This document shows, in pieces, positions 1 to 64,000 of a DNA stretch of 64,000 nucleotides; positions within the stretch are counted from its first letter, which is position 1, and every line of letters begins with the position of its first letter. Made by a program: the position numbers and the translations under genes. The notes beneath the pieces are model-generated. The model saw nothing but the letters and a program-made list of their open reading frames with translations, was not told the origin of the DNA and searched no databases. The DNA is from Devosia sp. Root413D1. GTDB taxonomy: Bacteria; Pseudomonadota; Alphaproteobacteria; Rhizobiales; Devosiaceae. The stretch lies in assembly GCF_001425235.1 (NCBI RefSeq), contig NZ_LMEA01000008.1:62001-126000 (forward strand), written 5' to 3'.

Positions 1-46
1 CCTCCTCGTCATATTTGCCAAACACCCGGCAACACTGGAGGAACCG

Positions 47-805
47 ATGAAAATCCTCGTTGCCGTCAAGCGCGTCGTCGATCACGCGGTGCGCGTCCGT
101 GTCCGTTCCGATGGCTCGGGCGTCGAGACCGAGAACGTGCGCATGTCGATGAACCCCTTCGACAAGCACGCTGTCGAGGCCGCGGTGCAGCTCAGTGAAG
201 CCGGCCACGCCACCGAGATTGTCGTCGTCTCGATCGGGCCCAAGCAGAGCAACGACGTCATCCTCACCGCCCTCGCCATGGGCGCGCATCGTGGCATTCT
301 GATCGAGGCCGATGGCCGCGTCGAAACCCTGGCGGTGGCCAAGCTCCTCAAGGCCGTCGTTGCCGAGGAACAGCCCGATCTGGTGCTGCTCGGCAAGCAA
401 GCCGTCGACGACGACTCCAACCAGGTCGGCCAGATGCTGGCCGGCCTGCTCGACTGGCCGCAGGCGACCTTCGCTTCGGAGATCAAGGTCACGGGCGACG
501 GACTCGAAGTTACCCGCGAGGTCGACTACGGCCGCGCCACGGTTGGTGTCTCGCTGCCCGCCATCGTCACGGCCGACCTCCGCCTCAACACCCCGCGCAA
601 CGCCGCGCTGCCCATGGTGATGAAGGCGCGTTCGAAGCCGCTGGCCGTGCGCCCTGCCGCCGAGTTTGGGGTCGATCTCACGCCGCGGCTCAAGCTCGAG
701 AAGGTGAGCCCGCCGGCCGAGCGCATGGCCGGGCGCCGGGTCGCCGATGCTGCCGAACTGACCGCAGCAATTCAGTCTGAACTTTCCGAGCTGGAGGCGC
801 TCTGA
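47..805 (+). CDS. etfB: Electron transfer flavoprotein, beta subunit
   Basis: Small subunit of the soluble ETF heterodimer, which collects electrons from acyl-CoA and other flavoprotein dehydrogenases and passes them to ETF-ubiquinone oxidoreductase at the membrane. The 252-residue length is normal for the family. The N-terminus (MKILVAVKRVVD) and the late motif VSLPAIVTADLRLNTPR are typical of EtfB. A GGAGGA ribosome site lies 4 bases before the ATG. The stop overlaps the etfA start by one base (TGATG), so the two subunits are translationally coupled, as expected for a 1:1 complex. Nothing odd seen. Confidence 0.95.
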   Translation: MKILVAVKRVVDHAVRVRVRSDGSGVETENVRMSMNPFDKHAVEAAVQLSEAGHATEIVVVSIGPKQSNDVILTALAMGAHRGILIEADGRVETLAVAKLLKAVVAEEQPDLVLLGKQAVDDDSNQVGQMLAGLLDWPQATFASEIKVTGDGLEVTREVDYGRATVGVSLPAIVTADLRLNTPRNAALPMVMKARSKPLAVRPAAEFGVDLTPRLKLEKVSPPAERMAGRRVADAAELTAAIQSELSELEAL

Positions 806-1731
806 TGGCCGTCCTCGTTCTCGCCGAACACGATCTCGGCGTGCTCTCCGCCGCCACGGCCCGTATCGTCGCTGCCGCCGAAACGCTTGGCCCGGTCGAT
901 CTGCTGGTCGCGGGACAGGACGTCTCGGCCGTTGCCGCCGAAGCCGCAAAGCTTGCCGGCGTTGAGAAGGTGCTCGTTGCCGACAGCGCCGCGCTTGCCA
1001 ACCAATCGGCAGAGGCCGTCGCCGCGCTGCTCGCCCGCCTCGCCGAGCCCTACACCCATATCGTTGCCGCCGCTGCCGCCACCGGTCGCGACGCCATCCC
1101 GCGCCTCGCCGCGCGGCTCGACCTGATGCCGGTGACCGATGTCGTCGCCATCCACGGCCCGACCCGCTTCGATCGGCCGATCTACGCCGGCAATGCCATC
1201 GAGACGGTATCTTCGGGGCAGAGCAAACAGTTGCTGACCATCCGTGCCTCGGCCTTCCGCCCGGCGGCGACAGGCAACAATGCCCCTGCCCATTCCGTCG
1301 ATGCCGACGTGGCGGCGGTCGCCCGTTTCCTCGCGGCGCACCGCACCGAGAGCGATCTGCCGGAACTCTCGACCGCCCAGGTCGTCGTCGCCGGTGGTGT
1401 TTCCTTCGGCTCGGCCGAAAAGTTCGCGCTGGTCTCCGACCTTGCCAAAGTCCTCGGCGCTGCTGTCGGCGCCACCCGCGCTGCGGTCGATGCCGGCTAC
1501 GCCCCCAATGACTGGCAGGTCGGCCAGACCGGCAAGATCATCGCGCCCGACCTCTACATCGCCATCGGCATCTCCGGCGCGCTGCAGCACCTCGCCGGTA
1601 TCCAGGGCGCCAAGAAGATCATCGCCATCAACAAAGACCCCGAGGCGCCGCTAATGAAGATCGCCGATATCGCGCTGGTCGGGGACCTATTCGAAGTGGT
1701 GCCGCAGCTGATTGCGGGGTTGAAACGGTAG
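805..1731 (+). CDS. etfA: Electron transfer flavoprotein, alpha subunit
   Basis: Large ETF subunit, which holds the FAD. 308 residues, usual length. The C-terminal FAD-binding domain is clear: GQTGKIIAPDLYIAIGISGA is followed by a QHLAGI stretch and by AINKDPEAPLMKIADIALVGD-like sequence ending near residue 295. The N-terminal half is the usual less conserved alpha/beta domain. The start overlaps the etfB stop by one base, so it is the second gene of an etfBA operon. An intergenic palindromic element follows the stop and may end the transcript. Confidence 0.95.
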   Translation: MAVLVLAEHDLGVLSAATARIVAAAETLGPVDLLVAGQDVSAVAAEAAKLAGVEKVLVADSAALANQSAEAVAALLARLAEPYTHIVAAAAATGRDAIPRLAARLDLMPVTDVVAIHGPTRFDRPIYAGNAIETVSSGQSKQLLTIRASAFRPAATGNNAPAHSVDADVAAVARFLAAHRTESDLPELSTAQVVVAGGVSFGSAEKFALVSDLAKVLGAAVGATRAAVDAGYAPNDWQVGQTGKIIAPDLYIAIGISGALQHLAGIQGAKKIIAINKDPEAPLMKIADIALVGDLFEVVPQLIAGLKR

Positions 1732-1742
1732 GGCTGGTGTCT

Positions 1743-1892
1743 GTGGCCCACCCCCACCCTTGATCCCTTCCCCACAAGGGGGAGGGAGACGCTCACGGCA
1801 GCGTCGGCTCTTGCCTCTCCCTCCCCTTCAAGGGGAGGGTAGCGCAGCTTGGTCCGTAAGGACCGTAGCGGAGCTTGGTGGGGTGGGGCCAC
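1743..1892. repeat. Intergenic palindromic repeat (copy 1 of the CCCCACCCTTGATCC family)
   Basis: A 150-base element with outer arms GTGGCCC (1743-1749) and GGGCCAC (1886-1892) and inner G/C-rich arms (CCTCCCC/GGGGAGG type). Relatives lie at 5561-5695 and 49158-49261. Each sits between genes. The folded RNA could protect or terminate the etfBA message, but there is no T-tract. Confidence 0.7.
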
Positions 1893-1979
1893 ATGCACCA
1901 ACCCAGACTATCCGCCCCGTTGCAATTCCCCCGCCACCGCCTATAAACACCCCGCTCTCGTTTTCCCCGGACAGACCTG

Positions 1980-3164
1980 ATGTTTGAGACCCTGAAGAAG
2001 GCCACGCTCGACAAGATTTTCGTGCTGATGGCCGAGTATGCCGCCGATCCCCGCGACGGAAAGATCGACCTCGGCGTCGGCGTCTACAAAGATCCCAAGG
2101 GCGTCACGCCCGTCATGAGTTCGGTGAAAAAGGCCGAGCAGCGCATCCTCGATAGCGCCAAGACCAAGACCTACAAGGGTGTGGTCGGCAACAAGGAATT
2201 CTCCGCCGCCATCGTCGATCTGGCGCTGGGTGGTGTCGTCGACAATAAGCGGATCCGCTGCGTCAACGGCGCCGGCGGTACCGGTGCGCTGTCGATCCTG
2301 ATGAACGTCCTGGGCCGCGCTCGCCCTAAGGGCCGCATCTTCATTTCTGACCCGAGCTGGCCGAACCACTGGCCGATGGCCGAACTCGCTGGCCTGACCC
2401 CGGTCTACTACCCGTATTTCGACCACAAGACCCGCATCGTCGATTTCCCGGCCATGCTGGCGGCGCTCGACACCCTAACTTCCGACGATATCGTCTTGCT
2501 GCACGGCTGCTGCCACAACCCGACCGGCGCCAGCCTCACCAATGCGCAGTGGGACGAGGTGGTCGAGAGCCTGCAGCGCACCGGCGCCTTCCCGCTGGTC
2601 GATCTCGCCTATCTCGGCTTCGGCGATGGGCTCGAAGCCGATGCCTATGGCGTGCGCAAGGTCGTCTCCTCGGTGCCCGAGTCGATGGTCGCCTTCTCGG
2701 CCTCGAAGAATTTCGGCCTCTATCGCGAGCGCGCCGGCGTCGCCATCGCTATCGCCAGGGACTCCGAGTCGGCCGACGTCGTCTCCTCGCAGATGCAGAA
2801 CGTCATCCGCGCCACCATTTCGCAGACCCCCGACCATGGCGCCGAGATCGTCCGCGTCATTCTCGAGGACAAGGAACTGCGCGCCGAGTGGGAAGCCGAA
2901 CTCACCGAGATGCGGGAACGGATGAAGCGCCTGCGCGTCAAACTTGCCGACGCCATCCGGCAGCGCTCGAACTCGAAGGATTTCGATTTCATCGCCGAGC
3001 ATACCGGCATGTTCTCGCTGCTCGGCCTGCCTGAGGATGTCGTCACCAAGCTCAAGCTCGACGACGGCGTCTACATGATCAACGACAGTCGCATCAACGT
3101 CGCGGGAATCCCCGAGGATCGGATCGGCGAACTCGCCGACAAGATGCTCGCCGCGATCCGCTGA
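1980..3164 (+). CDS. Aromatic amino acid aminotransferase (PLP, fold type I, class I)
   Basis: PLP-dependent transaminase of the aspartate/aromatic aminotransferase group (TyrB/AspC-like), moving the amino group of aromatic amino acids or aspartate to 2-oxoglutarate. 394 residues, normal length. The N-terminal LGVGVYKD motif, the CCHNPTG substrate/PLP loop and the PLP lysine in SASKNFGLYRERAG (Lys about 243) are all present. The late RINVAG motif holds the carboxylate-binding arginine. No convincing ribosome site is visible before the ATG; it is preceded by the repeat at 1743-1892. Substrate choice between aspartate and aromatic acids cannot be settled by eye. Confidence 0.85.
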   Translation: MFETLKKATLDKIFVLMAEYAADPRDGKIDLGVGVYKDPKGVTPVMSSVKKAEQRILDSAKTKTYKGVVGNKEFSAAIVDLALGGVVDNKRIRCVNGAGGTGALSILMNVLGRARPKGRIFISDPSWPNHWPMAELAGLTPVYYPYFDHKTRIVDFPAMLAALDTLTSDDIVLLHGCCHNPTGASLTNAQWDEVVESLQRTGAFPLVDLAYLGFGDGLEADAYGVRKVVSSVPESMVAFSASKNFGLYRERAGVAIAIARDSESADVVSSQMQNVIRATISQTPDHGAEIVRVILEDKELRAEWEAELTEMRERMKRLRVKLADAIRQRSNSKDFDFIAEHTGMFSLLGLPEDVVTKLKLDDGVYMINDSRINVAGIPEDRIGELADKMLAAIR

Positions 3165-3254
3165 GACCGATCTCTGCTTTGCTGAGACGTTGTCTCGACT
3201 GCCGTTTGTGACTACCTAAAGAGCAGCTAACCATCTCCCTTGGAGGGGAACGAA

Positions 3255-3908
3255 ATGAAGTTCTTCGTCGATACCGCCGAGATCAAGGATATCCGCGATC
3301 TCTATGAAACCGGCCTGCTGGACGGGGTGACGACGAATCCCTCGCTGATCGCCAAATCCGGCCGCCAGTTCAAGGACGTGATCAAGGAGATTTGCTCGAT
3401 CGTTCCTGGTCCCGTGTCGGCTGAAGTCGCCGCCACCGACTATGACGGCATGATCGCCGAGGGCCATGTGCTGGCCAAGCTCGCCGAGAACGTCGTGGTG
3501 AAGGTGCCGCTGACCATCGATGGGTTGAAGGCCACCAAGACCTTCTCGAAGGAAGGCATCAAGACCAACGTCACGCTCTGTTTCTCGCCCAACCAGGCGC
3601 TGCTCGCGGCCAAGGTCGGCGCCACCTACATCTCGCCGTTCATCGGCCGCCTCGATGACATCAACGCCGACGGCGTCGAGCTGATCGAGAACATCCGCAC
3701 CATCTACGACAACTACTCGTTCGCCACCGAGATCCTCGCGGCCTCGATCCGTACCCCGAACCACATCACCGAGGTGGCTCTGGCCGGTGCCGACGTCGCC
3801 ACCATCCCGCCGGCGGTGATCTACAAGCTGGCCGACCACCCGCTGACCAAGTCGGGCCTCGAGCAGTTCGTTAAAGACTGGAAGTCGACGGGCCAGTCGA
3901 TCCTTTGA
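3255..3908 (+). CDS. Transaldolase / fructose-6-phosphate aldolase family enzyme
   Basis: Class I aldolase of the small TalC/FSA group, acting on fructose 6-phosphate in the pentose-phosphate pathway or as a direct aldolase. The chosen ATG gives 217 residues and the standard N-terminus [10 protein letters not shown]; an in-frame TTG 15 bases upstream overlaps the GGAGGGG ribosome site and is rejected. The Schiff-base lysine is Lys83 in VVKVPLT, and [11 protein letters not shown] (residues 26-36) is the phosphate-side loop. The C-terminus is short. Whether it is transaldolase or F6P aldolase needs assay. Confidence 0.9.
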
Positions 3909-3943
3909 TCGGCTGAAGGCAGGGCGCGCGCCACACACTCGGA

Positions 3944-4027
3944 GTCATTCCCGCGAAAGCGGGAATCTCCGTTTCGGAGCGCGCCGCATCCACTGCAAAC
4001 AGAAGTTCCCGCTTGCGCGGGAATGAC
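3944..4027. repeat. Palindromic repeat with 11-base terminal inverted repeats
   Basis: Outer arms GTCATTCCCGC (3944-3954) and GCGGGAATGAC (4017-4027) are exact reverse complements, and each is also part of a local hairpin (CCCGCgaaaGCGGG and its mirror). This is a common dispersed element type in Hyphomicrobiales. It fills the gap between the aldolase gene and mrp. Confidence 0.7.
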
Positions 4028-4064
4028 CCGGTGACAGCGGGGAAATTCAGGCAAGGCTTCCCCC

Positions 4065-5144
4065 ATGGCCAATGAACTCATCGCCACCGCCGTCCGCAAC
4101 GCGCTCGCTTCCGTCGAAATCCCCGGCGGCGGCGAACTGGCGGGCTATGGGGGGTTAAGCGAGATCATCGTCACCACCGGCGCCGTGGCTTTTGCCATCT
4201 CGGTTGCGCCGGGCATGGAAGCCGCCTTCGGTCCGGCCCGCGTCGCTGCCCAGGCTGCGGCCGAAAAGGTTGCTGAGGGCCGCAAGGTCATGGTGTCGCT
4301 CACCTCCGACCGCGCCCAGGCCGCGACCGGCCAGGCCAAGGCGCAGGGCCGTCCCGGCCCACCGCCGCGCGAAGCCGTGCCCGGCGTCCGCCATATCATC
4401 GCCGTCGGCTCCGGCAAGGGCGGCGTCGGCAAATCCACCGTCGCCGTCAACCTGGCGCTCGGCTTTGCTGCCGAGGGCCTGCGCACCGGCATCCTCGATG
4501 CCGATCTCTACGGGCCCTCGATCCCGAAGCTGCTCGGCCTCGAGGGCAAGCCCGCCGTTCGCGACGACGGTATCTTTGCTCCACACGAGGCCTATGGCCT
4601 CAAGGCGATGTCGATCGGCTCGATGCTCACTGCCAATCAGGCGGTGGTGTGGCGTGGCCCGATGGCCACCTCGGCGCTGCGGCAACTGCTGCGCGAGAGT
4701 GATTGGGGCGGTCTCGATGTGCTGGTCGTCGACCTGCCGCCCGGCACCGGCGATATCCAGATCTCGCTGGTCCAGCAGGTGCCGCTGCTTGGCGCTGTCA
4801 TCGTTTCCACCCCGCAGGATCTGGCGTTGATCGACGCCAAGAAGGCGATGGACATGCTGCTCCGCACCGACGTGCCGATCCTCGGCCTCATCGAGAACAT
4901 GAGCTACTTCGTCGCCCCGGACACGGGAGAACGCTACGACATCTTCGGCCATGGCGGCGCCAAAGCCGCTGCAAGCACGTTCGATATCCCGTTCCTCGGC
5001 GAAATCCCGCTGGTGATGTCGATCCGCGAAAGCTCCGATGCGGGCCGGCCGGTCGTCGCTACCGACCCCGATGGCGCCGAGGCGCAGGCCTTCCGCGCCA
5101 TCGTCCGCGCCATCCTCGCCGCCAGCCCGCAGCTGAAACCCTGA
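4065..5144 (+). CDS. mrp: Mrp/ApbC-family P-loop ATPase (iron-sulfur cluster carrier type)
   Basis: Cytosolic Mrp/NBP35-type ATPase, a family that carries Fe-S clusters to target proteins. 359 residues: an N-terminal MIP18/DUF59-like region (about 5-80), a Pro/Gly-rich linker, then the ATPase with the deviant Walker A GKGGVGKS (117-124) and DADLYGPS switch I. Odd point: the segment that carries the CPxC cluster-binding cysteines in classical members reads MSYFVAPDTGERYDIFG, so both cysteines are missing. The downstream GNAT gene starts 3 bases after the stop, so they are likely co-transcribed. Confidence 0.88.
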   Translation: MANELIATAVRNALASVEIPGGGELAGYGGLSEIIVTTGAVAFAISVAPGMEAAFGPARVAAQAAAEKVAEGRKVMVSLTSDRAQAATGQAKAQGRPGPPPREAVPGVRHIIAVGSGKGGVGKSTVAVNLALGFAAEGLRTGILDADLYGPSIPKLLGLEGKPAVRDDGIFAPHEAYGLKAMSIGSMLTANQAVVWRGPMATSALRQLLRESDWGGLDVLVVDLPPGTGDIQISLVQQVPLLGAVIVSTPQDLALIDAKKAMDMLLRTDVPILGLIENMSYFVAPDTGERYDIFGHGGAKAAASTFDIPFLGEIPLVMSIRESSDAGRPVVATDPDGAEAQAFRAIVRAILAASPQLKP

Positions 5145-5147
5145 GCC

Positions 5148-5588
5148 ATGCTGTCGCTTCGGCTCGCCACCGCAGCTGACATCGACGCGCTCATCGCCAT
5201 CGACCACGTCGCCACCCATAGCGCCGACCGCCGCGAGGCGATTGCCGAGTGGATCGCGCTGGGCCACTGCCACCTCGCCGAGCGCGATGGCGCCGTCGCC
5301 GGCTATGTCGCGCTCACCCGCAGCTTCTTCCGCTCGCCCTTCATCGAAATGCTGATGGTCGGCGCCGCCTTCCGCCGCACCGGCATCGGCCGTACCCTGA
5401 TTGAGCATTGCATCTCGATTACGCCGTCCGACCAGAAGCTCTGGACCTCGACCAACGAGTCCAATGCGCCAATGCGTGCCCTCCTGCCGCAACTCGGCTT
5501 CGAGCAGACCGGTGCATTCGAGCAGCTCGACGAGGGCGATCCGGAGCTGATCTTCCTGAGGTGGCCCCCTAACGCCGGGGCGGGCTGA
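5148..5588 (+). CDS. GNAT-family N-acetyltransferase
   Basis: Transfers an acetyl group from acetyl-CoA to an unknown amine. 146 residues, one GNAT domain: beta strands with VAGYVAL, the acetyl-CoA loop in RRTGIGRTLIEH (about 77-88) and a C-terminal LPQLGFEQTG segment. The ATG lies 3 bases after the mrp stop. The last eight residues (WPPNAGAG) are encoded inside the palindromic element 5561-5695, which also supplies the stop codon, so the original C-terminus may have been replaced. Substrate unknown. Confidence 0.85.
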   Translation: MLSLRLATAADIDALIAIDHVATHSADRREAIAEWIALGHCHLAERDGAVAGYVALTRSFFRSPFIEMLMVGAAFRRTGIGRTLIEHCISITPSDQKLWTSTNESNAPMRALLPQLGFEQTGAFEQLDEGDPELIFLRWPPNAGAG

Positions 5589-5695
5589 CGCCCACCCTTG
5601 ATCCCTCCCCGCAAGGGGGAGGGAGACGATCGCCTCGATATCAGTGTGAGGGTCTCCCTCCCCCTTGCGGGGAGGGGACAGGGGTGGGGGGCCAC
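5561..5695. repeat. Palindromic repeat overlapping a gene end (copy 2 of the CCCCACCCTTGATCC family)
   Basis: Outer arms GTGGCCCCC (5561-5569) and GGGGGCCAC (5687-5695), inner arms CCCTCCCCgcaagGGGGAGGG and its mirror at 5651-5677. Closely related to the elements at 1743-1892 and 49158-49261. The left arm lies inside the 3' end of the GNAT gene. Confidence 0.75.
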
Positions 5696-5744
5696 AGCCA
5701 CCAGCTTCTCGGTAACACCGGTGACATCCCTTCTTCGCACTGTT

Positions 5745-5760
5745 ATGCAATCGATTACAT
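5745..5760. promoter_or_regulatory. LacI-family type operator upstream of the beta-glucosidase gene
   Basis: ATGCAATCGATTACAT is a 16-base near-perfect palindrome with the central CG and the AATCGATT core typical of LacI-family operators. It lies 80 bases before the GH1 start, so a sugar-responsive LacI-type repressor encoded elsewhere probably controls the gene. Inferred from pattern only. Confidence 0.6.
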
Positions 5761-5839
5761 TGATCCGCGGGCGTCGAGAATCGGCGTCCCGGAACGACCA
5801 CAACGAGCGCATGAGCGCCGCCCTGTTGAGGAGTGAGAA

Positions 5840-7144
5840 GTGTTTTCGATTTCGCGTGACGAGCTCGGCCCGAATTTCACTTTCGGCGCCGCCACTGCCG
5901 CCTATCAGATCGAGGGCGGCCAGACCGATGGCCGCGGCACCTCGATCTGGGACACGTTTTCATCCACCCCCGGCAACGTGAAGAACCTCGATACCGGCGC
6001 CGTCGCCTGCGACCACTACAACCGCTGGCCTGGCGACCTCGATCTGATCCGCGATGGCGGCTTCGACGCCTATCGCTTCTCCTTCGCCTGGCCGCGCCTC
6101 ATCCCCGAGGGGATCGGCGCGGTGAACCCCAAAGGGCTCGAGTTCTATGACCGCCTGATCGACGGCATGCTCGAGCGCGGCATCAAGCCCTACGCCACGC
6201 TCTATCACTGGGATCTGCCGAGCCCGCTGCAGGACAAGGGCGGCTGGATGAACCGCGATATCGCCAGCTGGTTCGCCGAATATGCTGCCGTGGTGGGGCA
6301 TCACTTCGGCGATCGCCTCGCCGCCACCGCCACCATCAACGAGCCGTGGTGCGTCGCCTTCCTTAGCCATTTCCTCGGCATCCATGCTCCCGGCTATCGC
6401 GACCTCCGCGCCGCATCCCGCGCCATGCACCACGTGCTGTTCGCCCATGGCACCGCCATCGACGCGCTGCGCGCCGAGAGTGTCAAAAACCTCGGCATCG
6501 TGCTGAACCTCGAAAAGACCGAGGCGGCCTCCGACAAGCCGGAGGACATCGAAGCGCAGAACCTCGGCGATGCGCTGTTCAACCGCTGGTATCTCGATGG
6601 CGTGTTCAAGGGCCGCTACCCCGAGGCACTCACCAGCCGGCTGGCCGAGTACCTGCCCGAGGGCTTCGAGAAGGATATGGAAGTCGTCTCCCGTCCGCTC
6701 GATTGGCTCGGCATCAACTACTATACCCGCGGCCTCTACGCTGCCGGCCCCAATGGGCTGTTCGGCGCCGAGCGCCGCTCCGGCGACCTCGAGACCAGCG
6801 ATCTCGGCTGGGAAATCTACCCCAAGGGGCTCGAGGACCTGCTGGTCCACGTCAACCGCGACTACACCAAGCTGCCGCTCTATGTCACCGAAACCGGTAT
6901 GAGCGAGACCAACGACGAGCGCCGGGTGAAGTTCTACGACGAGCATCTGCGGGCCGTCGCCAACGCGCAGGGGCAGGGCGCCGATGTCAGAGGCTTTTTC
7001 GCCTGGTCGCTGCTCGACAACTACGAGTGGTCGCAAGGCTACACCTCGCGCTTCGGCATCGTGCATGTCGACTACGAGACGCAGGTGCGCACACCGAAAG
7101 CCAGCTACCGCGCCTTCCAGGGCATGCTGCACAACACGCGGTGA
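5840..7144 (+). CDS. Glycoside hydrolase family 1 beta-glucosidase
   Basis: Hydrolyses beta-glucosides such as cellobiose in the cytosol; no signal peptide. 434 residues, a single (beta/alpha)8 GH1 barrel. The N-terminal signature FTFGAATAAYQIEGG (13-27) and the acid/base motif TINEP (Glu168) are clear. The nucleophile motif reads YVTETG (Glu351) where most GH1 enzymes have TENG, so the residue after the nucleophile is Thr instead of Asn. The start is GTG with GAGGAGTGAG just upstream. A LacI-type operator precedes it. No sugar transporter is adjacent. Confidence 0.9.
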   Translation: MFSISRDELGPNFTFGAATAAYQIEGGQTDGRGTSIWDTFSSTPGNVKNLDTGAVACDHYNRWPGDLDLIRDGGFDAYRFSFAWPRLIPEGIGAVNPKGLEFYDRLIDGMLERGIKPYATLYHWDLPSPLQDKGGWMNRDIASWFAEYAAVVGHHFGDRLAATATINEPWCVAFLSHFLGIHAPGYRDLRAASRAMHHVLFAHGTAIDALRAESVKNLGIVLNLEKTEAASDKPEDIEAQNLGDALFNRWYLDGVFKGRYPEALTSRLAEYLPEGFEKDMEVVSRPLDWLGINYYTRGLYAAGPNGLFGAERRSGDLETSDLGWEIYPKGLEDLLVHVNRDYTKLPLYVTETGMSETNDERRVKFYDEHLRAVANAQGQGADVRGFFAWSLLDNYEWSQGYTSRFGIVHVDYETQVRTPKASYRAFQGMLHNTR

Positions 7145-7200
7145 GGGGCGGGCGCCTTCGCTCCTCGCTCCGCTCGTAGCGCGCTACGCTTCGCTGCGCG

Positions 7201-7324
7201 TACCCCTCATCCGGCGCTACGCGCCGCCTTCTCCCTCAAGGGGAGAAGGCACCCGACTGAGGTGCCTGAGGTAATCACCTTCTCCCCTTGAGGGAGAAGG
7301 TGCCCGAAGGGCGGATGAGGGGTA
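7201..7324. repeat. Palindromic repeat with 13-base terminal inverted repeats
   Basis: Outer arms TACCCCTCATCCG (7201-7213) and CGGATGAGGGGTA (7312-7324) match perfectly; inside are two hairpins of the CCTTCTCCCTCAAGGGGAGAAGG type. It lies between two convergent genes (bgl and the minus-strand LprI-like gene), so it may act as a bidirectional transcript end. A second subfamily relative to the 1743 and 49158 elements. Confidence 0.7.
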
Positions 7325-7375
7325 TCGCAACCGTCAGGTTGCGCGATCGGAGCGCAGCGACGAGCGACCCGCAGG

Positions 7376-8182
7376 CTACATCGCCGGCGCCGGCTCTGCC
7401 GCGTACGTCACCGTGTGCTTGCCGCCCACCCACGCGTAGGTCGCCCAGCAGGCGTCAGCCGCCGTCGCCTTCGGGCAATTGGTGCTGTCGACCCATAGCC
7501 GCGCCGTCGTCCCGGTTTCGGCCTGCACCAGCGTCGGCATGCCGCCCAGCGCTTCGATCGGGGCGGCGAACTTTTCCGACGACACCGCGATCTGCACGGC
7601 GCAGCCGCCATTGCCGCAGAACGCCGTCGCCGAATTGCTGCACTGCAGCGGCTGCGAGTTGATCACGTAGTCGGCGATCCCGTCGCCATCGAGGTCGGCG
7701 CTCAGCAGCCCCGGCCGGTCGCCGCCGGCGTTCAGCGTGCCACCCAGCTTGGTGCATTGCTCGGCATAGCCGGATATCAGCGTTTCAACCCCCTCAGGGA
7801 TCGGCGCCGTTACCGGTGGCACCTGGTTCTGCAGGTCCGAGAACTGCTGCATCGACGTGCCCAGTTCCGCCTTCAGCGCCGCAATCCGCTCGGTATACAC
7901 CTTGCGCAGGCACGTGATGTCGGCGCCGCATTTGCCGCGGTCGGCGAGGAACGCTTCGGCGTCGTCGTGCCGGGCGCCGTTGGCGCCCATGAACATCGGC
8001 ACCTTGTCGTAGGCGTAGAACAGCCCGGCCATCTCGCTGTCGAGCGCCGAGGTCACGCCGTCGCGGCACACCGCCACTTCATCGGCGGCCGCCGCCTTGC
8101 TGCAATCAAAGCTCGCCGCCTGCAAGGGAGAGGCGACCAGCAGTAGAAACATCAGGCTCATGAGGCCCAGAAATGCGCGCAT
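7376..8182 (-). CDS. Secreted protein with LprI-like (DUF1311) N-terminal domain
   Basis: 268 residues from the chosen ATG. A signal peptide (MRAFLGLMSLMFLLLVASPLQA, residues 1-22) precedes an LprI/DUF1311-like stretch SFDCSKAAAADEVAVC with paired cysteines, a lysozyme-inhibitor-like fold in the family. The C-terminal half (about 150-268) has an FG-GAP-like piece, LDGDGIADYVINS, and several cysteines. The open frame continues 126 codons upstream, but that part overlaps the divergent GT25 gene and lacks coding sense; the AGGTGA site 6 bases before this ATG settles the start. Function unknown; periplasmic. Confidence 0.75.
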   Translation of the reverse strand: MRAFLGLMSLMFLLLVASPLQAASFDCSKAAAADEVAVCRDGVTSALDSEMAGLFYAYDKVPMFMGANGARHDDAEAFLADRGKCGADITCLRKVYTERIAALKAELGTSMQQFSDLQNQVPPVTAPIPEGVETLISGYAEQCTKLGGTLNAGGDRPGLLSADLDGDGIADYVINSQPLQCSNSATAFCGNGGCAVQIAVSSEKFAAPIEALGGMPTLVQAETGTTARLWVDSTNCPKATAADACWATYAWVGGKHTVTYAAEPAPAM

Positions 8183-8356
8183 AATTTCACCTGCCGAATG
8201 TAAGTTGTTCGAGATACTAGCGTTTTTGACACCAACCGACGACGCAACTCTCTGTGCGTCCTCAACGAAGCCTGAACCGCCGCCTACGGCGCTTGCCATA
8301 GTCACCGGCTTTGGCCAAGAAGCAGCACGGCAATCCTGACCACCCCGCGGTGTCGA

Positions 8357-9133
8357 ATGCATGTCTACGTGATCAATCTGGCGCGCCGCCCCGACCGCCG
8401 GGCGTTTATGCAGCAGCAGGCCGAACGACTGGGTCTGAAGTTCGACTACATCGACGCCGTCGATGCCCAGACCGACGCCCCCGAGTTCGCCGAGATCGAG
8501 GTGCGGGCCGGCGTGCATGGCCGCATCTCCCGCGGCGACCTCGCCTGCACGCTGAGCCACAGGACGTTCTGGCGCCGGTTCCTGGCCTCAGGCGAGCCCT
8601 ACGCCGTCGTGCTCGAGGACGACGCTATCCTTGCCGACGATTGTGGTCAGTTCTTTGCCGATAGCGTCTGGATCCCGCCGGGCGCCGATGTCGTCAAGCT
8701 CGAGCGCTATGGCCGCCATCGCCCGATGTTGATGGATCGCGACACCCGGCCGGCTCACAGCCGCCGCGTCGGCCGCTTCTACGGCAAATGCGCCGGCACG
8801 GCTGGCTACGTCGTCTCCGCCGCCGGCGCCCGCGCGCTGCTCGAGGCCACCACGTCGGTTGATGACCCGATCGACCAGATGATGTTCAACCCCGGCCGCT
8901 CGACGCTGTTCGGCCGGCTCGCGCCCTTTGTGCTGGAACCTGCCATCTGCGAGCAGGAACAGGTGGCCGTCCCCTCCGACATCCGCGGCAAGCGCCAATC
9001 GAGCCGTGGCGGGCTGCAGGGCGTGCTGAACGAACTTCGCGCCGTCCCACGGCAGCTCGCGCACGCCATGAGTCTCGCGCTGCCGCTGCTGCAGGGACGG
9101 CTCGAGCGCCGCGTCCTGACCTTCCGCCGCTAG
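8357..9133 (+). CDS. Glycosyltransferase family 25 (LPS-type)
   Basis: GT25 enzymes add galactose or glucose to lipopolysaccharide or other envelope glycans from UDP-sugars. 258 residues. The family start YVINLARRPDRR, the LSH motif (ACTLSH) and the metal/nucleotide-binding VLEDDAI (about 83-89) are visible, as is the late GTAGYVVS motif. No membrane segment. The gene stands alone, divergent from the LprI-like gene and convergent with the TauE gene. No clear ribosome site. Acceptor unknown. Confidence 0.85.
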   Translation: MHVYVINLARRPDRRAFMQQQAERLGLKFDYIDAVDAQTDAPEFAEIEVRAGVHGRISRGDLACTLSHRTFWRRFLASGEPYAVVLEDDAILADDCGQFFADSVWIPPGADVVKLERYGRHRPMLMDRDTRPAHSRRVGRFYGKCAGTAGYVVSAAGARALLEATTSVDDPIDQMMFNPGRSTLFGRLAPFVLEPAICEQEQVAVPSDIRGKRQSSRGGLQGVLNELRAVPRQLAHAMSLALPLLQGRLERRVLTFRR

Positions 9134-9147
9134 CGGCTCAAAGCACT

Positions 9148-9900
9148 CTACGGAAACACCAGCAGCTTCACCGCCAGCGCGATCGACACCACCACCACCA
9201 GCGGTCGGATCAGCCTCGCGCCGAAGCGGATGCCGGTGAGTGCCCCGAGATAGCCGCCGATGATCTGCCCGACGATCATCACCCCCGCCACGAGCCACAC
9301 GACGTTACCCGAGGGGATGAACAGCGCCAGCGCGCCCAGGTTCGAAGTGAGGTTCAGCACCTTGGTGTGCCCCGCCGCGCGCGTCACCCCGAAGCCGAAC
9401 AGTGTCACGAAGCCGAGCGTCATGAACGACCCCGTCCCCGGCCCCAGGATGCCGTCGTAGAACCCGACGGCAAAGCCCATCAGCGGCAGGAAGATCGCGA
9501 TGCCGAGCCGGGCGTGGCTGTCCTCGTCGGTGAGCCTGGGTGCGAAGGCGAAGTAGAGCGCCACCGCGATCAGCGCCACCGGCACGGCGTATTGCAGCAC
9601 TGTCGTATCGATCGATTTGACCGCCAGCGCCCCGAGGAACGAGCCGCCAAAGGTCAGCGGGATCGCTACCGCTAGCAGTTTCAGCGACACGAACCCCTTG
9701 CGCCAGTAGGTGAAGGCGGCGATCACCGTGCCCACCACCGACTGCAGCTTGTTGGTCCCGAACGCGGTGACCGGCGGTATGCCAACCGCCAGCAGCGCCG
9801 GAATGGCGATCAGCCCGCCGCCACCGGCAATGGCATCGACGAACCCCGCGAGCAGCCCCACGAAGCCAAGTGCGACGAGGATCGTCAGGTCGAAGCTCAC
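9148..9900 (-). CDS. TauE/SafE family membrane transporter (putative sulfite/sulfonate exporter)
   Basis: Integral inner-membrane protein, 250 residues with about eight hydrophobic segments. It carries the family motifs: GFVDAIAGGGGLIAIPALL at residues 20-38, GTNKLQSVVGT, and the second-half repeat FYDGILGPGTGSF and NLTSNLGAL. Family members export sulfite, sulfoacetate or related anions. Its start overlaps the hisG stop by 4 bases (GTGA/ATGA style), so it is the last gene of the hisS-hisZ-hisG transcript, though a role in histidine synthesis is not expected. Confidence 0.85.
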   Translation of the reverse strand: MSFDLTILVALGFVGLLAGFVDAIAGGGGLIAIPALLAVGIPPVTAFGTNKLQSVVGTVIAAFTYWRKGFVSLKLLAVAIPLTFGGSFLGALAVKSIDTTVLQYAVPVALIAVALYFAFAPRLTDEDSHARLGIAIFLPLMGFAVGFYDGILGPGTGSFMTLGFVTLFGFGVTRAAGHTKVLNLTSNLGALALFIPSGNVVWLVAGVMIVGQIIGGYLGALTGIRFGARLIRPLVVVVSIALAVKLLVFP

Positions 9901-10631
9901 AGCAGGGTGGAGATCCCCGGCGGCACCCCGCCCATGATCGACAGCAGCGCTTCGAGCTGCGCCTTCCTGAGCGGCGTCCAGTCGGCAGTACGTGACACGA
10001 TCAGGTTCGCTTCCGACTTCATGATCAGCCCGTCCTCCAGCACGCGCAACTGGTTGGCGGCGAGGGTGGAGCCGGTCGAAGTAATGTCGACGATCAGGTC
10101 GGCCGATCCGGCTGCCGGCGCCGATTCCGTCGCTCCGGCGCTCTCGACGATGCGATACTCGGCAATGCCGTACTTGGCGAAGTGCCGCCGTGTCAGGTTC
10201 ACATACTTGGTCGCAACACGCAGCCAGCGGCCATGACGCGAGCGAAAATCCGACGCCACATCGGCGAGGTCGGTCATCTGCTGCACGTCGATCCAGCTGT
10301 CGGGAATGGCCACCACCACATTGGCTTCGCCGAAGCCGAGCCCGCGCACGAACAGCACGTTCTCTTCGCCGTTCTCGGAGGCCTCGTGGATCAGGTCAGA
10401 ACCGGTGACGCCGATATCGACACCGCCGAGGATCAGCTCGCGCGCGATCTCGGCCGCCGGATAGAACCGCACCGTCACCTGCGGCTGGTTCTTGATCGAG
10501 CCGACATAGGAGCGCGCGCCACCCGGACGGGCGATGTTCATGCGCGCCGTCGAGAAGGCCTTGCGGGTCAGCTCCTCGAGCCGCCCCTTGCTGGGGATCG
10601 CGAGCGTCAGGCCGCCGGGCAAGGTGCTCAT
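9897..10631 (-). CDS. hisG: ATP phosphoribosyltransferase, short form catalytic subunit
   Basis: First enzyme of histidine synthesis: ATP + PRPP to phosphoribosyl-ATP. 244 residues without the C-terminal regulatory ACT-like domain, i.e. the short form that needs HisZ. Motifs seen: LAIPSKGRL near the N-terminus, GVDIGVTGSDLI, and the PRPP loop region DLIVDITSTGSTLAAN. The start overlaps the hisZ stop by 4 bases. The presence of hisZ directly upstream fits the short-form assignment. Confidence 0.93.
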   Translation of the reverse strand: MSTLPGGLTLAIPSKGRLEELTRKAFSTARMNIARPGGARSYVGSIKNQPQVTVRFYPAAEIARELILGGVDIGVTGSDLIHEASENGEENVLFVRGLGFGEANVVVAIPDSWIDVQQMTDLADVASDFRSRHGRWLRVATKYVNLTRRHFAKYGIAEYRIVESAGATESAPAAGSADLIVDITSTGSTLAANQLRVLEDGLIMKSEANLIVSRTADWTPLRKAQLEALLSIMGGVPPGISTLL

Positions 10632-11713
10632 TGTTCGGCCTCCCTCTCGAGCCGGTCGACCCAGAGCGCACAGCCTGAGGCCTTTACCGGCTCGCCCGCG
10701 CCCAGCCGCTCCAGCATGCGGTCATACTCGCCGCCCGACGCCAGCACTTCGCCGTCCGAGCCGGTCATCTCGAACACGATGCCGGTATAGTAATCGAGGC
10801 GCGGCGAGAAGCTCGCATCGAAGATCACGTCGGCATTGGGCGATAGCGCCGCCAGCGCCGCCGCGTGGTTGCGCACCTGGTACAGCGGCTCGTCGAAATC
10901 GAACCCGGCCTGCTTGCACATCTCCGAGATGCGCTCGAATGCCGTCTCGGTGCTCTCGGCAACCGACAGGTAGTTCTGCAGCAACGCCACCGTCTCGGGT
11001 GGGATCGGCGCCGATTCCAGCGCCTGCTTTTCGAGGTAGCGGTCGGCGATCTCTTCCGGCGTGCGGCTGCCGATCAGGCTCAGCCCACCCGACAGCATCG
11101 CATCGGTAACGATCTCGATCACCGTGTCACGGCTATCGGGGGCAGGGGCCTCCGCCCGTTCTTCCGGGTTGCTGAGCCGTTCCATCAGGCGCTCCAGCGC
11201 CTCGGGGTGGCCGAAGCGGTGACGGATGCGGCTGCGCCACGCCACCGGGATCTCAGCCGCTTCGAGGAACGCCTCGAACAGCCCGACCCCGCCCAGCCGC
11301 ACGTTCGGCGCGGTGATGTCGTAGATGGCCAGCGCCCAGCGCGCGAAGGTCAGCACCTGGTCGAGCGCATTGTCGGCATCGGCCTGGCCCAGGAGTTCGA
11401 GCCCGGCCTGCTCGAATTCGACCGGGGTGGACTGGTATTGGCGGAAGATCGGGCCGAGATAGGTGTAGGCCGAGGGGGCGCCGGTCAGCCCCTCCTCGAG
11501 ATATTGCTGCGCGATCGGCAGCGTGAAATCCGGCCTCAGGCAGTACTCGACGCCGTTATTGGTCGTGGTGAGCAGCAGGTTCCGCCCGAATTCCTCACCC
11601 GCGAGATCGAAATAGGGGCCGGCAGGCAGCAGCAGCGCCGGGGTGGCGCGCGTCACCGTGCGCGACTCGACCAGCCGTACCAGCGCCGCATATCGCTCAG
11701 AGGCTGTCTTCAC
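10628..11713 (-). CDS. hisZ: ATP phosphoribosyltransferase regulatory subunit
   Basis: HisRS-like protein without aminoacylation activity that activates short HisG and mediates histidine feedback. The chosen GTG start gives 361 residues beginning [12 protein letters not shown] and overlaps the hisS stop by 4 bases (GTGA); the longer frame upstream lies in hisS antisense of the wrong frame and is dropped. Class II synthetase-like motif 2 region is seen around [11 protein letters not shown], and [11 protein letters not shown] matches the histidine-pocket segment. Fits between hisS and hisG. Confidence 0.9.
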
Positions 11714-13155
11714 TTGTTGGCTTCCAGGTAGGCGGCCACTGCCGGCAGTTCGGCGATGGCCGCAACGATGGCGTCGAGGTCGCCGTCGCATTCGAACTGG
11801 CCCGGCCGCGCTGCCTTGTATTCGGCGTTGTCGGCAATCGCCTTGGCCGCCTGTTTGCCAGCGATCAGGTCCTTGATCTGGACCTTGCCGAGCTCGCGTT
11901 CCTGCGTGCCTTCGATGATCACCGCCGGCGCGTTGCGCTTATCGGCATAAGCCACCTGCTTGCCGAAGTTCTTGGTATTGCCCATGAACATCTCGGCCCG
12001 GATTCCCGCCCGGCGCAGCCGCGAGGTGATCGCCTGGTAGCGCGCCGTCTGCTCCTTATCGAGCACCAGCACCACCACCGGCCCCAGCGGCTCCTCGGCC
12101 CCGAGATTGCCGGTCAGCCGCAGCGCATGGGCAAGCCGCGACACGCCGATCGAGAAGCCGGTTGCCGGCACCGGTTCCGAACGGAACCGGCTCACCAGAC
12201 CGTCATAGCGTCCGCCGCCGCCGACCGCCCCGAACACCACATCCTGGCCCTTCTCGTTCTGCACCTTGAAGGTCAGTTCGATCTCGAACACCGGGCCAGT
12301 GTAATACTCGAGCCCACGCACCACTGCCGGATCGATCTTGATCCTGTCCGCGCCATAGCCGGCCGCGTCGAACAGCGCCTGCATGGCGTTGAGCTCGGCA
12401 ATCCCCTCATTGTGCTCCGGCTCTTCGCCACGCACATAGTTCAGCACCACGGCGCGCTGTCCGTCGCTGAGGCCCGCACCCTTGGTGAAGTCGCCGCTCT
12501 CGTCCTTGCGGCCTTCCCCAAGCAGCAGCGCCACCCCGTCGGTGCCGAACTTGTCGAGCTTGTCGATAGCGCGCAGCACCGAGAGTTTCTGCCCCTCGTC
12601 GACGACACCCGCCGACGCCAGCACTCCGTCCAGCACCTTGCGGTTGTTGACCTTCACCACGTATTTGCCGGCCAATCCCAGCGCGTCCATGGTGTCGGCC
12701 ATCATCATGCACATCTCGGCATCGGCCTCGGGCCCCGCCGCGCCGACCGTGTCGGCGTCGAACTGCATGAACTGGCGGAACCGCCCCGGCCCCGGCTTCT
12801 CGTTGCGGAACACATAGCCGGCTCGATAGCTGCGATAGGGCTTGGCCAGCTTGTCGAAATTCTCGGCGAAGTGCCGGGCCAGCGGCGCCGTCAGATCGTA
12901 GCGGAGACTCATCCACTGCTCGTCGTCGTCCTGCAGCGAGAACACCCCGGCGTTCGGCCGGTCGGTGTCGGGCAGGAACTTGCCGAGCGTCTCGGTATAC
13001 TCGAGCAGCGGCGTTTCGACCGGATCGAAGCCATAGCGCTCGTAGACCGCGCGGATCTTCGCCGTCATTGCGTTCACCGCCGAAATATCGGCGGGCAAAC
13101 GATCTTCGAAGCCGCGCGGCAACCGCGGCGCGATGAGCTTCTTCTTGTCGGTCAT
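11710..13155 (-). CDS. hisS: Histidyl-tRNA synthetase
   Basis: Charges tRNA-His with histidine. 481 residues, somewhat long, as common in alphaproteobacteria. Class II motif 1 region [12 protein letters not shown], motif 2 [14 protein letters not shown] with the catalytic arginines, the histidine A motif [12 protein letters not shown], and motif 3 GFSIGVSRL are all visible; a C-terminal anticodon-binding domain follows (about 370-481). First gene of a hisS-hisZ-hisG-TauE series joined by 4-base overlaps. The partner tRNA-His lies at 20943-21019 and has the unusual alphaproteobacterial identity elements. Confidence 0.95.
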
Positions 13156-13285
13156 GGTGTCTGCTGGTCAGAGCCCGGAATCTGAGGCTGGTTCCTAACG
13201 GAAAGCCCCCGCTGACTCAAGGAAACCACCTGTGTCTTTGCGGCAACAGTATCATGCGTGGTGCGTCAGCCTGTCGCATCCGGGG

Positions 13286-13314
13286 TTGGCATTGCTTCCG
13301 AGTCGGCGTATCAG
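13286..13314 (+). promoter_or_regulatory. Candidate sigma-70-like promoter for the small-ORF array
   Basis: TTGGCA (13286-13291) and TATCAG (13309-13314) are separated by 17 bases, 38 bases before the first small ORF. Each box deviates from consensus (one and two mismatches). No good general-stress (GGAAC-N16/17-CGTT) pair was found in this gap. Confidence 0.35.
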
Positions 13315-13351
13315 CCCCTTCGTTCAACGCCAACCAAAGAGGAGGCGACGC

Positions 13352-13414
13352 ATGATTCATTCGATGTTCGCTTCCGGTCCTGGCGTTAACCCAGCTGGTC
13401 TCTCTCGCGCCTAA
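13352..13414 (+). CDS. Possible 20-residue leader peptide of the small-ORF array
   Basis: A 20-codon ORF (MIHSMFASGPGVNPAGLSRA) with an excellent ribosome site, GAGGAGG, 6 bases before the ATG. It is the first ORF after the candidate promoter and, unlike the five following ORFs, has no hairpin before its start. A 6-bp hairpin with a C-rich loop begins 9 bases after its stop. It could be a regulatory leader or a real micro-protein; no homology can be claimed. The in-frame extension upstream to 13232 has no ribosome site and runs through the promoter region, so I reject it. Confidence 0.45.
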   Translation: MIHSMFASGPGVNPAGLSRA

Positions 13415-13422
13415 CCGGCGCC

Positions 13423-13439
13423 GACCCCTCCCCGGGGTC
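13423..13439 (+). other. Hairpin with C-rich loop after the leader ORF
   Basis: GACCCC (13423-13428) pairs perfectly with GGGGTC (13434-13439) around the loop TCCCC. Located 9 bases after the 20-codon ORF. The C-rich loop could pair with Shine-Dalgarno sequences; compare the loop CCTCCC at 16929-16934. No T-tract, so not a classical terminator. Confidence 0.5.
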
Positions 13440-13543
13440 CTCTGTTCCAGCCTTTTCTAGCCTCGACTGAACCCCAGCAACCGGCATCGCCATTCGGCGC
13501 CTTCGCGTCCGGATTCCGTCGCCACCACCATTGTCTCTCAACC

Positions 13544-13577
13544 AGAGGACCGGGCCGCATTGCGCCCGGATGAGATC
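13544..13577 (+). promoter_or_regulatory. SD-hairpin-spacer module 1 (before small ORF B)
   Basis: AGAGGA (13544-13549) abuts a 6-bp stem CCGGGC/GCCCGG (13550-13555 with 13564-13569, loop CGCATTGC); then 8 bases to the ATG at 13578. In linear form SD and ATG are 28 bases apart; folding brings them to 8. An in-frame TTG (13560) sits in the loop as an alternative start. Confidence 0.6.
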
Positions 13578-13820
13578 ATGACTCTTGAACTCCAGACCCG
13601 TGCCCCGGCACGCACCAACCGCGCTCAGGCGCACACTCATGTAGGCGTCGCCGGCGCGCTGGTATCAGCAGCCGTCACGATGCTTGCCAACGCCCAGCTG
13701 GCGCGCGCGGCGAGACGTTACAAGTCTCGCGGCTCGCCACCTGTGCCCAGTCATCTCCGTCGCGATCTCGGGCTGATGCCCGAGGTGATGGAGCCGAAAA
13801 GCCACTGGGATTATCGGTGA
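13578..13820 (+). CDS. Small DUF1127-like protein (80 aa)
   Basis: 80 residues. N-terminal third polar, then a short hydrophobic stretch GVAGALVSAAVTMLANAQLA (about 23-42), then a basic arginine-rich C-terminus RAARRYKSRG followed by LRRDLGLMPEV, which resembles the DUF1127 core (L.DIGL). DUF1127 proteins are tiny, arginine-rich, often stress-induced, and some bind RNA. The ATG was chosen for its position 8 bases after the conserved hairpin; an alternative TTG at 13560 would add MRPDEI. A long perfect hairpin follows the stop directly. Confidence 0.65.
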   Translation: MTLELQTRAPARTNRAQAHTHVGVAGALVSAAVTMLANAQLARAARRYKSRGSPPVPSHLRRDLGLMPEVMEPKSHWDYR

Positions 13821-13864
13821 CAGCGGCTGCGGTCTTCTCGTGAGGCCGCAGTCCGCCACCGCTG
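13821..13864 (+). other. Two-step hairpin directly after small ORF B
   Basis: Outer stem CAGCGG (13821-13826) with CCGCTG (13859-13864) encloses inner stem CTGCGG (13827-13832) with CCGCAG (13846-13851). It starts on the base after the stop codon. No T-run follows, so it is more likely a transcript-protecting or attenuating structure than a terminator. Confidence 0.55.
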
Positions 13865-13880
13865 TCCCTCTGCTTGCATC

Positions 13881-13911
13881 AGAGGACCGGGCTTTGTCCC
13901 GGACAGATCAG
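13881..13911 (+). promoter_or_regulatory. SD-hairpin-spacer module 2 (before small ORF C)
   Basis: AGAGGA (13881-13886) abuts the 5-bp stem CCGGG/CCCGG (13887-13891 with 13898-13902, loop CTTTGT), followed by 9 bases to the ATG at 13912. An in-frame TTG (13894) lies in the loop, 7 bases after the SD, as the competing start. Confidence 0.6.
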
Positions 13912-14136
13912 ATGGTTCTCATCGTACGGGACCGCGCCACGTCGCGCATCCTCAACACGCCCGAATTCGACATCGGGCAAATCGGCCTCATCGGGCGGAT
14001 CCGCCTGTTCATCGCCCGGCGCCGTGCCGATGCGATGCTGCGCCGCGTCCTCCGGCCCTATCGCCGGGGCAGCGCCGCTCCGCTGTCGCCGCACCTGCTC
14101 AAGGATATCGGGCTGCCGCCCGACCTCCGCATGTAG
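13912..14136 (+). CDS. Small DUF1127-like protein (74 aa)
   Basis: 74 residues, very basic. Begins MVLIVRDRATSRIL, has IGLIGRIRLFIARRRADAML in the middle and ends LSPHLLKDIGLPPDLRM, whose LKDIGLPPD matches the DUF1127 signature (LxDIGLxRxD). Probably related to the preceding 80-residue protein, sharing the arginine-rich stretch and the DLGL/DIGL end. Expression probably tied to the 5' hairpin module. Members in other alphaproteobacteria respond to stress and affect RNA turnover; that role here is inference only. Confidence 0.7.
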   Translation: MVLIVRDRATSRILNTPEFDIGQIGLIGRIRLFIARRRADAMLRRVLRPYRRGSAAPLSPHLLKDIGLPPDLRM

Positions 14137-14146
14137 AGCACTTCAG

Positions 14147-14220
14147 GGGCGCCGGCCTCCCGGCGAGGGCTTTGCCTCGTCCGGTCCCGGCGAGGGCTCG
14201 CTCTCGTCCGGCCGGCGCCC
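14147..14220 (+). other. Predicted three-way-junction RNA between small ORFs C and D
   Basis: Perfect 11-bp outer arms GGGCGCCGGCC (14147-14157) and GGCCGGCGCCC (14210-14220) enclose two tandem 27-base near-copies (14158-14184 and 14185-14211), each starting TCCCGGCGAGGGCT and ending CTCGTCCGG and each able to form its own hairpin. Starts 10 bases after the stop of ORF C. Confidence 0.6.
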
Positions 14221-14239
14221 GTTAGCAGTTCAATCATTC

Positions 14240-14273
14240 AAGGAGCCGGCGCGTGACGCGTCCGGACACGCAC
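14240..14273 (+). promoter_or_regulatory. SD-hairpin-spacer module 3 (before small ORF D)
   Basis: AAGGAG (14240-14245) abuts an 8-bp stem with one bulged T: CCGGCGCG (14246-14253), loop TGA, CGCG and CCGG (14257-14265). Then exactly 8 bases to the ATG at 14274. A GTG (14253-14255) at the stem/loop edge is in frame and 7 bases from the SD. Confidence 0.6.
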
Positions 14274-14420
14274 ATGTTTTTGTTCAACCGCCCCGGCGAC
14301 CGACGTCGGAAGCCAGATCTCGGCCAGCCCCTGCCGCCTCGCGAGAGGCAGAGGGACGGCCTGCCGCTGCTCGGCAACATCACCGGCCTCGAACTCATGG
14401 CCCTGTTCATGAGCCGTTGA
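14253..14420 (+). CDS. Small protein D, family of three paralogues (48 or 55 aa)
   Basis: From GTG the product is 55 residues (MTRPDTH then MFLF...); from the ATG at 14274 it is 48. Three zones: hydrophobic start MFLF, an arginine-rich part (DRRRK), a proline/charged middle (PLPPRERQRD), and a conserved amphipathic C-terminus GLELMALFMSR. It is clearly paralogous to E (14449-14634) and more distantly to F (14666-14800). The differences from E are mostly third-base or conservative, which supports real coding. I recognise no named family. Whether GTG or ATG is used is open: GTG has ideal spacing, ATG needs the hairpin folded. Confidence 0.6.
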   Translation: MTRPDTHMFLFNRPGDRRRKPDLGQPLPPRERQRDGLPLLGNITGLELMALFMSR

Positions 14421-14434
14421 CCGCAACCCATCCT

Positions 14435-14469
14435 GAGGGAGCCGGCGCGTGACGCGTCCGGATACGCAG
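14435..14469 (+). promoter_or_regulatory. SD-hairpin-spacer module 4 (before small ORF E)
   Basis: GAGGGAG (14435-14441) abuts the same bulged 8-bp stem as in module 3 (14442-14461, loop TGA); then 8 bases to the ATG at 14470. The 5' region is almost identical to module 3; in the 28 bases between stem start and ATG only two bases differ. Confidence 0.6.
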
Positions 14470-14634
14470 ATGTTCTTGTTCAAACGCTCCAGCGACCGTC
14501 GCCGGAACGCCATTGTCGACGAACCGCTTCCGCTCCGGGAGCGGCGAAACGATGAGCTGCCGATCCCCGGCAACGTCACCGGCCTCGAACTCATGGTGCT
14601 GTTCCTGAGCCGCCAACAGCAAACCCGCTATTGA
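14449..14634 (+). CDS. Small protein E, family of three paralogues (54 or 61 aa)
   Basis: 61 residues from GTG (MTRPDTQ then MFLF...), 54 from the ATG at 14470. Same plan as D: MFLFKRSSDRRR, a charged middle PLPLRERRNDELP, then GLELMVLFLSR and a short extra tail QQQTRY. About 60 percent identical to D by eye. The stop codon TGA overlaps the GAGGGAG ribosome site of ORF F, so E and F are tightly linked on one message. No function can be named. Confidence 0.6.
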   Translation: MTRPDTQMFLFKRSSDRRRNAIVDEPLPLRERRNDELPIPGNVTGLELMVLFLSRQQQTRY

Positions 14635-14665
14635 GGGAGCCGGCGCAACGTCGCCGGACGACACG
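14633..14665 (+). promoter_or_regulatory. SD-hairpin-spacer module 5 (before small ORF F)
   Basis: GAGGGAG (14633-14639) abuts a perfect 6-bp stem CCGGCG/CGCCGG (14640-14645 with 14652-14657, loop CAACGT); then exactly 8 bases to the ATG at 14666. Here no in-frame GTG/TTG/ATG exists in the hairpin, which favours use of the ATG beyond it. Confidence 0.6.
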
Positions 14666-14800
14666 ATGTTCTTCCCACGCAAACTCGGCCTCCGCCGCTA
14701 CGCCCAGAAGCCGAAACAACACCTCAACCCGAACGATGAGCTGCGCCCAGAGCTCAAGCTGTCCAAGCTCGAGCTGATGGCCCTGCTGCTGATCAGGTAA
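14666..14800 (+). CDS. Small protein F, family of three paralogues (44 aa)
   Basis: 44 residues, too short for usual gene finders. It repeats the plan of D and E: MFFPRKLGLRRY at the start, a polar middle, and SKLELMALLLIR at the end, matching GLELMALFMSR of D. It lacks the MTRPDT extension because the codon in place of GTG is GCA. The last ORF of the array; a 9-bp hairpin follows 4 bases after the stop. Function unknown. Confidence 0.55.
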   Translation: MFFPRKLGLRRYAQKPKQHLNPNDELRPELKLSKLELMALLLIR

Positions 14801-14804
14801 GAGC

Positions 14805-14850
14805 GGGGCCGGTACCACGCGCACCGGCCCCATCTCCCCCTCGGCGGGGG
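14805..14850 (+). terminator. Double hairpin closing the small-ORF array
   Basis: Stem GGGGCCGGT (14805-14813) with ACCGGCCCC (14823-14831), 9 perfect pairs, followed by a second CCCCC/GGGGG hairpin (14836-14850). There is no clear T-tract, so it is a likely transcript end or 3' protector, not a textbook intrinsic terminator. Confidence 0.45.
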
Positions 14851-14953
14851 GCGGTCGGTCGAGTTGACGTGCTGCTTTTGCCCCCAACTCGATGACAGCT
14901 GGTGGTGGAGGTTCGATAGTGCCCGAAGCACCGCCGGACAGAGAGAGGTGAGG

Positions 14954-15556
14954 CTATTTCGGTCGCTTCAGCGCATTCCGCTCAGCTGCCGCCTCGGCCC
15001 GGCAAAAGCACCCGTCGACGTGGTCGTTCACCAGCCCCATCGCCTGCATGAACGCATAGCTCGTCGTCGGGCCAACGAACGAGAACCCGCGCTTCCTCAG
15101 GTCCTTACTCATTGCCTTGGACGCCTCGGTCTCCGCCGGGATACTCCCCGAGACGATCGGCCCCTCAACCGGCTCGGGCTCAAAACTCCAGAAATAGGCG
15201 GCTAGTGAGCCGAACTCCTGCTGCAGCTCCAGCGCCCGCTTGGCGTTGTTGATGGTCGAGGCGATCTTGCCGCGATGCCGGATAATGCCGGCATCCTTCA
15301 GCAACCGCTCGATATCGGCCTCGTCCATCGCTGCGACCTTCTTGAGGTCGAAGCCATGGAAGGCCGCGCGGAAATTCTCCCGCTTCCGCAGAATGGTGAT
15401 CCACGCGAGGCCCGACTGGAACCCCTCGAGGCAGAGCTTCTCGAACAACCTGACGTCGTCCGTCACCGGCCGTCCCCATTCGCGGTCGTGATAGTGCTGA
15501 TAGAGCTCGTCGCTCCCCGCCCAGCTGCAGCGCATCACCTCGGTCGGCGTTGACAT
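14954..15556 (-). CDS. tag: DNA-3-methyladenine glycosylase I
   Basis: Base-excision repair glycosylase that removes 3-methyladenine from alkylated DNA. 200 residues, normal. N-terminal RCSWAGSDELYQHYHDREWG includes the cysteine and the histidine of the zinc-binding set, with HVDGCFC at the C-terminus completing it; the catalytic-domain motif GFQSGLAWITILRKRENFR and the late GPTTSYAFMQAMG are diagnostic. Stand-alone gene convergent with the small-ORF array. Confidence 0.93.
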   Translation of the reverse strand: MSTPTEVMRCSWAGSDELYQHYHDREWGRPVTDDVRLFEKLCLEGFQSGLAWITILRKRENFRAAFHGFDLKKVAAMDEADIERLLKDAGIIRHRGKIASTINNAKRALELQQEFGSLAAYFWSFEPEPVEGPIVSGSIPAETEASKAMSKDLRKRGFSFVGPTTSYAFMQAMGLVNDHVDGCFCRAEAAAERNALKRPK

Positions 15557-15589
15557 GGTTAACTCCCGGTAAATAGATGAGCCCCATAA

Positions 15590-15632
15590 GCGAGATCAGG
15601 AAAAGTCGCAGACTTTTCCGGTTCGATCTCGC
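15590..15632. repeat. AGGAAAAG palindromic repeat, copy 1
   Basis: Outer arms GCGAGATC (15590-15597) and GATCTCGC (15625-15632), inner arms AGGAAAAG and CTTTTCC. A second copy follows at 15646-15682 and a third with different flanks at 50621-50686, all sharing CTTTCCGGTTCG or its full form. Confidence 0.65.
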
Positions 15633-15645
15633 GTCAGGCAAGATA

Positions 15646-15682
15646 GCGCGATCAGGGAAGGTGCTTTCCGGTTCGATCTCGC
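15646..15682. repeat. AGGAAAAG palindromic repeat, copy 2
   Basis: Arms GCGCGATC (15646-15653) and GATCTCGC (15675-15682) with inner GGGAAGG/CTTTCC. Tandem with copy 1, the two sharing the run CTTTCCGGTTCGATCTCGCG. Lies in the gap between divergent tag and the receiver gene. Confidence 0.6.
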
Positions 15683-15766
15683 GTCAAGCAATTGCGATCG
15701 GAAGTCCGCACGCTTTTGTTTCTCGCGACAACATAACTGGCGAATCGGCTGGGGGGCCAAACGCCA

Positions 15767-16201
15767 ATGATCCTGCCACAGGAGCTGAAGGCGCTCGTCG
15801 TCGACGACAATGCCTATGCGCGCGCCGCAGTGGCGGCAACCCTGCGCAAGCTCGGCCTGGTTTCGATCGATGAACTCCCCGGCGCCGCGCCCGCCGTCGG
15901 CGCCATCCACGCGACGCGCTACGATATCGTGTTCATGGATTGGTACATGCCGGAAATGAACGGCGCGGCGCTGCTCGAGGTGATCCGCGACCCGCGTTTT
16001 TCCAGCAATGGGCGGGTCCCGGTGGTGATGATCACCGCCTATCCCAACCGCGAAACCATCGCCCGCGCCAGGGAACTGGGGGCCAGCGAAGTGCTCACCA
16101 AGCCCTTCAGCCTCGCTCACGCCGCCGCCGCCCTCGGCCGCCTGCTGCCCGACGGCTGGCAGATCCCCGACGAACCGGAGGCCGGACAGGTCCTGCTGTA
16201 G
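15767..16201 (+). CDS. Single-domain response regulator (CheY-like receiver)
   Basis: 144 residues: one receiver domain and a short tail, no output domain. The phosphorylation set is complete: acidic pair Asp13-Asp14 (VVDDN), acceptor Asp58 (VFMDWYMPEMNG), Thr90 (MITAY) and Lys112 (LTKPF). Such proteins pass phosphate in a relay or act by binding partners. No kinase is adjacent; the nearest kinase-like gene (21246) is a pseudokinase. Partner unknown. Confidence 0.9.
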   Translation: MILPQELKALVVDDNAYARAAVAATLRKLGLVSIDELPGAAPAVGAIHATRYDIVFMDWYMPEMNGAALLEVIRDPRFSSNGRVPVVMITAYPNRETIARARELGASEVLTKPFSLAHAAAALGRLLPDGWQIPDEPEAGQVLL

Positions 16202-16258
16202 GGCAGGGGGCGATCCGGGTGGCGCGGCACGCTCGTGTCTGAGTCATTCCTTGACCAT

Positions 16259-16294
16259 CTATAACCAGAGCGTTATAGAACATTCAGGTTATAG
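16259..16294. promoter_or_regulatory. Three-half-site operator before the AHSA1-type gene
   Basis: CTATAAC (16259-16265) and GTTATAG (16272-16278) form a perfect inverted repeat with a 6-base spacer, and a third GTTATAG stands at 16288-16294, 13 bases before the start codon. Binding by a dimeric regulator (for example ArsR type, a common partner of such genes) would block the gene. No regulator gene is adjacent. Confidence 0.6.
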
Positions 16295-16307
16295 ATGGAG
16301 ACTCAGC

Positions 16308-16787
16308 ATGCTCGCAGCCCTGACAATCACCCACCCCTCTGACAACGCCGTCACCGTGTCGCGCAGCTTCGACGCGCCTGCGGACCTGGTCTTTGCCTGC
16401 CATACCAAGCCGCAGCTTGTGCAGCGCTGGCAGCTCGGCCCGCCGGGCTGGAGCATGCCCATCTGCGAGATCGACCTGCGCGTTGGCGGCACCTACCGCT
16501 TCATCTGGCGTAGCGACGCCGACGCCTCCGAGTTCGGCTTCACCGGTCGCTACCGCGAAATCGTCGTCCCGTCCCGTATCGTCCATACCGAGGGGATGAT
16601 CGGCACACCCGGCGAGGCGGTGGTCACCACCACCTTCGAGGAACGCGGCGGCCGGACCACGCTTACCCTCACCATGAGCTTCGACAGCCAGGAGGTTCGC
16701 GACCAGGTGCTGCTGACCGGCATGACCGACGGCATGGCTCAGAGCTACGACCGGCTGGACGAGCTACTGGTCGAGCAGGTGGCGTAG
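16308..16787 (+). CDS. SRPBCC / AHSA1-domain protein
   Basis: 159 residues from the ATG preceded by GGAG; the in-frame upstream codons cross the operator and are rejected. The fold is the START-like AHSA1 (Aha1 C-terminal) family: VTVSRSFDAPADLVFACHT near the start, then VGGTYRFIWRS and a final helix. Members are small ligand-binding proteins, often paired with ArsR regulators. Ligand unknown. Cytosolic. Confidence 0.85.
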   Translation: MLAALTITHPSDNAVTVSRSFDAPADLVFACHTKPQLVQRWQLGPPGWSMPICEIDLRVGGTYRFIWRSDADASEFGFTGRYREIVVPSRIVHTEGMIGTPGEAVVTTTFEERGGRTTLTLTMSFDSQEVRDQVLLTGMTDGMAQSYDRLDELLVEQVA

Positions 16788-16920
16788 GCCATTCGCGTCC
16801 GCGCCCCGGTGTAAAATGTTCGCCGGGGCGCTCGGACAACAACAAACCCAGCTCGCTGGCTCACCTTCACTTAACCAATTTCCTTCACGTCGCGTTCGAT
16901 ATTGTCATTAATACTGCGCG

Positions 16921-16942
16921 ACGCCCGACCTCCCTCGGGCGT
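16921..16942 (+). other. Hairpin with CCTCCC loop before the L,D-transpeptidase gene
   Basis: ACGCCCGA (16921-16928) and TCGGGCGT (16935-16942) pair perfectly over 8 bp; the loop is exactly CCTCCC, complementary to a Shine-Dalgarno sequence. Ends 26 bases before the gene start. Confidence 0.6.
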
Positions 16943-16968
16943 CCGCGTACCAATGATGAGTGTGTGCC

Positions 16969-17592
16969 ATGCTGCGTTCGTCCCGGGCGGTGCTCGCCGC
17001 CGCTGCCTGCCTCGTGTCCTTGTCCGTCTTTGCCGATACGGCCAACGCCGCGCAGGGCCTGTTCATGTTTGATCTGCAGTCGCGCCCGTCGCTGCACGAT
17101 TCCAAGCCCCGTCCGGGCTACAAGCTGAAGAGCAACAAGGTGCGCCTCGCGCCCGAGTTCCGCCGGCAGATCGTCGCCTACAAATCCAACCAGAAGGCCG
17201 GCACCATCATCGTCAACACCGGCGAGAAGCACCTCTACCTGGTGCTCGGCGACGGCAAGGCGCTGCGCTACGGCATTGGCACGGCGCGTGACGGCTTCGA
17301 GTGGAGCGGCACGCACAAAGTGTCCAACAAGCGCGAGTGGCCGGGCTGGACCCCGCCCGCCGAGATGAAGGTCCGGCAGCCGAACCTGCCCGACTACATG
17401 CCCGGCGGCATCAACAACCCGCTCGGCGCCCGCGCCATCTATATCGGTTCTACCCTCTACCGTATCCACGGCACCAATGAGCCCTGGACTATCGGTCAGG
17501 ATGTCTCGTCGGGCTGCATCCGCATGGTCAACGATGATGTCGAAGACCTGTACGAGCGCGTCAAAATTGGCGCCAAGGTGATTGTGCTTTAG
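16969..17592 (+). CDS. L,D-transpeptidase (YkuD domain), periplasmic
   Basis: Makes 3-3 peptidoglycan cross-links or attaches proteins to the wall. 207 residues from ATG; a GTG 9 bases upstream is possible. Signal peptide MLRSSRAVLAAAACLVSLSV to about residue 28. The YkuD domain runs from about 75 to 207 with GEKHLYLVLGDGKALRYGIG early and the active-site set HGTNEPWTIGQDVSSGCIRM (catalytic Cys183, with His and Gly/Arg). A CCTCCC-loop hairpin in the leader may regulate it. Confidence 0.9.
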   Translation: MLRSSRAVLAAAACLVSLSVFADTANAAQGLFMFDLQSRPSLHDSKPRPGYKLKSNKVRLAPEFRRQIVAYKSNQKAGTIIVNTGEKHLYLVLGDGKALRYGIGTARDGFEWSGTHKVSNKREWPGWTPPAEMKVRQPNLPDYMPGGINNPLGARAIYIGSTLYRIHGTNEPWTIGQDVSSGCIRMVNDDVEDLYERVKIGAKVIVL

Positions 17593-17613
17593 TTAGGATT
17601 TTCAGCGACACTG

Positions 17614-17642
17614 GCGCCGGAATTCTGGGGGTCTTCCGGCGC
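17614..17642 (+). other. Hairpin enclosing the likely ribosome site of the TadG-like gene
   Basis: GCGCCGGAA (17614-17622) and TTCCGGCGC (17634-17642) pair over 9 bp. The loop TTCTGGGGGTC holds the only G-rich stretch before the ATG at 17644, so ribosome access depends on this structure. Confidence 0.55.
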
Positions 17643-17643
17643 T

Positions 17644-19500
17644 ATGCGCGGCATTTTCGAGCTTTTCAAACGGTTCCACGCCGATGAACGCGGCGTCTTC
17701 GCAGTCATCTTTGGCCTGCTGGCCATCGTCCTCGTCGCCATGGCCGGCGCCGCCGTGGACTACACGTCCATGGAAACCGCCCGCACCAAGATGCAGATCG
17801 CCCTTGATTCTGCAGCGCTCGGCCTGGCGCCCAAGATCTACAGCCAGACTGAAGAGCAACTCCGACTCTCTGCCGAAGAGCTCGTGCTCGAGCGGCTGAA
17901 TGATGACAGCCTGACGGTCACCGTGGACTGGGCCGACGCCACTACGACCACCGGTACCCTCAAGCTGAAGGGAACGATCACCGTCCCGATGGCCTTCGTG
18001 CAACTGGTCGGCGTCACTGACATGACCACCAGCATCCTGTCCGAGGCGACGCGTGGCTCGGTCAACCTCGAGGTGGCGGTGGCGCTCGACACCACCGGCT
18101 CGATGGGTACCGACGGCATCGCGACCTTGCAGACGGCGCTCGCAACACTGATTCCGCTGGTCGTCAAAGACGAGCAGTCTCCAACCTATTCCAAAATGGC
18201 GCTGGTGCCGTACTCGACCGCCGTGAACGTTGGCGCCGCCTATGCGGTAGAAGCGCGTGGCGCGATCCAGGGGGCAAAGCCAGCGACGTCTGTCGCCTGG
18301 TGGAACCTCGAGAAGGATATCAGCGGGGCAAGTCAGACCCGGCCAGTGAAGATCACTCAGAATGCCCATGGCTTCAACAATGACGATGTAATTTACATCA
18401 CCGGCGTCAAGGGCATGCTCGATCTGAACGACAAGATCTACGTCGTCAAGAACAAAACGGCAAACGACTTCGAACTATACACCACCGGCGGTTCGCGTGT
18501 TGATGGGCGAGGCTACGCCGCATATCAGACCGGCACGACCGACAAGATGAAGCGTTGCGTTATTTCTAGCTGCAATATTGTGTTTACCGTCGCAGCTCAT
18601 GGATACGCGACCAACGATTACATCAGAATCACCGACGTTTCATCCGGAATGTCGTCTCTGAACAATAAGAACTACACGATCACCAAGGTAACGAACGACA
18701 CCTTCTCGCTCCCGGTCTACGGCCCCGGCACGACATACGTCCAGCCCGTGACGACGGGCAAGTCCTGGTGCACCAAGTATGGCTGCGAGTATTACCGGAT
18801 CGGCACCGGCAGCACGCTCTATCGGCCCACTCCTTCGTGCGTCACCGAGCGCATGACCGACAGCTTTACAGATATCGCGCCCAGCACCACGCCGCTGTCG
18901 ATCAACTACACCAGCAATGCGAGTTGCGCCGGCAATCCTGTCAAGATCCAGCCGCTTACCGCCGATAAAGCCAAGCTCGAGGCTTATACCGTGCAGGGCG
19001 CGCTGCTACCCAGTGGAGGTACCGCCGGGCAGATTGGTACGGCGTGGGCCTGGTATCTGGTATCGCCGAATTTCGCCGAGCTGTTCGATGATCCGGCGGC
19101 GACGGTGGGTGGGGATTTCGAGTCGAAGCCCGCCTCATACACCGCGCCTAACACGCTGAAGATTGTCATCATCATGACCGATGGCGTGTACAACACCGAG
19201 TACTGCAAGGGCGTCGACGTCGATAACGTAAGTTGCAGCGCGCCGGATGGCACCTCGGGCAGTATGGCCGGCCCGCTCGGCCAGGCTGAAGACCTATGCG
19301 CCGAAATGCAGAAGCCCGCCACGGATGTCGTGGTCTACACCGTGGGCTTCAACCTGCCCGAGACCGGCACGGCCGTTGACCTGTTGAAGAAATGCGCATC
19401 CGAGCCGAAGAACTTCAAGCTGGCGAGCAACAACGCGGACCTCATCAAGGCCTTCCGCGAAATCGGTGAGAACATCTCAGACCTGCGGCTGTCGCAGTAA
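17644..19500 (+). CDS. TadG-like pilus/Flp-assembly protein with von Willebrand A domain and inserted repeat module
   Basis: 618 residues. Begins with the TadE/TadG-type segment: a DERGVFAVIFGLL glutamate-containing motif and one membrane helix (about 17-40), then an exported part. The vWA domain shows the MIDAS motif ALDTTGSMG (Asp149, Ser153) and a later IIMTDGVYNTEYC. Between these, residues about 230-365 hold two copies of a module starting NAHGF and AAHGY, with ITGVKGM/ITDVSSGM and a LNxKxYxV motif, resembling E1-FCCH-like beta modules common in phage structural proteins. This insert has lower GC and different codon use. Other tad genes are not in the window. Confidence 0.8.
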   Translation: MRGIFELFKRFHADERGVFAVIFGLLAIVLVAMAGAAVDYTSMETARTKMQIALDSAALGLAPKIYSQTEEQLRLSAEELVLERLNDDSLTVTVDWADATTTTGTLKLKGTITVPMAFVQLVGVTDMTTSILSEATRGSVNLEVAVALDTTGSMGTDGIATLQTALATLIPLVVKDEQSPTYSKMALVPYSTAVNVGAAYAVEARGAIQGAKPATSVAWWNLEKDISGASQTRPVKITQNAHGFNNDDVIYITGVKGMLDLNDKIYVVKNKTANDFELYTTGGSRVDGRGYAAYQTGTTDKMKRCVISSCNIVFTVAAHGYATNDYIRITDVSSGMSSLNNKNYTITKVTNDTFSLPVYGPGTTYVQPVTTGKSWCTKYGCEYYRIGTGSTLYRPTPSCVTERMTDSFTDIAPSTTPLSINYTSNASCAGNPVKIQPLTADKAKLEAYTVQGALLPSGGTAGQIGTAWAWYLVSPNFAELFDDPAATVGGDFESKPASYTAPNTLKIVIIMTDGVYNTEYCKGVDVDNVSCSAPDGTSGSMAGPLGQAEDLCAEMQKPATDVVVYTVGFNLPETGTAVDLLKKCASEPKNFKLASNNADLIKAFREIGENISDLRLSQ

Positions 19501-19501
19501 C

Positions 19502-19726
19502 TCAGCCCTGCAGCATGAAGCGCTTGCCGCCCGGGAAGGCGGCGAGCGCCGCCTGCTGCTCCACCGCGGTCAGCCCCTCGAAGCTGACGACCATCGGCAG
19601 CTCCGGCGCGTCAATCGGCGCGATCGGGTTGGTCGGCCGCAACCGGGCGTCGTGCGCCGCAGCCAGCCATGACTTCGCCCTGCGGCTGGCAACTGGGGAC
19701 GTCAGTCTGTAGGCGCGGTGATCCAT
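19502..19726 (-). CDS. Hypothetical protein (74 aa)
   Basis: 74 residues from an ATG with GGAG 10 bases upstream; the frame extends 25 codons further but without a ribosome site. Begins MDHRAYRLTSPVASRRAKSWLAAAHD and ends GLTAVEQQAALAAFPGGKRFMLQG, with no signal peptide or membrane helix. The C-terminal helix-like part looks like a real small domain. Convergent with the TadG-like gene, one base from its stop. I do not recognise it. Confidence 0.5.
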   Translation of the reverse strand: MDHRAYRLTSPVASRRAKSWLAAAHDARLRPTNPIAPIDAPELPMVVSFEGLTAVEQQAALAAFPGGKRFMLQG

Positions 19727-19808
19727 TCTGAATACTCCGTGCACGCGTAACCGCTCAATAACGCGGGGATGGTAAGACTGGTTGCTGGGCATCCCTCGCA
19801 TTTTTCAG

Positions 19809-20198
19809 TCAAATCCGCGTCAGCTCGAACTTCTGGCAGAGCGCGCCCTTGCAGCCGTTGATGGTCATGGTGTTGCCGTCGACCAATGTCAGCGTGCCCT
19901 TGACCACTTCGCCCATGTATTCGGCGCTGCCGCGCCACTTGTTCTCGAGCGCCCGCTTGGCGCCCTTCAGCACATACGAGTTGAGGTAGCTGAGGTTGTC
20001 GGCGGTGCGCGCATCGTCGCGCAGCCACACCAGCCTGGCGCAGACCTCGGTACCGTCACCGCACAGCGTCACTTCGAACCGCGACTCGCCGCTGACCGTC
20101 TGCCAGGTCCCGGCCGGGGACTGCGCGGCAAAGGCCGGAGCGATAGCGAGGGCAGTGGCGACGATGGCGGTGGCAATGAGCTTGAACGACTTCGGCAT
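19809..20198 (-). CDS. Secreted DUF2147-like protein
   Basis: 129 residues from ATG, chosen because a GAGGGGCT site precedes it and a clean signal peptide follows (MPKSFKLIATAIVATALAIA, cleavage after AFA near residue 26). Mature part: GTWQTVSGESRFEVTLCGDG, VCARLVWLRDD and a final INGCKGALCQKFELTRI, the GxW...C...C pattern of DUF2147. These are small periplasmic beta-sheet proteins of unknown role. A second, divergent member is at 33826-34218. Confidence 0.8.
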   Translation of the reverse strand: MPKSFKLIATAIVATALAIAPAFAAQSPAGTWQTVSGESRFEVTLCGDGTEVCARLVWLRDDARTADNLSYLNSYVLKGAKRALENKWRGSAEYMGEVVKGTLTLVDGNTMTINGCKGALCQKFELTRI

Positions 20199-20282
20199 GC
20201 GGGAGCCCCTCGGCAACATGGTGAATGCAATGTTGCCGTTCCCACTGCCATCAGGTGCTTGAACCCGTCGCGAACGCTTCGT

Positions 20283-20846
20283 TCAGTCAGGGTTCATCGT
20301 CGCGGCGGCCGGGTGGCCGATCAGCGACCGCACCATGGCGACCCGCTGGTTGACTGGCAGGGCAGGGATCCGCACCAGCTCAAACCCGAACCGCTCATAC
20401 GCCTCGACGTGAAACCGCTCGAACCGCATCGAATCCGCGAGGCTGATCCGCCGGGCCTCCGTATTGGTGATGAAGCCCAGCAGCTCGACGAACAGCACCT
20501 GCCGCTCGTACTGCCCCGACGCCAGCATCGAACGGATTGATTCGGCGAGCACTTCCGGTACTGGATGGCCCAGGTATTCCGCCAGCGCCAGCGTGCAGAC
20601 CAGCGACCGGTCCGCCACCCGCACCGCCCCTGTCGCAGGCCGCGCCGCCCGCAGCAATTGCAGCCGGGTGATGTCGCTGATGAACTCTGGCCGTCGCCAC
20701 GACTCCTCGATGCCGCGCCCCTGGTCGAGCGCGATCACATCGGTTGCCGCCTCCTCGACCACGTCTACGCCTTGGGCTTCAAGCGCCCTGAGGATAACGG
20801 TTTTGCCGGCACCCGGGGCACCAGTCAGGATGAACTCGCGGGCCAT
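20283..20846 (-). CDS. AAA-type P-loop ATPase/kinase-like protein (AAA_28-like)
   Basis: 187 residues with an N-terminal Walker A GAPGAGKT (8-15), VVEEAATDVI in the position of a second motif, VADRSLVCTLA and a late LVRIPALP. The layout matches small predicted ATPases/nucleotide kinases (AAA_28-like) that lack the usual AAA+ lid. Substrate unknown. Stand-alone on the minus strand, directly downstream of tRNA-His on that strand (tRNA 3' end is about 100 bases before its start). Confidence 0.75.
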   Translation of the reverse strand: MAREFILTGAPGAGKTVILRALEAQGVDVVEEAATDVIALDQGRGIEESWRRPEFISDITRLQLLRAARPATGAVRVADRSLVCTLALAEYLGHPVPEVLAESIRSMLASGQYERQVLFVELLGFITNTEARRISLADSMRFERFHVEAYERFGFELVRIPALPVNQRVAMVRSLIGHPAAATMNPD

Positions 20847-20942
20847 CGCCTCGCTCCATGTGAGAGGGACGCCGGGCCCGGATGGGCCAGCGTTACTCAG
20901 TGTCTGCGGGGGGATTTGCTTGGTGCCGGGCCAGTGCGGGAG

Positions 20943-21019
20943 TGGTACCGCCTCCCCGGATCGAACGGGGGACCTCTAGATCCACAATCTAGCGCTCTAA
21001 CCAACTGAGCTAAGGCGGC
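20943..21019 (-). tRNA. tRNA-His (GTG), CCA encoded
   Basis: Full cloverleaf on the minus strand: acceptor GCCGCCT/AGGCGGT, D arm GCTC/GAGC, anticodon stem CTAGA/TCTAG around TTGTGGA with anticodon GTG, T arm CCCCG-TTCGATC-CGGGG, then A73 and CCA. The first pair is G1:U72 and the discriminator is A73 in place of the usual C73, as known for a large alphaproteobacterial group. The base before G1 in the gene is also G. It serves the hisS product. Confidence 0.95.
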
Positions 21020-21245
21020 CCGGCAAGCGCGGCGGACCATAGTTTCACTTATAGCTGCTGGCAAGCGTCGATTTGAGCCTGTTTTTCATCCCCTGTTGAC
21101 GGCCGCGGGCTTAACCATCGGCAGCGAATGCCGGCCGCTCACGTCCGCGCGATATGGACCGGGGAGGGGCCCCGGGATATTTAGAGAAGATTAAATTCCG
21201 AGTTCGCTTTGTGTCGAATTGGCACGAGGCAGGAAAAGAGTACGC

Positions 21246-24122
21246 GTGCGCGCTGAGTGGATCAAATCGCCGACGGCCCGGCTGGTGCTGGTGCACTGGG
21301 CCGACGCGCGCCCCGCCTGGCTATGGTCGCAGGATGGCGAAACCCTGCTCTGGCGCAACGACGCGGCGCGCTACTTCCATGGCAAGATCAAGAAGCATGG
21401 GCTGAAGCTGGCGCCCGAGGCGGTGCCGATCAAGGGCCAGATCGCCCGCTTGATCCGGCTCGGCTCGATGGGACGCTCGAGCCTCAGCCGCATCCAGTTC
21501 CTCGCCGGCGAGCGGCCGATCTCCACCACCTGCACCTGCACGCCGCTCGAACTCGAAAACGGCGACACGGGCCTGTTGATCGTTGGCGTCGACCCGATCG
21601 AACCCGAGCTGCTCGAGGCGCACGATCCGATGCAGGTCGATGCCCTGACCGCGAGGCTCTTGCCCGATGGCGCCGAGTTCCTGCTGGTCAGTGAAGATGG
21701 ACAGATCGCCGGCGGCTCGCGCCATGCGCTCGAGCACTTTGCTCCGATCATCGAGAGTGAAGGCCTGCCGCACGACGCCGAAAGCGCCGAGATCACCCTG
21801 GCCGGCGACAAATTGCAGCTGACCCGCTTCAAGGCCAGCCCGCACGACGCCATGCTGCTGCTGTTCGAGCACCACGCAGCGCCGCTCGCGACCACGGCCC
21901 AGATATCGGATGTGCGGGCGGAGGAGGGCGTCATCGCTCGCGAAGACGCCCCCGCGCCGCCGCGCTTCGTCCCCGAACCCGAACCGCTGCTGCCGATGGG
22001 GCTGCCGCCGCTCGAGCGTGCCGACGACGAGCCGGTGATTGCCGAAGAAGACAATTGGGTCGAGCCGATTCCCGCCGCGCCTGAGGTGCCGGGTACGCTC
22101 GCTTCGTTGTTCGACCGGCTCGCCGACGATGGCGGCCTCTACACCGCGCTCAGCCCCGGCGACGAGCACTTCGCCGGTCCGCCGCCCGAGCAGGTGGATG
22201 AGCCGCTGGTGCCCGACCCGGTCGAGGCTGACGAGACCCTGCCATTGCCCGAACTGTCGCCCGAGACGGCGCCGTTTGCGATTCCGCTATCGCCCGAACT
22301 CGACGTTATCGGCGCACTGATCGACTTCGCCGACGAAGAAGAGGCCGCAGAACAGCTCCCGGTCGCGGAACATCACCCGGCCGCAGAGGCGATCGCGCAC
22401 GAGGAAGCGATCGCGCACGAGGAAGTGGCTGTCGCCGAAATCGACACGGCTGCCGAGCCGCAGCCCGAGCCGCTCGCTGCCACAGCCTGGCGCGTCATCG
22501 GCCGTGGCTTCGAGGCGCTCGCACCGGAACTGCCCGCCGACGACGAACCGGCCGAGACCCTCTCCGCCATCCCCGATGCCGAAACCGTCGAGCGCGTTTC
22601 GCGCTACAATTTCGATGAGCTGAGCCGCATCCTCACCGATCGGGTCAGCGCCCATCCTTCGGCGCCGCCGGCCGAAACGGCCGCGCCGCCTACCACCGGC
22701 AACGAAGGCGCGCTGATCAACCTCAATGGCGAGACCTTCATCCTCAACCGGCTGCCGCTCGGCATCCTGGTGTTCCGCGATCAGCAGGTTCTGTTCGCCA
22801 ACCGGGCGCTGACCGATCTCGCCGGCTACGAGTCGATCGAGAGCCTGCGTGCCGCCGGTCTCACCGCTATCTTCCCGTCCGAGGACAGCGCGGTCGCTGG
22901 GCCCGTGACCCAGCTGGTGCGCCGCGATGGCAGCCTCGCCTCGGTGAACGCCCGCCTGCAGTCGATCACCTGGCATGGCCGTCCGGCTCTGATGCTGTCG
23001 GCCGGTATCGCCGAGAACCGCATCGGCCATGAGGCTGCTGTCCGCAGCTTCGCCGAGCTCGCGGCCGAAACCAGCGACGACGGCTTCATCACTGCCGACC
23101 GGTCCGCGACCATCACCACGGTGTCGCTGCACGGCCGCATCGTGCTCGGCCATGTCGAAGAAGATATCGTCGGCAAGCCGCTGGCGAGCTTCATCGAGCC
23201 TTCGCAACTGGGCGACCTCAAGCGCTTCCTCGAACGCCCGGCCCGCTTTGCCGAAACGGCGCGTCCGGCCATCACCTTCACCGGGTCGGTGCCCAACACC
23301 CGCATCACGCTGTTCGCCGAAGGGCAGGCTGGCATCATCGCGGGCTACTATGCCTTCGTCCGTAAGGCCGCCTCGCCGATTCCGCCGGCTCCTGTGACCA
23401 AGCCTGCCGACGACATCGAGCCCTCGATGCTCACCCGCATCAGCCGGGGCGTGCGCCGACCGCTCAACACCGTCATCGGTTTCGCCGACCTGATCCGCTC
23501 GGCGTCGTTCGGCTCGATCGAGAACCAGCGCTACCTGGAATATGCGCAGGACATCAAGACCGCCGGGCAGGAGATCGCTCACCTCGTCGACGAGCTCGAC
23601 GACTATAGCCGCCTGCGCGAGGGCCGTTACCCGGCCGAGGCCAACGACATCGACCTCGTGGCGCTGCTCGAAAGCTGCCTCGCCCGCGTCCGCGGCCAGG
23701 CTGGCGAAGCCCGCGTGCTGGTGCGCAACGCCGTCTCCGAGCGGCTGCCACGCATCACCGCGGACACCGCCTCCCTGACCCAGGCGATCCTCAATCTGCT
23801 GGCCAGCGCCATCGATCAGACGCCGGTCGGCGGCTCGGTCATCCTCTCCGCACAGCAGGAGGACGACGGCGCCGTGATCGTCAATGTCCGCGACGGCGGT
23901 GAGGCCCGCCGCGATCTCGGCGAGCGTTTCGTGGTGTTCCGCGATGGCGTGGGCAAGGACGGCGAAGCCCTGCAGCCGGTGCGCTCCAGCGTCGGTCTGG
24001 CGCTCACCCGCTCGCTGCTGGCGGTTAACGCCCTGTCGCTGTCGGTCGATCCGGCCGTTGGCGTCGGCACCATGTTCTCGCTGCTAATTCCCGCCGACCT
24101 GGTCCGCGAGACCAGCCAGTGA
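21246..24122 (+). CDS. PAS-domain protein with degenerate histidine-kinase core (pseudokinase)
   Basis: 958 residues from GTG (GGAAAAGAG upstream); a TTG 27 bases earlier is possible. An N-terminal unique domain (1-220), an acidic Pro/Glu-rich linker (220-480), two PAS-like regions (about 490-600 and 600-700), then a kinase core. The H-box reads SRGVRRPLNTVIGFADLI, with Arg734 where the phospho-acceptor His should be. The N-box is NLLASAID (Asn lost), G1 is DGGEARRD and G2 is SVGLALTR, all degraded. Probably a signalling scaffold, like the His-less DivL of Caulobacter; relation to DivL/PdhS is inference. Its stop overlaps the next gene start (GTGA). Confidence 0.82.
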   Translation: MRAEWIKSPTARLVLVHWADARPAWLWSQDGETLLWRNDAARYFHGKIKKHGLKLAPEAVPIKGQIARLIRLGSMGRSSLSRIQFLAGERPISTTCTCTPLELENGDTGLLIVGVDPIEPELLEAHDPMQVDALTARLLPDGAEFLLVSEDGQIAGGSRHALEHFAPIIESEGLPHDAESAEITLAGDKLQLTRFKASPHDAMLLLFEHHAAPLATTAQISDVRAEEGVIAREDAPAPPRFVPEPEPLLPMGLPPLERADDEPVIAEEDNWVEPIPAAPEVPGTLASLFDRLADDGGLYTALSPGDEHFAGPPPEQVDEPLVPDPVEADETLPLPELSPETAPFAIPLSPELDVIGALIDFADEEEAAEQLPVAEHHPAAEAIAHEEAIAHEEVAVAEIDTAAEPQPEPLAATAWRVIGRGFEALAPELPADDEPAETLSAIPDAETVERVSRYNFDELSRILTDRVSAHPSAPPAETAAPPTTGNEGALINLNGETFILNRLPLGILVFRDQQVLFANRALTDLAGYESIESLRAAGLTAIFPSEDSAVAGPVTQLVRRDGSLASVNARLQSITWHGRPALMLSAGIAENRIGHEAAVRSFAELAAETSDDGFITADRSATITTVSLHGRIVLGHVEEDIVGKPLASFIEPSQLGDLKRFLERPARFAETARPAITFTGSVPNTRITLFAEGQAGIIAGYYAFVRKAASPIPPAPVTKPADDIEPSMLTRISRGVRRPLNTVIGFADLIRSASFGSIENQRYLEYAQDIKTAGQEIAHLVDELDDYSRLREGRYPAEANDIDLVALLESCLARVRGQAGEARVLVRNAVSERLPRITADTASLTQAILNLLASAIDQTPVGGSVILSAQQEDDGAVIVNVRDGGEARRDLGERFVVFRDGVGKDGEALQPVRSSVGLALTRSLLAVNALSLSVDPAVGVGTMFSLLIPADLVRETSQ

Positions 24123-24810
24123 GCCGGGAGATCCGGCTTGTTGGCGCCATCGCGGTCCGTCCTGTAATCCTCGCGCTGATCCCGGAGTTCGAGGCTGCCA
24201 CCGGCCATACCGTGGCGGCCCGCTGGGAGCTCAACCCGATCGTCAAGCAGCAGATCGAAGCCGGTGAACCCTTCGATCTCGTCATCATCAATCCCAATCT
24301 GGTCGAGGCTCTCGCCGTACTGGGAAAGCTCGATCCCGCAAGCCAGGTGCCGTTCGGGCGGATCGCCATGGGCGTCGCTGCCAAAGCGGGTCGCCCGCTG
24401 CCTGACCTCGGCACCGTAGCGGCATTCGAGCATGCGCTGAAGAGCGCGGCCTCGATCGCCTACGCCAATGAAGGCACCAGCGGCAGCTATTTCATCGGCC
24501 TGCTGGAGCGCCTCGGCATTGCCGGCGAGGTAAAGCCAAAGCTCGTGGCCACCTCCGGCGGGCAAACCGCGGCTGCCGTGGCCCATGGCGAGGCCGAACT
24601 GGCTGTGATCCCGTCAGTTCCATCCTCGCCGCTGCTCCCGATGTCGTGCTGGCCGGCCGTTTTCCGTCCGAGCTGCAAAGCTACATCGACTTCGCCATCG
24701 GCATCAGCGCCGCCGCCCGCGATGCGAAAGCTGCCAGGGTGCTGTCCGCCTTCCTCACCTCGGCCGCATCGGACGAGGTTCTCGCCGCCAGGGGCCTCGA
24801 ACGCCACTGA
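24119..24810 (+). pseudogene. ModA-like periplasmic-binding-fold protein gene, frameshifted
   Basis: Starts GTG overlapping the pseudokinase stop by 4 bases. The first 164 codons read as a molybdate-binding-protein-like domain without signal peptide (IRLVGAIAVRPVILALIPEF, DLVIINPNLV, YANEGTSGSY, ATSGGQTAAAVAHGEAELAVIP). At the CCC run 24610-24612 the sense moves to another frame: reading on from CCC at 24610 gives PVSSILAAPDVVLAGRFPSE and ends GLERH at 24808-24810, the expected C-terminus. One C is missing. Read straight on, the frame runs to 24835 with an unrelated tail. Could be a true mutation or a sequencing error. Confidence 0.75.
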
Positions 24811-24832
24811 GCCGCTTCACGATCCGGTTTGT

Positions 24833-24847
24833 TGACTTGGCGGCTCA
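24833..24847. promoter_or_regulatory. RirA-type iron-responsive operator (TGA-N9-TCA), first copy
   Basis: TGA-CTTGGCGGC-TCA, inside GTTGACTTGG, lies 48 bases before the first iron-binding-protein gene. The same GTTGACTT...GCTCAGAA block stands before its paralogue. TGA-N9-TCA is the known IRO motif of RirA in Hyphomicrobiales. TTGACT may also be the -35 box. Confidence 0.65.
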
Positions 24848-24894
24848 GAAAAAGCAGAACCACGCCTGAGCGGGAGCTTCCCGCGACCTGGAAT

Positions 24895-25932
24895 ATGATC
24901 ATGAGCTTGCTTTCGCGCTTCGGCACTGCCCTCCTTCTCACGCTGGCGGCCGGGCCCGCCCTGGCGCAGAGCGGCGAGGTCAATGTCTACTCCTACCGCG
25001 AGCCCGGTCTGATCCAGCCGCTGCTCGACAAGTTCACCGCCGAAACCGGCATCAAGACCAATGTGCTGTTCGCTGGCGATGGCCTGCTCGAGCGCGTTGC
25101 GGCCGAGGGCGAGCTGTCGCCCGCCGACGTGGTGCTCACCGTCGATATCGGCAACCTCGCCAACGCCAAGGATTTCGGCATTACCCAGACCATCCCGGCC
25201 GAGGCGCAGGCCCGCGTGCCGGCCGCCTACCAGGATCCGGATGGTCAGTGGATCGCCCTGTCGCTGCGCGCCCGCGTCTTTTACGCCAGCAAGGATCGTG
25301 TCCCCGAGACGGCGCTGACTTATGAGGATATCGCCAAGCCCAAGTGGAAGGGGCGTCTTTGCACCCGCTCCGGCCAGCACGTCTACAATATCGGCCTTAT
25401 CGCCACCCGCATCGCCCACTGGGGCGTCGACAAGACGCGGAACTGGCTGACCAAGGTCCGCGACAACCTCAATGGCCCGGTCTCCGGCGCCGACCGCGAC
25501 CAGGTGAAGAAGATCCTCGACGGCAGCTGCGACCTTGCCATCGGCAACACCTATTACATGGGCCTGATGCTCAATAACGACGCCGAGCCCGAGCAGAAGA
25601 CCTGGGCCGCCGCCGCCCGCATCATCTATCCCGATACCGACGGCGACGGCACGCAGGTCAACGTCTCGGGCGCGGTGATCGCCAAATATGCACCCAACCA
25701 GGCCAACGCCCAGAAGCTGGTCGAATTCCTGCTCTCCGACGAGGCACAGCACCTCTATGCCAGCGGCAACTACGAATTCCCGGTGGTCGCCGGCGTCGCC
25801 CCGTCGGAACTGGTCGCCAGCTGGGGCAAGCTCAAGGCCGACAAGACTCCGCTGACCGAGATTGCCGCGCACCGCAAGGAGGCCAGCGCACTGGTCGACG
25901 AGCTCCGCTTCGACGAAGGTCCGCAGAACTGA
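24895..25932 (+). CDS. Fe(III) ABC transporter substrate-binding protein, first tandem copy
   Basis: 345 residues from ATG (the longer frame upstream crosses the iron operator). Signal peptide with AGPALA cleavage near residue 22, then VNVYSYREPGLIQPLLDKF, the FutA/FbpA-like N-terminus. The metal-site tyrosine pair is seen in NTYYMGLM and a further Tyr in the early YSYRE motif. Binds ferric iron in the periplasm and delivers it to the permease at 27235. A close tandem paralogue follows at 26143-27192. Own RirA-type box upstream, so induced by iron lack. Confidence 0.9.
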   Translation: MIMSLLSRFGTALLLTLAAGPALAQSGEVNVYSYREPGLIQPLLDKFTAETGIKTNVLFAGDGLLERVAAEGELSPADVVLTVDIGNLANAKDFGITQTIPAEAQARVPAAYQDPDGQWIALSLRARVFYASKDRVPETALTYEDIAKPKWKGRLCTRSGQHVYNIGLIATRIAHWGVDKTRNWLTKVRDNLNGPVSGADRDQVKKILDGSCDLAIGNTYYMGLMLNNDAEPEQKTWAAAARIIYPDTDGDGTQVNVSGAVIAKYAPNQANAQKLVEFLLSDEAQHLYASGNYEFPVVAGVAPSELVASWGKLKADKTPLTEIAAHRKEASALVDELRFDEGPQN

Positions 25933-26066
25933 TCGGACACGTTGCCGCAGCGCTCCGGCTCGCCGGCAGCGCCGAAACCTGCGGCTTGGCTGGCGACTTC
26001 TCCGGCGTTCTGGAACGGTTCTAAAAGACATTCACAAACCGGCAACATTCCGCTGCCCCGCATTGT

Positions 26067-26081
26067 TGACTTTGTTGCTCA
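26067..26081. promoter_or_regulatory. RirA-type iron-responsive operator (TGA-N9-TCA), second copy
   Basis: TGA-CTTTGTTGC-TCA within TTGTTGACTTTGTTGCTCAG, 61 bases before the second iron-binding-protein gene. Together with 24833-24847 this shows that each copy keeps its own iron-regulated promoter. Confidence 0.65.
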
Positions 26082-26142
26082 GAATTCGTGATTGCAGCCG
26101 GTCACCGGTGGCCTGAGGGGCCGCCGATAACGGGAGTTTGCC

Positions 26143-27192
26143 ATGACCATGACGATGCGACTGTCCGCTGCGCTGCTTGGCGCCGCGATGATTGCCGGCA
26201 CCGCCGGGCCGAGCTTTGCCCAGAGCGGCGAAGTCAATATCTACAGCTACCGCGAGCCCGGCCTGATCCAGCCGCTGCTCGACAAATTCTCCGCCGCCAC
26301 CGGCGTCAAGGCCACCGTGCTCTACGCCGGCGATGGCCTGCTCGAGCGCGTCGCCGCCGAAGGTGAACTGTCGCCCGTCGATGTGGTGCTCACCGTCGAT
26401 GTCGGCAACCTGGTCGGCGCCAAGACGCAAGGGCTGACCCAGCCGATCACCACTGCGGCGCTGACCGAGCGCCTGGCGCCGGAGTTCCGCGACGAAGAAG
26501 GTCATTGGGCGGCGCTGTCGCTGCGCGCTCGCGTCTTCTACGTCAGCAAGGACCGTGTCGACGCCACCGCGCTGACCTATGACGATATCGCCAAGCCCGA
26601 GTGGAAAGGGCGCCTCTGCACCCGCCCGGGTGATCACGCCTATAATATCGGCCTCGTCGCCAACCGCATTGCGGCCTGGGGTGAGGACAAGACCCGGACC
26701 TGGCTCACCGCCGTGCGCGACAACATGTCGGCCCCGCCGGCCGGCAATGATCGCGCGCAGGTCAAGGCCATCCTTGAGGGTTCGTGCGACCTCGCTATCG
26801 CCAACACCTACTATATGGGCCTGATGCTGACCAACGAGGCCGAGCCCGAGCAGAAGGACTGGGCGGCATCCGCCCGCATCGTCTACCCTGACGCTGACGG
26901 CGAGGGCACCCAGGTAAATGCCGCCGGCGCCTTCATCGCCAAGTACGCCCCGAACCTGGAAAACGCCAACAAGCTGGTCGAATTCCTGCTCTCCGACGAG
27001 GCACAGCAGCTTTACGCCGATGCCAACTACGAGTATCCGGCGGTAACGAGTGTCAAGCCGGCCGAACTGACCCAGAGCTGGGGTATTCTCAACCCCTCGA
27101 AGGTCTCGCTTACCGCCACCGCCGAATTCCGCGACGAAGCGGCGGCGCTGATCGATGAGCTGAAGTTCAACGAAGGCGCACAGGCGCAGTAA
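26143..27192 (+). CDS. Fe(III) ABC transporter substrate-binding protein, second tandem copy
   Basis: 349 residues. Signal peptide (MTMTMRLSAALLGAAMIAG, cleavage after SFA). Mature sequence begins SGEVNIYSYREPGLIQPLLDK, almost the same as the first copy, with the same NTYYMGLML metal site. CGGGAG precedes the ATG. The pair looks like a local duplication, roughly 70 percent identical by eye. Likely supplies the permease 43 bases downstream, from which it is separated by a strong hairpin at 27242-27277 that may keep binding protein levels above permease levels. Confidence 0.9.
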   Translation: MTMTMRLSAALLGAAMIAGTAGPSFAQSGEVNIYSYREPGLIQPLLDKFSAATGVKATVLYAGDGLLERVAAEGELSPVDVVLTVDVGNLVGAKTQGLTQPITTAALTERLAPEFRDEEGHWAALSLRARVFYVSKDRVDATALTYDDIAKPEWKGRLCTRPGDHAYNIGLVANRIAAWGEDKTRTWLTAVRDNMSAPPAGNDRAQVKAILEGSCDLAIANTYYMGLMLTNEAEPEQKDWAASARIVYPDADGEGTQVNAAGAFIAKYAPNLENANKLVEFLLSDEAQQLYADANYEYPAVTSVKPAELTQSWGILNPSKVSLTATAEFRDEAAALIDELKFNEGAQAQ

Positions 27193-27234
27193 CCAGCGCG
27201 GAGGCTGAGCATCAGCCGGACGACCGCAGCATCG

Positions 27235-28854
27235 ATGAAATCCGAAACCGGCGGGAGGAAGCTCCCGCCGGTTTCGGCCATCCTGCTGCTCGCCCTGATG
27301 GGCCTGCCGATTCTCTGGCTCGCCCTGGCCGCGCTCGATACCACCGGCGCCGGCGGTCTCGCCGCCGCCATGCTGCCGACAGCCTTGCGCGAAACCGCGA
27401 CGCTGATGGCCTGGGTTGGCTTGATCACCGGCGTACTCGGCCTCCTGTCGGCCTGGCTGGTGACGCATTTCGACTTTCCCGGCCGCCGTATCTTCGAGTG
27501 GGCGCTGGTGCTGCCGCTGGCCATTCCGACCTATCTCGCGGCCTACACCTACGTCGAGTTCCTCGATTTCACCGGTCCGATCCAGCAGGCGTTGCGCGCC
27601 GTCATCGGTGGCGAAACCATCAAAGACTACTGGTTCCCGCAGATCAAAAGCCCTTCCGGCGCCGCGTTCGTCCTCTCGATGGTGCTCTACCCCTATGTCT
27701 ACGCCTCCTGCCGCGCCTTCTTCGTCATGCAGTCGGGTTCCATCTCGGCTGCGGCGCGCACCCTTGGGGCAGGGGGCTTCCGCGCCTTCTTCTCGGTCAC
27801 CCTGCCGCTGAGCCGCCCGGCGCTCGTCGTCGGCATCACCCTCGCCATGATGGAGGTGGTGAACGATCTGGGCGCCGTGCAGTATTTTGGCGTCAACAGC
27901 CTCACCGCGGTGATCTATTCCACCTGGATCAACCGCTCGAACTTCGGTGGCGCCGCACAGCTGGCGGTGATGATCGTGCTCATCATCGGCCTGCTCATCC
28001 TGCTCGAGCAATGGGCGCGCCGCGACCGCGTCTACGCGCTGCATCGCGACAGCCGCGTCGCGCCACCGCGTGAGCAACTGGTCGGCGCGGAGCGCGCCCT
28101 TGCCATCGGCTTCTGCACCGTGCTGCTGCTGCTCGGCTTCGGCGTCCCGGTCGGCGAACTGCTGGTGCTCGCCATCCGCAATCTCGGCCCCGACGCATTC
28201 GGCCTCACCGTCAATGCCGGGCTCACCACCGTGACCCTGGCGTCGCTCGGCGCCCTCATGACGGTGATCGTCGGCCTTGCCGCTGCCCACATCGGCAAAT
28301 CGCGCGCTGCGCACGGCCTGATCCGCATCGCCACCCTCGGCTACGCCATCCCCGGCACGGTGCTGGCGCTCGGCCTGCTGCAGCCGCTCGGGCAGGCCGA
28401 CCTGTGGTTCAACCGGATGACCATGGCGGTGGCCAATTGGCGCCCCGGCCTGATCCTTTCCGGTTCCATCGCCGCGCTGCTTTATGTCTATGCCATTCGC
28501 TTCCTCGCGGTGTCGCATTCGACCATCGATGCGGCGATGAAGAAGCGCGGCGATACCATGCTCGATGCCGGTCGCGTCCTCGGCGTCACCGGCTGGCGGC
28601 TGTTGTTCCGTGTCGATCTGCCCACGTTGTCGCCGGCCTTGCTGACCGCCGCGACGCTGGTCTTCGTCGAGATCGTCAAGGAACTGCCGGCAACGCTGTT
28701 GCTGCGGCCGCTTGGCGTCGAAACACTGGCCACCGTGGTCTATGCCCGCGCCAATGTCAGCCTCTTCACCGAATCGGCGCTTCCGGCGCTGACCATCGTC
28801 TTGGTCGGTCTGGTCCCCGTCATCCTTTCGACCCGGTTCAGCGATCGCCGCTGA
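27235..28854 (+). CDS. Fe(III) ABC transporter permease (two-domain FbpB/FutB type)
   Basis: Inner-membrane permease, 539 residues with about 12 helices formed by two fused BPD_transp_1 halves. EAA loops are visible in each half (SISAAARTLGAGGFRAFFSVTLPLSRP and DAGRVLGVTGWRLLFRVDLP regions). It would move ferric iron delivered by the two binding proteins upstream. No ATP-binding subunit (FbpC type) is adjacent, so the ATPase must come from elsewhere. Codons 3-15 form a perfect 16-bp hairpin. Confidence 0.9.
   Translation: MKSETGGRKLPPVSAILLLALMGLPILWLALAALDTTGAGGLAAAMLPTALRETATLMAWVGLITGVLGLLSAWLVTHFDFPGRRIFEWALVLPLAIPTYLAAYTYVEFLDFTGPIQQALRAVIGGETIKDYWFPQIKSPSGAAFVLSMVLYPYVYASCRAFFVMQSGSISAAARTLGAGGFRAFFSVTLPLSRPALVVGITLAMMEVVNDLGAVQYFGVNSLTAVIYSTWINRSNFGGAAQLAVMIVLIIGLLILLEQWARRDRVYALHRDSRVAPPREQLVGAERALAIGFCTVLLLLGFGVPVGELLVLAIRNLGPDAFGLTVNAGLTTVTLASLGALMTVIVGLAAAHIGKSRAAHGLIRIATLGYAIPGTVLALGLLQPLGQADLWFNRMTMAVANWRPGLILSGSIAALLYVYAIRFLAVSHSTIDAAMKKRGDTMLDAGRVLGVTGWRLLFRVDLPTLSPALLTAATLVFVEIVKELPATLLLRPLGVETLATVVYARANVSLFTESALPALTIVLVGLVPVILSTRFSDRR
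27242..27277 (+). other. Perfect 16-bp hairpin in the 5' end of the permease gene
   Basis: CCGAAACCGGCGGGAG (27242-27257) and CTCCCGCCGGTTTCGG (27262-27277) are exact complements around the loop GAAG. It begins 7 bases after the permease ATG and 49 bases after the stop of the iron-binding-protein gene, where it can stop RNA decay or reading-through. Confidence 0.75.
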
Positions 28855-28943
28855 GGCGATACATTGGAAATTAACCGGTCATTGACTAAGCATTAGCCGG
28901 TTGGGTCTTTCCTTCATTTGATTGGTTGTTGGGGCGTCGGGGC

Positions 28944-29789
28944 ATGAGAGACTACGTCCTCACGCGGCTCGTGTTGGCAGTCGGAGCGGTCCTCGGCGCC
29001 GCCGTGCTGCTGTTCCTTTTCCTTGACGTCCTGCCCGGTGCCGGCGGCGCCGATCGCCCCGCCTGGGCTCGGTTCCTCGGCCTGTTCGTTGGCGACACCG
29101 GTGCGCCTAACACCTTCGGCGAGCGTCTCGCCGTCACCCTGCCACTGGCGCTGCTGGCGCTGCTTGTCGCTGGCGCAGTGGGGGCAGGCCTCGGCCTTGC
29201 CGCCGGCCGCTATCGCGGCTTGGTCGATCGGCTGGTGCGCGTCCTCTCAGGCGTGCTTGCGCTGTTGCCGCCGTTCTGGCTCGGCATGCTGCTGGCGCTG
29301 CTGTTCGCGGGTCTGCTGAAGCTGCTGCCTGCCAGCGGCTTCGTCCCCTGGAGCAACCCACTGGGCGCGCTCGCCTCGCTGCTGCTGCCGTCGCTTGCCC
29401 TCGGCCTTCCCTATGCCGGCCAGCTCGCCCTGCGCATTCGCCGCGATCTCGGCCGCGTGGCCGAGCGTGACGTGCAGCGCCTGCGCGCCGATGGCATCGC
29501 TGCCTTCGAGGCGAGCTGGCAGCTCGGCCTCGCCCGCGCGCTGGCCGAGTTGCCGCAGGCGATGGCGCGCACCTTCGGCGCCCTGTTGATCGGCGCGGCG
29601 CTGGTCGAGAGCGTCTTCTTCCTTCCCGGCCTGGGCCGCCAGATTCTCGGCGCCGCCGAGCAGCACGATCTGGCACTGCTGCGCGGCGGCTTGCTGCTGC
29701 TGATCATGGTCGCCGCCTTCGGTATGCTGCTCCTGGCGCTGCTGCGTGTGCTGGTCGATCCCGCCTTTCGCGCGGAGTTGCGGCCATGA
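28944..29789 (+). CDS. DppB-like ABC transporter permease
   Basis: 281 residues from ATG (GGGG stretch upstream); a TTG 18 bases before is less likely. Starts MRDYVLTRLVLAVGAVLGAAVLL, the N-terminal helix of DppB/OppB proteins, followed by five helices and the permease loop EASWQLGLARALAELPQAM. Shorter than usual DppB (about 310-340). Forms a heterodimer with the next gene; the ends overlap by 4 bases. Substrate unknown because no binding protein is encoded here. Confidence 0.82.
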   Translation: MRDYVLTRLVLAVGAVLGAAVLLFLFLDVLPGAGGADRPAWARFLGLFVGDTGAPNTFGERLAVTLPLALLALLVAGAVGAGLGLAAGRYRGLVDRLVRVLSGVLALLPPFWLGMLLALLFAGLLKLLPASGFVPWSNPLGALASLLLPSLALGLPYAGQLALRIRRDLGRVAERDVQRLRADGIAAFEASWQLGLARALAELPQAMARTFGALLIGAALVESVFFLPGLGRQILGAAEQHDLALLRGGLLLLIMVAAFGMLLLALLRVLVDPAFRAELRP

Positions 29790-30595
29790 CCCTCGAAGCC
29801 GCCTCAGTCCGGCCCGGCATCGACCTGCGCGTCGTCCTCGGCGCCGCGCTTGCGCTGATCATCGCCATCCTCGCGCTGACCTCCCTCGCCTGGACCCCGC
29901 ATGGCGCCGCCAGCCTGACCCCGCTCGCCGAGCCCGACGCCATCCACTGGATCGGCACCGACGCCACCGGCCGCGATGGCGCCTCGGTGCTTATGGCCGC
30001 AACACTCACGACGCTCCTGCTTGCCATCTTCGGCACGCTTGCCAGTCTGTTCGTCGGCATCCCAATGGGCGTTGCGCTCGCTCTGCGGCTGCCGCCCTCC
30101 AACCGCACGGCGCATGCCATCGGTATGCTGCCCCCTGCGCTGCTCATCGGTGTGCTGGTCAGTGGCCTCGCCGCGCCCGCCAACCTCACGCTGTTTCTCG
30201 CCATTGCGCTCCCCGGCGTGGTGGTCGCCGCCGTCATCACCCGCCGCATCCTCGCGCCGTTGTGGCACCGCGACTATGTCACCGCGGCGCGCCTCGCCGG
30301 CCTCCGCCCGCTCGCCGCCGCACAGCGCCATGTGCTGCCGCGGCTGCTGCCGCAACTCGTTGCGCTTGGCCTCGAGCTCCTGGCCGTCGCCATCCTCATC
30401 GAGGTCAGTCTTTCCTTTGCCGGCCTGGGTGTGCTGCCACCCGGCGCCAGCCTTGGCCTGATGCTGCGCGAGGCCCAGCAGTTCATGACCATCCGCCCGC
30501 TGCTGATCGTCGTTCCCGGCGCGGTCGCCGTGGTCACCGCGCTGGCCCTGATGCTCGCCGCCAGCGGCCTCAGAGGAACGCGTCATGGCGCTTGA
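29786..30595 (+). CDS. DppC-like ABC transporter permease
   Basis: 269 residues, partner of the DppB-like protein. The family motif HWIGTDATGRD (about 50-60) is clear, as is the loop VTAARLAGLRPLAAAQRHVLPRL and the late EVSLSFAGLGVLPPGASLG. Five to six helices. ATGA overlap with the gene before, 11-base overlap with the ATPase gene after, so a tight operon. Confidence 0.85.
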   Translation: MTLEAASVRPGIDLRVVLGAALALIIAILALTSLAWTPHGAASLTPLAEPDAIHWIGTDATGRDGASVLMAATLTTLLLAIFGTLASLFVGIPMGVALALRLPPSNRTAHAIGMLPPALLIGVLVSGLAAPANLTLFLAIALPGVVVAAVITRRILAPLWHRDYVTAARLAGLRPLAAAQRHVLPRLLPQLVALGLELLAVAILIEVSLSFAGLGVLPPGASLGLMLREAQQFMTIRPLLIVVPGAVAVVTALALMLAASGLRGTRHGA

Positions 30596-32165
30596 GCTCG
30601 CCGGCCTCGACGTCGCCATCGCCGGTAGCCATCCCATCGCCAGCCTCGACCTTGTGTTTGCCGATGGCGCTGCCCTCGCCATCGTCGGTCGCGCCAACAG
30701 TGGCAAGACCCTACTGGCCCAGGTCATCGCCGGCCTGCTACCGGCCGGCGTCACCGTTCATGGCACCGGACTCCCCGGCAAACGCCCTGGCGTCATCGGC
30801 GCCGATGCCGATCCGATGGAGCTTGGACGCTGCCTCGATCGCGGCGTCGATCTCATCGTCTGCGACGAGCCGGGCAGGGCCCTCGACCCTGCCGCGCAAC
30901 GCGAACTGCTGACCGCGCTGCTCACCGCCAACCGCGACCGCGGCGTGGCGTTGCTGATCCTCACCCGGGACTTCCGCCTGCCGCTCGCCATGGGACTCGA
31001 GACGGCTATCCTCTCGGGCGGTAAGCTGGTCGAGCGCGGCCCGGCCGCCGCGTTGCAGGAGCGCCCGCAGCACGCCGCGACGCGCGAATTGGTGAGCGCC
31101 GGCAGGCCCCGCACCCGCACCATGGCTCGCCCGCCCATCGGCGAGCCGCTGCTCGAGCTCCAGGGGCTCGGCAAGCGTTTCGCCGATCCCACCTCGCGGC
31201 TCTGGAAGCGCAAGCCGCCTATCGCGGTGCTTGAGAACATCACCCTGTCGGTGCGCCGCGGCGAGGCCGTCGGCCTGCTCGGCGCCGCCGGGGCCGGTAA
31301 GTCGGAGCTGCTCCGGCTGGTTGCCGGGCTCGGACGCGCCAGCGCCGGCCAGCTGGCGTTCGATCGCACGCCCTATCGCGGCGACGATCTTGCCCGCGAG
31401 GCGCGCGCCCGCATCAGCTTGCTGTTCCCTGATCCGCGCGCGGCCTTCAATCCGGATCTGGCGGTGGGACTATCGCTCACCGAGCCGCTGCGCGTCGAAG
31501 AGCAATTGCTGATCGACGAGCAGGCCGATCGCCTGGTCGAAGCTGTGCGCGTCGTCGGTCTCGCGCCTGATGTGCTCGATCATCTGCCCGGCCAGTTCAC
31601 CACGGCAGAGTTGCAGCGCCTCGCTTTGGCGCGCGCGCTGGTCAGCCGCCCCAGCCTCATCGTCCTCGATGAGCCGACCGCCGCGCTCGATCCGGTCGAA
31701 CAGGCCGAATTTCTCGTCTTATTCAACCGCGTCCGTTCGGACTATGGCCTCACCGTGCTCTGCGCCAGCCGCGAGTTCGACGTGCTGCGGCTCGTCGCCG
31801 ACCGTATCCTCGTGCTCGACGCCGGTCACATCGTCGAAGGCGGCAAGCCGTCCGAGCTGGCCGAAACGGGGCAGCACCCGGCTACCCAGGCGCTGCTCGC
31901 CGCCCGCTATCCCGAGCCGCTGTCGCCGGCGCCCCCGGTGGTCGAGCCGCCGCCCGCGGCACCCGAGCCGCCAGCGCCTCCCGAAGCGCCACCAGCGCCT
32001 GTGCTAGAGCACAGCCCCGACGAACCCGCCGAAAGCCGGCAGGGCGAGGTCGCCGTCACCGACGGGGGCAGCGACCGAGCCGGGAGCGTCGATCCCCTTG
32101 ACCCCGAGCCCGTCGGGCAGGCGGACGACGACCGGGCCGCCAGTCATGTTGAAGGCACAAAGTAG
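30585..32165 (+). CDS. Fused double ATP-binding protein of the Dpp-like transporter
   Basis: 526 residues with two ABC domains, like DppD and DppF joined. The second (about 187-440) is near complete: Walker A GAAGAGKS, Walker B LIVLDEPTAALD, signature degraded to FTTAELQRLALARAL. The first (1-170) is shortened: Walker A GRANSGKT and Walker B LIVCDEPGRALD are present but almost the whole helical subdomain with Q-loop and LSGGQ is gone. From about residue 445 a proline-rich tail follows, and the last 54 codons run antisense into the end of the convergent alpha-glucosidase gene (32004-32165). Confidence 0.82.
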   Translation: MALELAGLDVAIAGSHPIASLDLVFADGAALAIVGRANSGKTLLAQVIAGLLPAGVTVHGTGLPGKRPGVIGADADPMELGRCLDRGVDLIVCDEPGRALDPAAQRELLTALLTANRDRGVALLILTRDFRLPLAMGLETAILSGGKLVERGPAAALQERPQHAATRELVSAGRPRTRTMARPPIGEPLLELQGLGKRFADPTSRLWKRKPPIAVLENITLSVRRGEAVGLLGAAGAGKSELLRLVAGLGRASAGQLAFDRTPYRGDDLAREARARISLLFPDPRAAFNPDLAVGLSLTEPLRVEEQLLIDEQADRLVEAVRVVGLAPDVLDHLPGQFTTAELQRLALARALVSRPSLIVLDEPTAALDPVEQAEFLVLFNRVRSDYGLTVLCASREFDVLRLVADRILVLDAGHIVEGGKPSELAETGQHPATQALLAARYPEPLSPAPPVVEPPPAAPEPPAPPEAPPAPVLEHSPDEPAESRQGEVAVTDGGSDRAGSVDPLDPEPVGQADDDRAASHVEGTK

Positions 32166-33698
32166 CGTCTCGCTGCCGTCCGTCCGGGTGAACATCAGTA
32201 CCCCCTCCGGCGCGTCGAGCGTCCGGATCGTCCCTTTCACCAGCGCCTTGTGCTGGCGCCGGAACTTCAGCGTTGCCCGGTAGTGGTGCAGCAGCGAGTC
32301 ATTCTGCTTTTCCTGCAGGTCCGGCGCTTTCAGGAGGTGATCGCCCGGCACCGGCAGCCAGGCCCGCGGTGCGGTCGAGAAGCCGCCCAGATGCGCCGAG
32401 GACTGCCAGACCATCGGCGTCCGGCATCCGTCGCGGCCTTTGAACTGTGGCCAGAACTCGATGCCGTAGGGGTCCACCAGGTCCTCGAATGCCAGCTCGG
32501 CCTCGGTAAGCCCCAGCTCTTCACCCTGGTAGAGGCACACCGAGCCGCGCATCGTCAGCAGCATCGTCGCCGTCAGCTTGCCGAACGCCTCGCGGTCGCC
32601 ATGGCTCATCCAGCGGCTCACATGCCGCACCACGTCGTGGTTGGAGAAGGCAAGACAGATCCAGCCGTCGGGCGCGTCCTTTTCCGTCAGGTCGATCGAC
32701 GTCTTGAAATGCCGGGCGTCGAATGCCCCACCGAGATAATCGAAGGTGTAGGCCATATGCAGCTTGTCGATGCCCGAGGTGTACTGCGCCATCACCTCGA
32801 GCTGATGCTGGCTGTCGCCGATCTCGCCCACGCTGGTCCGCCCCGGGTACTCATCGAGCAGGGCGCGGATGCGGGTCAGGAACTCGAGGTTCTCCGGCCG
32901 GCTCTTGTCGTAGAGGTGCTCCTGGAAATTATAGGGGTTCACCGCCGGCGCCGTTGAAGCATTGAAATCCTCCGGTTTCACCACCGGGTTGGATTCGAGC
33001 CCCAGCGAGGCGAAGTAGAAGTTCACCGTGTCGAGCCGGAACCCATCGACCCCGCGCTCCAGCCAGAACCGCATATCGCTGAGCACCGCGTCCTGCACAT
33101 CCGGATTGTGGAAGTTGAGGTCGGGCTGCGAGGTGAGGAAATTGTGCATGTAATACTGCATGCGCCGGCTGTCCCACGCCCAGGCCGAGCCGCCGAAGAT
33201 CGACAGCCAGTTGTTGGGCGGCGTCCCGTCGGGGTTGGGGTCGGCCCACACATACCAGTCGTGCCGCGGGTTGGTCCGGTTCTGCCGGCTCTCCGAGAAC
33301 CACGGGTGCTTGTCTGAGGTGTGCGAGATCACCTGGTCGATGATCACTTTCAGCCCGCGCGAATGCGCCTTCTCGAGCAGCCGGTCGAAATCCCCGAGCG
33401 TGCCGAAGATCGGATCGACGTCGCGATAGTTGGAAACGTCGTAGCCGAAATCCTTCATCGGCGAGGTGAAGAACGGGCTGAGCCAGATCGCGTCGACGCC
33501 GAGGTCGGCGACGTAGTCGAGCCGCTCGGTGATCCCGACGAGGTCGCCGACGCCGTCGCCGTTATGGTCCTGAAACGAGCGCGGGTAGATCTGGTAGATC
33601 ACCGCGCCACGCCACCAGTCCTTGTCGAGAGGCTGCTCGGGCGTCGACTTCTGCTCCGTCATCGGCGGAACGGCCATCATCGGCGGCACAACGCTCAT
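32004..33698 (-). CDS. Alpha-glucosidase, glycoside hydrolase family 13
   Basis: Cytosolic GH13 enzyme that splits alpha-1,4-glucosidic bonds of short sugars such as maltose (AglA-like group). 564 residues from the ATG with AGGGAG upstream; the frame goes on 45 codons but without sense. Starts WWRGAVIYQIYPRSFQD. Catalytic nucleophile Asp223 (GFRLDTVN), acid/base Glu292 (SVGEIGD), third acid Asp355 (FSNHDVVR). Its 3' end overlaps the convergent ABC gene by 162 bases. An inverted repeat CTCGCG-N8-CGCGAG sits upstream at 33721-33740. Confidence 0.9.
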   Translation of the reverse strand: MSVVPPMMAVPPMTEQKSTPEQPLDKDWWRGAVIYQIYPRSFQDHNGDGVGDLVGITERLDYVADLGVDAIWLSPFFTSPMKDFGYDVSNYRDVDPIFGTLGDFDRLLEKAHSRGLKVIIDQVISHTSDKHPWFSESRQNRTNPRHDWYVWADPNPDGTPPNNWLSIFGGSAWAWDSRRMQYYMHNFLTSQPDLNFHNPDVQDAVLSDMRFWLERGVDGFRLDTVNFYFASLGLESNPVVKPEDFNASTAPAVNPYNFQEHLYDKSRPENLEFLTRIRALLDEYPGRTSVGEIGDSQHQLEVMAQYTSGIDKLHMAYTFDYLGGAFDARHFKTSIDLTEKDAPDGWICLAFSNHDVVRHVSRWMSHGDREAFGKLTATMLLTMRGSVCLYQGEELGLTEAELAFEDLVDPYGIEFWPQFKGRDGCRTPMVWQSSAHLGGFSTAPRAWLPVPGDHLLKAPDLQEKQNDSLLHHYRATLKFRRQHKALVKGTIRTLDAPEGVLMFTRTDGSETLLCAFNMTGGPVVVRLPDGLGVKGIDAPGSVAAPVGDGDLALPAFGGFVGAVL

Positions 33699-33825
33699 GC
33701 TGAAACTCCCTGGGCTGGCTCTCGCGACGTTTGGCGCGAGGGCAGGGCCGGAGTCAATCGCCGGCCGATGCGGAGGAGCCTTGCGCGATACTGAAAGCTC
33801 GATGCTCAGTTCCCCCACCGAGCCC

Positions 33826-34218
33826 CTAGCCACCCACCCGGTAGTAAGAGATTTCGTCGCAGAACACCGCCATCATGCACACCTTGAGGTCGAGCTGCGT
33901 GATGTTGGGTAAAGTGATGGTCGCCGGCAGCGCGCTGCCGTCCCCGGTGAGGATTTGCCCTGCCCAGCCGCCTCTGATCGGCGCAAAGTTCACGCCCACC
34001 AGCTTGCCGGCGAGGCTGGGTTCGCCCGCCGCGGGCTTATCGGCAAGTACCGTGGCGCACAACGCCCCGGCCATGTCCGCACAACCGGCGATCTCGATCA
34101 CGCTGCTGCGGTCGGCGGAAGTCCAACGGCCCGCCAGCGCTGGCTCCTCGGCTTTCGCCCACTCCGGCACCATAGACAGCAGCATGGTGACCAGGCCCCA
34201 GGCAATGGCTTTCAGCAT
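33826..34218 (-). CDS. Secreted DUF2147-like protein, divergent member
   Basis: 130 residues. Signal peptide MLKAIAWGLVTMLLSMVPEW with AKA cleavage near 23. Mature part ALAGRWTSADRSSVIEIAGCAD and ALCATVLAD has the GRW...C...LC pattern of DUF2147 and a second cysteine pair near the end (CMMAVFCDEISYY). Related in plan to 19809-20198 but distant. Starts inside the end of a possible 35-codon ORF (ATGCTGA overlap). Confidence 0.7.
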   Translation of the reverse strand: MLKAIAWGLVTMLLSMVPEWAKAEEPALAGRWTSADRSSVIEIAGCADMAGALCATVLADKPAAGEPSLAGKLVGVNFAPIRGGWAGQILTGDGSALPATITLPNITQLDLKVCMMAVFCDEISYYRVGG

Positions 34219-34319
34219 GTGCCGCTCCTCGAGCCCGTAGCGGCTGCAGCCCCGCTGCCGGTGAAAACGAGCGCGAACGCCAGCGCGCCCGCGGCGGGTG
34301 CCGTGAGACGAGAGATCAT
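34212..34319 (-). CDS. Possible 35-residue peptide upstream of and coupled to the DUF2147-like gene
   Basis: Minus-strand ORF (MISRLTAPAAGALAFALVFT...) with GAGG 8 bases before its ATG. The product looks like a signal peptide or membrane segment: basic start, then an Ala/Leu/Val/Phe core. Its stop overlaps the start of the next gene (ATGCTGA), the usual sign of translational coupling. Could be a chance ORF. Confidence 0.35.
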   Translation of the reverse strand: MISRLTAPAAGALAFALVFTGSGAAAATGSRSGTC

Positions 34320-34448
34320 TATCAGTACCTCGAAAGCTGCCCCCCGCACGCCAGCGGGGCAGGTGCGTATGAAGCGATCCTGCGTGCAGGCCTAGAGATG
34401 CCGCATCACGTATCGATAGTCAATAACAATATCACGATAATCGTGAAA

Positions 34449-34679
34449 TCAATCGTCGTCAGACAGATCGTCCTCGGGCCGGCGCTCATAGGCCAGCAGG
34501 TCGCCTGGCTGGCACTGCAGCACGTCGCACAGCCGGTTCAGCGTCGAAAACCGCACCGCCTTGGCTTTGCCGGTCTTGAGCACACTGAGGTTCTGCATCG
34601 AGATGCCGACCGCGTCGGCAAGATCGCCCAGCCGCATCTTGCGGCGCGCCAGCATCACGTCGAGGTTCACGATGATCAT
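34449..34679 (-). CDS. XRE-family helix-turn-helix regulator (small Cro/CI type)
   Basis: 76 residues, essentially only an HTH_3/HTH_26 domain: MLARRKMRLGDLADAVGISMQNLSVLKTGKAKAVR region with the recognition helix near ISMQNLSVLKTG, then LCDVLQCQPGDLLAYE, the common YozG-like ending. Follows the DUF2975 gene by 9 bases on the same strand, a pairing seen widely in bacteria. Probably regulates its own operon. DNA site unknown. Confidence 0.88.
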   Translation of the reverse strand: MIIVNLDVMLARRKMRLGDLADAVGISMQNLSVLKTGKAKAVRFSTLNRLCDVLQCQPGDLLAYERRPEDDLSDDD

Positions 34680-34688
34680 CGCCAGCGC

Positions 34689-35264
34689 CTAGATCGTCAG
34701 CTTGGCGTCTTCGGCGACGCGCGCAGCTTCGTCGAGCACCAGGCCGACGACGTAGATCACCCCTGCCGGCAGCAGGTTGGCGAGGTCGATGCTGATCGAG
34801 AAACGGCCCAGCTCATTGGCCATCAGGTCAGTCAGCGGCCCGATCACGCTGGAGCCGGCCGTGGCGACCAGCAGCGCTATGCCGGCCCGCCGGATGGCGC
34901 TCGCTGCGCCGCGCGTCAGGATCTGGCCCGCCGCCCACAGGCCGAACAGCTGGCGCAGGAAGTAGAGCGGCACGAGATAGAGCCCGACGCTGAGCAGCGC
35001 GCCGGTGCCGATCAGCACGGCGCTGCCCAGCGATACCGTCGACAGGTCCACCGGGTCGGGCGGCCCGATATAGACGTCGCCGCCAAACAGCCGGCTCGCC
35101 AGTAGCGCCGCCAGCGTTCCCACCGGCAGGGCGATGATCACCAGCAGCAGCCCGACGCCGAACCGTCGGCTCCAGGTCCGGATCGCCCCGATTCGCTCAG
35201 TCGTCGATCGCGCCATCTGCTGCTCCATCGCAGTTTCCGGCGCATATTCCATGTGCCGCGCCAT
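34689..35264 (-). CDS. DUF2975 membrane protein
   Basis: 191 residues with four hydrophobic helices (about 36-60, 80-100, 126-146, 160-180). The sequence LPLYFLRQLFGLWAAGQILTRGAASAIRRAG matches the DUF2975 core, where a conserved Leu/Phe-rich cytoplasmic loop with LF...G.ift joins helix 2 and 3. Partner of the XRE regulator 9 bases downstream. Function of the pair is unknown. Several ATG codons are possible within the first 18 residues. Confidence 0.8.
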   Translation of the reverse strand: MARHMEYAPETAMEQQMARSTTERIGAIRTWSRRFGVGLLLVIIALPVGTLAALLASRLFGGDVYIGPPDPVDLSTVSLGSAVLIGTGALLSVGLYLVPLYFLRQLFGLWAAGQILTRGAASAIRRAGIALLVATAGSSVIGPLTDLMANELGRFSISIDLANLLPAGVIYVVGLVLDEAARVAEDAKLTI

Positions 35265-35330
35265 CGCGTAAAGCGATGAATCGTTCGCGACAAACGAGAA
35301 ATAGGCGTGCGCTGTTGTCAGCCGGCCTTG

Positions 35331-35732
35331 CTACGCCGCGAGTTCCTTGCGAACTGCAGAGGCGATGAACGCGGACCGAGTCTGCTTGCGGTGCTTTGCT
35401 GCGGCGTCGATGGCCTCCAGCAATCCTAGGTCGAGCGAGACGTTGATACGCGTCGTGGAGCCGAGATCGCGGACCAGGGGGATCAGGACGAGCACCGCAC
35501 CTCGGCGGTCTTCCACCAGCGCGGGGTCTGCCATGATCTGGTCGGGTGGACGGGGGGCAGGGACAATGTCGCCGTCTGCCTCCATCCAGCGCACGAAGGC
35601 ACCGAGCCCTTCAGTGGCGTTGCGCGTCGCCTCTTCAACGGTGTCGCCCGCCGAGTAGCATCCCGGCAAATCGGGAAAGCTCACGCCGTAGGCCGAGTCA
35701 GGGTCCTTATGCATCAGGGCGACATAGTGCAT
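35331..35732 (-). CDS. hicB: HicB-type antitoxin
   Basis: 133 residues: an N-terminal HicB partial-RNase-H-like domain (YGVSFPDLPGCYSAGDTVEEA) and a C-terminal ribbon-helix-helix part (RINVSLDLGLLEAIDAAAKH...RSAFIASAVRKEL) for DNA binding. It neutralises HicA and represses the operon. The ATG lies 2 bases after the hicA stop. The long frame upstream is antisense noise through hicA and is rejected. Confidence 0.9.
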   Translation of the reverse strand: MHYVALMHKDPDSAYGVSFPDLPGCYSAGDTVEEATRNATEGLGAFVRWMEADGDIVPAPRPPDQIMADPALVEDRRGAVLVLIPLVRDLGSTTRINVSLDLGLLEAIDAAAKHRKQTRSAFIASAVRKELAA

Positions 35733-35734
35733 CT

Positions 35735-35938
35735 TTAGTCTCTTTCTAGCAGACCCGCGTCCCGCATGATGCTGCGCGCTGTGCCAAATGGCAGGTCCTT
35801 GCGTGGGTGCGGTACCTGGATCTTTCCCGGCTTGGCTGGATGCTTGAAGTGATGGTGCGATCCCTCGACACCGACTTCGTACCAACCGTCGGCCTCCAGC
35901 AGCTTGATCAGCTTGCGGCTGTTGGTTTCGACGCGCAT
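35735..35938 (-). CDS. hicA: HicA-type mRNA interferase toxin
   Basis: 67 residues, single double-stranded-RNA-binding-like fold. The start MRVETNSRKLIKLLEADGWYEV and the active-site segment GSHHHFKHPAKPG with the catalytic histidine are diagnostic; HPRKDLPFGTARSIMRDAGL ends the domain. A GTG 6 bases upstream is an alternative start; AAGGGA before the ATG supports the shorter form. First gene of hicAB, followed by its antitoxin. Confidence 0.9.
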   Translation of the reverse strand: MRVETNSRKLIKLLEADGWYEVGVEGSHHHFKHPAKPGKIQVPHPRKDLPFGTARSIMRDAGLLERD

Positions 35939-35963
35939 GCGCACTCTTTCCCTTGACGAGTAC

Positions 35964-36000
35964 GAAGTACTTCATGCGCAACGCGTGTAACATAATACAC
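35964..36000. promoter_or_regulatory. Candidate hicAB operator/promoter
   Basis: Two palindromes upstream of hicA: GAAGTACTTC (35964-35973, perfect) and GTGTA-ACATAA-TACAC (35985-36000). Such inverted repeats are the usual targets of the HicB ribbon-helix-helix domain. Which one binds HicB cannot be told by eye. Confidence 0.5.
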
Positions 36001-36078
36001 ACCGCATTGCGGTTCAATACAGGACCTGTATCGGCGCGCTTCAGGGGCAGCGATACCACCGGCGACTGCGCGTCATCC

Positions 36079-36110
36079 TAAAACGAAAGGGCGGCCCAGT
36101 GGACCGCCCT
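36079..36110 (-). terminator. Intrinsic terminator after groEL
   Basis: On the minus strand AGGGCGG and CCGCCCT form a 7-bp stem (36104-36110 with 36088-36094, loop of 9) followed by TTCGTTTTA. Position 52 bases after the groEL stop fits the end of the groESL transcript. Confidence 0.75.
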
Positions 36111-36161
36111 CCCGTTCGTGACCTTCGTGAGAAGATCGGATGTGTTGGCTGGAAGCCGGAC

Positions 36162-37814
<1,653 letters not shown>

Positions 37815-37858
37815 TTACGAGTTGAAAGGGGAGAGATCGGAACCGGCGGAACGCCTGG

Positions 37859-38146
37859 TTACGAGATCACGCCCATGATGTCGGATTCTTTCATGATCAG
37901 CAGATCCTTGCCGTCGAGCTTCACCTCGGTGCCGCTCCACTTGCCGAACAGGATCCGGTCTCCGGCCTTGACGTCCAGCGCCACGACCTTGCCGCTCTCG
38001 TCACGGGCGCCGGGGCCGACGGCCTCGACAATACCCTCAGAGGGCTTTTCCTTGGCGGTGTCGGGGATGATGATGCCGCCAGCCGATTTCTCTTCGCTGT
38101 CGACGCGCCGGACGACCACGCGGTCGTGCAGGGGACGGAAAGCCAT
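37859..38146 (-). CDS. groES: Co-chaperonin GroES (10 kDa)
   Basis: Lid of the GroEL chamber. 95 residues from [14 protein letters not shown]; a longer frame adds six residues and is rejected because AGGAG lies just before this ATG region and the family starts here. Mobile loop [21 protein letters not shown] (about 17-37) and the roof region are intact. First gene of the operon. Confidence 0.97.
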
Positions 38147-38183
38147 TTTTGCTCCTATCAGCAATCAAGTGATTTCGCCTCTG

Positions 38184-38210
38184 TTAGCACTCGTGATCGA
38201 GGAGTGCTAA
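38184..38210. promoter_or_regulatory. CIRCE element (HrcA operator) before groESL
   Basis: TTAGCACTC-N9-GAGTGCTAA, a perfect match to the CIRCE consensus with the standard 9-base spacer, 38 bases before groES. The HrcA repressor binds here and releases on heat shock. hrcA itself is not in the window. Confidence 0.97.
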
Positions 38211-38423
38211 CAGCTGGAAGGGGATATAGGAGGGCCCCCAAAGCGAGTCAAGGACGAGGCGAGCCATACGATGACGATGTGGCGGCTATGCGACGAACGC
38301 ATGAAACGGGCCCGCTGTCGCCACGTTTGTGGTGCCGAGAGAACCGCAAGCCGCCTTGATGGTAAGTTGCAAAGCGCCCGGCTTGGCAGTACCTGAAGCG
38401 CCTCAGATACCTTCGGAGCAGAC

Positions 38424-39575
38424 GTGACCGTCGTCCAGTTCGATAGCCACCCCCGTAAATCCCCCGAGGCCTGGGTCGCCCCGCAGCTCGCGGTGATCGT
38501 CCCCAGCTACAATGAGCGCGATAACGTCGCGCTGTTGTACGACAAGGTCACGGCCGCCCTCGGCGCCACGCCGTTCGAGTTCATTGTCGTCGACGACAAT
38601 TCTCCCGACGGCACCTCCGAAGTGGTGCGCGATATGTCACGCCGCCACCAGAACGTGCGCGGCATCCACCGCCTCGGTCGCCGCGGCCTGAGCTCGGCGG
38701 TGGTCGAGGGCATCCTCGCCAGCGCCGCTCCCTACTTTGCCGTCATCGACGCCGACCTGCAGCACGACGAAACCATCCTGCCGCAGATGCTTGAGAAGGC
38801 CATCGCCGGCGATCACATCGTCGTCGGCACCCGCTATAGCGGCGAAGGCAGCGTCGGCGACGGTCTGTCCAGAACGCGCGAAGCCGGCAGCCGCTTTGCC
38901 ACCAGGCTCTCGAGCCTCGTCACGGGTAAGTCGCTCAGCGACCCGATGAGCGGCTTCTTCCTGATGCGACGGAGCGTCTTCGACGAAATCGCTCCCTCGC
39001 TCAGCGATGACGGTTTCAAGATCCTGCTCGATATCATCGTCTCGGCCGGCCGCTCGCGCGCCCGCCAGGGCAAGGAGCTGCGCATCGGCGAGGTGCCCTA
39101 CACGTTCCGCCCGCGCCACGCCGGCGAGAGCAAGATGAGCTCGATCGTGGTCGTGCAGTTCCTCGGCCTGATCGTCTCCAAGCTCTCCGGCGGTCTGCTG
39201 CCCACCACCTTCCTGCTGTTTGCCCTGGTCGGCGGCCTCGGCGTCGTGGTGCATATGGGGACGCTGTGGTTCACCCATGAGGTGCTGAGCTTCAACTTCG
39301 TCTGGTCGCAGGTCGCGGCAACGCTTCTCGCCATGACCTTCAATTTCATGCTCAACAACGAGCTGACCTACGCCAACAAGAAGCTGCGCGGCTGGCGCTA
39401 TCTCACCGGCATGCTCACCTTCTATGCAGTCTGCTCCATCGGCGCCCTCGCCAACGTCTCGGTCGCCAGCTGGATCTATGCCTATGATGGCCAGTTCTAT
39501 GTGGCCGGCCTGCTCGGCGTGCTGATGAGCGTCGTCTTCAACTACTCCGTTACAAAGGTGTTCACATGGCGGTAA
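38424..39575 (+). CDS. Glycosyltransferase family 2 with C-terminal GtrA-like membrane domain
   Basis: 383 residues from GTG (GGAG upstream). GT2 domain (about 20-250, dolichyl-phosphate mannose synthase-like): VIVPSYNERDN, VVDDNSPDGT, the metal site VIDADLQHDE, and SGFFLMRR. The GtrA part (about 265-383) has four helices and NFMLNNELTYANKKLRGWRY. Likely makes polyprenyl-phosphate sugar and/or moves it across the inner membrane for envelope glycans. The three GT39-type genes in this window would be natural users of such a lipid sugar. Confidence 0.88.
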   Translation: MTVVQFDSHPRKSPEAWVAPQLAVIVPSYNERDNVALLYDKVTAALGATPFEFIVVDDNSPDGTSEVVRDMSRRHQNVRGIHRLGRRGLSSAVVEGILASAAPYFAVIDADLQHDETILPQMLEKAIAGDHIVVGTRYSGEGSVGDGLSRTREAGSRFATRLSSLVTGKSLSDPMSGFFLMRRSVFDEIAPSLSDDGFKILLDIIVSAGRSRARQGKELRIGEVPYTFRPRHAGESKMSSIVVVQFLGLIVSKLSGGLLPTTFLLFALVGGLGVVVHMGTLWFTHEVLSFNFVWSQVAATLLAMTFNFMLNNELTYANKKLRGWRYLTGMLTFYAVCSIGALANVSVASWIYAYDGQFYVAGLLGVLMSVVFNYSVTKVFTWR

Positions 39576-39748
39576 GCGCAGAACTCGAAATCAAGCTCCG
39601 CCGCACCGGTGGCGTCGGCCCCAACACCAAGTGGGACTGGAGCCTTGTCGACGCCAGCGGCACCGTGGTGAAGAAGGGCTCCGCGCTGGGCGAAGAAGCC
39701 CGCGCCTTCGCCACGGCCAAGAAGGCCCGCGACAAGCTGAAGGGCTAG
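39566..39748 (+). CDS. Small hypothetical protein coupled to the GT2-GtrA gene
   Basis: 60 residues (MAVSAELEIKLRRTGGVGPN...), basic at both ends, with predicted strands around KWDWSLVDASGTVVKKG and a final helix AFATAKKARDKLKG. Its ATG lies 10 bases inside the end of the glycosyltransferase gene, so translation is coupled. The repeat-like form (LVDASGTVVKKGSALGEE) suggests a compact beta domain. I do not recognise a family; it may assist the glycosyltransferase. Confidence 0.65.
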   Translation: MAVSAELEIKLRRTGGVGPNTKWDWSLVDASGTVVKKGSALGEEARAFATAKKARDKLKG

Positions 39749-39762
39749 TTGAAGGTCTTTGG

Positions 39763-40032
39763 CTAGTGGCGCGCCATGTGTACGAGCCTGAGGATCAGGA
39801 TTTCCTGACCTTCGACGCGATACACAGCGATGTAGGGCGTGTCGGGCACAATGAGTTCCCGCGTGCCTCTGGCTCGACCAATTCTGCCCGCATACGGGTG
39901 GTGGTGGAGGATCGGCAGGCTGTCGTCGATCCGCTGATCAACGAGTAGCGCCGCTTGAGGGCTCTCCTCCATCAGGTAGTCGATGGCATCATCACGGTCC
40001 CGCTGGGCTGTTTGAGTCCAGCGGATGATCAT
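39763..40032 (-). CDS. RelE/ParE-type toxin
   Basis: 89 residues with the fold of the RelE/ParE superfamily: RWTQTAQRDRDDAIDYLMEESPQAA at the start, HHHPYAGRIGRARGTRELIVPDTPYIAVYRV in the middle, and a final ILRLVHMARH. The GRIGRARGTREL motif and the end H-MARH favour the ParE/RelE group with a basic C-terminus. Overlaps the antitoxin by 4 bases. Target (ribosome mRNA or gyrase) cannot be read from sequence. Confidence 0.88.
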   Translation of the reverse strand: MIIRWTQTAQRDRDDAIDYLMEESPQAALLVDQRIDDSLPILHHHPYAGRIGRARGTRELIVPDTPYIAVYRVEGQEILILRLVHMARH

Positions 40033-40337
40033 TTCTTCTGGCTATCAATCAGCCGTCGCAGCTCTTCCCGGCGACGCGCGAAGTGGGCGCGAACCTCCTC
40101 GTCGGGAATGGGTGGGCGCGGATCGTCCAAAGCTTCCTGAACCTGCGCACGAAACCAAGCGTCGTACTCGTCGTCGGGTGTCAGTAGACCGGCAGGGATG
40201 GCGCCCTCGTTGGCGATTCGGGTGAGCAGGATGCGCACGGCATCCGACACGGTCAGGCCCGACCTTTCGACTATTTCGGCGGCACGGTCTCGAATCTCGG
40301 GGTCGATGCGAGTTTGAACGAGGGCGTTGGCGGCCAT
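40029..40337 (-). CDS. RelB/DinJ-type antitoxin
   Basis: 102 residues. N-terminal ribbon-helix-helix (VQTRIDPEIRDRAAEIVERSGLTVSDAVRILLTRI) is the DinJ/RelB DNA-binding part; the C-terminal, charged region (about 65-102) would wrap the toxin. ATGA overlap with the toxin gene; antitoxin first, as usual. Likely represses from the perfect palindrome 27 bases upstream. Confidence 0.9.
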   Translation of the reverse strand: MAANALVQTRIDPEIRDRAAEIVERSGLTVSDAVRILLTRIANEGAIPAGLLTPDDEYDAWFRAQVQEALDDPRPPIPDEEVRAHFARRREELRRLIDSQKK

Positions 40338-40363
40338 TTCGGAACTCCTGTTTGAGTTCCAAT

Positions 40364-40381
40364 GTAATGCACGTGCATTAC
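40364..40381. promoter_or_regulatory. Perfect 18-bp palindrome: toxin-antitoxin operator
   Basis: GTAATGCACGTGCATTAC reads the same on both strands over all 18 bases. It lies 26 bases before the antitoxin start, the usual place for RelB-type autoregulation, and ends 10 bases before the stop of the neighbouring gene. Confidence 0.75.
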
Positions 40382-40391
40382 GGCAGCAACC

Positions 40392-41189
40392 TTAAGCCGC
40401 ACCCTTCTTGCCTTCGAGTTCCGCCCAAGCCTGCCGCTTGCGGTAGATCGTCGAGGGGCTGAGCTCCAGCGCTGCGGCGGCGAGCGCGATGTTGCCCGCA
40501 AAACTCTCGATCGCGTCCTCGATGATCCGCTGTTCCTGTTGCCACATCGGCAGCACGGCCGGGCGCATCGGCGATTCCGTCGAAGCGGCGCGTCGTTCCG
40601 TCTCGCCGCCATCGAACATCGCGACGATTCGGCGGGCCACGCCTTCGAGGTTTTCTGCGCTCCCCGGCAGGTCGCGAGCTACGAAGTCGAGCACCGTCTG
40701 CAGCTGGCTGGAGGCATCAATCAACCCGGCCACACGCTCCCGCTCCGCCGGTCCGCGGAACGCTCCGGCGATGGCTCGGCCATGCCGATGTGCCAGCTCG
40801 CCGAGCCGCGCCGACAGCACCGCGCCATCGACCGGCCGGGTCACGTGCTCGTGCGCGCCTGCCTGCAATACCGCGAGCGTCGCTGATACCGAAGCCCCGT
40901 CGGAAAGCACCACCACCAGCGATCCCGACGCCAGCCGCGCCAGCCGCGCCACCGCGTCCTCGGGCTCCGCTGAGAGGTCGCAAAGGCTGTCGAGGTCCGC
41001 CAGCAGCAGGTCGTATGATGCGAGGCGCAGCCGGTCTGCCGCCTCGCGGCCGCCGCAAGCCAGCGCGATCTCGGGTGCGATGATGAATCCCCGATCGAGC
41101 ATCTCGATCAGGCTCCGGGCGCCGGCCTCGTCGCGTTCGACGAGCAGGATACGGACGGCGTTATCCAGGCCGAAGCCGGGAGCGGGCAT
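40392..41189 (-). CDS. Regulator with degenerate receiver and Fis-type helix-turn-helix
   Basis: 265 residues from the ATG preceded by AAGGA. N-terminal receiver-like domain (11-125) keeps Asp65 (LLLADLDSL) but has ERD in place of the acidic pair (18-20) and Arg118 in place of the conserved Lys (HVTRPVD). No AAA+ domain follows; residues about 125-215 are helical, and the C-terminus has a Fis/HTH_8 domain (NIALAAAALELSPSTIYRKRQAW). Looks like an NtrC-type regulator that lost the ATPase. Probably acts without phosphorylation. Targets unknown. Confidence 0.75.
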   Translation of the reverse strand: MPAPGFGLDNAVRILLVERDEAGARSLIEMLDRGFIIAPEIALACGGREAADRLRLASYDLLLADLDSLCDLSAEPEDAVARLARLASGSLVVVLSDGASVSATLAVLQAGAHEHVTRPVDGAVLSARLGELAHRHGRAIAGAFRGPAERERVAGLIDASSQLQTVLDFVARDLPGSAENLEGVARRIVAMFDGGETERRAASTESPMRPAVLPMWQQEQRIIEDAIESFAGNIALAAAALELSPSTIYRKRQAWAELEGKKGAA

Positions 41190-41395
41190 GGTGACAAGTC
41201 CTTGGGCACGTGGCTGTGCTGAATGGAGTGTTGACGAACTGGGTAAATAAAGCGTTCCAGCCGATCCGTGCGCAAACCCGCCGAGCCCGCGGTTTGCCAC
41301 AGCTCCCGCATCCCCGCGCCTTTCGGCAGGGCCCGCCCGATGCTATGACGGGATGCGTTGAATCCCGTTGGCCACTGTGGGAGCCCGAGCGTTAA

Positions 41396-42628
41396 GTGCA
41401 AGGCCTCGTCTACATCTTCATTGCGCTGGCCACGCTTGGCGTTGCGGCGGCCGCCTATTTCGGGCTGACCTTTTCGCCGATCGAAGCTTTTGTTACCGCA
41501 ATTGCCTTTGGTGCGCTCGCCGTCATGCTGATGGAGCGCCGCCTGCGCCAGCGCTCGGAAGCGCGGCTCGAGCGCGCCGTCGAGGATCTGGCGCGGCTGC
41601 TGTCGACCGATGCCAGGGCCGGGCAGGTACTGAGCCAGCGCGTCAACGCCATTGCCGATACCAATGTGGGTAGCCGGCTCGACGGCATCGAGGCCGATAT
41701 CTCGGTGCTCGGCACCGTCACCCGGCAGCTCGCCGAAGCGCTGGCCGAATTCGAGGAGGCCCGGCGCGCCGATGGTGGTTCCCGTCTCGCCGAAGCGATG
41801 GCGGAACCGGCAGAGCCCGACGACGACATCTTCCTCGATCCGATGATTCCTGAGGCAGAGGTCCGCGCTGCGCTCGATTCCAACCGGCTGGTCTTCCACA
41901 TCGAGCCGGTGGTCAGGCTACCGGCCAGGAAACCGCTCGGCTACGACCTCGTGCCGCGCTTGATGCAGGATGCGGGCGGGCTTGCCGATGCGCCCGATTT
42001 CATGCCGCGCCGCGGCGGCGAGGACCTGATCCGCCGTATCGAAGCGATGGCGCTCGAGGAAGCCGTCACCATCGCGCGGCGGGCCAAGACCTCCGGCCAG
42101 CCGATCACCCTGTTCCTGCCGTTGAGCCGCGCCACCATCCTCGACAAGAAGGGGCTGGAGCAGGTGACGGCGACGCTCGTCGCCAACCAGGCGATCACCG
42201 GCTCGCTGAACTTCGCCATCCGGCAGACCGAGTGGAAGCCGCTCGGCCCGACCGAGAAGCGCGCGCTCTACGAGTTCCGCAAGGCCGGCGCCGGGTTCGT
42301 CCTCACCGACGCCACCTCGCTGCGCTTCGACTTCGCCGAGCTCGAGGGCCTCGGCTTCAGCGACGTGCGGTTCGATGCGACCCGCTTCCTGTCGCAGCCG
42401 CAAAGCTTCACCGATTTCCACACCGCCGATATCGCCCCCTACGCCAAGCGCTTCGAGATCGAGCTCTGCGGCACCGGGGTGATCGATGAGCAGCAGTTGC
42501 TCAGCCTGTTCGAAGATGGCATCAGCCTCGTGCAGGGACCGCATATCGGCCGGCCCGGCCCGGTTCGCCCGGATCTCGTCGCCGAACGTCCGCGCGATGC
42601 CGAGCGCCGCATCGAGGCGCAAGCGTAA
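41396..42628 (+). CDS. Membrane-anchored protein with degenerate EAL domain
   Basis: 410 residues from GTG. Two N-terminal helices (about 2-22 and 28-45), a coiled-coil region (50-140), then an EAL-fold domain (about 155-400). The signature EAL is YDLVPR at 183, so the catalytic glutamate is missing, and the DDFGTG loop reads LTDATSLRFDF. It is therefore probably a c-di-GMP sensor or scaffold, not a phosphodiesterase. The next gene starts 11 bases downstream. Confidence 0.8.
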   Translation: MQGLVYIFIALATLGVAAAAYFGLTFSPIEAFVTAIAFGALAVMLMERRLRQRSEARLERAVEDLARLLSTDARAGQVLSQRVNAIADTNVGSRLDGIEADISVLGTVTRQLAEALAEFEEARRADGGSRLAEAMAEPAEPDDDIFLDPMIPEAEVRAALDSNRLVFHIEPVVRLPARKPLGYDLVPRLMQDAGGLADAPDFMPRRGGEDLIRRIEAMALEEAVTIARRAKTSGQPITLFLPLSRATILDKKGLEQVTATLVANQAITGSLNFAIRQTEWKPLGPTEKRALYEFRKAGAGFVLTDATSLRFDFAELEGLGFSDVRFDATRFLSQPQSFTDFHTADIAPYAKRFEIELCGTGVIDEQQLLSLFEDGISLVQGPHIGRPGPVRPDLVAERPRDAERRIEAQA

Positions 42629-42639
42629 TAGGATAGACT

Positions 42640-43494
42640 ATGCAGGCACTTGCCGGACTGAGCGGGATCGCCCCCCGCTACGATGTGGTTTTGAGCGACA
42701 TCTGGGGCGTCGTGCACAATGGCATCGCCGCCCACCCGACCGCCGTCGAGGCGCTGGTCAATTATCGCCGCAATGGCGGCCGTGTCGTCTTGATCAGCAA
42801 CGCTCCGCGTCCGCACGGCCCGATCATCGAGATGATGGATCGGCTCGGCGTCTCGCGCGAAGCCTATGACGATGTGGTGACCTCGGGCGACGCCACCCGC
42901 GTCGTGCTCGAGCGCTATCGCGGCCAGACCGTCCACTATGTCGGCCCGCCGCACGATAATGATAGCCTGTTTGAGGGCCTCGACATCACCATCGGCCGCG
43001 CCGAGGACGCGAGGGCCATCGTCGTCACCGACCTCGATACCGACCACGACACGCCGGACATGTACAATGACCGGATCACCCTGTGGCTCAGCCGCAATCT
43101 GCCGCTGATCGCCGCCAATCCGGATCGGGTGGTCGAGCATGGCGACCAGATCCTCTATTGCGGCGGCGCTCTCGCCGACCTCTATGAGGCCCGCGGCGGC
43201 ATGATCGTCATGGTCGGCAAGCCATATAAGCCGATCTATGCCGAGGCCCTGCGCCTCGCCGAAAAGGCTGCCGGCCGCCCGGTCGACCGCACGCGCATCC
43301 TCGCCATCGGCGACTCGGTGCGCACCGACGCCATCGGCGCCGCCGGCGCGGGGCTCGACCTGCTGTTCGTCACCGGTTCGATCCACGCCGCCGAACTCGA
43401 TGCCTTCGGCAACCCGGACCCCGAAGCCATCCGTCGCCTGGTCGAACCGAGTGGCGCCAATGTCGCTGGATTCATGCCGCGGCTGAGCTGGTAG
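42640..43494 (+). CDS. HAD-superfamily subfamily IIA hydrolase (TIGR01459-like)
   Basis: 284 residues. HAD motif I is LSDIWGVVHNG: nucleophile Asp20 is there but the usual second Asp is Trp22, as typical for this group. The cap and motif II (VLISNAPRP) and the late motif GKPYKPIYAEAL and AIGDSVRTDAIGAAGAG are clear. Related enzymes dephosphorylate small phosphorylated metabolites. Sits with the EAL-like gene and before ribF, an arrangement I associate with Hyphomicrobiales. Confidence 0.85.
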   Translation: MQALAGLSGIAPRYDVVLSDIWGVVHNGIAAHPTAVEALVNYRRNGGRVVLISNAPRPHGPIIEMMDRLGVSREAYDDVVTSGDATRVVLERYRGQTVHYVGPPHDNDSLFEGLDITIGRAEDARAIVVTDLDTDHDTPDMYNDRITLWLSRNLPLIAANPDRVVEHGDQILYCGGALADLYEARGGMIVMVGKPYKPIYAEALRLAEKAAGRPVDRTRILAIGDSVRTDAIGAAGAGLDLLFVTGSIHAAELDAFGNPDPEAIRRLVEPSGANVAGFMPRLSW

Positions 43495-43621
43495 CCACCG
43501 GGCCCCTCGGTCATCTCTCCCGCCAGGGGGAGCGTTCCGCATAGCAGCCTCCAACCTTAGCTGCCTTGCAACCCATCCGGTTTCTTGCCATATCGCCATC
43601 ACTCTCAAGGCGGGTACGAAT

Positions 43622-44599
43622 TTGAGCGGCTTCATCAGGCTCGCTGGACTCGACCAGGTTCCGGCGTCGCTGCGCGGCGCCATGGTCGCGATCGGCAATT
43701 TCGACGGCTGCCACCGCGGTCATCAGCACGTGTTCCGGGCGCTGAAGGCCCGCGCTGCCGCGCTTGGCGTGCCGGCGCTGGTCCTCACCTTCGAGCCGCA
43801 CCCGCGCGACGTGTTCGCGCCGGCGCCGTTCATGTTCCGTTTGACCTATGCTGACCAGAAGGCCGAGATCGCCGAAGCGCTCGGGCTCGATGGCATCGTG
43901 GTGATGCCGTTCTCGCTCGAATTCTCCCACATCGTCGCCGAGGACTTCGTCACCCGCTTCCTCGTCGGGGCGCTCGGCGTCACCGGCGTCTCGGTCGGCG
44001 CCGATTTCCATTTCGGCTACAAGCGCCAGGGCACTCCGGATTTTCTCAGGGATGCCGGCGTCCGCCACGGCTTCGAGGTCGAAATCCTCGATATGCTCGA
44101 CGAGGGCGACGACCATATCTCGTCCTCCCGCATCCGCGCCCTGCTCGGCGAGGGCGACGTCGCCGGCGCGGCCCAGCTGCTCGGCTACCACTGGTTCCTC
44201 TCCGGCGTCGTGGTGAAGGGCGATCAGCGGGGCAGGGAGCTCGGCTTCCCCACCGCCAATACCGCGAGCCCCACCGGCTTTGGCCTCTTGCAGGGCGTGT
44301 ACGCCGTGCGCGCCAAGCTCAATGGGCGCCTGCTCGATGGTGTCGCGAGCTACGGCAAGCCGATGTTCAACAACGAGCGCCCGCCCTTCGAAACCTGGAT
44401 CTTCGATTTCGACGAGGACATTTACGGCGAGACGCTGGAAGTGGCGCTGCTCGGCACCGTGCGCGGCCAGGTGAAGTTCGCCGGCCTCGACGAGCTGATC
44501 GCTGCCGTCAACAATGACGCCGCCCAGGCCCGCCTGCTGCTGCAGGCCGCGCTACCGGTTTTCGAACTCGACGAGAAGCTGGGTTTTTTCCGCACCTGA
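43622..44599 (+). CDS. ribF: Bifunctional riboflavin kinase / FAD synthetase
   Basis: Makes FMN from riboflavin and FAD from FMN. 325 residues. The FAD-synthetase domain has VAIGNFDGCHRGHQ (23-35, nucleotidyltransferase HxGH type) and SSSRIRALLGEGD; the kinase domain begins around GVVVKGDQRGRELGFPTANT. Starts with TTG; AAGGCGGG upstream supports it, and no ATG is in a better place. No FMN riboswitch was seen upstream. Confidence 0.92.
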   Translation: MSGFIRLAGLDQVPASLRGAMVAIGNFDGCHRGHQHVFRALKARAAALGVPALVLTFEPHPRDVFAPAPFMFRLTYADQKAEIAEALGLDGIVVMPFSLEFSHIVAEDFVTRFLVGALGVTGVSVGADFHFGYKRQGTPDFLRDAGVRHGFEVEILDMLDEGDDHISSSRIRALLGEGDVAGAAQLLGYHWFLSGVVVKGDQRGRELGFPTANTASPTGFGLLQGVYAVRAKLNGRLLDGVASYGKPMFNNERPPFETWIFDFDEDIYGETLEVALLGTVRGQVKFAGLDELIAAVNNDAAQARLLLQAALPVFELDEKLGFFRT

Positions 44600-44633
44600 T
44601 GTAGAATCGTTGTGCCTTGGGGGAGGCGACACA

Positions 44634-46109
44634 ATGGATGGCACCGCATCGCGGTCGACAAAGGTTCCGGCCGCGACCGGTGTAAGTGTCGTAGTAGTTA
44701 TTGCACTAGGCCTGCGCGTGGCGTTCGACCTGTTCGTCGCGCCGATCGGCGACGAAGCCTATTACTGGCTTTGGGGCCAGCGGCCGGCCCTCTCCTATTT
44801 CGACCATCCACCGCTTCATTCGTGGTTGCTGGGCCTTGCTTCGCCACTAGGCTGGAACACGCTGGTGCTGCGGCTGACGGCCTGGTTGACGTTCGCCGGA
44901 ACACTTGCACTCGCTGCCCGGTTGGCCTTGCGGATAAACCCGGAGCTTGGTTCGCGCGCTGGTTGGCTGGCGGTGGCGATCTGTATCACCTCGCCCGTCT
45001 GGTTCATCATGACGACGCTGGCGTTCCAGGATCACCTGATGATCCTGTTCTCGATGCTGGCGGGTTACGTGTTCGTCGACATCTTTGCCACCACACTCGC
45101 CGGCGACCGGCCGCGGGCCGCGCGCTACTACCTCGGCGGCGCGGCCATCGGACTGGCGGTTCTGAGCAAGGAGAATGGCGTCTTCATCGGCGTGGCGATC
45201 GCGGCAGCGATCCTGACCACCCGGGCGCTCTGGCCGCTGCTGCGGGTGCCGCACCTTTATCTTGCGGCGATCCTTGCGTTGCTTCTGCAGTTGCCGGTGC
45301 TGATGTGGAACATCAGCAACGACTTTGCCTCGTATCGCTTTAACCTGGTCGACAGGGTCGACTGGCTGGACAATGTCAATCTCATCCGGCCGGCAATTTT
45401 CATCGTCCTCGCCACTTTGACGTTCTCACCCTTCGCACTGGCGGGAGTTGCGAGCCTGGTGCGTCGCAACCCCGGGTTGCCGCCGCTTGGCCAGGCGTTG
45501 CGGTTGCTCGCGCTGTGGCTGTTTGCGGCATCGAGCCTGGGCATGCTGGTCCTGTCACTGTCGACCTTCGTGCTCTACTACTGGAACATCGCTGCCTACG
45601 TGCTCGTGCTGCCGGCAATCGCCGCGCTGCGACCAGGCTGGCGCTTGTTCTGGCCGCATGTCGCGTATGGTCTGCTGATCACGGCGCTGATTGTGGTGAA
45701 TTATGCCGCTGTTCCACTCTCGGCGTTCGTCGGCAAGCCCGATTGGGAATCGAGCGTGGTCTATGGCTGGGATGATGTGGCTGACAGCGTCCGGGCGCTG
45801 CGCTCGGCCGACGCCCCGGATTTCCTCGCTGGCACCCGCTACACGCTCGCTTCGCAACTGGGCTTTGCGCTTCAGACGGCCGAGGTGACGGATCTGTCCG
45901 AACGGCACAGTCAGTTCTCGTTCTGGTTCGATCCGAAGGCGCATCTGGGGCAATCGGCGCTGGTCCTCAGCGATGAGGCGTTTCCTGTCGATGGCGTCGC
46001 GAAGCGGTTCACCGGTGGGTGCGTCGAGGCCGGCCGGGTCGACGTGGAGCGGTTCGGCATTCCGGTACATCGCTTCTTGATCTCTCGGTGCACCGGATTC
46101 GCGGGTTAG
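44634..46109 (+). CDS. GT39-type membrane glycosyltransferase (ArnT/PMT-like), first of three
   Basis: 491 residues, about 11-12 membrane helices. The motif GDEAYYWLWGQRPALSYFDH, with the catalytic-type acidic pair after helix 1 and DHPPLHSWLLG, is typical of GT39/ArnT-like enzymes that use polyprenyl-phosphate sugars. GGGGGAGG lies just before the ATG; the longer frame crosses the ribF end and is rejected. A periplasmic C-terminal domain (about 370-491) follows. Base use is a little less biased than in neighbours. Acceptor unknown. Confidence 0.85.
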   Translation: MDGTASRSTKVPAATGVSVVVVIALGLRVAFDLFVAPIGDEAYYWLWGQRPALSYFDHPPLHSWLLGLASPLGWNTLVLRLTAWLTFAGTLALAARLALRINPELGSRAGWLAVAICITSPVWFIMTTLAFQDHLMILFSMLAGYVFVDIFATTLAGDRPRAARYYLGGAAIGLAVLSKENGVFIGVAIAAAILTTRALWPLLRVPHLYLAAILALLLQLPVLMWNISNDFASYRFNLVDRVDWLDNVNLIRPAIFIVLATLTFSPFALAGVASLVRRNPGLPPLGQALRLLALWLFAASSLGMLVLSLSTFVLYYWNIAAYVLVLPAIAALRPGWRLFWPHVAYGLLITALIVVNYAAVPLSAFVGKPDWESSVVYGWDDVADSVRALRSADAPDFLAGTRYTLASQLGFALQTAEVTDLSERHSQFSFWFDPKAHLGQSALVLSDEAFPVDGVAKRFTGGCVEAGRVDVERFGIPVHRFLISRCTGFAG

Positions 46110-46184
46110 CACTCCGCGCACTTCGGCCTTTCACCTCGCGCCCTCGCTTGCTACAAGCCCGCAACTTCCCTTGAACATCGATCG

Positions 46185-49142
46185 ATGACGATGAACGACA
46201 CTGCTCAAAGCGGCGCGGAGACCGATTACAGCGCGACGCTGTTCCTCCCCGAGACCGAGTTTCCGATGCGCGCCGGGCTTCCCGCCCGCGAGCCTGACTG
46301 GCTGAAGCGTTGGGAAGAGATGGACATTTATGCCCGCCAGCGCGCCGCCGGTGAAGGCAAGCCGCTGTTCACGCTGCACGATGGCCCGCCCTATGCCAAT
46401 GGCAACATCCATATCGGCCATGCGCTCAACAAGATCCTCAAGGACCTGGTGAGCCGATCCAAGACCATGCTCGGCTACAATTCGGCCTACGTGCCGGGCT
46501 GGGACTGCCATGGCCTGCCCATCGAGTGGAAGGTCGAAGAGCAGTATCGCGCCAAGGGTAAGAACAAGGACGACGTCGAGATCAACGAGTTCCGCAACGA
46601 GTGCCGGAGCTTCGCGCAATACTGGGTCGATACCCAGCGCGAGGAGTTCAAGCGGCTCGGTGTGGTCGGCGACTGGTCCAACCCGTATTTGACCATGAGC
46701 TTTGATGCCGAAGCGCAGATCGCGCGCGAGCTGATGAAGGTTGCGGCTTCCGGCCAGCTCTATCGCGGTTCCAAGCCCGTCATGTGGTCGGTGGTGGAGC
46801 GTACCGCGCTCGCCGAAGCCGAGATCGAGTACCAGGACTACGAGAGCGACGCGATCTGGGTGAAGTTCCCGATCCACTCGGCCAACGGCGCCTTCGGTAC
46901 CGGTTCGTTCGAGGATTTCGGCTCGTCCTACGTGGTCATCTGGACCACCACGCCGTGGACCATCCCGGCCAACCGCGCCATCAGCTATTCGAGCAAGATC
47001 GGCTACGGCCTCTACGAGGTCACCGGTGCGCCCGAGGGCAACTGGGCCACCAAGGGCGAGAAATACGTCCTCGCCGACAAGCTGGCGGCCGACGTGTTCG
47101 CCAAGGCCAAGGTCGAAAGCTTCATCCGCCTGCACGATGTCGATTGTTCCAAGATCGTCTCGACCAACCACCCGCTGCGCGGGCTCGGCGGCGGCTATGA
47201 GTTCGAGGTGCCGCTGCTCGATGGCGAGCACGTCACCGACGATACCGGCACCGGGTTCGTTCACACCGCGCCCAGCCACGGCCTCGACGATTTCGGCATC
47301 TGGATGGAGTCTGGCCGCATGCTCACGGCGCGCGGTATCGACACCACCATCCCCTACGTTGTCGACGACGCCGGCTTTTACACCGCCGCTGCCCCAGGCC
47401 TCGAAGGTGCCCGCGTCATCGATGATGCCGGCAAGAAGGGCGATGCCAACAACCGCGTCATTGCGGCGCTTGCCGAGCGCAACGCCATGGTCGCCCGCGG
47501 CCGCATCAAGCACCAGTATCCGCACTCCTGGCGTTCGAAGAAGCCGATCATCTTCCGCAACACGCCGCAGTGGTTCGTCTATATGGACCGCGACATCGAG
47601 GGGAAGAAAGGCGACACCCTGCGGGCCCGCTCGCTCGCCGCGATCGATGCGACCAAGTTCTACCCGCAAGCCGGGCAGAACCGCCTGCGCTCGATGATCG
47701 CCGACCGCCCCGACTGGGTGCTGAGCCGCCAGCGCGCCTGGGGCGTGCCGATCGCCGTGTTCTACAACGAGGCGACCGACACCATCCTCAACGACGCGAT
47801 GGTCAATCATCGTATCGGCCAGGCCTTCGAAGAAGAGGGCGCCGACGCCTGGTTCAAGGCCGGCGCCAAGGAGCGCTTCCTCGGCAACGCCGTGCCGGAT
47901 CCCGAGAACTGGCAGAAGGTCGACGACATCCTCGATGTCTGGTTCGAGAGCGGCACCACCCATTCCTGGGTGCTGAAGAACCCACAGAAGTGGCCGGACA
48001 TGCAGTTCCCGGCCGGCATGTACCTGGAAGGTTCCGACCAGCACCGCGGCTGGTTCCACTCCTCGCTGCTCGAAAGCTGCGCCACCAACGGCTTCGCGCC
48101 TTATGCGAGCGTCTTGACGCACGGCTTCACCCTCGACGGCGAGGGCAAGAAAATGTCGAAATCGCTGGGCAACACCACCGCCCCGCAGGACGTCATCAAG
48201 CAGTTCGGCGCCGACATCCTCCGCCTCTGGGTTGCCCAGTCCGACTATTCGGACGACCTCCGGATCGGCAAGGAGATCATCAACTCCACCGTCGATAACT
48301 ACCGTAAGCTCCGCAACACCATCCGCTGGCTCATCGGCAACCTCGCTCACCGCAAGGCTGAGGAAACCGTCGACTATCGCGACATGCCCGAACTCGAGCA
48401 GTTGATCCTCAGTAAGCTTAGGGATCTCGATGGGCTCGTTCGCGACGCCTACGAGAGCTACGACTACAAGCGCATCGTCGCGGCGCTGTCGAACTTCATG
48501 AACATCGACCTTTCGGCCTTCTACTTCGATATCCGCAAGGACGCGCTCTACTGCGATCCGATCAGCTCGGTCCGCCGCCGCGCCAGCCTGACCGTGCTCG
48601 ACCATGTGTTCGACGCGCTGACCGCCTGGCTCGCCCCGATCTTGGTGTTCACCATGGAAGAGGCGTGGCTCGAACGTCACCCCGGCGCCGATTCGTCGGT
48701 GCATCTACGTCAGTTCCCAAAACTCCCCGAGGAGTGGACGGACGCAAAACTCGACGAGAAGTGGGATGCTATCCGCGAGGTCCGCAAGGTCGTGACCGGG
48801 GCGCTGGAAATCGCCCGGCGCGACAAGGTGATCGGCGCTTCGCTCGAGGCCGCGCCGAAGGTCTATATCACTGACGACAAGCTCGCCGCCGCCGTCCGCG
48901 GCACCGACATGGCCGAGATCTCGATCACTTCCGACATCGAGATTGTCGAAGGTGAGGGGCCTGCCGACGCCTTCCGGCTCGACGAAGTGCGCGGCGTCGC
49001 TGTCGTCTTTGCCAAGGCCGAGGGCCAGCGCTGTGCCCGTTCCTGGCGGATCCTGCCGGAAGTCGGCACGGATGCCGAATATCCGGACCTGTCGCTGCGC
49101 GATGCACAGGCGATGCGCGAGTTGAAGGCAGCGGGACGGTAA
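46185..49142 (+). CDS. ileS: Isoleucyl-tRNA synthetase
   Basis: Class I synthetase charging tRNA-Ile, with an editing domain. 985 residues. HIGH motif at 76-79 ([14 protein letters not shown]) and KMSKS at 656-660 (GKKMSKSLG); the editing (CP1) domain lies about 190-410 with [15 protein letters not shown] at its start. No C-terminal zinc finger of the E. coli kind is visible. A second ATG two codons later is possible. Palindromic repeat follows the stop. Confidence 0.96.
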
Positions 49143-49157
49143 GGCCGGTGGCTCCCA

Positions 49158-49261
49158 ACCCCCACCCTCATTCCCTCCCCACAAGGGGGAGGGAGGCGCA
49201 CTTTGCGCGGGCCGTTCCATCGTCTCCCTCCCCCTTGTGGGGAGGGATCAAGGGTGGGGGT
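49158..49261. repeat. Palindromic repeat (copy 3 of the CCCCACCCTTGATCC family)
   Basis: Left arm ACCCCCACCCT (49158-49168), right arm AGGGTGGGGGT (49251-49261), perfectly complementary; inside CCCTCCCCACAAGGGGGAGGG and its mirror. Lies between ileS and lspA. Confidence 0.75.
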
Positions 49262-49296
49262 GCCCCACGCGCCGGCTTCGGGGGTGGGAAGCCCCG

Positions 49297-49845
49297 ATGC
49301 CAGTGACTCGCCCCCACCTCATCGCCTCGCTTCTCGCCGGGCTCGCCGCGTTCGTCCTCGATCGCGGCCACAAGTTCCTGCAGGTCAGCTCCGACTGTAT
49401 CGGCGCTGCCTCGACGCTCTGCATCGAGCACCTGGGCTTCGTCACTCCGGCCACACCGTTCGGCTGGCAGGGTGGTGAGATCGTGCCGGTCACGCCGTTC
49501 TTCGACTATGTGCTGGTCTGGAACACCGGCGTCTCCTACGGCCTGCTCGGTGATCTGCCGGTCTGGGCGCTCGGCGCCATCGCCGTCGTCGCTATCCTGG
49601 CGCTCGGCGTCTGGTGGTCGCGCACCTCCGATGTGCTGGTACGCTATGGCCTGATGCTCGCCATCGGCGGCGCCGTCTCAAATGCGCTTGATCGTGTGCT
49701 TTATGGCGCCGTTGCGGATTTCTTTCACTTTCATTGGCAGGATTGGTCGTTCTACATCTTCAATATCGCCGACGTGGCGATCACTTTGGGGGTGTTGCTG
49801 CTACTCCTCGACTTCGTCGGGATCGGCCGCAGAAAGCCCGCCTGA
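49297..49845 (+). CDS. lspA: Lipoprotein signal peptidase (signal peptidase II)
   Basis: Cuts lipoprotein signal peptides before the lipidated cysteine. 182 residues with four helices; the ATG is chosen because the extra upstream codons fall in the repeat. Catalytic aspartates: Asp132 in SNALDR and Asp159 in FNIADVAI. A long loop with two cysteines (about 33-65) between the first helix and VLVWNTGVSYG is unusual; the first conserved motif reads LDRGHK instead of D-Q-x-(S/T)-K. A lipoprotein gene follows 144 bases downstream. Confidence 0.93.
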   Translation: MPVTRPHLIASLLAGLAAFVLDRGHKFLQVSSDCIGAASTLCIEHLGFVTPATPFGWQGGEIVPVTPFFDYVLVWNTGVSYGLLGDLPVWALGAIAVVAILALGVWWSRTSDVLVRYGLMLAIGGAVSNALDRVLYGAVADFFHFHWQDWSFYIFNIADVAITLGVLLLLLDFVGIGRRKPA

Positions 49846-49989
49846 ACGCAAAGGCGCCTCAATCTGGCCTTAGGGCCCGGTTGGGTGGGCAACGAAAGCG
49901 ATAACAATTCCGAGCGAATTGTTCGTGTGCCTATGATGGTCTATAAGGCCCGCGCGGGGCGCGCACGGGCCGGGGAAAAGGGAAGTTTC

Positions 49990-50619
49990 ATGCTGAGTGA
50001 TTTGACCGGGCGGCGGCCCACTCTCAAAGCCGTGACCCGGGGCGGATTGCTGACCGTTGGTATCGTGCTCGGCCTCGGCCTGAGCGCCTGCACCACCACC
50101 GAAGGCACCAATGCCCTGACCGATGTCAGCACCTTCGAGCGCGAAGTGGTGACCGAGACCATGAAGGGCATGGGCATGATGGATCGCGAGGAGAAAGCGG
50201 AGAACGCCGAGCGTCGCGGCCCGCTGGTGCTCCCAAAATCCACCGCACTGCCGGCTCCCGCCGATCCGAAGGCGGCCAAGACCGCCCTGATCCCCGAGGA
50301 TTCGAGCCGCGTGCAGATCGATACGTCGAACATTTCGGAAGCTGACCTGAAGCGGCTGCGTAACGCCCGTGTGGTCGATCTGCGCACCATCGCCGGCCGT
50401 CCGCTCACCGAAGTCGAAACCAAGCAGCTCACCGCGCGCATGACCGCTGCCAAGCTGAAGGGCGGTCCCAAGCCGCTCTATCTGCCGCCCGATGAGTACT
50501 ACACCACGGTCAAGGGCCAGGATATGGTCTGCCTGGCCGCCAATGGCGAGCTCGTGCCGCTCACCGACAAATCGTGCCCACCCGACGTCCGCAAGGCCCT
50601 GGCCGCGCAGGCGAACTAG
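49990..50619 (+). CDS. Predicted outer-membrane lipoprotein
   Basis: 209 residues from the ATG with AAAAGGGAAG upstream. Signal with lipobox GLGLSAC, lipidated Cys34. Then an unstructured, Ala/Pro-rich part (GPLVLPKSTALPAPADPK) and a helix-strand C-terminal region ending in YYTTVKGQDMVCLAANGELV. Directly downstream of lspA, which would process it. The placing, the length and the LVLPK...PAP part recall the alphaproteobacterial Bam lipoprotein BamF/DUF3035, but similarity is too weak to name it. Confidence 0.65.
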   Translation: MLSDLTGRRPTLKAVTRGGLLTVGIVLGLGLSACTTTEGTNALTDVSTFEREVVTETMKGMGMMDREEKAENAERRGPLVLPKSTALPAPADPKAAKTALIPEDSSRVQIDTSNISEADLKRLRNARVVDLRTIAGRPLTEVETKQLTARMTAAKLKGGPKPLYLPPDEYYTTVKGQDMVCLAANGELVPLTDKSCPPDVRKALAAQAN

Positions 50620-50620
50620 A

Positions 50621-50686
50621 GCGCTTCCAGGAAAAAGCCTGTCCCCGCGAAGGCGGGGATTGCAGACTTTTCCGGTTCGGAAGCGC
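50621..50686. repeat. AGGAAAAG palindromic repeat, copy 3
   Basis: Outer arms GCGCTTCC (50621-50628) and GGAAGCGC (50679-50686), inner CCCCGC/GCGGGG hairpin, and GCAGACTTTTCCGGTTCG shared exactly with copy 1 at 15590-15632. Starts one base after the lipoprotein stop codon, so it may end that transcript. Confidence 0.65.
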
Positions 50687-50813
50687 GACCACTTAACCCG
50701 GTAGGGCAAGACGATGTCTCGAAGAGACGGAGGCTGGGCCTACCCATCAACTCGAAAGATGCGCTGACCCCCCGGGCAATCCTGCCCGGCCCCGGTCCCG
50801 CAGGAGTTATCGC

Positions 50814-52808
50814 ATGTCGAATGTCTCAGCCGTCCCGACGGACGGCGATCGCTTGGCCAAGGTCATCGCCCGTTCCGGTCTCTGTTCGCGTCGCGATGCC
50901 GAAGGCTGGATCAAGGATGGGCGCGTTACCGTCAACGGTAAGAAGGTCCTGACCCCGGCCTTCAACGTCTCCGAAAAAGACAAGATCAAGGTCGATGGCG
51001 AACCGCTTGCGGCGCGCCAGGGCACCCGCGTTTGGCTCTACCACAAGCCCGCCGGCCTTGTGGTCACCGAGAAAGACCCGGAAGGCCGCCCCACCGTGTT
51101 CGAGGCGCTCGAAGAAAAAGAGCTGCCGCGCGTCGTCTCGATCGGCCGGCTCGACATCAACACCGAAGGCCTGCTGCTGGTCACCAATGATGGTGGCCTG
51201 AAGCGCGTGCTCGAGCTGCCGGCCACCGGCTGGCTCCGCCGTTACCGCGTCCGCGCCTTCGGCTCGGTCACCCAGGCGCAGCTCGATACGCTGAAGGACG
51301 GCATCGAGATCGAGGGCATCCAGTACGGCCCGATCGAAGCCATTCTCGAACGCGCCCAGGGCTCCAACAGCTGGCTGGTGCTGAGCCTGCGCGAAGGCAA
51401 GAACCGCGAGGTCAAGAATGTCCTCGGCGCACTCGGACTGCAGGTCAACCGCCTGATCCGCGTCAGCTACGGCCCGTTCCAGCTCGGTGACCTGCCTGAG
51501 GGCGAGGTCGAAGTCGTCGCCGCCCGCGTGCTGCGCGAGCAGCTCGGCAAGCGCCTTGCCGCTGAGGCCAACACCGATTTCGACAGCGACATGCCTGAAG
51601 TCGCACCCAAGAAGAAGCCGGCGGTCAACCCCAAGCTGCGCGCTGCCGCGCCGGGCAAGGAGCTGAAGAAGGATTCGCCGCGCAAGTCGCGCGACAGCAA
51701 GTTCCGCTTCGAGGACGACGAGACCGAGGCCGCAGCTGCTGCCGCACTCGCCGAGCGCCCCCGCCAGGATCGTCCCGGCCGTTTCGACAAGAAGCCGGTC
51801 AAGGCGCCGAGTCGCCCGCGTCCGGTCGATCCGAGTGAGATTCGTACGATCCACTTTGAGGATGGCCGCGAGGCCGAGATCCGCGTCAAGCCGCCCCGCC
51901 GCGAGGGCGTGGAAGGCGAAGAGCGCAAGCGCTGGAACGACCCCGAGGACAGCTCGGCCAGGAATTTCGGCCGCCCCGCCCACCACGAGGATCGTCCGGC
52001 CCGCGCGCCGGGAGCTAAACGCCCGGGCGCCGATGCCGACCGTCCGAAACGCGCCTATGGCGACAAGCCCGCGGGCAAGCGCCCCTACGGTGACAAGCCC
52101 CGCGGCGATGTCGGCGATCGTCCGAAGCGTGCCTACGGCGATAAGCCTGCCTATGGCGAAAAGCGCGCCTATGGCGACAAGTCGCGCTCGGCCCGGCCGG
52201 CCGGCGACCGGCCTTACGGCGACAAGAAGCCCTACGCCCCGCGCGGCGATGGTCCCGCGCGCTCCTACGAGGGCAAGAAGCCGTACGCGCCCCGTACCGA
52301 CGCCAGCGACCGCCCGAGCCGCTCGTTCGGCGACAAGAAGCCCTATGGCGCCCGCCCACCCCGCGAAGGCGCAGAGCGTGGTCCGCGCGACGGCGCCGAG
52401 CGCGGCCCGCGTGCCGAGGAAAAGCGCCCCTACGCCCCGCGCAACTCCAATACCGGCGACCGCGAGCGCAGCAATAGTCGTCCGCTTGGTGACAAGAAGC
52501 CCTATGGCACGCGCCCGCCCCGCGGCGATCGCCCTTCCAGCGATCGTCCGCCCGGCGGCGGTGACCGTCCGGCCCGTTCGTTCGGGGACAAGCCGCGCAG
52601 CTTCGGTGATAAGAAGCCGTTCTCCGGCAAGCCCGGCGGCACTGGCGGCAAGCCCTACGGCAAACCGTCAGCTGGCGCCGGCCGGCCGTCCGGCGGTGGT
52701 CGTCCCGGCGGCGCCGGCCGTCCCCAGGGCGGCGCTGGCCGCCCCTCCGGCAGCTCCGGCCGTCCTGCCGATGATCGCCCCCGTGGACCCAAGAAGCCGC
52801 GCGAGTAA
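50814..52808 (+). CDS. Ribosomal large-subunit pseudouridine synthase (RluB-like) with long repetitive tail
   Basis: 664 residues. The first 250 form an S4 RNA-binding domain (12-65) and a RsuA/RluB-type catalytic domain with GRLDINTEGLLL (catalytic Asp114). Members modify 23S rRNA. The remaining 400 residues are low complexity, Lys/Arg/Pro/Gly/Asp-rich and repeat units like AYGDK, PYGDKK, PYAPR and RPSGG many times. Such basic disordered tails occur in alphaproteobacterial RluB homologues and probably bind rRNA. Four bases separate it from rsmD. Confidence 0.88.
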   Translation: MSNVSAVPTDGDRLAKVIARSGLCSRRDAEGWIKDGRVTVNGKKVLTPAFNVSEKDKIKVDGEPLAARQGTRVWLYHKPAGLVVTEKDPEGRPTVFEALEEKELPRVVSIGRLDINTEGLLLVTNDGGLKRVLELPATGWLRRYRVRAFGSVTQAQLDTLKDGIEIEGIQYGPIEAILERAQGSNSWLVLSLREGKNREVKNVLGALGLQVNRLIRVSYGPFQLGDLPEGEVEVVAARVLREQLGKRLAAEANTDFDSDMPEVAPKKKPAVNPKLRAAAPGKELKKDSPRKSRDSKFRFEDDETEAAAAAALAERPRQDRPGRFDKKPVKAPSRPRPVDPSEIRTIHFEDGREAEIRVKPPRREGVEGEERKRWNDPEDSSARNFGRPAHHEDRPARAPGAKRPGADADRPKRAYGDKPAGKRPYGDKPRGDVGDRPKRAYGDKPAYGEKRAYGDKSRSARPAGDRPYGDKKPYAPRGDGPARSYEGKKPYAPRTDASDRPSRSFGDKKPYGARPPREGAERGPRDGAERGPRAEEKRPYAPRNSNTGDRERSNSRPLGDKKPYGTRPPRGDRPSSDRPPGGGDRPARSFGDKPRSFGDKKPFSGKPGGTGGKPYGKPSAGAGRPSGGGRPGGAGRPQGGAGRPSGSSGRPADDRPRGPKKPRE

Positions 52809-52811
52809 CCG

Positions 52812-53366
52812 ATGCGCATCGTCGCCGGCAAGTTTCGCGGCAAGGCGCTGCTGTCGCCTTCGGACGACAGCATCCGCCCGACCTCCGACCGGGCCCGCGA
52901 ATCGGTGTTCAACATCCTCGCGAGCCGGATCGGCGTGCATCTCGACGGGCTGAAGGTGCTCGACCTGTTCGCCGGCACCGGCGCGCTGGGCCTTGAAGCC
53001 CTGTCGCGCGGCGCGTCGGGCGCGGTGTTCGTCGATAACGGCGCCGAATCCCGCGGCATCATCCGCGACCACATCGAAGCCTTCGGCATCGCCGGCATCG
53101 CCAAGCTGCTCCGCCGCGACGCCACGGCGCTCGGCCCCGCCGGCACCATGGGTCCCTTCGACCTGGTGTTCCTCGATCCGCCCTACGCCAAGGGGCTGGG
53201 GGAGCAGGCGCTGACCTCGCTCCGCGAGGGTAACTGGCTGGCCAAGGACGCCACGATCGTGCTTGAGGAAAGCGCCGACGTCGAACTGGCGCTGCCCGAA
53301 GGCTTCACCCTCGATGATCGCCGCGCCTATGGTGCGGCAGCGGTGCACTTCATCCGCACGCAGTGA
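52812..53366 (+). CDS. rsmD: 16S rRNA (guanine966-N2)-methyltransferase
   Basis: Methylates G966 of 16S rRNA using SAM. 184 residues. SAM motif I VLDLFAGTGALGLEAL (49-64), motif IV LDPPYAKG (121-128), and N-terminal RPTSDRARESVFNIL, diagnostic for RsmD. Starts 3 bases after the pseudouridine-synthase stop, so both ribosomal-RNA modification enzymes are co-expressed. Confidence 0.93.
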   Translation: MRIVAGKFRGKALLSPSDDSIRPTSDRARESVFNILASRIGVHLDGLKVLDLFAGTGALGLEALSRGASGAVFVDNGAESRGIIRDHIEAFGIAGIAKLLRRDATALGPAGTMGPFDLVFLDPPYAKGLGEQALTSLREGNWLAKDATIVLEESADVELALPEGFTLDDRRAYGAAAVHFIRTQ

Positions 53367-53374
53367 GGCGAGCC

Positions 53375-53812
53375 ATGCAGTTCCGCGCCGTCGTCATCCC
53401 CTCCGGCAATGCCACCGCCGTCGAAATCCCCGATGAGGTCATGCAATCGCTCGGTCCCGAGGCGCGGCCGCCGGTGGCGATCACCATCAACGGCTACAGC
53501 TGGCGCAGCCGTGTCGCCATCAAGAACGGCCAGCGCCTGGTCGGTATCAGCGCCGCCCAACGCACCGCGGCCGGCATTGAAGCAGGTCAGGCAATCGAGA
53601 TCGACATCAGTCTCGACACCGCGCCGCGCGATGTCGAAGAGCCCGACGACCTCAAATCTGCCCTCGACGGCGATCCGGCCGCCCGTGCTGGCTTCGACAA
53701 GCTGCCGTTCGGGCTCAAGGCCAAGCATGTTCGCGACATCGAAGCGGCAAAGTCGCCCGAAGTCCGCGCCCGCCGGATCGGCAAGCTGGTGGAAACGCTC
53801 GGTCGTCCCTGA
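53375..53812 (+). CDS. DUF1905 / YdeI-like (OmdA) domain protein
   Basis: 145 residues from the ATG with GAGG upstream. N-terminal DUF1905 beta domain (MQFRAVVIPSGNATAVEIPDEVM, then ITINGYSWRSRVAIKNGQRLVGIS) and a C-terminal YdeI/OmdA-like helical part (DPAARAGFDKLPFGLKAKHVRDIEAAK) that ends RIGKLVETLG. Family role unclear; some members protect from bacteriocins or bind porins. Downstream of rsmD by 8 bases and convergent with mutL. Confidence 0.85.
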   Translation: MQFRAVVIPSGNATAVEIPDEVMQSLGPEARPPVAITINGYSWRSRVAIKNGQRLVGISAAQRTAAGIEAGQAIEIDISLDTAPRDVEEPDDLKSALDGDPAARAGFDKLPFGLKAKHVRDIEAAKSPEVRARRIGKLVETLGRP

Positions 53813-53815
53813 ACG

Positions 53816-55624
53816 CTAGCGCGTTCGTCCGAACAACCGCTCGATATCCGCCTTCTTCAGCTCGACATAGGTCGGCCGACCGTGGATGCACTGGCCCGAA
53901 TGCGGCGTCGTTTCCATCTCGCGCAGCAGCGCGTTCATTTCCTCGACCCTGAGCCGCCGCCCCGAGCGCACCGAGCCGTGGCAGGCCATGCGCCCGATGA
54001 TCGCCTCCAGCCGGTCGGCCAATGCCGCCGAGCTGTCCCATTCCGCCAGCCCATCGGCGAGATCGCGTACCAGCCCATCGATATCCGCCTGCCCGAGCAG
54101 CGCCGGCGTTTCGCGCACCGCCACCGCGCGCGGTCCGAACCGTTCGATATAGAGCCCCAGCCGCTCCAGCGTCGGCGCCGCGTCCTCGAGCCGCCCGCAA
54201 TCGTCCTCGCTGAGCTCGATCACCACCGGGATCAGCTGCATCTGGCTCGCCACGGGGCCCGCCGCCATCTGCGCCTTGAACCGCTCGTAGACCAGCCGCT
54301 CGTGTGCCGCATGCTGGTCGACCAGCAACAGGCTGTCGCCATTCTGCGCGACGATGAAATTGTCAAACATCTGCGCCCGCGCCGTCCCGAGCGGATACTC
54401 CACCGGTTCGACGATCGGCGTCACCTCGTTCACTTCATATCGCGCACTAGGTTCCGCAAAGCCCGCGAACCGTGCAGTCGGCGATCCTCCCCCGCGGGAC
54501 GGAGGAGGGGGCCCTGCGTAGCTGGAGGAAGGAGCGGTCCAACCCGCCGTCGTCCCGATTGGCGCCGCCTCATACTCCGGCACCCGGAACGCCTGCACCA
54601 CGTCCTCGGCCACCGTGCTCGCCGCCCGGTGCCCCGCCGCATCCAGCGCCTCGGTGATTGCCCGGATCACCGCGCCGCGCACCGCGCCGGGGTCGCGGAA
54701 CCTGAGCTCCGCCTTGGTCGGGTGGACGTTCACATCCACCTCCGCCGGATCGACCGCGAGGAAAATCGCCGCCACCGGGAAACGGTCGCGGAACACGAAA
54801 TCCGCGTAGGCGGCGCGGATCGCCCCCACCAGCACCTTGTCGCGCACCGCCCGGCCGTTGACGAAGAAATACTGGCTCAGCGAGTTGGCCCGCGTATAGG
54901 TCGGCAGCCCAGCGAGCCCGGTCACCACCATGCCGTGCCGCATCGTCGCCAGCGGCACGGCGTTGTCGCCGAAATCTCCGCCCATCACGTCGCCGAGCCG
55001 CGCCCTCAGCGCCCCGTCGCCCTCACGCCCCGGCCAGTTCGAGGTGGTGCGGTCGGCTCCGTCGAGCACGAACTGCACGTGCGGGTTGGCCATCGCCAAC
55101 CGCTTCACCATGTCGGTGATCGCTCCGGCCTCGGAGCGCTCGGTCTTCAGGAATTTCCGCCGCGCCGGCACATTGCCGAACAGCTCGCGCACCTCGACGA
55201 TGGTGCCGCGGTTCATCGCCAGCGGCACCGGCCGCGACTTCACCCCGTGCCTGACCGCGATCCGCAGCCCGCTCGCGTCCTCGGCCCGCCGCGACGCGAT
55301 GCCAAGTTCCGCCACAGCTCCGATCGAGGCCAGCGCCTCGCCGCGAAACCCCAGCGTCCGGATGTCCTCTAGCCCGTCATCGGCCAGTTTTGATGTGGCA
55401 TGCCGCTCGACCGACAGCACCAGGTCGGCCTCATCCATGCCGACGCCGTCATCCTCGATCCGGATCAGGCTCTGTCCACCACCGGCGGTGGTAATGTGGA
55501 CCCGGCTGGCGCCGGCATCGATGGCGTTCTCAACCAGCTCCTTCACCACGCTTGCCGGCCGCTCAACCACCTCGCCCGCGGCGATGCGATTGATCAGATC
55601 TTCGGGAAGCTGGCGGATGGGCAA
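53816..55624 (-). CDS. mutL: DNA mismatch repair protein MutL
   Basis: 602 residues from a TTG start: the product then begins MPIRQLPEDLINRIAAGEVV, the family N-terminus, with AGGAGA 7 bases before. Longer ATG starts have no such site. GHKL ATPase motifs are complete (ELVENAIDAGA, EDDGVGMD, TLGFRGEAL, GT-IVEVRELF). A short, disordered linker (about 345-420) then a C-terminal dimer domain ending GQCIHGRPTYVELKK. The linker is partly encoded by a G/C-rich inverted-repeat-like DNA at 54484-54540. No DQHA metal-endonuclease motif beyond VDQHAAHERLVYE, which is present. Confidence 0.93.
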   Translation of the reverse strand: MPIRQLPEDLINRIAAGEVVERPASVVKELVENAIDAGASRVHITTAGGGQSLIRIEDDGVGMDEADLVLSVERHATSKLADDGLEDIRTLGFRGEALASIGAVAELGIASRRAEDASGLRIAVRHGVKSRPVPLAMNRGTIVEVRELFGNVPARRKFLKTERSEAGAITDMVKRLAMANPHVQFVLDGADRTTSNWPGREGDGALRARLGDVMGGDFGDNAVPLATMRHGMVVTGLAGLPTYTRANSLSQYFFVNGRAVRDKVLVGAIRAAYADFVFRDRFPVAAIFLAVDPAEVDVNVHPTKAELRFRDPGAVRGAVIRAITEALDAAGHRAASTVAEDVVQAFRVPEYEAAPIGTTAGWTAPSSSYAGPPPPSRGGGSPTARFAGFAEPSARYEVNEVTPIVEPVEYPLGTARAQMFDNFIVAQNGDSLLLVDQHAAHERLVYERFKAQMAAGPVASQMQLIPVVIELSEDDCGRLEDAAPTLERLGLYIERFGPRAVAVRETPALLGQADIDGLVRDLADGLAEWDSSAALADRLEAIIGRMACHGSVRSGRRLRVEEMNALLREMETTPHSGQCIHGRPTYVELKKADIERLFGRTR

Positions 55625-55728
55625 GGCGATTCTCCTGACGGGAGAATGTAGCGATGCACCGCCGCCACTGCCACGTTCTTCGCCATCACACGGTGGTTGT
55701 TCGCAACGACGGATGCTAAACACCCGCC

Positions 55729-56169
55729 ATGCCCACCCCTATGGATCAGGCCCTCGCCCTCGCCGAAGCCGCTGCCACCGCCGGCGAAGCGCCCGTCGGA
55801 GCCGTCATCGTTGAAGGTGATCGCGTGCTCGCCGCCGAGCGCAACCGCATGCGCGAGCTGAACGATCCCACCGCGCATGCCGAGTTCCTCGCCATCCGCA
55901 CCGCGCTTGCGGCGCGTGGCACTGGCCGGCTCGATGGCTGCGATCTCTATGTAACGCTCGAGCCCTGTGCCATGTGCGCCGGCGCCATTGCTCATACCCG
56001 CCTCCGCCGCGTCTACTACGGCGCCGAAGACCTGAAAGCCGGCGCCGTCGACAACGGTGTCCGTCTGTTCGAAAGTCCCAACTGCCACCACCGCCCGGAA
56101 GTCATCGGCGGGGTAGGAGCCAAGCGGTCGGGGGAGTTGCTGAAGACGTTCTTCCAGGGCCTGCGGTAG
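55729..56169 (+). CDS. tadA: tRNA-specific adenosine deaminase (A34 to inosine)
   Basis: Converts A34 to inosine in tRNA-Arg(ACG). 146 residues. Zinc deaminase motifs: HAE at 50-52 (His50 ligand, Glu52 proton shuttle) and PCAMC at 79-83 (Cys80, Cys83), in TLEPCAMCAGAI. Divergent from mutL, with about 100 bases between. Normal length. Confidence 0.93.
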   Translation: MPTPMDQALALAEAAATAGEAPVGAVIVEGDRVLAAERNRMRELNDPTAHAEFLAIRTALAARGTGRLDGCDLYVTLEPCAMCAGAIAHTRLRRVYYGAEDLKAGAVDNGVRLFESPNCHHRPEVIGGVGAKRSGELLKTFFQGLR

Positions 56170-56200
56170 GCACCGGCCGACCAACATCACACCCAAGACC

Positions 56201-57184
56201 CTACCGAGCCTCGGCGCGCATCGAGTCCTGCTGCTTGGTGAGGAACGACTCGATCCGCCCATCCAGCGCACGCTTGAAGTTGTCCTTGTCCTTCTCGACA
56301 TGCGCCACCAGCTCGCGCACCCGCCAGAACTCCAGCGCGCCGAAGGCGCTGAGATGCGGCCGCACGTAAACGTCGGGCGGATAGGCCGCCATCATGTGCG
56401 CCGTCAGCGAGTGCATCATGATCTGCGCCGCGCCGAACCACACATCGAGCGCCTTGTGGTTGGTCTTGTTGAGTTGTTCGGACGGGTCGCCATTGACGTC
56501 GATGCCGACGAGGATGTCGGTGTCGGCCGCCGCCTGGTCGAGTGGCAACGGGTTCACCACGCCGCCATCGACCAGGAGGTGATTGGCGAACGACACTGGC
56601 TTGAACAGGCTCGGAATAGCGATCGAGCCGGCAATTGCCTCGCGCAGCGGCCCCTCCGAGAACACCGCCTGGTGCCAGGACTGAAAGTCGGTCGCCACCA
56701 CGTAGAACTTGGTTTTGAGGTCCTTGAATTCGAGCGGGAACGGGTCGGGCAGGAACGCATCCACCACCTGGCAGGCGTCGAGCTGCACGTTGAAGCCGGA
56801 TTGGAAGAAGTTGCCGAGGTTGCGCACCTGCGCCCCCCACAGCCGCCCGGCGATGATCCGCATGGTCCCCAGCACCGAGAACGAGTGCTCGCGCAGTTCC
56901 GCCCCGGTCATCCCGCTGGCCCAGCCCGAGCCGATCAGCGCCCCGATCGAGGTGCCCGAGATCACGTGCGGCCTGAGCCCCATCTCGTCCATCGCCTCGA
57001 TATAGGGAATATGGGTCAGCCCACGGGCCGATCCGCCGCCAAGCGCTACGCCGATCCGCGGTTCCGGCAGCGGGGCCTGACCATGGGTGTGCTCACGAAA
57101 CTCGCCACGCAGGCGATCGACAATCTGCTGCCCCCGCCGCTGCAGCGGCGTCGGCTCGATCGGCGTTGTCATCTCATGGGTCAC
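56201..57184 (-). CDS. Patatin-like phospholipase
   Basis: 327 residues, Ser-Asp lipid acyl hydrolase. Oxyanion motif GVALGGGSARG (45-55), nucleophile Ser79 in GTSIG, and the catalytic Asp in VDGGVVNPLP. Similar to the RssA/YlbK group of bacterial patatins; no signal peptide or type V translocation domain. The start could be four codons later (MTTPIEP). Stands alone between tadA and purD. Substrate unknown. Confidence 0.9.
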   Translation of the reverse strand: MTHEMTTPIEPTPLQRRGQQIVDRLRGEFREHTHGQAPLPEPRIGVALGGGSARGLTHIPYIEAMDEMGLRPHVISGTSIGALIGSGWASGMTGAELREHSFSVLGTMRIIAGRLWGAQVRNLGNFFQSGFNVQLDACQVVDAFLPDPFPLEFKDLKTKFYVVATDFQSWHQAVFSEGPLREAIAGSIAIPSLFKPVSFANHLLVDGGVVNPLPLDQAAADTDILVGIDVNGDPSEQLNKTNHKALDVWFGAAQIMMHSLTAHMMAAYPPDVYVRPHLSAFGALEFWRVRELVAHVEKDKDNFKRALDGRIESFLTKQQDSMRAEAR

Positions 57185-57224
57185 GATAAGGAGGTAGGAT
57201 ACGCTCTTCTCGTTTATAAGATGT

Positions 57225-58505
57225 TCAGGCGGGTTTCAGTTCCCTCGCCACGGCGCGCCAGCCGATATCGCGCCGGCAGAAGCCTTCCGGCCAGTCGATC
57301 CGGTCCACTTCCGCATAGGCCCGGTCCCGCGCCTCGCCGACTGTGCGGCCGAGCGCCGTCACATTCAGCACCCGCCCGCCATTGGCGATCAGCTTGCCGT
57401 CACGGCGCAGCGTGCCGGCATGAAACACCATCAGCCTGTCGTCGTCCTGGCCGTCGATCCCGTGGATCTCGCTACCCTTTTCGGGATTGACCGGATAGCC
57501 CTTGGCGGCCAGCACTACGGTCAGCGCCACCTCGTCGCTGAACTCCGGTTTCGCGGTCTTCAGCGTGCCGCGCGCCGTCGCTTCCAACAGGTCCAGCGCA
57601 TCGGATTTGAGCCGCAGCATCAGCACCTGGCACTCCGGGTCGCCGAACCGCACATTGTACTCGATCAGCTTGGGCCCCCTCGGCGTCACCATGATCCCGG
57701 CGAACAGCACCCCGGTGAACGGCGTACCGCGCTCCGCCATCCGGCGGATCGAGGGCAGGATGATTTCGTTCTCGACCTGCGCCGTCATCTCCGGCGTCAT
57801 CACCGGGGCAGGGGAGTAGGCTCCCATGCCGCCGGTGTTGGGGCCGCGGTCGCCGTCCCATACCCGCTTGTGGTCCTGCGCGCTGGGCAGCATCACGACG
57901 CTCTCGCCGTCGCAGAGGGCAAAGATCGAGGCTTCCTCGCCTTCGAGAAATTCCTCGATCACCACCGTCGAGCCGGAGTCGCCGAAGGCGCCCGAGAAGC
58001 AGTCGCGCACCGCGTCCGCCGCCTCCTGGATGGTCATCGCCACCGTCACACCCTTGCCGGCTGCGAGGCCATCTGCCTTGATCACGATCGGCGCGCCCTG
58101 GTCGTGCACATAGGCGAGCGCATCGCTCTCATTGTCGAACCGGCCATAGGCGGCTGTCGGCACCTTGGCTTCGTCGCAGAGCAGCTTGGTGAAGGCCTTC
58201 GAACCCTCGAGCTGCGCCGCGGCCTTTGACGGTCCAAAACACAGCAGCCCGGCCGCCCGCACATCGTCGCCCAATCCCGCCACCGCCGGCGCATCGGGCC
58301 CGATCACCACGAAATCCACCTGGTTGCCGAGCGCGAAATCGATCACCGCCTGATGGTCGGTGATATCGATCGGCACATTTTCGGCGATCTCACCGGTCCC
58401 GCCGTTCCCCGGCATCACGAACAGCTTTTCGCAGCGCGGCGACCGGGCAATCGCCCATGCCAGCGCATGCTCTCGTCCGCCCGACCCGATCACCAGAATG
58501 CGCAT
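57225..58505 (-). CDS. purD: Phosphoribosylamine-glycine ligase
   Basis: Second step of purine synthesis (GAR synthetase). 426 residues. N-terminal [19 protein letters not shown], an ATP-grasp core with [13 protein letters not shown], and [11 protein letters not shown] are diagnostic. No PurR-type site identified by eye upstream; a small palindromic G/C repeat lies at 58534-58574. Normal length. Confidence 0.96.
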
Positions 58506-58533
58506 CAGCCATCAGCTCCGATGTTGCCGTTGA

Positions 58534-58574
58534 TCCTCCCCGCGTTGAGGGAGGGGATGAGGCTGGACGCCTCA
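58534..58574. repeat. Short palindromic repeat in the purD-xseA gap
   Basis: TCCTCCC/GGGAGG-type hairpin (58534-58554) followed by TGAGGC-N5-GCCTCA (58558-58574). Looks like a truncated relative of the G/C-rich intergenic elements elsewhere in the window. Confidence 0.4.
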
Positions 58575-58684
58575 CCCGAGGGGTGGCCCAGCGTGTGGCG
58601 CATGGCCATTTGGCGCCCATCTAGCATCTGCTCGATTGTGCCGCCACCCTTGACGGACTCGTGGCTTTCCCGCACCTCTCACCC

Positions 58685-60232
58685 ATGCCCACACCGCTGA
58701 CCAACGCCGCCGAGTTCACCGTCTCCGAGATCGCCCAGGCGGTGAAGCGCACGGTCGAAGACGAGTTCGGCCATGTCCGGGTGCGCGGCGAGATTTCCGG
58801 CTTCCGCGGCGTCCATTCTTCCGGGCACGCTTACTTCACGCTGAAGGACGAGAACGCCTCGATCGATGCGGTGGTGTGGAAGAGCTCGTGGCCGCGCCTG
58901 ACCTTCAAGCCCGAGGAAGGCATGGAGATCATCGCCACCGGGCGGCTCACCACCTTCCCGCGCTCGTCCAAGTATCAGATCGTCATCGAGCAGATCGAGC
59001 CGGCTGGCGCCGGCGCGCTGATGGCGCTGCTCGAGGATCGGCGCCGGAAGCTTGCCGCCGAGGGGCTATTCGCTTCCGAGCGTAAGCGCGAGTTGCCCTA
59101 CCTGCCGCGCGTCATCGGCGTCATCACCTCGCCCACCGGTGCAGTGATCCGCGATATCCTGCACCGCATCTCCGACCGCTTCCCCAGCCACGTCGTGGTC
59201 TGGCCGGTCCGGGTGCAGGGCGAAACCGCCGCCGCCGAAGTTACCGCCGCCATCAATGGCTTCAACGCTTTCGCGCCCAACGGGGCAATTCCGCGCCCCG
59301 ACGTGCTGATCGTCGCGCGTGGCGGCGGCTCCATCGAGGATCTCTGGGGCTTCAACGAAGAGATCGTCGTCCGCGCCGTGGCTGCTAGCCGCATTCCGAT
59401 CATCACCGCGGTCGGCCACGAGACCGACACGACACTGGTCGACTACGCTTCCGATCATCGCGCCCCCACGCCCACCGCCGCCGCCGAGGCCGCCGTCCCG
59501 GTGCGGGCCGACCTTATCGGCTATGTCGACGAAATCGGCGGCCGTCAGCGCCACGCCATGCGGCGCACCGCCTCGAACTATCGCGACCGCCTGCGCGCCG
59601 CCTCCGCCGGGCTGCCGCGTCCCCTCGATCTCGTCGCCTCGGCCCGCCAGCGCCTCGATCATGCCGCCTCCAACCTTGCGGCTGCCCTGCGCCATGCCGA
59701 GCAGAAGAAGCGCATCGAGTTCGGCCGCTCGGCCAACAAGCTGACGCCGAACCTGCTCTCCCGCCGTACCACCGAACTCACGACCCGTCTCGACAATCTC
59801 CGCCGTCGCGCCGATACCGCCGCCTCGCGCACCACCGAGCGGAAACGCGGCCTGTTCGTCGCTGCGGCGGGCCGCCTCTCACCCAAAGCGCTCAACAATG
59901 AGATCCGGCATCTGCGCAGCCGCCTCGATCCGCTCGCCGCCGCCCTCCATCCGGCTGTTGCCCGTTTCGTCGATCAGCGCCGCCGCAACCTCGACCTCGC
60001 GGCCCGGTTGCTCGAGGCAGCGGACTACCGCTCGATCCTGCAACGTGGCTTCTCGGTGGTTACCGATGCCGAGGGGCACATCGTCAAGCACACCGCCGAG
60101 GTGAAGCCGGGCGATGCCGTGCACATCCAGGTGTCCGACGGCACCATCGGCGCCACCGTCGGCAGCGGCCTGGTCGCCCGCAAGAAGGTGCGTCCGCCGC
60201 GCGACGAAGAGGGTCAGGAAAGCCTGTTCTGA
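58685..60232 (+). CDS. xseA: Exodeoxyribonuclease VII, large subunit
   Basis: 515 residues from ATG (GTG 24 bases before is possible; neither has a clear ribosome site). N-terminal OB fold (VRVRGEISGFRGVHSSGHAYFTL), the catalytic domain with RGGGSIEDLWGFNEEIV and GHETDTTLVDYASDHRAPTPTAAAE, and a long coiled-coil (about 270-420) typical of XseA. Single-strand exonuclease. The C-terminus has an unusual KKVRPPRDEEGQESLF ending, common in relatives. Followed by the DUF2093 gene. Confidence 0.95.
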   Translation: MPTPLTNAAEFTVSEIAQAVKRTVEDEFGHVRVRGEISGFRGVHSSGHAYFTLKDENASIDAVVWKSSWPRLTFKPEEGMEIIATGRLTTFPRSSKYQIVIEQIEPAGAGALMALLEDRRRKLAAEGLFASERKRELPYLPRVIGVITSPTGAVIRDILHRISDRFPSHVVVWPVRVQGETAAAEVTAAINGFNAFAPNGAIPRPDVLIVARGGGSIEDLWGFNEEIVVRAVAASRIPIITAVGHETDTTLVDYASDHRAPTPTAAAEAAVPVRADLIGYVDEIGGRQRHAMRRTASNYRDRLRAASAGLPRPLDLVASARQRLDHAASNLAAALRHAEQKKRIEFGRSANKLTPNLLSRRTTELTTRLDNLRRRADTAASRTTERKRGLFVAAAGRLSPKALNNEIRHLRSRLDPLAAALHPAVARFVDQRRRNLDLAARLLEAADYRSILQRGFSVVTDAEGHIVKHTAEVKPGDAVHIQVSDGTIGATVGSGLVARKKVRPPRDEEGQESLF

Positions 60233-60382
60233 GAACCGGAGCCTGTCCTGCGGATCATGCCTGTTCGAGAACCCATGGTCTGTTCTGAAAATCGCCACGA
60301 AACCCGTTCAGCTCTTGCCATTGCGCGGTTCGGGATCAGCCGGTTTCCAAGTCAGCTGATCTGACCTATATCTGGTGGTGCC

Positions 60383-60607
60383 ATGAACATTTTCGACAAG
60401 AGCTTCAGCCCCTCCGAGGCGCAGGTCCGTTACCTCGATGCCGACTATGTCGTGCTGCGGCCAGGCAGTTTTGTTCGCTGCGCCATCACCGGCGTGCCGA
60501 TCGCGCTCGACGAGCTGACCTATTGGAACGTCGACCGGCAGGAGCCGTACGCTAACGCCGACGCCGCGCACGAAGCCTATAAGCGCTACGGCCTCGGCAC
60601 CCGCTGA
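60383..60607 (+). CDS. DUF2093 family small protein
   Basis: 74 residues. The pattern MNIFDKSFSPSEAQVRYLDADYVVLRPG, then VRCAITGVPIALDELTYWNVDRQEPY and a final YKRYGLGTR matches the DUF2093 family, found downstream of xseA in many Hyphomicrobiales. Role unknown. Two Cys/Trp-bearing strands; no signal or membrane segment. 150 bases from xseA, without a visible terminator in between. Confidence 0.88.
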   Translation: MNIFDKSFSPSEAQVRYLDADYVVLRPGSFVRCAITGVPIALDELTYWNVDRQEPYANADAAHEAYKRYGLGTR

Positions 60608-60653
60608 ACGGCTTCAATAAGCTGCCGGTTCTCCGCTTCGAAAGCGCCGCGAC

Positions 60654-62189
60654 CTAGGGTCTGAAGCCGCTGGCGAGTCTCATCCGCAGCGGCACCGCCA
60701 CGCGTCCCGCCTTGCTCAGGCTGATATCTTCCTGCGGCGCCAGCGCCGCGAATTTTTCGCGCAAAGCCGCATCGTCGTCGATGTGCCCCGGCATTCCGAT
60801 CAGGATGGCATTCCACCCGGCATAGGCCTCGGGCGGGTTGAGATAGTCGAAATGTCGCGCGTCGCCGCACAGGCAGAGCACCGGAAGCTGCTTTCCGAAC
60901 AGCGCGTTGAGCTCACCGGCCCGCACCCAGTTGAACGTCCCGATGAAGGTTCGGTCGTCCGCCGGCAACCCACGTTTCAGCAGTTCCGGACGCACCGCCT
61001 CCCAGGACAGCAGTGCGTCCGTCGGGTCGCTCCCGCCGAACAGTTGCAGCGTCTGCGCATCGAAACTGCCCCATCGCGCCTGCATCGTGACCACTGTCGC
61101 CAGCGCCGCGAGCCCGAGCGCTGTGATCACCGCGACCGCGACAGCGATCCGCCGCGTGATCCGGCTTGCATGGGCAAGCGCTTCACCCAGCAACGGGATC
61201 GCGAACAGCCAACCCGGCATCTGCCAGTGGGGCAGCCCGCGGCCGGTCAGCGTCAGCCCGGTGAAGACGAGGATCGGCAGCAGCGCCAGGCAGACCAGCA
61301 GCCAGCGCCGTGCGTTGTTGGGGCCGCCGACCATGCCGCTCACCAGGAACCATCCCAGCGGCACGGCAATCCAAGGCAGCAGGTACACCGCCTGCGACAG
61401 CAGCGATTCGATGGGGCCGAACAGCCGCACGTCGCCTCCGCCGCCGACCCGGCCACGACCGGCGTGGAAGGCGAATGACGCCCAGTCGTGCTGGCCATTC
61501 CACACCAGCACCGGCACGAAGCAGGCGACGGCGATCCCCGCCGCCAGCCACGGACCCGGCGTCAGCAGCCAGCGCCGCCCCTCGCGCGTCGTAACGAGAA
61601 ACAGCAGGATGCCCAGCACCAGCAGCACGCCGTGGTATTTCGACAGCAGCGCCAGGCCCGCCAGCAGCCCGGCCAGCGCCCACAGCCCCAGCCGCCGACC
61701 TTCGCCAGGGGCGAGGACGATCTGCGCCACCACCAGTGCGGTTGCCAGCGCCGCAGCGATCAGCGGCCCGTCAGGGAAGATCAGCGCCCCATGCGCCAGC
61801 CCGAACACCGGCGCAAGGTTGAAGAGCACCATCGACCACAGCCCGGCAACCGGCCCGAACAGTCGGGCGCCCAGCGCGTAGATCAGCCACGATGACAGCG
61901 CACCCAATGCGATGAACGGCAGGCGCAGCAGCAGCAGATCTTCACTGCCCCAGAGCTTCGCCCAGCCTCCGACCAACCACAGATGCAGTGGCGGATGGTC
62001 GAAATAGCTCAGCGAAAACTGCCGTGCGATGCCAATGCTATAGGCCTCGTCCACCCCTACCGGGAGCACGGCGGCGAGCCCGATCCGGGCGATCGTCGCC
62101 AGCGCGACGACGGCCAGCGCCCAATGCGCCGCGGACGGCGCTTTGATTTCGCCGGCGGACTCGCTGTGGGGAAAGGCAGGCGATTGCAT
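60654..62189 (-). CDS. GT39-type membrane glycosyltransferase, second of three
   Basis: 511 residues from ATG (GAGGA upstream; the frame upstream to 62261 has no site). About 11 helices. The motif GVDEAYSIGIARQFSLSYFD followed by HPPLHLWLVGG is of the same type as in 44634-46109. A periplasmic part near the C-terminus (about 390-511) has one cysteine pair LCLCGDARHFD. Divergent from a third GT39 gene across a 259-base gap. Confidence 0.85.
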   Translation of the reverse strand: MQSPAFPHSESAGEIKAPSAAHWALAVVALATIARIGLAAVLPVGVDEAYSIGIARQFSLSYFDHPPLHLWLVGGWAKLWGSEDLLLLRLPFIALGALSSWLIYALGARLFGPVAGLWSMVLFNLAPVFGLAHGALIFPDGPLIAAALATALVVAQIVLAPGEGRRLGLWALAGLLAGLALLSKYHGVLLVLGILLFLVTTREGRRWLLTPGPWLAAGIAVACFVPVLVWNGQHDWASFAFHAGRGRVGGGGDVRLFGPIESLLSQAVYLLPWIAVPLGWFLVSGMVGGPNNARRWLLVCLALLPILVFTGLTLTGRGLPHWQMPGWLFAIPLLGEALAHASRITRRIAVAVAVITALGLAALATVVTMQARWGSFDAQTLQLFGGSDPTDALLSWEAVRPELLKRGLPADDRTFIGTFNWVRAGELNALFGKQLPVLCLCGDARHFDYLNPPEAYAGWNAILIGMPGHIDDDAALREKFAALAPQEDISLSKAGRVAVPLRMRLASGFRP

Positions 62190-62262
62190 GGACGGTTGGG
62201 TCCTCGACCTGCCGCTTACGTCTATCGCGGTGTGGCTAACGATTGTCTGCCCGCAAGTCAAA

Positions 62263-62276
62263 TTACCGTGCGGTAA
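62263..62276. promoter_or_regulatory. Palindrome TTACCG-TG-CGGTAA between divergent glycosyltransferase genes
   Basis: A 6-2-6 perfect inverted repeat in the gap between two divergent GT39 genes, 74 bases from the minus-strand gene and 172 from the plus-strand one. It may be an operator for one or both. Only the symmetry supports this. Confidence 0.4.
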
Positions 62277-62448
62277 GGAAAGCTAACGCGCGTCAAAGCC
62301 CTGGGGAAATACTGTCTATCGCGTAGTTCTGCACAACCCGCCGCCGCTGCCGCCTCTGGGTCACGCTGCCGCGCCCGCGCCGAAAACCATTCCGAACCGG
62401 GCTGATCCGTGGTTAGGGTGCGCCCCTTCGCGTTACTCCCCGAGTCCC

Positions 62449-63990
62449 ATGGCCGCCGAAACCAACATCCCATTCGAGACGCCCGTCCGGACGGGTTTGG
62501 TGGGCGCCGAGGTTTTCGCATTGGTGGTGGTGCTGGCGAGCCTTGTCGCCAAGGCCTATGTGGCGTTGAGCGTCGGTCTCGACGGCGACGAGGCGTACTA
62601 CGCCCTGTGGTCGGCCTATCTGTCGCCGGGTTACCTCGATCATCCACCCGCCGTCGCGCTGATGACGGCGCTCGGCCGGCTCATTGGGGGCGATACGCTG
62701 CTTGGCGTGCGCCTGCTGCCATTGCTGGCCGGCATCGCGGTGCTGGCGGCTCTCTATCGCACCGGTCGACTGCTCGTTCCCGGTCGCAGCGCCGCCGCGC
62801 TGGCCGTGGCCTGGTATTGCATCAGTCTGCAGGGCGCCGTGAACTTCGTCGCCACCCCGGATGCTCCATCGACGCTGTTCTGGACCTTGTCGCTGTGGGC
62901 CGCGGCCGAAGCCGTGGCGCGCTCCCGGCCGAACTGGTGGTTGGCCGTCGGCCTGCTTGCCGGGGCCGGCCTTGCCTCCAAATACACCAACGCCTGGTTC
63001 GGCATCGGGCTTGTGCTGTTCCTCATCGGCACGGCCGATGGCCGTCGCCAGTTCGGCCGCTGGCAGCTCTGGGCCGGCGGCCTGCTCGCGCTGCTCGTAT
63101 TTGCGCCGGTGCTGTGGTGGAATTATCAGCACGACTGGCGGTCCTTCCTGTTCCAGGGCGCGCGCGTCGTCTCGTTCGAGGAGGCATTCGGGCGGCTGGT
63201 GAGCGAGTTCGTCATCAGCCAGGCCGCGGCGATGGGACCGGTCCTGCTGCTTTGCGCTCTGCTTGCGATGGGTGGTTTCTTCCTCGGCTACGGCAGGCGC
63301 GCCGGCGCCAGGCTGGCGCTGCCGGTGCTGACGACGCTGCCGCTCCTCGCCTATTTCCTCGTTCACGCTTTGCACGCCCGCGTCGAGGTCAACTGGCTGC
63401 AGCCGGTCGCGCCAGTGCTGGCCCTGCTCGGCGCAGCCTTCGTCTGCCTGTTGCCGGCGCGTCCCTTCGGACGCTGGATCGTGGCGGTCGGCAGCGCGCT
63501 GCAGCTGGTTTTTGGTTTGGCGCTGATCGGCTTTGCTTACGTGCAGGCGGTCTACCATCCGCTGGATCTGGGCTATGCCGACCGCACCCGCATGCTGCGC
63601 GGCTGGGACAAGCTGGCCGCCGAGATACGCCAGCTGGCCGAGGAGACTGGGGCCCAGGTGATCTGGACCGAGGGCAATTACCGCCTCACCGGCGAATTGT
63701 TCTTTTATGGCCGCGCCGCAGGAGACAGTCGGCCGGTCCGCGACATCGCTCCTCACCCGCGTTACGACTTCCTGCCGCCCGAAGCCCGCTACCCCACATC
63801 GTCGCCCGCCTTGCTGGTGGAAAGCGTGAGGTCCCCGGCGGCGGCCGAAGCGCTGCCGCCGCGTGCGGAGTTCTCGAACACGCGCCTCGTCACCGTGCTG
63901 AAGCGCGATGAAGGGGCAGGGCGGGGCGAAGAGTATTACGCCGTGCTTGCCGTCTCCGGCGCCACCGGCGCGTTGCCCCGGGCCGACTGA
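62449..63990 (+). CDS. GT39-type membrane glycosyltransferase, third of three
   Basis: 513 residues, 11-12 helices. Motif LDGDEAYYALWSAYLSPGYL with DHPPAVALMTALGR; the first part (20-60) is again the GT39/ArnT-like acidic loop. Closest in plan to dolichyl/polyprenyl-phosphate-using glycosyltransferases of PF13231. It differs from the other two in DHPPAVAL instead of DHPPLH. C-terminal periplasmic domain with NYRLTGELFFYGR. Ends 10 bases before the window edge. Acceptor unknown. Confidence 0.85.
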   Translation: MAAETNIPFETPVRTGLVGAEVFALVVVLASLVAKAYVALSVGLDGDEAYYALWSAYLSPGYLDHPPAVALMTALGRLIGGDTLLGVRLLPLLAGIAVLAALYRTGRLLVPGRSAAALAVAWYCISLQGAVNFVATPDAPSTLFWTLSLWAAAEAVARSRPNWWLAVGLLAGAGLASKYTNAWFGIGLVLFLIGTADGRRQFGRWQLWAGGLLALLVFAPVLWWNYQHDWRSFLFQGARVVSFEEAFGRLVSEFVISQAAAMGPVLLLCALLAMGGFFLGYGRRAGARLALPVLTTLPLLAYFLVHALHARVEVNWLQPVAPVLALLGAAFVCLLPARPFGRWIVAVGSALQLVFGLALIGFAYVQAVYHPLDLGYADRTRMLRGWDKLAAEIRQLAEETGAQVIWTEGNYRLTGELFFYGRAAGDSRPVRDIAPHPRYDFLPPEARYPTSSPALLVESVRSPAAAEALPPRAEFSNTRLVTVLKRDEGAGRGEEYYAVLAVSGATGALPRAD

Positions 63991-64000
63991 GCCGGCTCCA

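Follow-up and report, generated by a model that had tools for sequence, protein, structure and literature searches.

Probable hairpin-spaced translation start sites precede five consecutive small genes in Devosia sp. Root413D1, which is related to the soil bacterium Devosia insulae. In the window, i.e., the whole stretch of 64,000 nucleotides that was analysed, each of these ORFs carries a Shine-Dalgarno (SD) sequence, a hairpin and an ATG in fixed succession (Table 1), as the original prediction had claimed and as reading of the sequence confirms. The distance from SD end to ATG is 25–28 nt in all five unfolded leaders and 8–9 nt when the hairpin is folded, again as claimed, and an in-frame start codon inside the hairpin was likewise recovered in four of the five cases (TTG in ORF1 and ORF2, GTG in ORF3 and ORF4, none in ORF5). 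The layout is conserved among relatives, hairpin and plain SD are exchanged at the same ATG, the arms covary before rplU, and the module recurs in three unrelated gene groups. The hairpin is therefore probably a structured spacer that brings SD and ATG to a normal distance.

Table 1. Coordinates of the array, its start modules and the upstream ORF (uORF) in the window.
Feature	Position	Strand	Basis or remark
SD of uORF (AAAGAGGAGG)	13336–13345	+	Sequence
uORF, 20 codons plus stop, MIHSMFASGPGVNPAGLSRA	13352–13414	+	Position, length and part of peptide conserved
SD of ORF1 (AGAGGA)	13544–13549	+	Sequence
Spacer hairpin of ORF1	13550–13569	+	8 nt to ATG 13578; found in 8/8 close-set species, including the window's own
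ORF1, 80 aa, arginine-rich	13578–13820	+	No Pfam match above cut-off
CCCTCTG, possible anti-SD	13866–13872	+	Predicted to pair with CAGAGG 13880–13885 before ORF2
SD of ORF2 (AGAGGA)	13881–13886	+	Sequence
Spacer hairpin of ORF2	13887–13902	+	9 nt to ATG 13912; missing in two orthologues, plain SD there
ORF2, 74 aa	13912–14136	+	C-terminus DUF1127-like, under Pfam cut-off
SD of ORF3 (AAGGAG)	14240–14245	+	Sequence
Spacer hairpin of ORF3	14246–14265	+	8 nt to ATG 14274
ORF3, 48 aa, C-terminal end NITGLELMALFMSR	14274–14420	+	Translation
SD of ORF4 (GAGGGAG)	14435–14441	+	Sequence
Spacer hairpin of ORF4, identical to ORF3 hairpin	14442–14461	+	8 nt to ATG 14470
ORF4, 54 aa, paralogue of ORF3	14470–14634	+	Comparison with ORF3
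SD of ORF5 (GAGGGAG), overlapping ORF4 stop codon	14633–14639	+	Sequence
Spacer hairpin of ORF5	14640–14657	+	8 nt to ATG 14666; missing in three orthologues, plain SD there
ORF5, 44 aa, C-terminal end KLELMALLLIR	14666–14800	+	Translation

The five ORFs behave as coding, with differences from the Devosia insulae-like genome G002 most frequent at codon position 3 (positions 1/2/3: ORF1 0/1/11, ORF2 2/2/8, ORF3 4/1/10, ORF4 8/5/11, ORF5 2/1/7). GC-rich inverted stretches are also present between ORF2 and ORF3. Across 218 long ORFs of the same genome, spacing between SD core and ATG peaks at 6–8 nt; the stem-to-ATG distance of 8–9 nt in the array comes close to this value and thereby favours the structured spacer.

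Folding of the leaders, a check proposed with the original prediction, gave a divided answer. All five isolated hairpins are predicted to be stable at 37 °C (−12.3, −7.4, −11.4, −11.4 and −9.9 kcal/mol for ORF1 to ORF5), but in-context prediction is poor for ORF2 and ORF4, the outer-stem probability at 37 °C, computed with 35-nt flanks, upstream and downstream alike, being 0.98, 0.00, 0.64, 0.46 and 0.88 in the same order. In the ORF2 leader, pairing with the upstream CCCTCTG, which by eye is the same or similar in five of the six species having the ORF2 hairpin, is predicted in place of the spacer hairpin. The SD itself is predicted to be mostly paired in context at 37 °C in ORF1 (63%), ORF2 (99%) and ORF5 (71%), which counts against the spacer model. 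A fixed module definition was passed by 35/35 unique array-family modules, with 7.2 expected when the post-SD stretch is shuffled, a comparison that bounds chance folding only, because the leaders were picked for having the motif.

Comparison of array orthologues bears directly on the function of the hairpin. The ORF2 orthologues in G015 and G011 lack it and carry GAGGGA 6 and 3 nt, respectively, before the same ATG, and the ORF5 orthologues in G010, G007 and G004, equally hairpin-free, carry AGAGGA 7 nt before the same ATG; a plain SD thus takes the place of the module, which argues for the structured spacer. The inner start codons, by comparison, are not conserved while the stem is, which points the same way: the TTG of the ORF2 hairpin and the GTG of the ORF3 hairpin each occur solely in the window's own species, among six and seven hairpin-bearing species, respectively, and the stem is kept in all of them. 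The outer CCGG...CCGG is invariant across array-type hairpins, and covariation within these hairpins is not significant (2 double-change cells versus 1.0 shuffled; score reached by 50 of 500 shuffles), so that the array draws its support from stems that are conserved while their loops change, and from likeness to rplU. Because MAFFT alignments (A1, A3 and A6) place the hairpin arms out of register, covariation was not based on them; the test on A1 gave only four invariant outer pairs.

The same module occurs before rplU, which encodes bL21 and whose start is not in doubt; the ATG is where the conserved N-terminus of bL21 begins. Within the family, 131 genomes gave an rplU match, and 112 of them supplied the 91 unique leaders, 80 of which carry the module (7.4 expected by shuffling); nine of the 11 leaders lacking it have a plain SD; outside the family, the module was found in 0/44 leaders read and a plain SD in 33. 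Thirteen of 114 loci were unparsed at first; 11 were re-read, seven of them with the module, and L199 and L238 were not located. L208 was read at a doubtful start, and three further loci (L200, L204 and L205), in which the hairpin lies 12–13 nt from the ATG by eye, fail the module definition. An SD-like core is also present 3–11 nt before the ATG in 5/80 rplU and 5/26 exporter module leaders, where the terminal bases of the stem mostly make up this core.

The covariation check suggested at the outset succeeded for rplU. In 47 distinct g5 leaders, set against 500 shuffles and a slid-register control, 93.0% of cells are paired versus 80.5% shuffled (sd 1.2; 0/500) and at most 47.1% when slid, and 43 cells are changed on both sides versus 14.7 shuffled (sd 4.1; 0/500) and at most 10 when slid, with a covariation score of 0.430 versus 0.188. 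Two of the five measures are not clearly set apart from the shuffles, namely pairs with both-side change (4 versus 3.4 shuffled; 245/500 shuffles) and further pair types (14 versus 11.3; 25/500 shuffles). Four of the seven g5 stem pairs change on both sides and three hardly vary, the outermost CC/GG being nearly constant (45/47), while rplU loops vary from 3 to 9 nt and the arms in g16 (L211 and L213) are AT-rich. Given such double-sided changes and variable loops even within one family, it is likely that the geometry of the stem matters more than its letters.

A third setting is provided by an MsbA-like ABC exporter, where 24 of 26 unique leaders from nine families carry the module (6.7 expected) under a definition that admitted GGGG as an extra SD core; 30 of 34 matches were taken, three loci being dropped for want of an ATG near the match and one duplicate leader collapsed. 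A census of 464 kb of the own genome showed no general excess, with the module at 3 of 335 genes versus 3.3 shuffled, or about 1% per gene; ORF2 is one of the three, and the census relied on a crude ORF picker that took ATG starts only and excluded ORFs under 90 aa, leaving ORF1, 3, 4 and 5 uncounted. The pattern RGAGSCGG..CCGGA..ATG gave six own-genome matches, of which the array accounts for three, as against three on the reversed control; a second, too loose exact pattern gave match numbers mostly near the reversed control. With covariance model R2 (o2 of G000 and G002 left out of its alignment for arm mis-registration), all 17 matches below E 0.05 in 19 genus genomes were array modules, many of them from the training set. 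Model R1 matched 94 of 136 family genomes at E up to 1, a number that must include many chance matches; inspection of 18 R1 loci placed seven before array-type small genes, five before the ABC exporter and one before rplU, with five chance-like. Order-wide, outside the family, R1 gave 10 weak matches in 297 genomes at E up to 0.01, with about 3 expected from rough E-values; one of these (L345) appears by eye to be the exporter with a perfect module, and most others are chance-like. Searches of Rfam 15 returned one tRNA only for the whole window at gathering thresholds, a single match far under its threshold for the array region at E up to 1, and no match for 14 rplU sources.

Altogether, the structured-spacer model preferred in the original prediction gains support beyond the array itself, from stems kept without GTG or TTG, from plain-SD orthologues, and from recurrence before a covarying rplU leader and the ABC exporter. 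Mechanistically, the stem would form in the cell and raise initiation, the 30S subunit holding the SD helix and the P-site ATG at opposite sides of the stem, and the stem may stay unmelted during 30S binding, as reported for T4 genes 25 and 38. As relatives keep this layout before rplU, with both arms changing to match, and before the exporter, it is likely to be an overlooked, recurrent way to start translation. A more far-reaching proposal, offered tentatively, is that hairpin-spaced starts in Hyphomicrobiales constitute a selected class of ribosome binding sites (RBS) that tells ribosomes or translation states apart, the uORF-guarded array (for impaired initiation), bL21 and the exporter sharing a pre-folded SD-stem-ATG clamp that would load 30S subunits without mRNA unwinding.

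Other explanations would account for part of these observations. The hairpin might serve as an operator at which bL21, an array product or some other RNA-binding factor represses or activates initiation, with spacing a side effect. The array proteins are small and arginine-rich, a Rhodobacter DUF1127 protein has been described as RNA-binding, the outer pairs are invariant in the array and nearly so in g5 rplU, and a binder recognising shape would be compatible with changing stem letters; however, the both-side changes, the variable loops, the AT-rich arms of g16 and the use of one layout by three unrelated gene groups make an operator unlikely. A role of the stems in mRNA stability or transcript pausing, or their origin as a spread DNA repeat, with no part in initiation, would suit the duplicated ORF3 and ORF4 hairpins and the inverted stretches between ORF2 and ORF3. 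It is nevertheless very unlikely, as position is fixed on both sides (at the SD end and 6–10 nt before the ATG), covariation of the arms keeps its register relative to SD and ATG, 0/44 rplU leaders outside the family carry the module and 33 a plain SD, and the own-genome pattern matches are few.

Still less probable is that a GTG or TTG start, lying at normal SD distance, is sequestered in the hairpin until a switch releases it, an idea prompted by the inner codons of four window modules and in keeping with ORF4 of G002, which retains its GTG with an in-frame ATG beside it. Such a codon occurs in only 10/40 small-gene and 18/79 rplU modules and is lost while the stem stays, and both the hairpin-free orthologues and the bL21 N-terminus indicate the ATG; this model was accordingly rejected. 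A thermometer or stress-melted hairpin, suggested originally and in keeping with the reported heat-shock induction of a Rhodobacter DUF1127 protein, is barely credible on prediction, since at 65 °C isolated stems are still predicted to have −2.8 to −6.2 kcal/mol, and in-context stem probability from 28 to 65 °C is nearly constant for ORF1 (0.99 to 0.96) and ORF5 (0.85 to 0.91) and rises for ORF4 (0.24 to 0.89).

The designation 'DUF1127-like' proved only loosely right: ORF2 shows a weak likeness (14.2 bits, and 13.7 bits at this place in another scan, versus a cut-off of 23.3), whereas ORF1, 3, 4 and 5 have no match to the DUF1127 profile (PF06568) and no array ORF exceeds the Pfam cut-off, ORF3 and ORF4 having been scanned in versions beginning at GTG. 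DUF1127 was also considered as carrier of the motif and discarded, as 0/10 own-genome DUF1127-paralogue loci gave the module with up to three starts each; the layout is therefore not tied to this protein family. One paralogue locus (L040) looks like a spurious frame. Upstream, a uORF with its own SD starts at −226 from ORF1 in the window, and a uORF of about 20 codons (18–22 aa) lies 209–250 nt before ORF1 in 21/21 genomes examined, a raw count comprising 16/16 loci in one set and five more genomes. By analogy with Sinorhizobium meliloti, it is likely an attenuator leader, and the array may additionally be under a uORF attenuator that senses translation.

These start sites have practical and conceptual consequences. 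Start-site predictors expecting an SD within about 4–12 nt would tend to shift starts to GTG or TTG or to miss genes. Furthermore, the replacement of the hairpin by a plain SD, or the reverse, in front of one and the same ATG constitutes a natural experiment. These start sites also offer a clean system for asking how the 30S subunit makes room for a helix between SD and P site, and whether an accommodated helix selects for particular initiation conditions.

Among known systems, the S. meliloti gene duf1127_1 resembles the array in its upstream region: there, a small DUF1127 gene is under a uORF attenuator, and transcription starts 279 nt before the gene and 30 nt before the uORF (PMC12218461). 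The S. meliloti uORF has 29 aa and starts near −249, as against 18–22 aa at −209 to −250 before the array; the duf1127_1 account, as far as consulted, describes no SD-hairpin-ATG arrangement. Escherichia coli thrS (PMC3936740) and rpsA (PMC1805508) share a ribosome-bound region interrupted by hairpins, the long thrS hairpin being said to be accommodated without unfolding; in the portions of these accounts consulted, however, it is the loading region or the RBS-like motif itself that the hairpins divide, and one hairpin placed directly between the SD and the AUG, as present in the array, is not among the descriptions.

The closest parallel is the split ribosome binding site of T4 genes 38 and 25 (Nivinskas, Malys; reviewed in PMC3014915), so that the earlier statement that no description was known stands for the array among the literature matches listed, which held no account of such an array or of a cellular family, and falls for the principle. 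In T4, SD and AUG are 22 and 27 nt apart and RNA structure shortens the spacing to 5 and 11 nt, compared with 25–28 and 8–9 nt in the array; here too, an unfolded SD-AUG distance of over about 20 nt is combined with a comparison-backed helix (covariation in rplU, conserved stems in the array) and a predicted folded distance within the functional range. T4 stem mutants have been tested, while the array stems are known from sequence and prediction. Close T-even phages share the gene 25 structure, which more distant T-even phages lack (PMC3014915). Placement of a hairpin immediately between the SD and the AUG is described, in the literature found, for these two phage genes, whereas here it recurs on bacterial chromosomes, before five consecutive genes and across three unrelated gene groups.

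The shared layout claimed by the original prediction was seen at all five small ORFs (ORF1-ORF5, together the array), each of which begins with a module consisting of a Shine-Dalgarno sequence (SD), a GC-rich hairpin, a gap of 8 nt (9 nt at ORF2) and an ATG. In this 5.85 Mb genome, the array and a short upstream ORF (uORF) lie between two genes that, judging by their sequences, we take to be hisS-like and DNA-3-methyladenine glycosylase-like. ORF3 and ORF4 are paralogues with identical hairpins, the stop codon of ORF4 is overlapped by the SD of ORF5, and the ORF1 protein is 100% identical in Devosia insulae DS-56. The GC-rich repeated inverted stretch in the gap between ORF2 and ORF3 varies in length among species.

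Positions of the array, its flanks and associated elements in the window
Feature	Position	Strand	Remark
hisS-like gene (presumed)	11710-13155	-	one flank of the array
uORF	13352-13414	+	20 codons, before ORF1
ORF1	ATG at 13578	+	
CCCTCTG region	13866-13885		upstream of ORF2
ORF2	ATG at 13912	+	
repeated inverted stretch	14137-14240		GGCGAGGGCTTTGCCTCGTCCGG and a variant
ORF3	ATG at 14274	+	
ORF4	ATG at 14470	+	
ORF5	ATG at 14666	+	
glycosylase-like gene (presumed)	14954-15556	-	other flank of the array

Taken as a whole, the explanation that the hairpin is a structured spacer, bringing SD and ATG to a normal distance, is in our judgement probably correct. A competing explanation, that the hairpin locks up a GTG or TTG start, is not supported, an in-frame ATG, GTG or TTG 4-13 nt from the SD being found in 10 of 40 unique small-gene modules and 18 of 79 modules before rplU, the ribosomal protein L21 gene. 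Seven other species of Devosia have an orthologous array; in these the position of the ATG is constant, and the stem is kept wherever there is a hairpin, but the GTG/TTG is not kept. At ORF2, the in-frame TTG is absent in five of the six hairpin-bearing species, and the loops between CCGGG and CCCGG vary (e.g., CTTCG, CTTCCA, TTTCCG); at ORF3, the GTG of the window is GTA in one related genome (G002) and CTG in two other species, one of which has a further ATG 6 nt upstream of the fixed one, and three species have no such codon. Furthermore, the hairpin is absent from ORF2 in two genomes (G015, G011) and from ORF5 in three (G010, G007, G004), where a plain SD stands 3-7 nt before the same ATG, a natural experiment on start choice that the ORF5 case in the original prediction had foreshadowed.

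The module also stands at the start of more distant ORF1 homologues, both inside the genus and in further genera of its family; some of these homologues, by eye, adjoin hisS-like or glycosylase-like frames. A search of 136 family genomes with R1, a covariance model built on the ORF3-type module, placed it additionally before rplU and an ABC transporter gene, whose leaders were then read directly. Before rplU, it is found in 80 of 91 unique family leaders, against 7.4 expected by shuffling, and in 7 of 11 further ones; a plain SD occurs in nine of the 11 leaders without it. Outside the family, none of the 44 rplU leaders read (from 46 taken of 114 matches) has the module. The transporter, an MsbA-like half transporter falling under the cut-off of each of the 25 NCBIfam families listed out of 89, is represented by 26 unique leaders that span nine families of the order, and 24 of them have the module, against 6.7 expected (L352-L381, with 8-10 nt between hairpin and ATG; L361, from the Devosia sp. 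Root413D1 genome itself, is included).

The family rplU leaders (L166-L169, L186-L295), with 6-10 nt between hairpin and ATG, also show covariation. The proposed covariation check was positive for the rplU stems of one group within the family (g5) and not significant inside array-type hairpins, because CCGG...CCGG is invariant there. Among 47 distinct g5 leaders, 93.0% of cells are paired and 43 are double changes, against 14.7 (sd 4.1) after shuffling, while slid controls never exceed 10; both sides change in four of seven pairs, there is little variation in the outermost two and the innermost one, and RNAalifold returned the identical seven. In an AT-rich leader of group g16 (L211), the arms read TCTAGT...ACTAGA, nothing like CCGGG...CCCGG. 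In group g13 (L169, L186, L194), a plain SD, identified by eye, lies downstream of the hairpin, so that ordinary spacing is used there. One leader (L190) has SD-like cores on both sides and looks like an evolutionary intermediate.

Because the rplU leaders differ in their loops and in the inner pairs of the stem, a letter-specific protein site in the hairpin is less likely, but a role for a binding protein is still conceivable, given the near-constant outer CC/GG or a protein that recognises shape. A temperature switch, as originally suggested, is disfavoured by predicted stem stability at 65 C. Folding in the cell is likewise a prediction, and some of the modelling counts against it: with flanks at 37 C, the stem is given a probability of 0.00 at ORF2 and 0.46 at ORF4, and several array SDs are predicted to be mostly paired. 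At ORF2, an upstream CCCTCTG, by eye the same or similar in five of six species, can pair with the SD region CAGAGG, so that this ORF may, on modelled pairing, possess a brake of its own.

Genes of the Devosia sp. Root413D1 genome do not generally use the layout, since a census of 464 kb (the window plus 400 kb of contig C8) under a strict definition found it at 3 of 335 genes, ORF2 among them, versus 3.3 after shuffling. In 218 long ORFs, the distance from SD core to ATG is mostly 6-8 nt, near the 8-nt stem-to-ATG gap. In the same profile, 39 cores fall 22-30 nt before the first ATG versus 15 at 12-21 nt, a small second rise that may reflect background or mis-called starts.

Upstream of ORF1, a uORF that is 18-22 codons long and has an SD-like core begins 209-250 nt before the gene at 16 of 16 loci and recurs in five more genomes, giving 21 distinct genomes in counts made without a chance control (the window, L002-L008, L056-L061, L063, L065, L116, L120, L123, L126 and L133; L112 coincides with L058, and L062 was left out). 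Its peptide is conserved inside subgroups (SGPGxxxAGLxRA; AFARGxxxxWGMxRA). Judged from sequence, the uORF is likely a translation-sensing attenuator leader and a second control layer of the array: the leader would sense failing translation, the genes downstream would have pre-folded start sites, and the two would fit together.

Among the open-access matches listed, precedents from T4, thrS and rpsA and papers on DUF1127 were found, and none described hairpin-spaced start sites in arrays, rplU or exporters. As the T4 case shows, a stem between SD and start can raise initiation (PMC3014915). For the uORF, there is a parallel in Sinorhizobium meliloti, where tetracycline and chloramphenicol induce a DUF1127 gene whose uORF lies at a distance resembling that in the array, and reporters point to attenuation relief (PMC12218461).
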